Source of the DNA: an uncultured Lachnospiraceae bacterium
GTDB taxonomy: Bacteria > Bacillota > Clostridia > Lachnospirales > Lachnospiraceae
Assembly: GCA_947384285.1 (NCBI GenBank)
Contig: CANDGI010000033.1
Location: forward strand, 1 to 36,140
Direction of reading: 5' to 3'
DNA length: 36,140 bases
The notes under the pieces are model-generated. The model did not search any database. It saw only the letters and a list, made by a program, of their open reading frames with translations, and was not told where the DNA came from. A program made the position numbers and the translations under genes. This document shows, in pieces, positions 1 through 36,140 of this stretch. Each line of letters starts with the position of its first letter. Within the stretch, counting starts at the first letter, position 1.

Positions 1-103
1 CGATTAGCAAGGGGCTTGAATTTAGGGAAATGTTACGCTGTAAAACCTTTCCCGACTGATACCTGCATTTTACAACTAATCCCAGAATAGTTTAAGCTGT
101 TTG

Positions 104-193
104 CATTTTTTCTAAGGTCGCAAATTGCGACCTCAAAGAGTTTCTCATTCTTCTTTACATTTTTCTAAGGTCACAAATTGTGACCTCAAAGAA
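104..193. repeat. Two tandem copies of a ~36-bp unit, each with a 19-bp palindrome
   Basis: Units at about 104-140 and 158-193 share the frame catttttctaaggtc-(centre)-gacctcaaaga. Each centre is a perfect 19-nt palindrome: aggtcgcaaattgcgacct at 115-133 and aggtcacaaattgtgacct at 168-186. The two differ by a compensatory pair of changes (CGC..GCG versus CAC..GTG), so the dyad is kept. They lie directly after the stop codon of the ORF6N-type remnant on the minus strand. Read on that strand, the core would encode LRSQIAT or LRSQIVT, a motif I associate with ORF6N proteins, so they may be remnants of further gene copies or may be binding sites. The choice is not settled by the sequence. Confidence 0.8.
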
Positions 194-197
194 CTTC

Positions 198-917
198 TTA
201 TTTCTCCGTTTCCAGTTCCAACCTTTGCAGGATGTCTTTGATGATGCCTGCATCTTGAATTAGATTGATTCCAAAACACTTTTTTCCTGCATCTTTCAAA
301 GACGCTCCTATATGATAGGCTGTCACTCGGTCAAGAATCAAAAACCTGTCATGGAATACTTTGGTATATTTTATTTTCAATGTCGGATACTGTGCATTAA
401 AATTTTTAACATCGGCTTTCGTTAGCTTCGTCTGTTTCTGCGTATAAATTGTAACTGCAACATCAGACTTTTTCTTTGAAAGCAGATTCAATGTCCCAAC
501 ATCCACATATCCGTCTATCAGAGTGATTTCTTTCTCTGCTTTTTGAATTAGGCTTACGATCAAACTGAACGCATCGTAAATCTGTCCATCAAAAAATACT
601 TTTTGACTGGATTCCTCATGCTCAGATATGTACGCAAAAACTCTCTCAAAACGCTCATCTGTTTCCGTTTGGTAATTTATCTGGCGAACCTCCATTGCAT
701 TTAACCTCTCATACAGCAAAGAGGTATTTGCCATATACTTCCGCATCTCCACAAAAGTGTCCATAATCCTAATGCTTACTCGGATAGCAACATCACTACG
801 CAAAACAGCAGAAAGCATTGCAATTCCTTGTTCTGTAAAAACAAATGGCAGTTTCCTACGCCCGCCATATCCATTATCATCTTCCTAACTTGAAGTCGCA
901 ATTTGCGACTTCAAGTT
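198..917 (-). pseudogene. 5'-truncated ORF6N-type DNA-binding protein gene with PLD-like C-terminal region
   Basis: An open frame of 206 codons runs from an ATG at 818 to TAA at 198. The same frame is clearly coding further upstream: it reads GYGGRRKLPFVFTEQGIAM across that ATG, the hallmark end of an ORF6N (KilA-N/Bro-related) domain. Still further upstream it reads NLKSQIATSS followed by an in-frame TAG at 885-887, and beyond about 917 the match is lost. The N-terminal part of the DNA-binding domain is therefore missing and a stop splits the rest. The C-terminal half (about residues 95-190) resembles a phospholipase-D-like fold, with VFHDRFLILD replacing the usual HxK motif. ORF6N proteins are common in phages and mobile DNA. 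A shortened protein from the 818 ATG could still be made, but I regard this as a decaying gene. Confidence 0.65.
887..917. repeat. 31-bp perfect palindrome inside the ORF6N-type remnant
   Basis: Arms 887-901 and 903-917 are exact reverse complements around a single central base at 902. The core gtcgcaatttgcgac matches the core of the palindromes at 115-133 and 168-186. On the minus strand it encodes NLKSQIATS, so the dyad coincides with a protein motif. Its right edge is followed by the in-frame stop of the remnant gene. Confidence 0.85.
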
Positions 918-1030
918 CTGTTACTTCGTCTATCCATAAACTCAAAATCCAAAATCATAATATCAAATTTTATGTACGCTTATTGTTTACATTTAGAGTA
1001 TATCATACATTTTTTTATGAGGATAGCCAT

Positions 1031-1165
1031 AATCTCGCCTGCATCTTGAATAAGTTTGATATCAAAATATTTTTCAGCATATTTTGAAGATGTTCCTACA
1101 CAATAAGTTTTAATTTTGTCTCAACTTGTGACAAAGTTAATTACCTTGAATCAAAAACTATCGCC
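1031..1165 (-). pseudogene. Decayed second copy of the ORF6N-type gene's 3' end
   Basis: On the minus strand this stretch reads YCVGTSSKYAEKYFDIKLIQDAG, written here as two parts, YCVGTSSKYAEKYF and DIKLIQDAG. It aligns with YHIGASLKDAGKKCF-GINLIQDAG near the C-terminus of the intact remnant at 198-818. The nucleotide match is also visible (gcctgcatcttgaat is shared). Upstream the frame is broken by TGA near 1125 and TAA near 1140, and the match fades after an atcaaaaac shared with the other copy. It is a non-functional paralogous fragment, either a tandem duplication or a second insertion next to the tRNA gene. Confidence 0.7.
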
Positions 1166-1244
1166 TTTTCAATTAGCAGGATTTTAAGCAAAATTTTTTG
1201 GATAATTAGCAGAAACGCCATTTTGATTAGAAGTTCCGATATAG

Positions 1245-1281
1245 TAAAATACCGAGAACTCTGGAACCCCAGTATTCCCGG
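1245..1281 (-). terminator. Intrinsic terminator downstream of tRNA-Arg
   Basis: Arms 1269-1281 and 1252-1264 form a 13-bp stem with two wobble pairs and one mismatch around a GGTT loop. On the minus strand it is followed by TATTTTA. It begins 13 bases after the tRNA 3' end, as expected for a monocistronic tRNA terminator. Confidence 0.65.
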
Positions 1282-1293
1282 CATTTTTATAGA

Positions 1294-1367
1294 CGTCGCT
1301 AAGAGGATTCGAACCTCCGGCCTACCGCTTAGGAGGCGGTCGCTCTATCCTGCTGAGCTATAGCGAC
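1294..1367 (-). tRNA. tRNA-Arg (anticodon CCU)
   Basis: On the minus strand the acceptor arms GTCGCTA and TAGCGAC pair over 7 bp, with discriminator G at 1294. The D arm reads GCTC...GAGC. The anticodon stem ACCGC/GCGGT encloses the loop CTCCTAA, giving anticodon CCU for AGG codons. The T arm is GGAGG-TTCGAAT-CCTCT. CCA is not encoded. A consensus promoter lies just upstream and a terminator just downstream, so it is transcribed alone. tRNA genes are common landing sites for mobile DNA, and the decayed fragments at 198-1165 lie on its 3' side. Confidence 0.95.
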
Positions 1368-1384
1368 AATTTTGAATCTATTTT

Positions 1385-1413
1385 ATTTTAATTGTTTCTA
1401 ACAATTTTGTCAA
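1385..1413 (-). promoter_or_regulatory. Sigma-A promoter of tRNA-Arg
   Basis: On the minus strand TTGACA (1408-1413) and TAAAAT (1385-1390) are separated by 17 bp. The start point is expected about 10 bases before the tRNA. It lies between the DUF3881 stop and the tRNA. Confidence 0.75.
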
Positions 1414-1422
1414 TCCCTTTTT

Positions 1423-2304
1423 TTACATTTGATAATGAATACGCCCCTGCATCCATATAACGCCTTTGAATCTGCGTCCAACAACAGGCTCGCCCATTAA
1501 ATCTTCCTGATTAATACAAACATCAAAAATCAAATGATTGCTGTTCAAAGTCAGCACATATAATTTTTCCTTTGTCCTTTTATTATCAATCGTATAAAAA
1601 TCAAGAATTTCTCCCATTATATTATATTGATCACTTTCAATTCCATGAGGCATAAAGTAGGTATCCACAATAGAGAGAATATCCTCTCTCACAATCCTTC
1701 TTGAAATCATGGAATACGTATCAATATCCTCCAAGGTAAGGCTTTCCATGGCTTCTTCATCGCCATCCCTGGCTGCAGCCATTAAGTGATTGCGGTTATT
1801 TGTGTATTTTTCACCGCTTTTAATCTGGTTTTCATTTTTATAAACAGGAAGAACAATTTTACCACCTGCAGACAAGGCAGACATTGTAGTATTTATCGGC
1901 ATTCTCTTACCATTCTTTGTCCGGCTTTCCTGAAGGTATTCAATTGCATTCTGCAAATAAAATATTAATGTCACTCCTATTCTCATTTCATCACAGACGC
2001 CTGCATAAGATTCCCTATCATAACGCCTTTCAACTTCCACTCTCTCTTCCGTAGTAACTCCGCTGCCCAGAAAATAAGGGTAATAATATTCTACATGGAA
2101 TTCATCATTTTTTATATAAAATCCCCGGACAGCAATTCCCACAAACTCTCCAAATTCCTTACTCAATTCCGCAAAGACATTTCCATACTCATCTTCCGTT
2201 ATTATCTTTTTATCCGGATGTTCTATAATATCCCGAATTAATATATTAACTTCATTTTTATTCCGTAAATTTCCAAATCCAACACTGCGCAAATAATTAT
2301 GCAA
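1423..2304 (-). CDS. DUF3881 family protein
   Basis: A 293-residue soluble protein that I recognise as DUF3881, a family I know from Lachnospiraceae with no assigned function. It begins MHNYLRSVGFGN, has charged and aromatic patches (VEYYYPYFLGSG around 92-103) and ends GRRFKGVIWMQGRIHYQM. There is no signal peptide or membrane segment. The start follows GGAAAGGAGGGG at good spacing. A TTGCAA-17-TATAAT promoter lies 39 bases upstream, so the gene has its own promoter although it follows the HD-GYP gene in the same direction. It sits between the ori-proximal par block and the tRNA gene. Confidence 0.75.
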   Translation of the reverse strand: MHNYLRSVGFGNLRNKNEVNILIRDIIEHPDKKIITEDEYGNVFAELSKEFGEFVGIAVRGFYIKNDEFHVEYYYPYFLGSGVTTEERVEVERRYDRESYAGVCDEMRIGVTLIFYLQNAIEYLQESRTKNGKRMPINTTMSALSAGGKIVLPVYKNENQIKSGEKYTNNRNHLMAAARDGDEEAMESLTLEDIDTYSMISRRIVREDILSIVDTYFMPHGIESDQYNIMGEILDFYTIDNKRTKEKLYVLTLNSNHLIFDVCINQEDLMGEPVVGRRFKGVIWMQGRIHYQM

Positions 2305-2342
2305 TTTTTCCCCTCCTTTCCAAACAAAACCGTTCCTTGAAC

Positions 2343-2371
2343 ATTATATAATATTAAGTTGTGTTTTGCAA
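2343..2371 (-). promoter_or_regulatory. Sigma-A promoter of the DUF3881 gene
   Basis: On the minus strand TTGCAA (2366-2371) and TATAAT (2343-2348) are exactly 17 bp apart, ahead of a strong ribosome binding site. Confidence 0.75.
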
Positions 2372-2378
2372 TTTTTTT

Positions 2379-3425
2379 TTAGCAAATAATTCCTGTTATT
2401 TTAGGTGCTTCTTTCCGGTTCAAATTTTCTGTCTTTATCTTTTTATCCATCTCATTGACATACAAAATAATTGGAGCATGTGCATTTTCTGTCTGGGAGA
2501 TGACAACAGCGTTTTTTCCGTTTTCTGTTTTCACATATGTGCCTGCCGGATAAATCCCCACTTTCTTTTCCAATATTTTTTCCATGCGGTTTTCAAACTT
2601 TTCTTTATCTGAAATCACATTGAATGCTTGAAAAATCGTTTTTTTCGGACTCTCCATACCTGAAACTGCACAATCAAAGGCGTCACAGATTTGTATCATG
2701 TGGCATTCTTTCTGGGTATTTCTCTGTTTTAAAGGATAACCGCTTCCATCCATCCTTTCATGGTGGGAAAGCACCATCAATTTTGAAATTTCCGGCACCC
2801 ATTTTTCCCTCTCCAAAGCGGTATATCCCAAAATGGTATGGTTTTTCAATTCATACTCTTCCAGGGAAGTCAATTTCTTATAAGAAAAGTTACGATAATC
2901 CATGTCGATGTATCGATATCCCAGGTCATGGAGCAGACAGCCTAAAACAGCATGCTCCATCCTTTTTCTGGAAAAGCCATATTCTTTTCCCAGCATCATC
3001 ACCAGTATTGTGATAAAAATTGTATGCTCATACATATCAGAGCTTCGGTTTCTAAAATCCAATGCCCTGTTTTCATCTGTTTTTTCAAATACAGTTACTA
3101 ATTCTTTTACAAGGCTCTCCAATTTTCTCAAGCCGTTTTTTTCATGATAAATATGATGAGACAATATCTCTTTTAAATCATTCTCGAATTTCAGGAATAC
3201 ATTCTCCTCAAAATAGAAGTTTGCCCTTTCATATTTTTCAAAGGGATCCTCAATAAAAATTTTCTGGACATTTAAGGCAGTCAATGACTCTTTATAGCTT
3301 ACTTTTAAAACTGTTCCTATTTCCAGAACAATACTTCCATTTTCCAAACATACTGGCTTTGCCAGAATTTCATTTCCCTTTAATTCAGATACCAGATATT
3401 CTCTCATATTATTGTACCTCTGCAT
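2379..3425 (-). CDS. HD-GYP domain phosphohydrolase
   Basis: HD-GYP proteins are metal-dependent phosphohydrolases, many of which degrade cyclic-di-GMP. The first ~120 residues form an unassigned N-terminal region. The catalytic domain follows, with H134 in a helix, LLHDLGY holding H166-D167, H196, the family motif HHERMDGSGYP at 221-231, and D248 in ICDAFDC. All expected metal-binding positions appear present. No GGDEF domain or membrane segment is seen. I chose the ATG at 3425 (348 residues) because the frame's earlier start at 3515 lies inside the upstream gene; AAAGGGAACGG precedes the chosen start. The earlier start would add 30 residues and overlap the DUF4446 gene by 44 bases. It is the last gene of the parA-parB-DUF4446 run. 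The true substrate is not shown by the sequence. Confidence 0.85.
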   Translation of the reverse strand: MQRYNNMREYLVSELKGNEILAKPVCLENGSIVLEIGTVLKVSYKESLTALNVQKIFIEDPFEKYERANFYFEENVFLKFENDLKEILSHHIYHEKNGLRKLESLVKELVTVFEKTDENRALDFRNRSSDMYEHTIFITILVMMLGKEYGFSRKRMEHAVLGCLLHDLGYRYIDMDYRNFSYKKLTSLEEYELKNHTILGYTALEREKWVPEISKLMVLSHHERMDGSGYPLKQRNTQKECHMIQICDAFDCAVSGMESPKKTIFQAFNVISDKEKFENRMEKILEKKVGIYPAGTYVKTENGKNAVVISQTENAHAPIILYVNEMDKKIKTENLNRKEAPKITGIIC

Positions 3426-3471
3426 TTCCGTTCCCTTTAGGAACAATGACTCGAATTGAGGAATAGCTTCC

Positions 3472-4005
3472 TTAATCTTCCGTCGGTTTCGTTGACTTCT
3501 TAACACCCATTGCAATGTCTAATGCTTCTTTTTCCTCATCCGCAAGTACAATAATGGAATTACCACTTAAAATCTCTTTGATATAAGTATAACATCCCTC
3601 TCTGCTATGCATCGCATTGATGATAAATCCATCATTTTTTTCATCCAGCAATGCCAAAGAGAAACTTAATTTTCCACCCATTTCGTGAAAAGCATCATAT
3701 TTTACCATTCCAACTTTCTGAAACGTATATTTTAAACTGTCAAAAATTTTTTGAATATTCTCCCTGTTTTCAGCTTCAAAAACCAGGAGCTCATCCACCT
3801 GTTGAATACGCTTAATCAAGGTGTCTTCCAATGATTCAGCATTTTTTCCCATCATAAATGCTTCATATTTCTTTTTAATCTTTCCCGTTTTTACCACATT
3901 TACAATCAGCAAAATAAACAATATAAACATGATAAACGCCATAATGGTAAAGGTCAGTAAAAAATCATCTACTGTAAAATATAACCCTATTATGTCTGAC
4001 TTCAT
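3472..4005 (-). CDS. DUF4446 family membrane-anchored protein
   Basis: A 177-residue protein with one N-terminal membrane segment (about residues 15-38, rich in I, F and L), then a coiled-coil-like charged region (KKKYEAFM...RIQQVDELL) and a small cytoplasmic domain. I recognise it as DUF4446, often found directly after parB in Clostridia; its function is unknown. I chose the ATG at 4005 because GGAGG lies five bases before it; an ATG at 4017 would add four residues. It begins 57 bases after the parB stop and probably belongs to the parAB transcript. The recurrent placement suggests a link to origin or membrane organisation, but that is inference. Confidence 0.75.
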   Translation of the reverse strand: MKSDIIGLYFTVDDFLLTFTIMAFIMFILFILLIVNVVKTGKIKKKYEAFMMGKNAESLEDTLIKRIQQVDELLVFEAENRENIQKIFDSLKYTFQKVGMVKYDAFHEMGGKLSFSLALLDEKNDGFIINAMHSREGCYTYIKEILSGNSIIVLADEEKEALDIAMGVKKSTKPTED

Positions 4006-4062
4006 GATTTCCTCCATCTTCTTTTTTTATAACGGAACATATGTTTTAACAAAACTCATATT

Positions 4063-4965
4063 CTAATGAATAGACTGAAATAAATCCATAATCCGTTCTA
4101 ATTCATTGTTAGAATAATATTCAATTTCAATCTTTCCCTTCTCATTTCCTTTATAATGAATTGCAACCTTTGTACCCATAATAGCTTTTAATTTTTGTTC
4201 CATATCTTCATAAAATATGGACATATGATTATCTTCCTGCTGCTTTTTTTGTGGTTCCGCTTTTTGATTTTGAATTTTCTTTACAAGTTTTTCCGTCTCT
4301 CTTACACTTAATTTTTCATCGAAAATCTGCTGCGCTACGTTATATTGCTTTTCATTATCCGCTATTGCCAATAATGCCCGGGCATGTCCAGTAGAAATCA
4401 AATCATCTATTACCATCTGCTGTACTCTCTCGTCCAGCTTCAAAAGCCGCATTGAATTCGTAACTGCTGTTCTGGACTTAGATACACGCTCTGCTACCTC
4501 ATCCTGCTTTAAATGAAACTCATTCAATAAACGTTTAAAAGCGAGAGCCTCCTCTATGGGATTCAAATTTTCCCTCTGAATATTTTCAATAAGAGAAATT
4601 TCTACAATTTGCTGCTCGTTCAGTTCCTTTATGATAACAGGAATTTCTTTCAATCCTGCCATCTTTGCAGCTCTCCATCTTCTCTCTCCTGCAATAATTT
4701 CAAAATAATCTTTTTTATCCTGCACCAACAATGGCTGTAAAACTCCGTATTGCTTTAATGACTCTGACAATTCCAGTAAAGAATCTTCATCAAAATTTTT
4801 TCTTGGCTGTTCTCTGTTGGGTTCTACTTTCGTGATTTTTACAAAGGTTACATCCTTATCTGGCTCCGGCATTCTTACCGCTTCTGCAGTTTCCGGAATT
4901 CCTACCTTATTTGCAATAAGGCTGTCCAGACCTTTCCCTAATCCACCTTTTTTTGCTGATGCCAT
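4063..4965 (-). CDS. parB: Chromosome partitioning protein ParB (Spo0J)
   Basis: ParB binds parS, spreads as a CTP-dependent clamp and loads condensin at the origin. The 300-residue protein opens with the ParA-contacting tail AKKGGLGKGLDSLI. The ParB/CTPase domain contains NREQPRKNF and the GERRWRAA motif near residues 92-99. The helix-turn-helix DNA-binding region includes LKQDEVAERVSKSRTAVTN, and a C-terminal dimerisation region ends the protein. Its start is one base after the parA stop, so the two are translationally coupled. Two perfect parS sites lie about 1 kb upstream, on the far side of parA. Confidence 0.97.
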   Translation of the reverse strand: MASAKKGGLGKGLDSLIANKVGIPETAEAVRMPEPDKDVTFVKITKVEPNREQPRKNFDEDSLLELSESLKQYGVLQPLLVQDKKDYFEIIAGERRWRAAKMAGLKEIPVIIKELNEQQIVEISLIENIQRENLNPIEEALAFKRLLNEFHLKQDEVAERVSKSRTAVTNSMRLLKLDERVQQMVIDDLISTGHARALLAIADNEKQYNVAQQIFDEKLSVRETEKLVKKIQNQKAEPQKKQQEDNHMSIFYEDMEQKLKAIMGTKVAIHYKGNEKGKIEIEYYSNNELERIMDLFQSIH

Positions 4966-4966
4966 T

Positions 4967-5734
4967 CTATTTTTCCTCTCTTTCTATCACTTCGTTTGCT
5001 AGTAAACGATAGCTTTCTGCACCGGCAGACTTTGCATCATATAAATTAATTGGCAATCCATGGCTGGGAGCTTCTGCTAAACGAATATTTCGTGGAATAA
5101 TTGTCTTATAAATATTCGTATTTAAGTTGTTCTTTACATCCTCTACAACCTGCAAAGATAGATTTGTCCTTGCATCATACATTGTAAATACTACCCCTTC
5201 CATCTGAAGGTTTGGATTTAATCTTGTCTGTACCAAATTGATTGTATGAATCAACTGGCTCAGTCCCTCTAATGCGTAATACTCACATTGAATTGGTACA
5301 AGAATTGTATCTGCAGTTGTCATTGCATTGATGGTAAGCATATTTAGGGAAGGAGGGCAATCAATAATTATAAATTCGAAATCTTCCTTAATATAATCCA
5401 CTTCATTTTTTAATATGTATTCCTTGTCATCCATATCAAGTAATTCGATTTCTGCTCCCGCAAGATTTACATTCGATGGTATTAATAAAAGATTGTCAAT
5501 TTCTGTTTGAACCATGCTTTCCCGGATTGTACATTCCCCAAGCATTAGTTCATACACTGTTTTTTTTAGCTCTGTTTTTTCCAATCCAAATCCGCTGGTT
5601 GTATTTCCCTGTGGGTCCATATCAATGGTTAATACTTTTTTCCCCTTTTCTACAAGACAAGCCGATAAATTAATTGCCGTAGTAGTTTTTCCTACTCCGC
5701 CTTTTTGATTGGCTATTGCTATGATTCTTCCCAT
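4967..5734 (-). CDS. parA: Chromosome partitioning ATPase ParA (Soj)
   Basis: A 255-residue ParA/MinD-type ATPase that works with ParB in origin segregation and, in Bacillus, regulates DnaA. The deviant Walker A motif KGGVGKTT is at residues 11-18. The Walker A' region is TIDMDPQGN, Walker B is FIIIDCPPSL, and the C-terminal region holds IPRNIRLAEAPSHG. The frame stays open upstream, but I chose the ATG at 5734 because family members begin MGRIIAIANQKGG there and AGGAAAGGATAAG precedes it. The open upstream stretch is the 5' leader of the transcript. Confidence 0.97.
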   Translation of the reverse strand: MGRIIAIANQKGGVGKTTTAINLSACLVEKGKKVLTIDMDPQGNTTSGFGLEKTELKKTVYELMLGECTIRESMVQTEIDNLLLIPSNVNLAGAEIELLDMDDKEYILKNEVDYIKEDFEFIIIDCPPSLNMLTINAMTTADTILVPIQCEYYALEGLSQLIHTINLVQTRLNPNLQMEGVVFTMYDARTNLSLQVVEDVKNNLNTNIYKTIIPRNIRLAEAPSHGLPINLYDAKSAGAESYRLLANEVIEREEK

Positions 5735-5866
5735 AATCTTATCCTTTCCTGCTATGTTATACCCGTGGGCAAAATAATTACTATAAAAACCTTCGGTTTC
5801 CGCAATAAGGATGGCCATGCGGCTCATTAGATAAATAGTAATAAGTATTCTCTGGGGTATAAATTC

Positions 5867-5875
5867 ATTATAGCA
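5867..5875 (-). promoter_or_regulatory. Extended -10 promoter of the parAB transcript
   Basis: On the minus strand TGCTATAAT is a perfect extended -10 element. A -35 at standard distance is weak (TGGTAA); a TTGACT lies 24 bp upstream, too far for normal spacing. Transcription from here would give a leader of about 125 bases before parA, and parS site 1 lies about 40 bp upstream. Confidence 0.5.
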
Positions 5876-5915
5876 TCTTTTTCTTCTTATTACCATAGTC
5901 AATTCTATCTAAAAA

Positions 5916-5931
5916 TGTTTCACGTGAAACA
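5916..5931. promoter_or_regulatory. parS: parS site 1
   Basis: TGTTTCACGTGAAACA is an exact match to the Bacillus-type parS consensus bound by ParB. Flanking A and T runs extend the dyad to 26 bp (5911-5936). It lies just upstream of parA, 54 bp centre-to-centre from site 2. Confidence 0.95.
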
Positions 5932-5943
5932 TTTTTTTGTATA

Positions 5944-6011
5944 AAAATATTGCATAAAGAGGAGGAAGATGTTTCACGTGAAACATCTTCCTCCTCTTTA
6001 TGCAATATTTT
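5944..6011. repeat. parS: 68-bp perfect palindrome centred on parS site 2
   Basis: Arms 5944-5977 and 5978-6011 are exact reverse complements over 34 bp with no spacer. The centre (5970-5985) is the consensus parS TGTTTCACGTGAAACA; outside it the arms carry the purine/pyrimidine stretch AAAGAGGAGGAAGA and its complement. The right arm overlaps the stop codon of the response-regulator gene (6010-6012). On the minus strand it can form a very stable hairpin right after that gene, so it may also stop transcription between the response regulator and parA. Confidence 0.95.
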
Positions 6012-6654
6012 AAAATACGTTTATCAATTTATTTCTGATTGAAAATACTGCAGCCTGCGTTCTATCAGTTACATCTATCTTTTTAAATATACTGGAAATG
6101 TGGTTCTTTACGGTACGTTCACTGATGTCTAATTTTTTACCAATTTCCTTATTGTATAACCCTACCGATAATAATTTTAACACTTCTAATTCCCGTCTCG
6201 TCAATAAACTTATTTTTTCCTTTTCTATATCCCTTTCAACCATTTTTGAATTTAAAAGAGGTATCATACTTGGCTGTATATATGTTTCCCCTTCAATCAC
6301 ATGAAAGATCGCCTTCTTTAATTCAGAAGAATTAGATTCTTTTAATAAATAACCATCAATTCCAATTTCAACTGCTTTCAGCAAAAATTCAATCTCATTG
6401 TGTACAGTTAAAATAATAACTTTTACATCTACATTATTTTGTTTTAATCTCTCTAAGACCTCCAATCCATTCATATTCGGCATATTGATATCTAACAATA
6501 ATACCTGGGGAAGAACCTTTTCCAAAAGAACTAAACATTCTACTCCATCACAGGCTTCTCCAATTACTTCCACGTCTCCATCCAGTTCCAGCAATTGTTT
6601 CAAACCTTCTCTTACCATAGAATGATCATCTACAATTATAACTTTCGCTGACAT
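6010..6654 (-). CDS. NarL/FixJ-family response regulator (DegU-like)
   Basis: A 214-residue two-component regulator. The receiver domain (about 1-120) has acidic residues D9-D10 (IIVDDH), phospho-acceptor D55 in LLLDINMPN, the Thr of ILTVHN and the Lys of YLLKES. The C-terminal LuxR-type helix-turn-helix (about 147-207) includes LTRRELEVLKLL and ISERTVKNHISSIFKK. It is preceded by AAAGGAGGATGA, which overlaps the end of the kinase gene three bases upstream, so the two form an operon. Its stop lies in the parS palindrome. It would dimerise and control promoters when phosphorylated; its targets are unknown, though the divergent hydrolase gene is a candidate. Confidence 0.9.
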   Translation of the reverse strand: MSAKVIIVDDHSMVREGLKQLLELDGDVEVIGEACDGVECLVLLEKVLPQVLLLDINMPNMNGLEVLERLKQNNVDVKVIILTVHNEIEFLLKAVEIGIDGYLLKESNSSELKKAIFHVIEGETYIQPSMIPLLNSKMVERDIEKEKISLLTRRELEVLKLLSVGLYNKEIGKKLDISERTVKNHISSIFKKIDVTDRTQAAVFSIRNKLINVF

Positions 6655-6657
6655 TTC

Positions 6658-7680
6658 TCATCCTCCTTTATCAATTGGTATCACTACATCAATTTTTGTC
6701 CCCTTTCCTGGCTCAGAATCGATATCTAATCTCCCAGAGAAAAGAAATGCATGCTCCTGCATCATAACTATTCCGAATCCTGAACCATCCTTTCTTTTTA
6801 AATTTTGAATATCATTTATAGCGAACCCAACTCCATCATCTTCAATCCTTATTTCAACATTTTCCTCTGTATACTTTACACTCACATATACGTGCTTTGC
6901 TTTCGCATATTTCAAAATATTACTGCATGCCTCTTGCACAATGTGTAAAATATGTAAGGATATAATAGAAGGAATATTTCTGGATTCACCCAATGTTTCA
7001 TAAGAAACATTCAAAATTTCACTTTTGCGTAACTTTAAAATTTCTTTTTCTATCATACAATCCAAGTTTATGCCATCCAAAGAAAAAGGAAATAAATCAT
7101 TAATAATATTTCTCATATCTTGAATAATATCCCGGATCTGTTTGGAAATAGCATGAAGCTCCAAACGGCAGCGAACTGGATCTACATCTATTAATTTTAT
7201 ACAGATATCAACTTTATGAATCATATTTGTGAGATTCTGGATTGTTAAATCGTGCATGTTCTTGGCAATACGACAACGTTCCATTTCCTGTAATTCTAAT
7301 ATTTTGCGTTGGATTATTTCACTTTTTTCTTTTAAATTTTCTTTTTCGATGGAAGACTTTTCATTCTCTCGTGCAGCTTTAAGTACACTTTCTAATTCAA
7401 TAAGATCAATATTCAGCTTTGCTATTTTTATCTCTAATTCATTTATTTCTAATTCAATTTCATTCTGCTCTTCCAGCAAAGACTCTATTTTCAAATGACT
7501 TTCCTGGTCAATATCCCGAGGAGAAAAAGATTCAAAATTTTCATCCAGGGAACTCTCCAATGCCTGTATAAACTTATTATTATCATTTTTTAAAATTTCT
7601 TTTTTGCGGCATTCTCTCTCTAAATTTAACTTTTCCTCATACATCTGCTGATGCAGATTTTCCAAATAATTAACAATCAT
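6658..7680 (-). CDS. Cytoplasmic sensor histidine kinase (DegS-like)
   Basis: A 340-residue kinase with no membrane segment or signal peptide. Residues 1-130 are highly charged and predicted to form a long coiled coil, as in DegS. The HisKA_3 phospho-acceptor motif is ERCRIAKNMHDLTIQNL with H143. The ATPase domain carries an N box (IVQEACSNILKYAKA), a G1 box (EDDGVGF) and a G2 box (GSGFGIVMMQEHA). Its stop is three bases before the response-regulator start. The signal is probably cytoplasmic, since no sensory membrane domain is seen. The start follows AAAAGGTAATGTT. Confidence 0.88.
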   Translation of the reverse strand: MIVNYLENLHQQMYEEKLNLERECRKKEILKNDNNKFIQALESSLDENFESFSPRDIDQESHLKIESLLEEQNEIELEINELEIKIAKLNIDLIELESVLKAARENEKSSIEKENLKEKSEIIQRKILELQEMERCRIAKNMHDLTIQNLTNMIHKVDICIKLIDVDPVRCRLELHAISKQIRDIIQDMRNIINDLFPFSLDGINLDCMIEKEILKLRKSEILNVSYETLGESRNIPSIISLHILHIVQEACSNILKYAKAKHVYVSVKYTEENVEIRIEDDGVGFAINDIQNLKRKDGSGFGIVMMQEHAFLFSGRLDIDSEPGKGTKIDVVIPIDKGG

Positions 7681-7710
7681 AACATTACCTTTTAGAACAT
7701 ATGTTTTACT

Positions 7711-7735
7711 CCATTAATCTATCATGAATTAATGG
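7711..7735. repeat. Inverted repeat in the kinase-hydrolase intergenic region
   Basis: CCATTAAT (7711-7718) and ATTAATGG (7728-7735) are exact 8-bp arms separated by 9 bp, in the divergent control region upstream of the kinase gene. The size and position suit an operator for a dimeric regulator, but no binding protein is identified. Confidence 0.4.
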
Positions 7736-7814
7736 TAATTACTTTTATTTTATAATAAAATTTAAAATCTGAAAAGATATATTTTGAATTTTTTATTTTT
7801 AAAATATATTTTGT

Positions 7815-7843
7815 TTGTATATCCCGACTATTTCGTCTATAAT
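7815..7843 (+). promoter_or_regulatory. Sigma-A promoter of the hydrolase gene
   Basis: TTGTAT (7815-7820) and a perfect TATAAT (7838-7843) are 17 bp apart, 37 bases before the chosen start and upstream of GAAGGGAGA. Confidence 0.7.
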
Positions 7844-7879
7844 AGTAATAGAAAAAGCAAGAAGGGAGATGCCACCGTC

Positions 7880-8836
7880 ATGAAAAAACAAATCCGTAAT
7901 GTTTTACTTTTAAGTACTTTCACAACCATTGGCATTTACGGTATTAATAAGGCCATCCATATTTCATCTACATTAAAAAATGCATTAAAGACAGATAAAG
8001 GAAATTTTTTTAACTGGAGATATGGAAATATCTTTTACACCAAACAAGGAAAAGGAAGCCCGCTGCTTCTGATTCATGATTTGAATCCCGCCGCCTCCTC
8101 CTATGAGTGGGATAAAATTTCAAAACAGCTTGCAAAACACCATACTGTTTACAGCTTGGATTTATTGGGATGCGGCAGAAGTGATAAACCAAACATGACT
8201 TACAGCAATTATCTTTTTGTCCAATTGATTACTGACTTTACGAAAAATGTAATTGGGGCGAAGCCTGATCTGATTGCTACCGGTGACTCTGCTTCCTTTG
8301 CTCTCATGACATGCAATATGGAACCAGAACACTTCAATAAAATTATGATTATCAGCCCTGTTTCCTTGGAGAGCCTGGCAAAAACACCTAACAAGAGGAA
8401 AAATACATTAAAATTTTTCATAGACCTGCCTGTTTTTGGTACTTTAATTTATAATCTGGTATTTACAGAAAAAAATATAAGCCGTGCATTTTCTAAAAAG
8501 TATTTTTACAAAAACCATATGGTTTCAAGTAAAATCATCAGTACTTATTATGAGGCAGCACATACAGAGAACAGCCATGGAAAATATTTGCTTTCAAGTA
8601 TAAATGCAAATTATGCTAACATTAACATTATCCATGCGTTGAAAAAAATCAATAACAGCATTTACTTAATTGGAAGCAAGGAAGACACTGAGAGCAAGCA
8701 GATTATTGATTCTTACCTTTCCTACAATCCTTCCATTGAGGTTTCCTATCTTGAAGGCTCAGGATATCTTCCCCAGCTGGAAGTACCTGAAAAGCTTCTG
8801 GATATTTTAAACCTATACTTAGACCCTATAAAATAA
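7880..8836 (+). CDS. Alpha/beta-hydrolase fold protein, probable membrane anchor
   Basis: A 318-residue protein. The N-terminus (MKKQIRNVLL...IGIYGI, about residues 5-24) is hydrophobic and may be an uncleaved anchor. The fold begins around residue 50, with the oxyanion region LLLIHDLNP (63-70), LDLLGCGRSDKP (93-104), a nucleophile elbow GDSAS with S137, and acid D269 in SKEDTE. The position normally held by the catalytic His (GHxPHxE) reads GYLPQLE here, with Tyr at 296. I chose the ATG at 7880, preceded by GAAGGGAGA; the frame extends upstream but includes the promoter. It is divergent from the two-component operon and runs against replication. Substrate unknown. Confidence 0.8.
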   Translation: MKKQIRNVLLLSTFTTIGIYGINKAIHISSTLKNALKTDKGNFFNWRYGNIFYTKQGKGSPLLLIHDLNPAASSYEWDKISKQLAKHHTVYSLDLLGCGRSDKPNMTYSNYLFVQLITDFTKNVIGAKPDLIATGDSASFALMTCNMEPEHFNKIMIISPVSLESLAKTPNKRKNTLKFFIDLPVFGTLIYNLVFTEKNISRAFSKKYFYKNHMVSSKIISTYYEAAHTENSHGKYLLSSINANYANINIIHALKKINNSIYLIGSKEDTESKQIIDSYLSYNPSIEVSYLEGSGYLPQLEVPEKLLDILNLYLDPIK

Positions 8837-8855
8837 ATATGTTCCAATAAACAAA

Positions 8856-8952
8856 AATGCAGGATTTTCCTTCCGCTGCACAAACGCTTCGCGGGCATTC
8901 TTAGTTCTCCAAAACTTTACCCGGCTTGTGTGCGAAAGGCCAATCCTGCATT
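8856..8952 (-). terminator. Large imperfect hairpin between convergent genes; likely terminator of the rsmG operon
   Basis: Arms aatgcaggatt (8856-8866) and aatcctgcatt (8942-8952) are exact 11-bp complements. Inside them further imperfect pairing is visible (for example TTCCTTCCGC and TGCACAAAC against GCGAAAGG and GCTTGTGTG). On the minus strand the hairpin is followed by TTTTTG, which supports termination after rsmG. The length (~97 bp) and tidy ends also resemble a palindromic interspersed repeat. Confidence 0.55.
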
Positions 8953-9003
8953 GACCCTATCCCTAAACATAAAAAATTTTCTATTTTTATATGATACAGC
9001 TAT

Positions 9004-9753
9004 CTATTGAATCGGATTCTTAGATGGCGTCCCAGCTTTCCTGGGATAACCTTTCGGCGTTTTTTTCTTTTTCCCAATCTTTATCAAAGACCTGGAAGCC
9101 TCCGTTCCAGTTAAAGTAAATTTTTCTACCTTTACCATGGCTCCTCCCAGAACAGAAATTGCCTTCTCTGCCTGGCTTACCTCCTCTTCCACCTGGCCTG
9201 ATTTGTAGGAAACAAAGATTCCTCCCACTTTGACAAAAGGAATACAATACTCACTCAAGGATGATAAATTTGCCACCGCCCTGGAAACACATAAATCAAA
9301 TTGTTCCCTGAATTCTTTTTTTCCCGCCATCTCTTCCGCTCTTCCATGAACTGCAGAAATGCCAGAAAGCCCTAATTCCTCTATTACTTCTTTTAAAAAT
9401 ACAACACGCTTATTTAAAGAATCCATCAATACAATCTCTAATTCAGGAAATGCAATTTTCAAGGGGATGCCTGGAAAACCTGCGCCTGTCCCCAAATCCA
9501 ACACCCGAAGGCTTTTGTTTAAATCCATACATTTCACCAAACTTAAAGAGTCAAGGAAATGTTTCTCAATCACATCTTCAAATTCTGTAATTGCCGTTAA
9601 ATTCATTACTTTATTTTTTTCTATCAGCATCTCATAAAATTTAAGAAATTGATTGATCTGTTCCTTTGAACATGCAATATCCAAGCTTTTCAAACCCGCA
9701 TAAAATTTATCCAAGGAAGAAAGCTCCCATTGATTTTTTTCATCTGCTGCCAT
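9004..9753 (-). CDS. rsmG: 16S rRNA (guanine527-N7)-methyltransferase RsmG
   Basis: RsmG (GidB) methylates N7 of G527 in 16S rRNA using S-adenosylmethionine. The 249-residue protein has the family N-terminus (NQFLKFYEMLIEKNKVMNLTAIT), the SAM-binding motif VLDLGTGAGFPGIPLKI (about 88-104), and later CVSRAVANLSSL and the lysine-rich GKKKKTPKGYPRKAGTPSKN tail, which is typical. It is the last gene of the minus-strand block and starts 60 bases after the mnmG stop. A large hairpin follows it. Confidence 0.96.
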   Translation of the reverse strand: MAADEKNQWELSSLDKFYAGLKSLDIACSKEQINQFLKFYEMLIEKNKVMNLTAITEFEDVIEKHFLDSLSLVKCMDLNKSLRVLDLGTGAGFPGIPLKIAFPELEIVLMDSLNKRVVFLKEVIEELGLSGISAVHGRAEEMAGKKEFREQFDLCVSRAVANLSSLSEYCIPFVKVGGIFVSYKSGQVEEEVSQAEKAISVLGGAMVKVEKFTLTGTEASRSLIKIGKKKKTPKGYPRKAGTPSKNPIQ

Positions 9754-9813
9754 AAAATTTCTACCTAACCTTTATACTCTTAACGTCCAACCTGCTTCAT
9801 TTAATATCTTACT

Positions 9814-11697
9814 TTATTTTTTCCGATACATCTGTTCCAGATAAACCAGCAATACAGAAATATCTGCAGGGGATACCCCTGAAATTCTGGACGCCTGGCC
9901 CACATTTACCGGCTGATACAGATTCAATTTCTGTTTTGCTTCAATCCTTAAACTTTTCACCTGGCTATAATCAAAATTTTCTGGAAGCTTCTTATTCTCC
10001 AGCTTCTTGAATTCTTTTACCTGTTTTAGCTGCCGCTTGATATAGCCGTCATACTTGATGTTGATATTCACCTGCTCCCTTACATCATAGGGAAGCTCTG
10101 GACGCTCCTTATCAATCTCTGCCAAATCATCATAGGAAAGCTCCGGCCTTCTTATCAGCTCGGCAAGGGTAGTTCCTGTTTTTAAAGGCGTGCTGCAATG
10201 TTCTTCCAAAAGCTTCTGAACCGCAGCATTTGCCCCCAGGCTGACATGATTAACCCGATCCACTTCTTTTTGGACCAAGCGCTCCTTTTCCACAATCCAA
10301 TCATAACGCTCCTTGCTTATCAACCCAATTTCATATCCGATTTTAGAAAGACGTAAATCTGCGTTATCCTGCCGTAAAAGAAGCCGGTATTCTGCCCTGG
10401 AAGTCATCATGCGGTAAGGCTCACGGTTTTCCTTTGTTACCAAGTCGTCAATCAATACCCCGATATAGGATGTGGAACGATCCAAAACCAAAGGTTCTCT
10501 TCCCTTCAAAAACATTGCCGCATTGATTCCTGCTACAAGCCCTTGGGCCGCCGCTTCCTCATACCCAGAACTTCCGTTAAACTGGCCGCCAGAAAAAAGA
10601 CCTTTGATGGACTTAAACTCCAAAGTTGGATAAAGCTGTCTTGGATCTATGCAATCATACTCAATGGCATAGGCATTCCGGACAATTTTTACATGCTCCA
10701 AGCCTGCCACGCTTTGGTACATTTTATATTGAACATCCTCTGGAAGTGAGCTTGACATTCCTCCAATATACATTTCATTGGTATACAAGCCTTCCGGCTC
10801 AATAAATACTTGATGACGCTCTTTATCTGAAAATTTCACTACCTTATCTTCAATGGAAGGGCAATACCTTGGTCCAGTCCCTTCAATCATCCCAGAATAC
10901 AAGGGAGAACGGTCCAGATTTTCCCGGATAATCTCATGGGTATTTTGATTGGTATAGGTAAGCCAGCAAGAAACCTGGTCAATCTGAACATCCTTAGGAT
11001 CGGTAGTAAAGGAAAAGGAAACTACCGTTTCATCCCCTTTCTGCTCCTCCATTTTGCTAAAATCCACGGAACGTTTGTCAATTCTTGCAGGAGTTCCTGT
11101 CTTAAAGCGAAGCAATTCTATCCCATTTTCCTTTAAGGACTCCGACAAATAATTGGCAGCCTGCAAGCCGCCTGGGCCGGTATAATTTATCACATCTCCA
11201 TAAAGGCATCTTGACTTTAAATAAGTGCCAGTACAAAGAATCACAGCTTTGCTATGATACGAAGCGCCGGAAAAAGTTTTAACGCCTTTTACTGTGCCAT
11301 CCTCTACCAGCAGTTCTGTCACTTCCGCCTGACGAATGGTTAAACAATCTGTATTTTCCAAAGTCTGCCTCATGTGACGGCTGTATTCAGATTTATCTGC
11401 CTGAGCGCGGAGAGAATGTACGGCTGGCCCTTTGGAAACATTCAGCATCTTAGACTGTATAAAAGTTTTATCAATATTAATTCCCATCTGCCCTCCAAGC
11501 GCATCAATTTCTCTCACCAAATGCCCCTTGGAACTTCCGCCGATATTAGGATTACAGGGCATCAGGGCAATGCTTTCTACACTGACGGTAAACATAATCG
11601 TTTGAAGGCCCAGCCGGGCACAGGCAAGGGCTGCCTCGCATCCCGCATGTCCAGCCCCTACTACGCATATATCATATTCTTCTGAAAGATACGGCAT
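9814..11697 (-). CDS. mnmG: tRNA uridine-5-carboxymethylaminomethyl modification enzyme MnmG
   Basis: MnmG (GidA) is the FAD-binding partner of MnmE; together they place a carboxymethylaminomethyl group on U34 of certain tRNAs. The 627-residue length fits the family. The dinucleotide-binding motif [12 protein letters not shown] is at about 12-23, and family signatures include [19 protein letters not shown] and [21 protein letters not shown] chose the ATG at 11697 ([12 protein letters not shown]), preceded by AGGAAGGAGA; an upstream in-frame ATG would add 15 unlike residues. It lies between mnmE (70 bases upstream) and rsmG. Confidence 0.97.
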
Positions 11698-11767
11698 AAA
11701 ATTCTCCTTCCTACACATGTAAGCCAAATAATTTTCCTGCATACTTTATTGTCTCTAAAATGTACCA

Positions 11768-13159
11768 TCACTTTCCCATACAGAACTTAGAAAAGATTTC
11801 ATTGACAAAATCCTCACTGGCACATTCCCCTGTAATATTCCCTAATTCTTCACAAGCGCTTACAAGATCAATGGAATAAAAATCCTCCGGCATTTCATCT
11901 TCAATACTTTGCTTCACCATGTTCAGGCTGTCAAGTGCAGCTTGAAGAAAAGACTTCTGGCGGACATTTGTAATTAATATCTCATCATTCAAAATAATCT
12001 CTCCTGTAAAAAACATTTCTTTTATTTTATCTTCAATCTCTTTTACGCCTGTGCCCTCCTTCATAGAAACGGAAAGAACCGGATAATCCATTCCTTCTTT
12101 TTCAAAATAAGAGAATACCATTTCTTCTGTTGTTGCCTTCTCCAAATCTGACTTATTCAAAAGAACAATCACTTTTTTCTCAAAGAGCAGCTTTAAAATT
12201 TTTTCATCATTTTCATCCAAATCAGTAGACGAATCAATCACATAAAGAACCAAATCTGCTTTTCTTAAATATTCCTTTGCCTTGTCTACACCGATTTTTT
12301 CCACTGCATCCCAAGCATCCCGGATTCCTGCAGTATCTATCACGTTCAAGGTGATGCCATCCAAGTTAACCTGTTCTTCTAAAATATCACGGGTAGTCCC
12401 TGCAATATCTGTAACAATGGCACGTTCTTTTCCAGTTAATAAATTCATCAGGGAAGATTTTCCCGCATTCGGTTTCCCCACAATGACGGTATTAATTCCT
12501 TCTTTCAAAAGTTCTCCATTCTCAGATGACGCAATCAAAGCTTCCAGCTCAGAAACCAATCCAACTATGGTTCCCATCAATTTTTCATGATAACCATCCA
12601 TAGAAATATGTTCCGGATCATCCAAGGCAGATTCAATAAAAGCAATCTCATGGATTATTTTTCCTCGTATCTCTTTGATTTTATTTTTCAAACTTCCCTG
12701 AAGCTGCAAGATGGAGGATTCCAGGGAAAAATTGTTTTTTGCATTGATTACATCAATCACAGATTCTGCCTGGGATAAATCAATCCTTCCATTTAAAAAG
12801 GCCCGCTTTGTGAATTCCCCTGGCTCTGCGGGCCTCGCCCCATATTTGATTACCGTCTCCAAAATACGCCGCATGACCAAACTTCCGCCATGGCAGTCTA
12901 TCTCCACGGTATCCTCCCTGGTATAAGTATTGGGTGATTTCAAAATCAAAACCATAACTTCATCAATCACCTTATCCCCATCACATATATACCCATAATG
13001 GACGGTATGGCTGAGCACTTTAGATAAGCACTTATCTCCCTTTTTGGAACGGTATATTTTATCAATAATCTGAAAAGCTTCCTCACCGCTGATACGTACA
13101 ATTCCGATTCCAGAATTGGACATGGCGGTGGCTATGGCTGCTATTGTATTTGTCTTCAT
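11768..13159 (-). CDS. mnmE: tRNA modification GTPase MnmE
   Basis: A 463-residue GTPase acting with MnmG on wobble uridine. The folate-binding N-terminal domain (about 1-118) starts MKTNTIAAIATAMSNSGIGI. The central helical region is interrupted by the G domain: G1 VGKPNAGKSS (228-236), G2/G3 TDIAGTTRD and DTAGIRD, G4 NKSD. The C-terminal tetrapeptide-type end FCMGK keeps the functional Cys (CxGK). I chose the ATG at 13159, preceded by GAGGAAGGG; the open frame upstream of it reads as non-family sequence. Confidence 0.97.
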   Translation of the reverse strand: MKTNTIAAIATAMSNSGIGIVRISGEEAFQIIDKIYRSKKGDKCLSKVLSHTVHYGYICDGDKVIDEVMVLILKSPNTYTREDTVEIDCHGGSLVMRRILETVIKYGARPAEPGEFTKRAFLNGRIDLSQAESVIDVINAKNNFSLESSILQLQGSLKNKIKEIRGKIIHEIAFIESALDDPEHISMDGYHEKLMGTIVGLVSELEALIASSENGELLKEGINTVIVGKPNAGKSSLMNLLTGKERAIVTDIAGTTRDILEEQVNLDGITLNVIDTAGIRDAWDAVEKIGVDKAKEYLRKADLVLYVIDSSTDLDENDEKILKLLFEKKVIVLLNKSDLEKATTEEMVFSYFEKEGMDYPVLSVSMKEGTGVKEIEDKIKEMFFTGEIILNDEILITNVRQKSFLQAALDSLNMVKQSIEDEMPEDFYSIDLVSACEELGNITGECASEDFVNEIFSKFCMGK

Positions 13160-13242
13160 TTTCCCTTCCTCATGCGATATGCAAAAACATACTGGTTCGC
13201 CAAACAAATTGATCAAGGACATATTTGTCCCACAGGTGTATA

Positions 13243-13283
13243 AAGGCTTTCTCAAAATAACAAGCGTATATTGAGAAAGCCTT
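13243..13283. terminator. Hairpin between jag and mnmE
   Basis: aaggctttctcaa (13243-13255) and ttgagaaagcctt (13271-13283) are exact 13-bp complements with a 15-base loop. On the minus strand it is followed by TTATAC, a weak T tract, so it may be a partial terminator or attenuator between jag and mnmE. Confidence 0.5.
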
Positions 13284-13310
13284 CCTTTCGCATACCATCT
13301 TTAAAAATGG

Positions 13311-13952
13311 TTATGCTTTCATATTATTATTTCTTTTTAAAGTAACTACCACATGCCGGTAAGGTTCTTCCCCTTCACTGTGGGTACTTACATAACGGTC
13401 ATTTTGTAATGCAGAATGAATCACCCGTCTCTCAAATGGATTCATAGGCTCCAGGGAAACAGGCCGCTTTGTTCTCTTTACCTTATAAGCAATATTTTTT
13501 GCCAGATTTTCCAGAGTATCCCTTCTCCGTTTTCTATAATCCTCTGTATCAATCTTTACTTTTACATATTCCTCTACCTGTTTTCCTACTGCCAGGTTTG
13601 TCAAATATTGAAGAGAATCCAATGTTTGTCCGCGTTTTCCAATCAAAACGCCCATTTCCTCACCTTTTAATTCCACATCAACAATTCTACCATCTTCACT
13701 TTTATCAATGAGAATTTCTACATCCATCCCCATTGCCTGAAATACACTGTAAAGAAAATCATATACATAATCTTCTATCTCAGACTTTTTACGAACCTTA
13801 ATGATTGCGGGCCTGCTTCCGATTCCAAGAAAACCGGAACTTCCTTTTTCAATTACTTCATATTCAATCTTATCACTGGTTGTACCAAGTTTTACAAGAC
13901 TTTCTGTGATAGCGTCATCTACGGTTTTTGCTGATACTTCAATAAAATCCAT
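13311..13952 (-). CDS. jag: RNA-binding protein Jag (KhpB/EloR)
   Basis: A 213-residue cytoplasmic RNA-binding protein linked in Gram-positives to cell elongation and division control. Residues 1-55 form the Jag-N domain (FIEVSAKTVDDAI..GFLGIGSRPA). A KH domain follows with GVLIGKRGQTLDSLQYL at 101-117. The R3H domain occupies about 150-208 (ERRVIHSALQND, then GEEPYRHVVV). It begins 20 bases after the yidC stop and is preceded by GGGGGAA. The pairing with yidC is the usual Firmicutes order. Confidence 0.95.
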   Translation of the reverse strand: MDFIEVSAKTVDDAITESLVKLGTTSDKIEYEVIEKGSSGFLGIGSRPAIIKVRKKSEIEDYVYDFLYSVFQAMGMDVEILIDKSEDGRIVDVELKGEEMGVLIGKRGQTLDSLQYLTNLAVGKQVEEYVKVKIDTEDYRKRRRDTLENLAKNIAYKVKRTKRPVSLEPMNPFERRVIHSALQNDRYVSTHSEGEEPYRHVVVTLKRNNNMKA

Positions 13953-13971
13953 TCAAATTCCCCCTGTTACA

Positions 13972-15237
13972 TCACTTGTTATTACGCTCATTAAACTCTT
14001 TTACCATATTAGCCTTTTCCAAAAGGCTGCCCTTTTTTGCCTGCCTTGCATATTCTTCCGTCTTACGGATTCTTTCTTCTTTTTCCGCAGTGCTGACAGG
14101 TTCTGCGATCCTTCTTGTATTCATTTTGGCAGCATTCGCTATCTGATTTGCGTAAATACCCTGTTTTTCCTTCTTCTTTTTTGCCTTCTCCTTATTTTTC
14201 TCAATAATAACTTCCAAATCAAGGTTCTTCATATATTTATTCAGAACAACCTGCTGGATGCAGCGGATGACAGATCCGGCAATCCAGTAAATTCCAAGAC
14301 CCACCGGGACAGAAAATACCATGAACAAAGAAAACAAAGGCATCATTGTATTCATGGTCTTCATCTGTTTCGCCATTGCATCATTTTCTCCATTTGCAGC
14401 GTTTGCAGCATTGGGCATCAGCTTTAAGTTCAACACCTGGGAACCGTAAGAAATCAACGGAATTAAAATTGCGCCGAAAATTAAAAGAAAATCTTTATTT
14501 CCCCATCCAGTGCCAATCAAATTCATAGGAGAATTGGCAATATTAATACCAAAAAAATTATTTAAATGCACAACAGCAGCTTCCGTTGTGCTGATAATAT
14601 CCGTTAATCCGGCAAAACTGTCTTTTAATACCTCCCATCCCTGGCCAGGCAATGCATAAAGCACATCAATAATGGAATTGGATGTAGAAGCGGCAGTTTC
14701 AAAATTAAGCCTTACAGCTGCAACCCCTGATTCTTTTAAAAAGGACTGCATGATATCCTGATACCCATTAACATCCATAATTCTCTCTACCAGCGGAATA
14801 TAGACATCCTTTACGCTGCTGACATATGCAGGAATATTGCGGATTACCTGATACATTGCAAGCATAATAGGAAAGTTAATCAAGAGCTGTACGCAGCTTC
14901 CCATGGTAGAAACCCCATACTTCTGGTATACCATCTGGGTTTCTTCGTTCATCTTCTGTATGGATACCTGGTCTTTTTTATTTTTATATTTTTCCCGGAT
15001 AGCATTCACCTCGGGCTGCATTTCCTGGGAAAGCCTGGAAAATTTCTGCTGCTTATAGGTCAGCGGAAGCATCAAAATATAGATAATAAATGTAAATAAA
15101 ATAATACACAGCGCAATATTTTGAATGCCGAATGCATTATTCAAAAACATATACAGGCCGTTCATAATGTAACCGATTAACTTTGCAATCGGACCCAATA
15201 TTTTGCCGGAATACTGGGTCAAAATAATTTCTGCCAA
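13972..15237 (-). CDS. yidC: Membrane protein insertase YidC/OxaA
   Basis: YidC inserts and folds membrane proteins, alone or with Sec. The 421-residue protein has several hydrophobic segments: about 38-62 (IALCIILFTFIIYILMLPLTY), about 115-135 (VQLLINFPIMLAMYQVI), about 248-270, and about 297-325 (PVGLGIYWIAGS). A lysine-rich tail (EKNKEKAKKKKEKQG) can bind ribosomes. No lipobox is seen at the N-terminus. The start is TTG at 15237, eight bases after a strong AGGAGG; no ATG fits better. It is 16 bases downstream of yidD. Confidence 0.94.
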   Translation of the reverse strand: MAEIILTQYSGKILGPIAKLIGYIMNGLYMFLNNAFGIQNIALCIILFTFIIYILMLPLTYKQQKFSRLSQEMQPEVNAIREKYKNKKDQVSIQKMNEETQMVYQKYGVSTMGSCVQLLINFPIMLAMYQVIRNIPAYVSSVKDVYIPLVERIMDVNGYQDIMQSFLKESGVAAVRLNFETAASTSNSIIDVLYALPGQGWEVLKDSFAGLTDIISTTEAAVVHLNNFFGINIANSPMNLIGTGWGNKDFLLIFGAILIPLISYGSQVLNLKLMPNAANAANGENDAMAKQMKTMNTMMPLFSLFMVFSVPVGLGIYWIAGSVIRCIQQVVLNKYMKNLDLEVIIEKNKEKAKKKKEKQGIYANQIANAAKMNTRRIAEPVSTAEKEERIRKTEEYARQAKKGSLLEKANMVKEFNERNNK

Positions 15238-15253
15238 TACACAAACCTCCTAA

Positions 15254-15463
15254 TTATGGAACCGGATCATATCCGCCTTTTGAAAAAGGATTACATCTTA
15301 ATATTCTCCATCCGGCTAACAAAGACCCTTTCCATGCTCCATGCTTTTGAATTGCCTCCAACCCATAAGCAGAACAAGTAGGATAATAAGGGCATTTTGT
15401 AGTTTTTAAGGGTGACAAATATCTTCTATATAACTTGATTAAGGCAATTAACATTCTTTTCAA
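15254..15463 (-). CDS. yidD: Membrane protein insertion efficiency factor YidD
   Basis: A 69-residue protein of the YidD family, thought to assist YidC-dependent insertion. Family signatures are [32 protein letters not shown] and [13 protein letters not shown], with the conserved cysteines present. The start used is TTG at 15463, which overlaps the rnpA stop (TTGA) and gives the usual MK start; an ATG at 15454 would shorten it by three residues. Its neighbours rnpA and yidC are the normal ones. Confidence 0.93.
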
Positions 15464-15816
15464 AATATTCCATCTTCTTTTCTTAAAATGTGGTGAAGAC
15501 CTCCAAGATGCAGCAATGCTCGCTCCGTCTCATGGTAGCTTGCATTCCTTGCCGCTGCCCTTGCTATGACTACAATATCCAAACCAATTTGAAACGTTTC
15601 TTCCTGTAATCTGTAGGCTTCCCGTACTAATCTTGTAATGTGATGTCTTATAACACTGTTTCCTACTTTTTTGCTAACTGATATTCCTAATCGATTCTTT
15701 TCTAAATTGTTCTCCAGAATATACATAACAAACAAACGGTTCGCATAAGATTTTCCATGTTTATATACATCCTGGAAATAACTGTTCTTTTTTAAGGATT
15801 CTGAAAATTTCATCAT
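15460..15816 (-). CDS. rnpA: Ribonuclease P protein component RnpA
   Basis: The protein subunit of RNase P, which matures the 5' ends of tRNAs. It has about 118 residues, normal for the family. It begins [21 protein letters not shown] and carries the basic signature [35 protein letters not shown] lies just before the tandem ATG codons at 15816 and 15813, so either may be used; the open frame upstream has no family match. It overlaps yidD by four bases and lies 70 bases downstream of rpmH. Confidence 0.95.
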
Positions 15817-15886
15817 AAACCCCCAGTATGCACAGCCTGCTGTCCATCTTCTATATTGTAAGAAGAAAGACCACAAATGATGTGGC

Positions 15887-16021
15887 CTAAGCTGACAATC
15901 TCTTTCTTCCTTTTAACCTTCTTGCAGCTAAAACTCTTCTGCCGCCTTTGGTGCTCATTCTCTTTCTAAATCCATGAACTTTCTTTCTGGATCTTTTCTT
16001 CGGTTGATATGTCATTTTCAC
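15887..16021 (-). CDS. rpmH: Ribosomal protein bL34
   Basis: A 44-residue, strongly basic protein of the large ribosomal subunit: [18 protein letters not shown], then [20 protein letters not shown] and RLSA. The start is GTG at 16021 (Met-Lys-Met-Thr...), because AGGAGGTG lies eight bases before it; the ATG two codons later would be too far away. It is the first gene of the minus-strand block leaving the origin and has its own promoter. Confidence 0.97.
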
Positions 16022-16061
16022 GGGTCATCCACCTCCTTTGTGTTAGAAAACATCATGTTTC

Positions 16062-16089
16062 ATTATAACAAAAAATCTCCTTAAGTCAA
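16062..16089 (-). promoter_or_regulatory. Promoter of rpmH and the downstream operon
   Basis: On the minus strand TTGACT (16084-16089) and TATAAT (16062-16067) are 16 bp apart, about 40 bases before rpmH. Near-consensus strength suits a ribosomal protein gene. Confidence 0.75.
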
Positions 16090-16120
16090 GCTATTTTGGC
16101 ATATTTATTGGAAAAAAGCA

Positions 16121-16582
16121 ATTGTTGATAAAACTTTTCTAAAAATTTTTTTGAATCTTATTTTCAACAATATGCACATTGCATATTATAATAGGGAAGA
16201 AACAAATTTTATCCACAAGTTATCCACATTTTCCACATTTGAAAAAGTTATCCATATTTTGTGGATAACTTGTGGAAAACTTTTTGAAATCTTGTGAATA
16301 CATTTTGTTTTCCACTGAACTTTGCCGAAAAATGAAGATTTTTTCCGTGTAGATATGTTTACAGGCCTTATGTAGATAAATATTTATTTTCTATATTTCA
16401 ACATAAACTTAACATATTGTCCACAATATAACCTTAAAGCGTAAAAAAGACCGAAAATTGTGAAATAAAGGCTTTATTCCTCCTATATTATCCCCTGTAC
16501 CTGTATAAAATTTTAATTGATTATTTGGGCGATTTGCGTTATTATAGAGTATGGAAGACTATGAATTAAGAAAACAGGAGTT
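16121..16582. other. oriC: oriC, upstream part: DnaA-box cluster between rpmH and dnaA
   Basis: This stretch without a gene is very AT-rich and holds the main DnaA-box cluster. TTATCCACA occurs at 16209-16217 and 16220-16228, the variant TTATCCATA at 16248-16256, the reverse-oriented TGTGGATAA at 16260-16268 and TGTGGAAAA at 16271-16279, and TTGTCCACA at 16417-16425. An inverted repeat ATTGTTGA/TCAACAAT (16121-16128, 16164-16171) lies to the left, and a TATAAT at 16187-16192 may belong to a second dnaA promoter under DnaA control. Divergent transcription on both sides supports an origin here. Confidence 0.9.
16517..16545 (+). promoter_or_regulatory. Sigma-A promoter of dnaA
   Basis: TTGATT (16517-16522) and TATTAT (16540-16545) are 17 bp apart, about 50 bases before the dnaA start. 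Confidence 0.65.
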
Positions 16583-16594
16583 TTGGAGAAGACT

Positions 16595-17944
16595 ATGGAA
16601 CTTATTTTAGAAAAATGGGAAGAAATACTGCAAACAGTAAAAGAAGAACACGAGCTTACAGATGTTTCCTTTAATGCCTGGCTGAAACCATTAAGCGTAT
16701 GCAATCTTGAAGGCACAAAACTTTATATTCTGGTTCCATCCGAACAAATGGGGATAAACTATATTACCAAAAAGTATAAACTTCCTATTGAAGTAGCTAT
16801 TGCAGAAATTACGGGAACGAAATACGACATTGAATTTATCCTGCCGGAACAAGCAGATAGGTTCAAGGCTCAAAAAAACAGGAATCCAGAATTTGCACAA
16901 GGTACGGAAAAAAGCAATCTGAATCCTAATTATACCTTCGAAAGTTTCGTAGTCGGAAAAAATAATAAATTTGCACATGCTGCAAGCCTTGCGGTAGCGG
17001 AATCTCCTGGTGAAGTCTACAATCCACTTTACATCTACGGAGGGCCGGGACTTGGCAAGACCCATCTGATGCAGTCCATCGGCCATTTTATTTTACAACA
17101 GCAGCCGGAAAAAAGAGTAATTTACGTTACCTCAGAAGAATTTACCAACGAGGTAATTGATTCCATCCGTAACGGTAACGCCTCGGCAATGACAAAGCTG
17201 CGTGACAAATACCGTACCGTAGATGTGCTCATGATTGACGACGTTCAATTTATTATAGGAAAAGAAAGTACACAGGAAGAATTTTTCCATACCTTTAACG
17301 TACTCCATTCTGCTGGCAAACAGATTATCTTATCCTCAGATAAACCTCCAAAAGAAATGGAAACCCTGGAAGAGCGCATTCGCTCCCGTTTCGAATGGGG
17401 GCTGCTGGCTGATATCGGATACCCCGATTACGAAACGCGGATGGCAATTTTAAGAAGGAAAGAAGAAGTAGACGGATTTCATTTAAGCGATGAAGTCCTT
17501 GATTATATTGCAATCAATATCAAATCAAATATCCGGGAACTGGAAGGCGCCCTCAACAAGCTTTTAGCATTTTCCAACCTGGAGCATACAGAAATCACCA
17601 TGGATATTGCAGTCCACGAGCTGCAGAATATTATTTCACCGGACAAGCCAAAGGAAATTACCCCTCAGCTTGTCATTGAAATCGTAGCAGAGCATTTCAG
17701 CATCTCCACGGATCAGATGATTTCCAAAAACCGAAGCAGCGAAATTGCAAGGCCAAGGCAGATTGCCATGTATCTATGTAAAAATATGACATCCGCCCAA
17801 TTGGAAACCATCGGCGCACTGCTGGGCGGAAGGGATCACTCCACAATCATCCATGGAATTAAAAAAATAACGGAAGAATACCAGAATGATGAGAATTTCC
17901 ATCACCTGATTGAAACCATAAAGAAAAAAATTAATCCGAACTAA
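16595..17944 (+). CDS. dnaA: Chromosomal replication initiator DnaA
   Basis: DnaA binds the boxes around this gene, oligomerises with ATP and opens oriC. In 449 residues, domain I occupies about 1-80 (LEKWEEILQTVKEE), followed by a short linker. The AAA+ domain has Walker A GGPGLGKTH (149-157) and Walker B VLMIDDVQF. Domain IV, binding the box, has GGRDHSTIIHG near 410. I chose the ATG at 16595, seven bases after GGAG; a TTG at 16583 would add four residues but lies too close to its own AGGAG. Boxes on both sides indicate autoregulation. Confidence 0.97.
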   Translation: MELILEKWEEILQTVKEEHELTDVSFNAWLKPLSVCNLEGTKLYILVPSEQMGINYITKKYKLPIEVAIAEITGTKYDIEFILPEQADRFKAQKNRNPEFAQGTEKSNLNPNYTFESFVVGKNNKFAHAASLAVAESPGEVYNPLYIYGGPGLGKTHLMQSIGHFILQQQPEKRVIYVTSEEFTNEVIDSIRNGNASAMTKLRDKYRTVDVLMIDDVQFIIGKESTQEEFFHTFNVLHSAGKQIILSSDKPPKEMETLEERIRSRFEWGLLADIGYPDYETRMAILRRKEEVDGFHLSDEVLDYIAINIKSNIRELEGALNKLLAFSNLEHTEITMDIAVHELQNIISPDKPKEITPQLVIEIVAEHFSISTDQMISKNRSSEIARPRQIAMYLCKNMTSAQLETIGALLGGRDHSTIIHGIKKITEEYQNDENFHHLIETIKKKINPN

Positions 17945-18260
17945 ACCATATCATGCGCTTTCTGGCCCTTTGTGGATAAATATCTTTAAAATCTGTGGAA
18001 AGTGCATGATAACAGTCCTATTCATCCACATGTGGATTTTTTCAGAAAAAAACGCTATTTTGTTCATAATTTTTTATTCACAGCATGTCCATATCCTTTC
18101 AAGGTAACATTCACAGGGTTATACAGCAGCAAATCTGCCTTTAACCACCTAAACTTCAAGCCTTAAGGATTTATGCACTTATAAACAAGCCCTAAGACTA
18201 CTAAGATGAATTTTCTAACTATAGTTTTATCTTTAAGCTCAGGAAGGAGTTATTCACAAT
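17945..18260. other. oriC: oriC, downstream part: dnaA-dnaN intergenic region with DnaA boxes
   Basis: No gene is seen in these 316 bases. DnaA-box matches are TGTGGATAA at 17971-17979 (reverse), TCATCCACA at 18022-18030 meeting TGTGGATTT at 18031-18039 head-to-head, TTATTCACA at 18074-18082 and TTATTCACA at 18250-18258, which sits between the dnaN ribosome binding site and its ATG. The stretch after the head-to-head pair is A/T-rich (18040-18075) and is a candidate unwinding element. The two-part layout resembles Bacillus oriC; which part unwinds is not shown. Confidence 0.8.
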
Positions 18261-19373
18261 ATGAAAATTATCTGCGAAAAATCAAAACTTTTACATGGAG
18301 TTAATATCGTGCTGAAAGCAGTACCTTCAAGAACTACCATGGCTATCTTAGAATGTATATTAATCGATGCATCTACAAATGAAATAAAATTAATGGCAAA
18401 TGATACCGAGTTGGGAATTGAGACAATCATTGAAGGTGAAATCAAAGAACATGGCGTCATTGCATTAGATGCAAAAATGTTTTCTGAAATAGTAAGGAGA
18501 TTTCCAGATGATGATGTAACCATCGAAGCAGATGCTTCCTATAAGACATTGATTACCTGCGGAAATGCAAAATACGATATTATTGGCAAATCTGGGGAAG
18601 ATTTTTTTTACATCCCTTATATAGAGAAGAATAAGCCTATTGTAATCTCTCAATTTACATTGAAGGAAGTAATCAGGCAGACTATTTTTTCAATTTCAGA
18701 TAATGATAACAATAAGCTTATGACCGGAGAGCTTTTTGATTTAAAGGAAAACCAATTGAAGGTGGTATCCTTGGACGGCCATCGCATTTCCATCCGCAAT
18801 ATCCTGCTGAAAGAAGCTTATGACAATTATAAGGCGATTGTTCCTGGTAAAACATTACAAGAAATAAGTAAGATTTTATCTGGAAATGCAGATGAATATG
18901 TAAATACATATTTTACAGATAATTATGTAATTTTTGAATTTGACAATACTACAGTGGTTTCACGTTTGATTGAAGGAGAGTATTTCAGAATTGAACAAAT
19001 GCTTTCTTCCGATTATGAGACGAAAATAAGGATTAATAAACGAGGGCTTCTGGATTGTATCGACCGCACCATACCTCTGGTAAAGGAAGGCGACAAGAAA
19101 CCAATCATTATGAATATTACCGATGGCAATATGGAGCTTAGAATCAAATCCTTTGTAGGGACTATGAATGAAAATATTTCCATCAAAAAAGATGGGAAAG
19201 ATATTATGATTGGTTTCAACCCGAAATTTTTTATTGACGCATTGCGCGTGATTGACGAAGAAGAAATTACCCTCTACATGGTAAACCCGAAAGCTCCATG
19301 TTTTATCAAGGATGATAATGAAACATTTATCTATTTGATTCTGCCGGTTAATTTTAATGCGGCATCCAATTAA
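18261..19373 (+). CDS. dnaN: DNA polymerase III beta subunit (sliding clamp)
   Basis: The 370-residue clamp encircles DNA and tethers polymerase and other partners. Family features are the N-terminal MKIICEKSKLLHGVNIVLKAV, the central DGHRISIRN with VPGKTLQEISKIL, and a C-terminal end INLIL-type VNFNAASN preceded by FIYLILPV, matching the family's usual MPIR-like end only loosely. The length gives three clamp domains. AGGAAGGAG precedes the ATG. It follows dnaA in the usual order and probably shares part of its transcription. Confidence 0.97.
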   Translation: MKIICEKSKLLHGVNIVLKAVPSRTTMAILECILIDASTNEIKLMANDTELGIETIIEGEIKEHGVIALDAKMFSEIVRRFPDDDVTIEADASYKTLITCGNAKYDIIGKSGEDFFYIPYIEKNKPIVISQFTLKEVIRQTIFSISDNDNNKLMTGELFDLKENQLKVVSLDGHRISIRNILLKEAYDNYKAIVPGKTLQEISKILSGNADEYVNTYFTDNYVIFEFDNTTVVSRLIEGEYFRIEQMLSSDYETKIRINKRGLLDCIDRTIPLVKEGDKKPIIMNITDGNMELRIKSFVGTMNENISIKKDGKDIMIGFNPKFFIDALRVIDEEEITLYMVNPKAPCFIKDDNETFIYLILPVNFNAASN

Positions 19374-19513
19374 TATAAGCTCAATTTCTTATTGATGGCA
19401 TGAAAATAGTATGTTCAATAGCTTATTGAGACAAAGCAGCTTGGAATGGATGGTTCATATAGTAAGAATATGTCTGCCTATCAGGACAGAGCAGATTGGA
19501 ATGGGAGATTTTT

Positions 19514-19723
19514 ATGGAAGAAATCAAATTGAAAGAGGAATATATTAAATTAGGGCAGGCTTTGAAGGCTGCAAACCTGGTGGAATCCGGCGTTATGGCA
19601 AAGATTGTGATACAGGATGGGCTGGTCACTGTAAACGGGGATGTGGAATGCCGGAGAGGAAGAAAATTGATAGATGGAGATGTTGTTTCCTTTGAAGGGG
19701 AGACAATCAAGATTGTAAAATGA
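19514..19723 (+). CDS. rlbA: S4-domain RNA-binding protein RlbA (YaaA)
   Basis: A 69-residue S4-domain protein always found between dnaN and recF in many Firmicutes and thought to bind RNA, perhaps in ribosome assembly. The S4 motif spans about 10-66: YIKLGQALKAANLVESGVMA, then VNGDVECRRGRKLIDGDVV. I chose the ATG at 19514, preceded by GGGAGA; an earlier ATG would add six residues. It overlaps recF by four bases (ATGA), so the two are coupled. The 140-base leader contains imperfect direct repeats. Confidence 0.92.
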   Translation: MEEIKLKEEYIKLGQALKAANLVESGVMAKIVIQDGLVTVNGDVECRRGRKLIDGDVVSFEGETIKIVK

Positions 19724-20811
19724 TTTTAAAATCCGTTGCTTTAAGCCATTTTCGTAACTACGAGAATCTGTATATGGAATTTGACCGGGGAACAAATATT
19801 TTATATGGGGATAATGCCCAGGGAAAAACAAATGTTCTAGAATCTGTATATGTGAGCGGGACTACCAGATCCCATAAGGGGAGCAAGGACCGGGAATTGA
19901 TACAGTTTGGAGAAGAAGAGGCACATATCCAGACGATTGTAGAAAAAAAAGAAAAAGATTTTCAGATAGATATGCACATCAAAAAAAATCGTTCCAAGGG
20001 CATAGCGATTAATAAAATACCTATCAAAAAGGCAGCGGAGTTATTCGGTATCTTAAATATTGTGTTTTTTTCTCCAGAAGATTTGAATATTATAAAAAAC
20101 GGCCCTTCGGAGCGGAGGAGGTTTCTGGATGTTGAGTTATGCCAGCTTGACCGGATATACTTATTCCATCTGACAAATTATAACAAAATATTAAATCAGA
20201 GAAATAAACTTTTAAAAGACATTAATTTCAAGCCGGAATTGAAAGATACCCTTCCGGTATGGGATATGCAGCTGATAGATTATGGAAAAAAAATAATTGC
20301 CTCACGAAAAGATTTTGTGAAGCAGCTGAATAAAATTATTTATGAGATACATAGGAGGATCTCTGGTGAAAGGGAAGAGCTTCTTTTAAGCTATGAGCCG
20401 GATGTACCGGAGGAGAAGTTCGAAGAAGAATTAGCAAGGAGCCAGGAAAGGGATTTGAAATTAGGCATGACCTCTGTGGGTCCCCACAGGGATGATATGT
20501 GTTTTCTGATCCATGATATTGATATCCGCAGGTTTGGTTCCCAGGGACAGCAGCGGAGTTGCGCACTTTCTTTAAAACTTTCGGAAATAGAGCTGGTAAA
20601 ATCATCTATAAAGGAAACACCTGTTTTGATCTTGGATGATGTGCTGTCGGAGCTTGACAGCAGCCGCCAGAATTTTCTGTTGAACAGCATTCATGATATT
20701 CAGACGATTATTACATGCACGGGGCTTGATGAGTTTGTGAAAAACAGATTTGAAATTAATAAAGTTTTTAAGGTAGTAAATGGGACTGTAAAAGCTGAAA
20801 ACAGTTTTTAG
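19720..20811 (+). CDS. recF: DNA replication and repair protein RecF
   Basis: RecF is an SMC/ABC-like ATPase that helps load RecA at gaps. In 363 residues, Walker A is GDNAQGKTN (about 30-38), the signature region is RFGSQGQQRSCALSLKLSEI, and Walker B is PVLILDDVLSELD. The start is coupled to the rlbA stop. gyrB follows 16 bases later, so the genes form one operon. Confidence 0.97.
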   Translation: MILKSVALSHFRNYENLYMEFDRGTNILYGDNAQGKTNVLESVYVSGTTRSHKGSKDRELIQFGEEEAHIQTIVEKKEKDFQIDMHIKKNRSKGIAINKIPIKKAAELFGILNIVFFSPEDLNIIKNGPSERRRFLDVELCQLDRIYLFHLTNYNKILNQRNKLLKDINFKPELKDTLPVWDMQLIDYGKKIIASRKDFVKQLNKIIYEIHRRISGEREELLLSYEPDVPEEKFEEELARSQERDLKLGMTSVGPHRDDMCFLIHDIDIRRFGSQGQQRSCALSLKLSEIELVKSSIKETPVLILDDVLSELDSSRQNFLLNSIHDIQTIITCTGLDEFVKNRFEINKVFKVVNGTVKAENSF

Positions 20812-20827
20812 GAATTGGAGGAATTAG

Positions 20828-22762
<1,935 letters not shown>

Positions 22763-22838
22763 GATGCTCATGAAAAGAAACCAGGCAAGTCTTTTAGGAA
22801 GCATAGCCTTAAGGATTTCGTGTAATGGAGGAAAATAG

Positions 22839-25475
22839 ATGGACGACAAAATATTTGACCGGATTGATGATGTTGATTTGAAAAAGACCATGGAGAAGTC
22901 TTATATTGATTATGCCATGAGTGTCATTGCATCCCGTGCGCTTCCAGATGTGAGGGATGGGCTAAAGCCGGTGCAGCGGCGTATTCTCTATGCCATGATT
23001 GAGCTGAATAACGGGCCGGATAAGCCTCATAGAAAATGTGCCCGTATTGTGGGTGATACCATGGGTAAATATCATCCTCATGGGGACAGCTCCATTTACG
23101 GCGCATTGGTAAATATGGCGCAGGAGTGGTCCACCCGCTATATGCTGGTGGATGGACATGGAAATTTTGGTTCTGTGGACGGTGACGGAGCGGCTGCCAT
23201 GCGTTATACCGAGGCCAGGCTCAGCAGAATTTCTATGGAAATGCTGGCTGATATCAATAAAGATACCGTTGATTTTGGGCCGAACTTTGATGAGACAGAG
23301 AAGGAGCCGCTGGTGCTTCCTTCCCGTTATCCCAATCTTTTGGTAAATGGAACAACGGGAATTGCTGTAGGCATGGCTACCAATATCCCTCCCCACAACC
23401 TCAGGGAGGTGATTGGGGCGGTTGTAAAGATTATAGATAACCGGATTGAGGAAGACCGGGAGACAGAAATCGAGGAAATTTTAAAGATTGTAAAAGGCCC
23501 TGATTTTCCTACCGGGGGCATGATTCTTGGAACCTCCGGCATCGACCAGGCCTACCGAACCGGCCGGGGAAAGATAAAAGTCCGCGCTATTTCTGATATT
23601 GAGACTATGCCCAATGGAAAAAACCGTATTGTAGTAACAGAGCTTCCCTATATGGTTAACAAAGCAAGGCTGATTGAGAAGATTGCAGATTTGGTGAGGG
23701 ATAAGAAGGTGGACGGCATCACGGATTTACGGGATGAGTCCAACCGGGAAGGTATGCGCATCTGCATTGAACTGCGCCGGGATGTGAATCCAAATGTAAT
23801 TTTAAATCAGCTCTATAAGCATACCCAGCTGCAGGATACCTTTGGCGTGATTATGCTTGCGCTGGTAAATAATGAGCCGAAGGTTCTGAACTTAAACGAT
23901 ATGCTCGGGTTTTACCTGAAGCATCAGGAAGAGGTAGTAACCAGAAGAACCAAGTACGAGCTGAATAAGGCGGAAGAACGCGCCCATATTTTACAAGGTC
24001 TGCTGGTTGCACTGGATAATATAGACGAAGTAATCAGTATTATACGGAGCAGTGAAAATGTGCAGCTTGCAAAAGCAAGGCTGATGGAGCGTTTTTCTTT
24101 TTCCGACGCCCAGGCCCAGGCTATTGTAGATATGCGTCTGCGTGCGCTGACTGGTTTGGAACGGGGCAAGCTGGAATCGGAATATAATCAGCTGATGGAG
24201 TTGATTCAGGAATTGAAAGCAATCCTTGCGGATGAGAAAAAGCTTCTTGGCGTTATCCGGGAAGAAATTATGGTGATTTCTGATAAGTTCGGAGATGACA
24301 GAAGGACTTCCATTGGATTTGACGAGTATGATATCTCTATGGAGGATTTGATTCCAGTTTCAAATACGGTGATTACCATGACAAAGCTTGGATATATCAA
24401 ACGTATGAGCGTAGACAATTTCCGCAGCCAGAACCGGGGTGGCAAAGGAATCAAGGGAATGGAAACCATTGAGGATGACTACATAGAAGAATTGCTGATG
24501 ACTACCACCCACCATTACCTGATGTTTTTTACCAACACCGGGAAGGTATACCGGATGAAGGCCTATGAGATACCAGAAGCTGGAAGGACTGCCAGAGGGA
24601 CTGCTATTATCAATCTGCTTCAGCTCCAGCCTGGGGAGAAGATTACGGCGGTGATTCCTATTAAGGAATATAAGGATGATCACTATCTGTTTATGGCTAC
24701 CAAAAAAGGCATCGTAAAGAAAACGCCTGTAACCGATTATGCAAATGTGAGGAAAAAAGGGCTGGCTGCCATCAACCTTCGGGAAGAGGATGAACTGATA
24801 GAAGTAAAAATGACGGATAACCATAAGGATATGATTTTGGTTACCAGGTATGGCCAGTGCATCCGCTTCCATGAGACAGATGTAAGGAGCACAGGAAGGA
24901 CTTCCATGGGCGTGATTGGCATGAACCTTTCTGACCGGGACGAGGTCGTGGGCATGCAGATGAATACCCAGGGAGAATATTTATTGATTGCTTCGGAAAA
25001 AGGCCTTGGAAAATTGACCAGGATGGATGAATTTACTCCTCAGAACCGTGGCGGAAAAGGTGTGAAATGTTATAAAATCACAGAAAAAACTGGAAATATT
25101 GTGGGCGTGAAAGCGGTAAACCAGGAAAATGAAATTATGATGATTACCACAGAGGGAATCATTATCCGTATGAAGGTGGAAGGAATTTCTGTCCTTGGCC
25201 GTGTGACCTCAGGGGTGAAGCTGATGAATCTGGATGAGGATATTACAGTTGCAAGCATTGCAAAGGTACGGGAAGACCAGTCGTTGATGGAGGAAACCAA
25301 TAAAGAAGAGCTTTTGACCGAAGAAGAGGAGAAACTCAGCGCTGCCAAGGCAGAGGAAGCAGCAAGGAAGCGGAATGCTCCGATGGAAAGCACGGAGACA
25401 GATGAAGAATTGCTGAAAGAATTGCTGGAACGGGCCAAGGCAGATGGAGAAGAAGAGGAGGAGCCGGAAGAATAA
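22839..25475 (+). CDS. gyrA: DNA gyrase subunit A
   Basis: GyrA breaks and rejoins DNA. The 878 residues include the N-terminal winged helix with catalytic Y123 in [11 protein letters not shown] and the quinolone region [12 protein letters not shown] (79-90). The C-terminal beta-propeller carries two QNRGGKG sequences, in the place of the GyrA box, then a long acidic tail (about 820-878, many Glu). At the position equal to E. coli D87 it has Gly88; S83 is conserved as S84. TGGAGG is just before the start. The tail is longer and more acidic than in Bacillus. Confidence 0.97.
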
Positions 25476-25609
25476 AAGACAGATGGGATCCTTGAGTCAG
25501 AAGGAGAACAGATTGCAGGCAGCAATACGGAGGACAGTACCATCAAGGAAGGAACCACAACCTATTATGACAGCATAGGAAAGAACGTAACGGCAGAATG
25601 GAGAAGAAT

Positions 25610-26368
25610 ATGCACAGAAAGGGCAGGAAAAAGTTTCGGTTCTTGAGAATTCTGCTGCTTTTGGTTATGATAGTATGCCTGATTCCCGTGGGTCAGGCGT
25701 ACTATTTATCGGTCAAGCATGAAAAACAGCAGGAAAAGTTAAGGAGTATTCTGGCAGGCAATACACAAAAAGAGGGAACGCCAAAAGAAACGGAAATATT
25801 AGAGAGGCTGGAAGGCCTTTACAAAGAAAATAATGATTTGGCAGGGTGGCTTACGATTCATGGAACTGCAATAGATGATCCGGTTATGCAGTGTGAGGAT
25901 GATGAGTATTATCTTCATCATAGTTTTTACAGGGAAAAGGATAAATATGGCTGTCTGTATGTGAGAAATATGGCGGATATCAATACCCCTGGAACAAATT
26001 TTATTATTTACGGGCATAATATGCGGGATGGGTCTATGTTCGGAACCCTGGATGATTACAGCAGTGAGGAATTTTACAGAGAGCATACATTGATTTCATT
26101 TTCTACTCTTTTCCAGGAACGTACCTATGAGGTTTTGTCGGTGTTTTATTCCCGGATACAGGAAAAAGATGCTTTTCCATATTATCAGTTTTATCAGGCA
26201 GATAAGGAAGAAGAATTTCAGGATTTCTATGAAAATGTAAAAAGGCTGTCTCTCTACGACACAGGAGTGACAGCAGAATTTGGCGATACCTTTCTTACGC
26301 TTTCCACATGCTCCAACGATACGGAGGATGGAAGGTTTGTGGTAGTGGCTAAGAGAAAAAAGGAATAA
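25610..26368 (+). CDS. Class B sortase
   Basis: A membrane-anchored transpeptidase that cuts a sorting motif in secreted proteins and joins them to the cell wall. The 252 residues start with a basic tail and one hydrophobic anchor (about 11-30). The catalytic set is H136 in IIYGHNMRDGSMFG, C234 in TLSTCS and R242 in GRFVVVAK, the class B pattern. I chose the ATG at 25610, six bases after GGAG; an ATG at 25598 would add four residues but lacks a good site. It follows gyrA by 134 bases. No protein with a recognisable sorting signal is encoded in this window. Confidence 0.9.
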   Translation: MHRKGRKKFRFLRILLLLVMIVCLIPVGQAYYLSVKHEKQQEKLRSILAGNTQKEGTPKETEILERLEGLYKENNDLAGWLTIHGTAIDDPVMQCEDDEYYLHHSFYREKDKYGCLYVRNMADINTPGTNFIIYGHNMRDGSMFGTLDDYSSEEFYREHTLISFSTLFQERTYEVLSVFYSRIQEKDAFPYYQFYQADKEEEFQDFYENVKRLSLYDTGVTAEFGDTFLTLSTCSNDTEDGRFVVVAKRKKE

Positions 26369-26385
26369 GGGATTAGGAACAGTTA

Positions 26386-26664
26386 TTGGGCGTGTTTGTG
26401 ATTGGGATAATATCATTGTTTGTGATGGCTGTGCCTGTGTTTTTATTTCTTTCGCCGATTTTTATGTTAGTTTTGGCTGGGGTTGATTTCTTTTTGATGC
26501 TGACTTCATCCATGTATGGAATCAGCGCGGTGGCACGGTTATTAAAGGAAGATGGTATATCGAAAAAATCAGCTTTTTTCTATTTGTTATGCCATGTGGT
26601 TTTTGTTGCAGATGTTATCAGTGCTGTTTGTCTGTATAGAAAATGCAAAGATAGGGAACTGTAG
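26386..26664 (+). CDS. Small membrane protein, unknown function
   Basis: A 92-residue frame with a TTG start, about nine bases after TAGGAAC; a GTG two codons later is an alternative. Two or three hydrophobic segments are visible (FVIGIISLFVMAVPVFLFLS at about 4-23, then PIFMLVLAGVDFFLMLTS at about 24-41, and FYLLCHVVFVADVISAVCLY near 65-84). It is 17 bases after the sortase stop in the same direction and may be cotranscribed. Its stop TAG lies inside a long inverted repeat. I do not recognise the family. The weak start and short length keep confidence moderate. Confidence 0.5.
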   Translation: MGVFVIGIISLFVMAVPVFLFLSPIFMLVLAGVDFFLMLTSSMYGISAVARLLKEDGISKKSAFFYLLCHVVFVADVISAVCLYRKCKDREL

Positions 26665-26711
26665 AAAAATAACTTTAACACTTTACTGGCTAAGTTATTT
26701 TCTACAGTTCC
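26655..26711. terminator. 20-bp inverted repeat between convergent genes; probable two-way terminator
   Basis: Arms 26655-26675 and 26692-26711 are complementary over 20 bp with a single bulged A and a 16-base loop. The repeat starts inside the end of the small membrane protein gene and lies 28 bases from the end of the minus-strand ABC-ATPase gene. The position suits termination in both directions, although there is no long T run on either side. The clean ends would also fit a palindromic repeat element. Confidence 0.55.
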
Positions 26712-26738
26712 TTAAACTGAATAGGGGGCTTTAGAAAA

Positions 26739-28439
26739 TTACAGCTTCAAAGAACGGTATCGGTTCAGGCAGGCGAAGATTTCCTGCTTCCTTACCATGG
26801 CAAGCCCTCCAGGGACATAGCTTCCTTCACAGACGGCAGAAAGACCCTTGCCTTCCAGCAGGCGGCACAGCTCTTTTACGGTTTCGGATAGGGTTTTCTT
26901 TCCGTCAAACATATGAAGCTGTGCATATTTCACCAGATACCCCAGTGAAACCAATTGTTCTGTATCAGCTAACTGTTCCACATACCTTAAGTCTATTGTA
27001 TCCCGGTTGATGAGGACGGAATCTTTTCCCTGGGTTTTCATTTTGATTCTGTCATTCTTCTTAAAACCCTGGTCAGGTTTTATGATTCTGTCCAAGGAAG
27101 GTGCGTGGGAGGAAGGGGCAGGTTCATTTGGAATGGGGAATGCATCTGCTTCCTTTTTTGCAAATTCTGTAATATCCTTTGGCAGGTAATGATCCATCTG
27201 GATGATGCAGTCTGCCTTGTGGAAATAAGAGCCGGAACTTCCTGCAACCAGAACAGTGGAGATGCCGTATCTGCCAGAAAGCTCCTGTACCCGGTCAATA
27301 AAGGGTGTGATAGGTTCGCTGTCCCGGTTTACCACGCGCTGCATCAGCTCATCCCGAATCATAAAATTGGTAGCGCTGGTATCTTCATCAATGAGCATTA
27401 CCTTTGTTCCGGCTTCCATAGCCTCTACCACGTTGGCTGCCTGGGAGGTGCTTCCGCTGGCATCCTCGGTGCAAAAGTGGATAGTATCTTTTTTATTGGG
27501 AAGATTGTTGATAAACATGGAAATGTCTACCTGTTTGATGCTTCTTCCATCCTCCGCACGGATTTTCATTGCGGAATCATCTGTAATCACATATTCCCTG
27601 CCGTCGCCGGAAATGTGGTTGTATACGCCAAGCTCCAAGGCTTTCAGCAAGGTGGATTTGCCATGGTAGCCGCCCCCTACCACCAGGGTAATGCCCTGTT
27701 TGATGCCCATGCCGGTGATTGTTCCGTAATTGGGAAGCTTAAGGGATACTTCCATGGATTTTGGGGACTGGAACGGAACTGCCTGTTTCATCGGGCGGTC
27801 AGATACTCCGGATTCCCTGGGAAGAACCGCTCCGTTGGCTACAAAAGCGGCAAGCCCCAGTTTTGGCAGCTCTTCGCGGATAAACTGCTGGTCTTCTGCA
27901 AGCTTTGCATTTTTGTCCACCGCTTTGGAATCCAAAGCAGCATAGAGCAGGGATTTTTTCACGCAGCCTGGGAGAAAGTCAAAAAGGATTTTGATTAATT
28001 CCCTGCTGTTGATGGTTCTGCCGTTGGCTGGAAATCCGATTTCCATGCGGATGATAACGGTTCCATTCTGCTGGATTTCACAGGCAGTCCGCTCCAAAAT
28101 TTCCTGTCCGCATCTGCTGACGGACATTAAGCCGCTCTTGCCGGAGCCTTTTGCCTTAAAGGTGAATGCTTCCGCTTCCCTTGAAAATTTTCGAAGCAGA
28201 AAATCCTGCAAGGCAATCCTCTTATGCTTTTCCTGAAATAAATCCGTTGGAAATCCTGCGGCTTTTCCTGATACATGGACGCTTACTTTGGAAGGCGCAG
28301 CGAAGGGGTCTCCCTGTACATGGTCAATGGACAAAACATATTTGTCAAACTGGTAGCTTCCCCTTGTATCTTTATAGGCTGGATAACCTTTATGGTCAAT
28401 GCGGTTTAACAGTTCCCGTAAATCATTGTGTGTTTTCAT
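26739..28439 (-). CDS. ABC-class ATPase (ABC_ATPase/MRB1590-like)
   Basis: A 566-residue soluble ATPase of the family annotated as predicted ABC-class ATPase, whose eukaryotic relative MRB1590 binds RNA in trypanosome mitochondria. The N-terminal region (1-240) is a family-specific fold (LSIDHVQGDPFAAPSKVSV near 36-54). Walker A is GGGYHGKST (255-263), the signature-like region SGSTSQAANVVEA is at about 329-341, and Walker B is VMLIDEDTSATN (347-358). A C-terminal domain ends the protein. No permease or membrane part is seen, so it is not a transporter. I chose the ATG at 28439, preceded by GAGGGAA; a GTG four codons earlier is possible. It points toward the origin. Confidence 0.85.
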   Translation of the reverse strand: MKTHNDLRELLNRIDHKGYPAYKDTRGSYQFDKYVLSIDHVQGDPFAAPSKVSVHVSGKAAGFPTDLFQEKHKRIALQDFLLRKFSREAEAFTFKAKGSGKSGLMSVSRCGQEILERTACEIQQNGTVIIRMEIGFPANGRTINSRELIKILFDFLPGCVKKSLLYAALDSKAVDKNAKLAEDQQFIREELPKLGLAAFVANGAVLPRESGVSDRPMKQAVPFQSPKSMEVSLKLPNYGTITGMGIKQGITLVVGGGYHGKSTLLKALELGVYNHISGDGREYVITDDSAMKIRAEDGRSIKQVDISMFINNLPNKKDTIHFCTEDASGSTSQAANVVEAMEAGTKVMLIDEDTSATNFMIRDELMQRVVNRDSEPITPFIDRVQELSGRYGISTVLVAGSSGSYFHKADCIIQMDHYLPKDITEFAKKEADAFPIPNEPAPSSHAPSLDRIIKPDQGFKKNDRIKMKTQGKDSVLINRDTIDLRYVEQLADTEQLVSLGYLVKYAQLHMFDGKKTLSETVKELCRLLEGKGLSAVCEGSYVPGGLAMVRKQEIFACLNRYRSLKL

Positions 28440-28540
28440 AGTTTCCCTCACTTTCGGAAATTACGCGCCTGGTTTTTGAGCAGAGCTGCAAAAAAACAGG
28501 CGCAGGATTCAGCAGTTATTTACAGTTTCTAAGCAGAAAT

Positions 28541-28569
28541 ATTTTATCATCTTACAAAAAATAATACAA
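28541..28569 (-). promoter_or_regulatory. Promoter of the ABC-class ATPase gene
   Basis: On the minus strand TTGTAT (28564-28569) and TAAAAT (28541-28546) are 17 bp apart, about 100 bases upstream of the gene. Confidence 0.55.
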
Positions 28570-28583
28570 TAGAAATTAAAGTG

Positions 28584-28612
28584 TTGATTTTAGAAGATTG
28601 ATGGTACATAAT
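28584..28612 (+). promoter_or_regulatory. Promoter of the xpaC-telA operon
   Basis: TTGATT (28584-28589) and CATAAT (28607-28612) are 17 bp apart, about 60 bases upstream of the chosen xpaC start. It lies back-to-back with the ATPase promoter. Confidence 0.6.
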
Positions 28613-28672
28613 AAAAGATGAAAAATGAAAAGAACAGATATTTGTATCGTGTACTATATACTGGAGGAATCT

Positions 28673-29953
28673 ATGGATAAGGAATGGGAGAAATTTGGGA
28701 GGGATATCCGAGCTATTGTGGAGGATGCCGTAAATACCCAGGATTTTCGTCAATTAAACAAAACAATTACAAATACCGTAAATGAAGCAGTAAACAGTAT
28801 CCAGGATGGGTTAAAGACAGCGGGGGATGCAGTAAATCAGGCGGTATCCCAGTCTTTTTCCGAAAACCGGAGTCAAAAAGAATGGAAGGAAAAGAACCCA
28901 AAGAATCAGTATGGCTATTTTTCCCAGTCTGTTCCAGGAAGCCCCGGCGGGAGGGGATGGCAGGAACAGAATCCCAATACAAAGCCAGAGCTTTTTAAAA
29001 AGAATACTTCGGTAAAGGTTGGCGGCATAGTATTGACAGCCTGCGGCTGGACCTTTGGCGCCGGGATTGGAATTGCCATGGTGATATTGATGCTTGTGGG
29101 AATGTTTCTTGGAAGCTTCCATATAGGGATAAAAATAGCGCTTTCCATTTTGTTTCCTTTTCTTGTTGGGTGCGGCATTATGGCATGGAAAGGGAAGGGG
29201 ATGCTGTCTGCCTTAAAAAGATACCGGGGGTATATTGCGGGCCTGCGTGGAAGGACTTACTGCAATATCAAAGAATTGGCGGAAAAAAATGGAAAATCCT
29301 TTCATTTTGTACAAAAGGATGTAAAAAAAATGATTGATCAGGGCTGGTTTTGCCAGGGACACCTGGATGCGGACAATACATGCCTGATTGTCAGCCATGA
29401 TACTTATCAGGAATATCAGAGCATCCAAAAGCAAAGGATTGAGCAAAAGGAGAGGGAACAGCAGAGACAGTCCCAGATTTTTGATACAAAGGATGCTTCT
29501 GTAAATCCTGAAGTCCAGAAGGTGGTTTCTGAGGGAAAAGAATATATCAGAAAAATACAAACGTGCAGCCAGGCAATCCCAGGAGAAGAAATTTCCCGTA
29601 AGATTTCCCGTATGGAAGTGCTGATACAAAAAATATTTGACCGGGTAAAGGAAGACCCGGATTCCTTGGAAGATATTTCAAAATTAATGGAGTATTACCT
29701 TCCAACAACAGTAAAGCTTCTGGAGGCTTACCAGAAATTGGAAAGCCAGCCGGTTCAAGGTGAAAATATTAGAAATTCCAAAGAAGAGATAGAACAGACC
29801 CTTGATACGTTGAATGTGGCGTTTGAAAAACTGCTGGACAGCCTGTTTGAGGATGTGGCGTGGGACGTGTCCTCGGATATTTCCGTGTTACATACCATGT
29901 TGGCGCAGGAAGGGCTGACAAAGGATGATTTTAAAAATGGAGGAAAAATATGA
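28673..29953 (+). CDS. xpaC: XpaC family membrane protein
   Basis: A 426-residue protein of the XpaC family, named for hydrolysis of an indolyl phosphate in Bacillus but with no clear native role. Residues 1-65 are amphipathic and helical (FGRDIRAIVEDAVNTQDF). Two membrane segments lie at about 117-147 and 151-171 (GWTFGAGIGIAMVILMLVGM). Residues about 195-245 look like a winged-helix module (YCNIKELAEKNGKSFHFVQK), then a coiled coil rich in E, Q and K. I chose the ATG at 28673 because of GGAGG; the upstream frame has no such site. It overlaps telA by four bases (ATGA), the usual pair. Confidence 0.82.
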   Translation: MDKEWEKFGRDIRAIVEDAVNTQDFRQLNKTITNTVNEAVNSIQDGLKTAGDAVNQAVSQSFSENRSQKEWKEKNPKNQYGYFSQSVPGSPGGRGWQEQNPNTKPELFKKNTSVKVGGIVLTACGWTFGAGIGIAMVILMLVGMFLGSFHIGIKIALSILFPFLVGCGIMAWKGKGMLSALKRYRGYIAGLRGRTYCNIKELAEKNGKSFHFVQKDVKKMIDQGWFCQGHLDADNTCLIVSHDTYQEYQSIQKQRIEQKEREQQRQSQIFDTKDASVNPEVQKVVSEGKEYIRKIQTCSQAIPGEEISRKISRMEVLIQKIFDRVKEDPDSLEDISKLMEYYLPTTVKLLEAYQKLESQPVQGENIRNSKEEIEQTLDTLNVAFEKLLDSLFEDVAWDVSSDISVLHTMLAQEGLTKDDFKNGGKI

Positions 29954-31083
29954 GTGAAGAATTTAAGTTTGAGGAAGCTCCAGTATTGACGTTAGATCCT
30001 TTTCCAGAAAAGGAGGAGGCGGTGCAGGTGAAAGAAGAGACAGCCGAACCTGCCTGGGATGACACGATTTTAACAGAGGAAGAGCGGCGGATGGTGGATC
30101 AGTTTACCAGCCAGATAGATTTGCACAATTCCAATCTTGTGCTGCAGTATGGAGCGGGAACCCAGAAAAAAATGGCTGATTTTTCAGAAAAAGCTCTGGA
30201 AAATGTGCAGACCAAGGATTTAGGGGAAATCGGGGATTTGCTGGCAGGGGTGGTGACAGAGTTAAAAAGCTTTGATGCAGAGGAAGAAAGGGGATTTCTG
30301 GGTATTTTTAAGAAATCTTCCAATAAGATAACCGCCTTAAAAGCAAAATATGATAAAGCGGAAGTGAACGTGAGCAAAATCTGCAAGGTTTTGGAAGGGC
30401 ATCAGGTACAATTGATGAAGGATGCCGCAATTCTGGATAAAATGTATGAGCAGAACAAGGTATATTTTAAGGAGCTTTCCATGTATATTCTGGCAGGAAA
30501 AAGAAAGCTTCAGGAGGTTCGGGCTAACGAGTTTACCGCCCTGATTGAAAAGGCCAACCGTTCAGGGCTGCCGGAGGATGCCCAGGAAGCCAAGGATTTG
30601 GAAAACTTGTGCACCCGTTTTGAAAAGAAAATCCATGACCTGGAGCTGACCAGAATGATTTCTATCCAGACGGCGCCTCAGATTCGCCTGGTACAGAATA
30701 ACGATACGATTATGGTGGAAAAAATTCAGTCTACGATTGTAAATACCATTCCATTGTGGAAAAGCCAGATGGTTCTTGCCATGGGTGTGGAGCATTCTGC
30801 CCAGGCAGCCCAGGTTCAGCGGGAAGTGACGGATTTGACCAATGAATTGTTAAAGAAAAATGCAGAGCGGTTAAAGATGGCTACCATAGAGACAGCCAAG
30901 GAATCGGAACGGGGAATTATAGATATGGAAACCTTGCGAAAAACCAATGAATCCTTGATTTCCACCTTGGATGAGGTGATGCGTATCCAGAAAGAGGGAA
31001 GGGAAAAGCGCAGGGAAGCAGAAAAAGAAATAAACCGTTTGGAAGGGGAATTGAAGAAAAAACTTCTGCAGATTCAGGGATAA
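29950..31083 (+). CDS. telA: TelA family protein (toxic anion resistance)
   Basis: A 377-residue, almost fully helical soluble protein. I recognise TelA by its core: DLLAGVVTELKSFDAEEERG with FLGIFKKS, the long coiled coil, IQTAPQIRLVQNNDTIMVEK and IVNTIPLWKSQMVLAMGVE, then a charged C-terminal helix. The family was named for tellurite resistance but is widespread; roles in envelope stress are proposed. It is translationally coupled to xpaC. No tellurite-stress genes of the TerD type are seen nearby, so I would not infer resistance. Confidence 0.9.
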   Translation: MSEEFKFEEAPVLTLDPFPEKEEAVQVKEETAEPAWDDTILTEEERRMVDQFTSQIDLHNSNLVLQYGAGTQKKMADFSEKALENVQTKDLGEIGDLLAGVVTELKSFDAEEERGFLGIFKKSSNKITALKAKYDKAEVNVSKICKVLEGHQVQLMKDAAILDKMYEQNKVYFKELSMYILAGKRKLQEVRANEFTALIEKANRSGLPEDAQEAKDLENLCTRFEKKIHDLELTRMISIQTAPQIRLVQNNDTIMVEKIQSTIVNTIPLWKSQMVLAMGVEHSAQAAQVQREVTDLTNELLKKNAERLKMATIETAKESERGIIDMETLRKTNESLISTLDEVMRIQKEGREKRREAEKEINRLEGELKKKLLQIQG

Positions 31084-31122
31084 ATCTGATGTTCACTATA
31101 TTCAAATGGAAGGAGCAGAGAT

Positions 31123-31301
31123 ATGCCGGTATCATTTTATGAGGCAGCCTGGATAAATGACTATTATACGGATTTAATTTTTTCCCAGAAGAGGGAATTA
31201 CAATGAATTTTTATTTAACGAATCAGCCTAAAAAAATCCACTCTGTACAATTCAAACCGATGAAACATTGTGCAGAGTGCAGCCCCTTGTATACTGATGT
31301 T
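31123..31301 (+). other. Two short overlapping frames after telA, doubtful coding
   Basis: A 27-codon frame (MPVSFYEAAWIND..., 31123-31206) has a good ribosome site (AAGGAG, eight bases upstream). A 32-codon frame (31203-31301) starts inside its stop in ATGA fashion. The second covers the terminator hairpin of the opposite gene, which makes coding unlikely. The first could be a real small protein or a truncated gene start; no family is recognised. Confidence 0.2.
31232..31279 (-). terminator. Intrinsic terminator of the XRE gene
   Basis: Arms 31239-31251 and 31267-31279 (CACTCTGTACAAT and ATTGTGCAGAGTG) form a 13-bp stem with one wobble pair and a 15-base loop. On the minus strand a run of seven T residues follows directly (31232-31238 region), the pattern of a Rho-independent terminator. 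It lies about 40 bases past the XRE stop. Confidence 0.75.
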
Positions 31302-31320
31302 TGAATTGCTCAATGAAATT

Positions 31321-31647
31321 TTACAGCGCTTTTGCGATTCGAAGTAGAGTTTTTTGTTTTTCTTTATCCATATCTTTGAAAATGTAGATTAGTTCATGTT
31401 CAATGGCTGAGTTTGGAGAATGGTATTCATTTTCCAAAATATAATCTATGGTAGTATCTAACACATTGCAGATATGAACCAGAAGCGAGAGGGAGACTTT
31501 TACTTTATTTGTTTCAATATTGCTGATATGGGAAACATTTACATTTACAGCATTGGCAATATATTCCTGTGTCAGCATTTTTTGATTTCGAATCTCCCGG
31601 ATTCTCTTTCCAATAAATGCAAAATCTAAATCTTTCATCATAATCAT
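31321..31647 (-). CDS. XRE family transcriptional regulator
   Basis: A 108-residue DNA-binding protein. The helix-turn-helix of Cro/cI type occupies about 11-67: IGKRIREIRNQKMLTQEYIA, then NAVNVNVSHISNIETNKVKV and LSLLVHICNVLDTTIDYIL. A short helical tail follows (HELIYIFKDMDKEKQKTLLR). GGAAAGG precedes the first ATG; two more ATG codons follow within three codons. It is divergent from the secreted-protein gene at 31851, with a 203-base shared control region, and may regulate it. Orientation is opposite to replication. Confidence 0.88.
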   Translation of the reverse strand: MIMMKDLDFAFIGKRIREIRNQKMLTQEYIANAVNVNVSHISNIETNKVKVSLSLLVHICNVLDTTIDYILENEYHSPNSAIEHELIYIFKDMDKEKQKTLLRIAKAL

Positions 31648-31850
31648 CTATTCCTTTCCTTTTACTTAGGCACAAATAACAATGAAAAACTTATTTTTTT
31701 ATTTCAAACCTCAAAATATAAAAAATAATTTTATCACATAGTATCTCCAAATTATAAAAAAATATATTTTAACTTTAATATTTTTATGTCTATAGTATAA
31801 TAAGTTATAACTATAAAATATATTCTGATAAGTAAAAAAGGAGTGTTTTT

Positions 31851-32699
31851 ATGAAGAAAAAATTATTTGGTTTCATGGCAATCGTTTTGTGTCTTATATC
31901 ATTAAGCTTTACGGCCTTGGCGGCAGATACTGCGATGAAGAATAAGAAATGGGTAAGCGGACAAGGCGGAGTTTATGAAAAGGATGAAGAAGGGGACATC
32001 AGCTATAAGAGTTATGGCGTTTCTTATTACAAAATTAAGATACCAAAGCAGGGATATATCATAGTGGATGTGAAAACATCGTCTCTTCCAGGAGAAAAAG
32101 ATTATTATGCACAGGATGAGGAATCTGATGAAGGAGATTCTTCCTTTACGAATGTTAATTTGTTGAATGCTTCAAAAAAAGTTTTGGTAGAAAACAGTAA
32201 CATTTTGAATGAAAAAAAGAATTTTTCTTTTTCATGGGCAGTAAAAAAGGGGACATATTTTCTGGCAGCAGATGGGAATCAGCAGTATAAAATCCGTTAT
32301 TCCTTTACAGCAGTTGGAAAGTTAAGCAAAGTGGGAAATAATTTGAAAAGTGCAGTAACTTTGAAGAAAAAAGCGACAGTAAAAAATCTGATTTTTTTTG
32401 ATAAAAATCATTATTATAAAATAAACCTCCCCAAAAAGGCAAAGATTGTGTTTTCTTTTGATTCTAAGATCAGGGCTGCAGGTTTGACGGATACTAGCTT
32501 ATTTATGCAGGCAATGGTAAAAAAAGGCGGCAGTTATAGGTTGATTGATGAAAAGGGAACATTGATTCCGAAAGGTAATATTTTCTGGTGGGATATTGGA
32601 GGAAAGGACAAGGTTACGCTTAACCTTCCGAAAGGAACTTATTACATAAGGATAGGGACGTTTTCAAATTCAGGATATTATACCTTGAGGTGGAAATGA
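31851..32699 (+). CDS. Secreted protein of unknown function
   Basis: A 282-residue protein with a clear Sec signal peptide (MKKKLFGFMAIVLCLISLSF, cleavage probably after ALA near residue 24). The mature part seems to hold two beta-rich repeats: each has a line such as YYKIKIPKQGYIIVDVKTSS or YYKINLPKKAKIVFSFDSKI, and ends KKGTYFLAA or PKGTYYIRIG. This pattern recalls PPC-type beta-sandwich domains that bind or shield surfaces, but I cannot assign it firmly. No sorting motif or lipobox is seen. AAGGAG precedes the start. A TATAAT lies at 31796-31801, about 50 bases upstream, without a clear -35. Confidence 0.8.
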   Translation: MKKKLFGFMAIVLCLISLSFTALAADTAMKNKKWVSGQGGVYEKDEEGDISYKSYGVSYYKIKIPKQGYIIVDVKTSSLPGEKDYYAQDEESDEGDSSFTNVNLLNASKKVLVENSNILNEKKNFSFSWAVKKGTYFLAADGNQQYKIRYSFTAVGKLSKVGNNLKSAVTLKKKATVKNLIFFDKNHYYKINLPKKAKIVFSFDSKIRAAGLTDTSLFMQAMVKKGGSYRLIDEKGTLIPKGNIFWWDIGGKDKVTLNLPKGTYYIRIGTFSNSGYYTLRWK

Positions 32700-32837
32700 T
32701 AAATTAAGGAACTGCCACAAAATAAATTAAATATCCGATTTGTCTAAATGTCTATCTGCTGTATCATAAAATTTAGGCGTAACGCAAAATTTTTATATCA
32801 GTTTTACTGGTTTATACAGGTTAGGAAGGAGTTCAAA

Positions 32838-35039
32838 ATGAAAAAAAGAATACTAACTTTTTTATTGTTTATTTGTTTGATATCAAATTATTTTACTGGT
32901 TCTTTCGAAGCATCTGTGATATCTGGTTCAGAACATACAAAACAGGATCCGTTAGAAGGTAATGCGAGAATTTCTGGATTTACTATTTCACAGGACTGGA
33001 CATGGGAATATTATGAAAATGAAGATGGGACTGTTGAAGTAACAAAATATTGTAGAACGCCGGAAGACGATACCATGTGTGATATTATCATTCCAGAGAA
33101 AATTGATGAGAAAACTGTGGTAGGCGTAGGCTATTCTTATCAAAAATTTGAAGTTCCTGATAAATCAAAAGTAAGAAGCATCACGATTCCGGCTACAGTT
33201 GATAGAATGGCGTTGGAAGCTTTTGAAGGGTTTACCAATATGACAGATTTTGTATTTTTGGGGGATTTGAGTTTTGACAGTGTAGCAGATGCTTTGAAAG
33301 GCTGTAGTTCTTTGACAGCTTTGACTTATAACGACGGCCAGGTTAACTTAAGTTACTTAGAAGGAGTTCCTGTTACCACTCTGAATTTTACTGAAGGTAT
33401 AGAGTATGTAAATGTTTATAATAATGATAACAGCGGAATGATAGAAGAAGGATATCTTACTACGATTAATTTTCCTTCCACTGTGAAAAGCGTAAGTTTA
33501 GGCAATCTAGAAAAGCTGCAGGAAATCAATTTGCCTTCAAGTGTGGAAAGCTTTGGCTTTCGGGACTGTCCTAGTTTATCAGTGGTAAATTGTACGAAGC
33601 CTACCACAGAAATGGATGTAGAATGGTTGGAAAATTGTCCAAATTTGAATATAGAAGTTCAGGTGAAAAGTAATGGAATGCCCGCCATCAACAATGTTGG
33701 AATCACAAAGATTGTTATTGATGGAAACGTATGGGGTAAATATGCATGGGATAAATACACATTGAATAATTGCCCAAATTTGCAGGAAATTGTGGTAACA
33801 GGAGAGAATGATTATTATTTTACAAGAGATGGGGTACTTTTCTGGAAAAAAGATGCAGATGACCCATACTGTGACCTGGTTGCTTATCCCGCTGGAAAAA
33901 ATGCTGGAATTGATTATCAGATACCAGAAGATGTAAGATGTATTTATTATAATGCATTTAATAGTTGTAAATGTGCTTCAATTACAATTCCTGAAAATAT
34001 ACCAGATTCATGGTATTGGGATTATAGTGAGAAATACCAGGAAAATGTTAACAGTTTATCTTTTTTATCTGTAAATCAGGCTATGCTTCGTTTGATAGGT
34101 TCAAATGATGAGATAGAGACTTTGGCGTATTTGTTAAAAGTTCCAGAAAATAGAATTCAGCTTCAGCTTGGAAATACATATAAAATTACCTATGAATTAA
34201 ATGGCGGAAGAAATGCTGCTGATAATCCTTCCAGTTACCGTGCCGGAGAGTATATAAAATTAAAAAATCCAACAAAAGAAGGGTATAAATTTTTAGGCTG
34301 GATACGGAATGATGTGGGAAGTGATGAAGAGACAGGTGGAATACGATATGAAGATACGACTGTCCGTTACAAAAGATTTCAAGATTATACATTCAGTGCA
34401 TGTTGGGAAAAAATATCTTCAGGAAATATAACGAACCCGTCAACCCCAATAAAGCCGGGAACTTCAACAAACACAGAAAGTCCAAGTAAACCTGGCAGTA
34501 CACCAAGCCCGTCAACGACAGGGCAGGAAATGTTTACAATATTTTTTGATGGAAATGGCGGCACAGTGATAGGCCAGAAATCAATTACAAGAAAAGATAA
34601 CCAGCAATTAGGAAAATTGCCTACTGCCAAGCGGAAAGGATATTTGTTCCGGGGATGGTACTTGCAAAAAGCCGGGGGCAGGAAAATAGTTTCTTATACA
34701 AGGGTATCTGGTTCCGGCTCCCGTACAGTGTATGCCAGGTGGGAAAAAGTTGCAAAGCCAAAAAGAGAGACAATCACTTCTCTGAAAAAGAGAGGAAAAG
34801 GAAAATTCAAGGTACAGTACAGCGGAATCAGCAAAGTAAAAGGATACGAAATATGCTATTCCACCAATAAGAAATTCAAATCTTCCACAAAAAAAGCCTA
34901 TACATCATTTCTGGCAAAAACAATAAAAGGCTTGAAAAAGAACAAAACCTATTATGTGCGTGTACGGGGATACCGGATAGATTCTACGGGAAGCCGGATA
35001 TACGGAAAGTACAGTAAAGTAAAGAAGGTGAAGGTATAA
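32838..35039 (+). CDS. Secreted multidomain protein: BspA-like repeats, two Flg_new repeats, Fn3-like end
   Basis: A 733-residue secreted protein starting with a Sec signal (MKKRILTFLLFICLISNYF). Residues about 85-440 hold BspA-type leucine-rich repeats (VRSITIPATVDRMALEAFEG-like lines, INFPSTVKSVSLGNLEKLQE). Two Flg_new (Listeria-Bacteroides) repeats follow, at about 449-530 (ITYELNGGRNA...GYKFLGWI) and 568-637 (IFFDGNGGTV...GYLFRGWYL), separated by a Pro/Ser/Thr-rich linker. The end (about 645-733) is Fn3-like (VKGYEICYSTNKKFKSS, TYYVRVRGYR). No LPxTG signal or anchor is visible, so it is released or non-covalently held. AAGGAG precedes the chosen ATG at 32838; an upstream in-frame ATG lies outside the signal peptide. 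Likely role: adhesion or surface contact (inference). Confidence 0.85.
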   Translation: MKKRILTFLLFICLISNYFTGSFEASVISGSEHTKQDPLEGNARISGFTISQDWTWEYYENEDGTVEVTKYCRTPEDDTMCDIIIPEKIDEKTVVGVGYSYQKFEVPDKSKVRSITIPATVDRMALEAFEGFTNMTDFVFLGDLSFDSVADALKGCSSLTALTYNDGQVNLSYLEGVPVTTLNFTEGIEYVNVYNNDNSGMIEEGYLTTINFPSTVKSVSLGNLEKLQEINLPSSVESFGFRDCPSLSVVNCTKPTTEMDVEWLENCPNLNIEVQVKSNGMPAINNVGITKIVIDGNVWGKYAWDKYTLNNCPNLQEIVVTGENDYYFTRDGVLFWKKDADDPYCDLVAYPAGKNAGIDYQIPEDVRCIYYNAFNSCKCASITIPENIPDSWYWDYSEKYQENVNSLSFLSVNQAMLRLIGSNDEIETLAYLLKVPENRIQLQLGNTYKITYELNGGRNAADNPSSYRAGEYIKLKNPTKEGYKFLGWIRNDVGSDEETGGIRYEDTTVRYKRFQDYTFSACWEKISSGNITNPSTPIKPGTSTNTESPSKPGSTPSPSTTGQEMFTIFFDGNGGTVIGQKSITRKDNQQLGKLPTAKRKGYLFRGWYLQKAGGRKIVSYTRVSGSGSRTVYARWEKVAKPKRETITSLKKRGKGKFKVQYSGISKVKGYEICYSTNKKFKSSTKKAYTSFLAKTIKGLKKNKTYYVRVRGYRIDSTGSRIYGKYSKVKKVKV

Positions 35040-35094
35040 AGTAAGAAGTGCAGAGATAAATTTATGAAAAGAAGATAATATGCTGCCATGATTT

Positions 35095-35262
35095 ATGGAA
35101 ATGCTCAATGAATTTTTTATATATGATCAGTTTCAGAAATTCCTTTACCAATCCTTTACAACTGGGAGAATATTTGCAAAAGAAAAATTGTTACCCTTAA
35201 TTTATAAGAAATGTTTCCAACATTATTTTTCTGAGATTTTGTACTATGTTTTTCCGGTTTAG
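35095..35262 (+). other. 55-codon open frame without ribosome site, doubtful
   Basis: In the 243 bases between the secreted protein and the membrane protein an open frame (MEMLNEFFIYDQFQKF..., ending YYVFPV) is rich in F, Y and K. It lacks a ribosome binding site and matches no family I know. It may be a remnant of a larger gene or chance. Nothing else is seen in this gap except a GGGAG ribosome site for the next gene. Confidence 0.15.
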
Positions 35263-35282
35263 CCAGGATGGGAGATTGAGAC

Positions 35283-35999
35283 ATGAAAGAATTGTTAAGG
35301 GAAAAAGGCTTTTGGGCCGCTGCGGCGGTGGTTTTTCTTGGAATGGCGGCAGGATTTCCTTTTTATCAGATAGAAGTTCCCCTAAATTCTGGAAGCTTTC
35401 TAAAGTTTTATGAGACTGCGCTAAAAGAGCAGATTATGCTGTTTTTCATACCTATTGCTGCAGTGTTACCGCCGGGCGCTTCCTACGTGAGGGAATCTTT
35501 TAGCGGATTTTTAAAATTGTACATGGTGAGGACCAGCCGGATGGATTATGTGAGGAAGAAGACCTTTTGGATTTATGGGGGAGGATTTCTGCCGTTTTTT
35601 CTGGCAGGCGCCTTAGGGCTGCTTTTAGCTTTTTTGTTTCTCTATCCCTTAGAACTGAAGGGAAGCATTTCCTGGGAAGAAATCTGGAAGGTTTTAGGAA
35701 TTCTTCTTCGCATCAGCTTTACAGGAGGAATTTTTGCAGAGCTGTCCGGGATTTTTGCAGCGGCATTCCGAAATTATTATATGGCTTATGGACTGCCTTT
35801 TGTCATTTATTATATGATGATTATTTTGAAGGAGCGGTATCTCCCTAAGCTGTATGCTTTATACCCAGGGGAATGGATTGCATGCAAAGAAAACTGGGGG
35901 ACAAAGAGCGGCGGCATTTGGATTTTTTTCCTTGTGTTTTCCCTGGCTGTTATGCTGGTTCACAGTTTGCTGTTATATTGGCGGCTGCAGGAAATATAA
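35283..35999 (+). CDS. Multi-spanning membrane protein, possible ABC-2-type permease
   Basis: A 238-residue protein with about six hydrophobic segments: near 10-28 (FWAAAAVVFLGMAAGFPF), 50-67, 97-121 (FLPFFLAGALGLLLAFLFLY), 138-160, 163-182 (YMAYGLPFVIYYMMIIL) and 211-233. The pattern and the soluble stretch between helices 2 and 3 (YVRESFSGFLKLYMVRTSRM) resemble permease subunits of the ABC-2 type. GGGAG lies 9 bases before the ATG. No ATPase partner is visible; it might lie past the right edge. The family call is tentative. Confidence 0.6.
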   Translation: MKELLREKGFWAAAAVVFLGMAAGFPFYQIEVPLNSGSFLKFYETALKEQIMLFFIPIAAVLPPGASYVRESFSGFLKLYMVRTSRMDYVRKKTFWIYGGGFLPFFLAGALGLLLAFLFLYPLELKGSISWEEIWKVLGILLRISFTGGIFAELSGIFAAAFRNYYMAYGLPFVIYYMMIILKERYLPKLYALYPGEWIACKENWGTKSGGIWIFFLVFSLAVMLVHSLLLYWRLQEI

Positions 36000-36140
36000 G
36001 GTATGTTGTAGGCAATTGCCAAGAATTCTTGGCCCGCACAGACAGAAAAGCAGAGATGTGCCAGTTATGTTCCTTAGATTAAGAAAGAGACCAGCTATGA
36101 AAAGTCAAGCCTAAATTAGCAAAAAATTTCTTTTTCGTAT
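36000..36140. other. Right-edge sequence, no gene seen
   Basis: The last 141 bases hold no gene I can support. Short open frames here are extensions of shadow frames. The gene after the membrane protein, if any, begins beyond the window. Confidence 0.4.

Follow-up and report, generated by a model that had tools for sequence, protein, structure and literature searches.

A consensus parS site as the probable tip of an intrinsic terminator hairpin in Lachnospiraceae

Both parS sites and intrinsic terminators are textbook elements. For chromosomal ParABS systems, the parS consensus is given as TGTTNCACGTGAAACA in the accessible part of PMC7022226, and the main text of that article contains no occurrence of "terminator", "hairpin" or "cruciform". 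The site described here resembles chromosomal parS in its exact 16-bp core and in its origin-proximal position adjoining parAB with a full-length ParB, ParB binding being predicted, whereas its core is set in a much longer covarying stem. It also resembles intrinsic terminators, as a hairpin at a gene 3' end with a purine/pyrimidine stem, a T-rich tail that is weak in the window, and no nearby terminator detected by scan. Unlike them, its apex is a fixed protein-binding sequence, and the stem of the window is very long and its T-run interrupted.

The closest precedent for combining parS with a terminator appears to be the DNA-uptake signal sequences of Neisseria and Pasteurellaceae, which form terminator hairpins according to the accessible part of Kingsford et al. 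2007 (PMC1852404). As at our locus, a DNA recognition sequence with another job has been co-opted into terminator hairpins. However, as described there, the stem consists of complementary copies of a motif generally present 1,000 times or more, whereas one palindromic centromere site forms the tip here; genomes sampled from the family have 0 to 8 exact copies each, and the source genome, in place of an abundant motif, has two at up to two mismatches. On plasmid RA3, the partition operon ends with parS next to a tested Rho-independent terminator that follows orf11; the accessible text gives the two as separate neighbours and states no overlap (PMC7414963), while parS lies inside the hairpin here. 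Template-switch hairpins offer a further likeness, in that inverted copying lengthens or mends a stem in one step, as we suggest for our outer arm; the accessible part of that article concerns RNA genes, and no terminator or parS case is met in it (PMC8794818). Among the titles and abstracts listed from a literature collection in which subscription journals were thinly covered, no parS inside a terminator came up. We propose, from comparative sequence analysis, that the palindrome is very probably the intrinsic terminator of a histidine-kinase/response-regulator operon, with parS as the hairpin tip.

A parS-centred palindrome at the end of a response-regulator gene

The window analysed here is a single contig of 36,140 nucleotides from the assembly of an uncultured Lachnospiraceae bacterium (74 contigs, 83% complete). 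Computed on this window, positions 5944 to 6011 form a 68-bp perfect palindrome with arms of 34 nt each (5944-5977 and 5978-6011), 100% complementary and with 0 nt between them. Its exact centre is a consensus parS, TGTTTCACGTGAAACA, at 5970-5985 (parS2), as the original prediction had placed it. The second exact copy of TGTTTCACGTGAAACA (parS1) lies at 5916-5931, upstream of parA, with flanks of A/T only, and these are the only two copies, at up to two mismatches, in an assembly that is 83% complete. Only one other zero-spacer palindrome with arms of at least 9 nt occurs in the window, and its 13-nt arms are those of the other parS. By base composition, 26 complementary pairs in a row outside the core would arise with a probability of ~8e-16, and the minus-strand RNA of 5940-6015 folds at -49.9 kcal/mol (z -15.4).

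Read as a hairpin of minus-strand RNA with parS2 at its apex, the palindrome has an inner stem with a 5' RNA side at 5986-5999 (AAAGAGGAGGAAGA on the minus strand) and a 3' RNA side at 5956-5969 (TCTTCCTCCTCTTT on the minus strand); the 12 pairs adjoining the core covary across orthologous sites. On the same strand, the outer stem has its 5' side at 6000-6011, overlapping the response-regulator stop codon and still similar to that of a relative, L130, and its 3' side at 5944-5955, with a putative templated insertion of 8 to 12 nt at ~5948-5955, set in the T-run that L130 and L106 show.

The neighbouring genes run on the minus strand, all in one direction, in the order histidine kinase, response regulator, palindrome, second parS, parA and parB. 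The NarL/LuxR-type response regulator (Response_reg, GerE) occupies 6010..6654; since its reading frame ends at 6010 and the right end of the palindrome is 6011, the stop codon at 6010-6012 is cut by the palindrome, and the right arm does end within it, as had been noted. The histidine kinase (6658..7680; HisKA_3, HATPase_c) is separated from the response regulator by a 3-bp gap and presumably belongs to the same operon; the hairpin would end the response-regulator transcript. Next, parA lies at 4967..5734, the homologous range pointing to an ATG start at 5734 (the mechanical ORF starts at 5902), and parB, full-length, at 4063..4965 with ParB_N, HTH_ParB and ParB_C. With parAB adjacent and dnaA ~10.6 kb off at 16583, the site is origin-proximal, and the nearest named relatives by ParA are Lachnospiraceae. 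In a distant-similarity search of plasmid records, window positions 5800-6100 had no match.

The terminator scan of the window gave 7 sites versus 2.1 in shuffled sequence, and the palindrome tops the list on both strands. The tail with which it is accepted on either strand, GCAATATTTT, is weak; the RNA at the foot of the full stem is UUUUUAUA, and the T-run that follows the inner stem is interrupted by ATGCA. Several relatives have clear T-runs. The near-equal T-richness of the two strands in the window comes from the symmetry of the palindrome. The hairpin RNA begins at the stop codon of the response regulator, in what would be a single transcription unit. In the accessible part of an Escherichia coli study, a terminator placed a few bp past a gene was almost completely repressed (PMC4824070), so that the abutting stop codon counts against termination in the window itself.

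Downstream of the presumed terminator, a candidate -10 element of a parA promoter (TATAAT, 5867..5872, minus strand) was seen by eye; it has no convincing -35 at standard spacing and is absent from the promoter-scan sites. That scan, covering 3000-9000, found 25 sigma-70-like sites versus 27.2 in shuffles and hence gives no signal over background.

Pairing, position and strand bias of parS hairpins in relatives

Response-regulator loci of relatives were counted at 57% identity or more, with the C-terminus covered and 150 bp of downstream sequence present, and several of them repeat one genome. An exact parS lies within 150 bp past the stop in 63 of these 72 loci, which reduce to 35 distinct contexts, with stop-to-core distances of 1 to 129 nt. 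Relatives mostly keep the 16-bp core, and their stem sequences differ yet remain complementary, as in L130 (AAAGAGATGGAAA 5' and TTTCCATCTCTTTTTTT 3' of the core, a context identical to that of L024, Lachnospiraceae bacterium 3-1), L114 (GAGAAAGGAGA and TCTCCTTTTTT), L061 (GAAGCCTTTTGAAA and TTTCAAAAGGTTTTTTT) and L071 (GAAGAATCGTAA and TTACGATTCTTTTT). Eubacterium sp. 14-2 is, like Lachnospiraceae bacterium 3-1, a named relative that shares the arrangement.

The 12 flanking pairs were tested for covariation in a gapless alignment of the 35 distinct orthologous sites, extended or not. Standard pairs filled 75.7% of stem cells versus 59.1% in shuffles, double-sided changes affected 104 cells versus 39.7, and the covariation score was 0.542 versus 0.243 shuffled and at most 0.331 with the partner slid. 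A double-sided change occurs somewhere in the alignment at 11 of the 12 pairs, a count that is unexceptional, since 81 of 500 shuffles reach it. This pattern is that of a conserved RNA hairpin, in which pairing appears to be kept rather than sequence. Compensatory change across relatives, the check set beforehand, was therefore found, and arms varying without compensation, the outcome named as speaking against a shared function, were not.

Among 44 distinct response-regulator loci, 8 lack an exact parS within 190 bp. Of the 36 loci with a parS, 22 carry a hairpin parS (stem-extension score at least 7) and the other 14 score 6 or less, two of these still passing the terminator scan. In the 22 hairpin loci, the parS hairpin itself passes the scan in 19 and a separate terminator-like site after the response regulator is found in none, versus 7 of the 22 other loci. 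One of these seven is a decayed hairpin in L119, where, by eye, a parS-like GGGGAATGTTTCTTATGAAATGTTCCC followed by a T-rich tail stands after the response regulator; L119 seems to keep the terminator while the parS core is lost. In L053, also without an exact parS, a one-mismatch core sits inside a stem with a T-run.

We then considered all exact parS sites of the collected sequences. Of 423 raw copies, 71 were near-duplicates, 6 stood close to a sequence end and 2 adjoined N; 344 distinct sites remained without these, and relatedness inflates the counts even so. A stem was taken as extended when the core was flanked by 5 or more additional perfect pairs that included 2 or more G/C. This applied to 49 of the 344, whereas joining each left flank to the right flank of another site gave 1.03 on average and never more than 6 in 1000 trials. 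Extended stems numbered 9/31 in the own genus, 18/104 at the named loci closest in ParA (mostly titled Lachnospiraceae), 8/70 in other genomes of the family, 9/70 in other families of the order and 1/2 in the source genome. The phylum sample, which wrongly contains one own-family locus (L195), gave a small signal of 4/67 (control mean 0.21, maximum 3). ParA similarity guided the choice of the named loci, which are all within 3.5 kb of parA, so these frequencies are not genome-wide.

The 56 sites with a mismatch-tolerant score of at least 8 (hairpin sites) were contrasted with the 256 scoring 4 or less (plain sites); these thresholds were chosen after the first data and differ between tests (8 for the survey, 7 for the terminator scan), and gene ends come from mechanical ORF calling. 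Hairpin sites lie inside an ORF in 1/56 cases versus 46/256 for plain sites (Fisher 8e-4), between divergent genes in 0/51 versus 44/181 (Fisher 8e-6), and within 60 bp of a gene 3' end in 39/55 versus 68/210 (Fisher 4e-7). The 32 intermediate sites (score 5 to 7), left outside this contrast, include 2 in an ORF, 2/28 between divergent genes and 10/30 no more than 60 bp from a 3' end. T-tracts were compared between strands in an earlier set of 280 sites: for hairpins, the best 8-nt stretch where the stem ends held 5.62 T on the gene strand versus 4.41 on the other (n = 37, p 0.0017), whereas plain sites showed no strand difference (3.89 versus 4.19, n = 63, p 0.35).

At six loci (L073, L084, L087, L093, L097 and L099), an exact parS lies ~0.9 to 1.2 kb past the parA start, the position expected for the parB coding sequence. 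In Bacillus subtilis, parS lies inside spo0J, a situation to which these parS sites downstream of parA in relatives may be likened.

Response regulators are not the only genes to end in such hairpins. A recurrence scan took 20 proteins whose genes end within ~110 bp of a parS hairpin, two of them response regulators included as a check (L061, L071). Hairpins were found at the ends of rsmG/gidB (L060, L078, L088), the arginyl-tRNA synthetase gene argS (L141, L148, L188, L191), parB (L004, L149, L226, L230), and genes for a YegS-type lipid kinase (L134, L136), a NERD-domain protein (L251, L252) and a GNAT acetyltransferase (L082); the proteins at L085 and L156 had no Pfam match at 1e-6. Since these genes belong to different families, the fusion of parS and terminator probably arose several times, by what would be independent origins.

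These observations bear on the other ways in which such palindromes might arise. Mutation alone could suffice if hairpins formed at the parS palindrome when it is replicated and their arms grew by template switching with no function attached, and template switching is reported to make and mend perfect stems in one event in the accessible part of PMC8794818; the outer arm of the window resembles just such an event. Nevertheless, neutral growth predicts extension at intergenic parS whatever the orientation of the genes, whereas hairpins are absent between divergent genes, where plain sites do occur, and are concentrated at 3' ends with a strand-specific T-tract. Gene orientation and T-tract bias led us to reject it as the whole story, and we consider it improbable in that form, while keeping it for the outer arm.

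A DNA-level element, in which the arms extrude a cruciform or widen the ParB footprint and so aid ParB loading or SMC recruitment, would suit a palindromic, origin-proximal site with an intact parB close by. However, most parS sites, parS1 included, have no GC-containing stem, and the link to gene 3' ends would be left unexplained. The freedom of the stem letters to change argues against an extended sequence-specific footprint, and together with the tie to 3' ends it leads us to reject this reading as very improbable; the cruciform at the origin suggested in the original prediction falls with it, a DNA-level cruciform having no need to track gene 3' ends.

Finally, a mere coincidence of location, with parS tolerating 3' intergenic space and arms due to chance or assembly artefact, has next to no probability: stemless parS is indeed common at 3' ends and parS hairpins coincide with breaks or mis-joins in some assemblies (L069, L102, L223, L224), but the extended stems far exceed the re-pairing control, the palindrome lies inside its contig with normal genes on either side, and relatives carry comparable hairpins, among them L106, L113 and L125, whose genomes consist of one to five contigs.

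In L069 an N gap separates two parS copies with matching stem halves, and contigs end 11 bp (L223) and 24 bp (L224) past parS. In L102, a parS variant forms the centre of a perfect inverted repeat of 1896 nt, which is probably a mis-join; lacking the exact core, L102 stands outside the exact-parS survey count, and it was set aside in two of the other analyses. As some assemblies fail at parS hairpins in these ways, parS counts from draft genomes may be low or doubled.

A site that may serve both DNA and RNA

The reading that we favour, an intrinsic terminator with parS at its tip, can be set out as follows. At the DNA level, ParB would load on the 16-bp core as on any ordinary origin-proximal parS. 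In the minus-strand RNA, the inner purine stem, the parS palindrome and an ACGU loop would fold as a hairpin followed by U-rich RNA, and RNA polymerase would stop just past the response regulator, ahead of the parAB promoter region. Selection would act on the DNA letters of the core and, in the flanks, mainly on complementarity, which would let the stems drift with compensation. The suggestion that the element combines the roles of partition site and of a transcription barrier shielding parAB thus draws support, at the level of sequence comparison, from the covariation, the 3'-end position, the T-tract bias and the lack of a separate terminator.

The benefit of the combination could be plain economy: as the palindromic core is already half a hairpin, an adjoining gene end would gain a terminator by adding a few pairs. 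Shelter of ParB from polymerase need not be the benefit, since ParB assembly on the F plasmid is left undisturbed by active transcription according to the accessible part of PMC6238139. A more ambitious version, which we regard as unlikely, takes the fusion as a recurrent selected architecture with cross talk, linking parAB read-through to the segregation state of the origin; ParB on the core would alter termination of the upstream operon, or the stopped polymerase would mark the point of ParB loading.

If parS does form the tip of a terminator, one short stretch would be constrained twice, in its DNA letters for the centromere and in its RNA pairing for the terminator, with a fixed core and covarying flanks. 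This would explain the odd palindromic flanks of some bacterial centromere sites. The 49 distinct GC-containing stems around one core could represent a natural series for the interaction of ParB with termination. Moreover, a parS of these bacteria would be unsafe to delete or move unless an accompanying terminator had first been checked for.

Extra length of the palindrome and neighbouring sequences

Arms reaching far beyond the 16-bp core, one of the features first remarked on, are real in the window and not general. When distinct zero-spacer palindromes with an exact parS at their centre are ranked by arm length, the window comes first with 34 nt, the next has 27 nt and most have far less; in all the loci compared, the probable mis-join L102 alone has a longer one. 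In 1.09 Mb of relatives' loci, picked for parS or parA, 38 of the 40 distinct zero-spacer palindromes with arms of at least 14 nt centre on an exact parS.

The origin of the additional pairs can be approached through the nearest stems. The L130 stem passes into a clean T-run, TCTCTTTTTTTCTAAACAAAAAAAA, where the window reads CTCTTTATGCAATATTTTTATACAAAAAAA. An alignment gap falls over ATGCAATA, of 8 nt against L130 and 12 nt against L106, and ATGCAATA is an inverted copy of the gene-side TATTGCAT, the gene-side arm still resembling L130. With a candidate of 9, 10 or 11 nt taken out of the spacer, the score rose in 5 of 6 comparisons; in the other (11 nt, L130) it fell slightly. The more distant alignments, with L113 and L108, place their gaps elsewhere, neither supporting nor excluding an insertion. 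The extra length looks like one templated insertion, hairpin-primed template switching being the simplest account, and the accessible part of PMC8794818 reports mutation patterns in RNA genes that match this process. A hairpin that was once shorter would have reached its perfect 68 bp in this species when a copy templated by the gene-side arm entered the T-run. Such an event would explain the perfect outer arms with no function of their own, leaving the inner stem under selection. The retention of so long a palindrome had been ascribed to selection or to recent origin, and the two now divide: recent origin fits the outer arms, with their inverted-copy insertion, and selection fits the inner ones.

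At Rfam gathering scores, the palindrome had no match, and the matches of the window are tRNA and uup RNA only, the latter (RF03060, 62.6 bits) at 31231-31278. A ~46-bp repeat lies at 5778-5823, with the candidate parA promoter on one side and the start of parA on the other. Of the 28 matches that the query 5736-6300 has in its own genome, 25 are to this repeat, which is spaced at ~77 to 78 bp in places and has copies in several relatives of the genus. Upstream of dnaA (16583), inverted repeats TTATCCACA at 16204-16284 were also noted, which we take to be DnaA-box-like and to mark the likely oriC.
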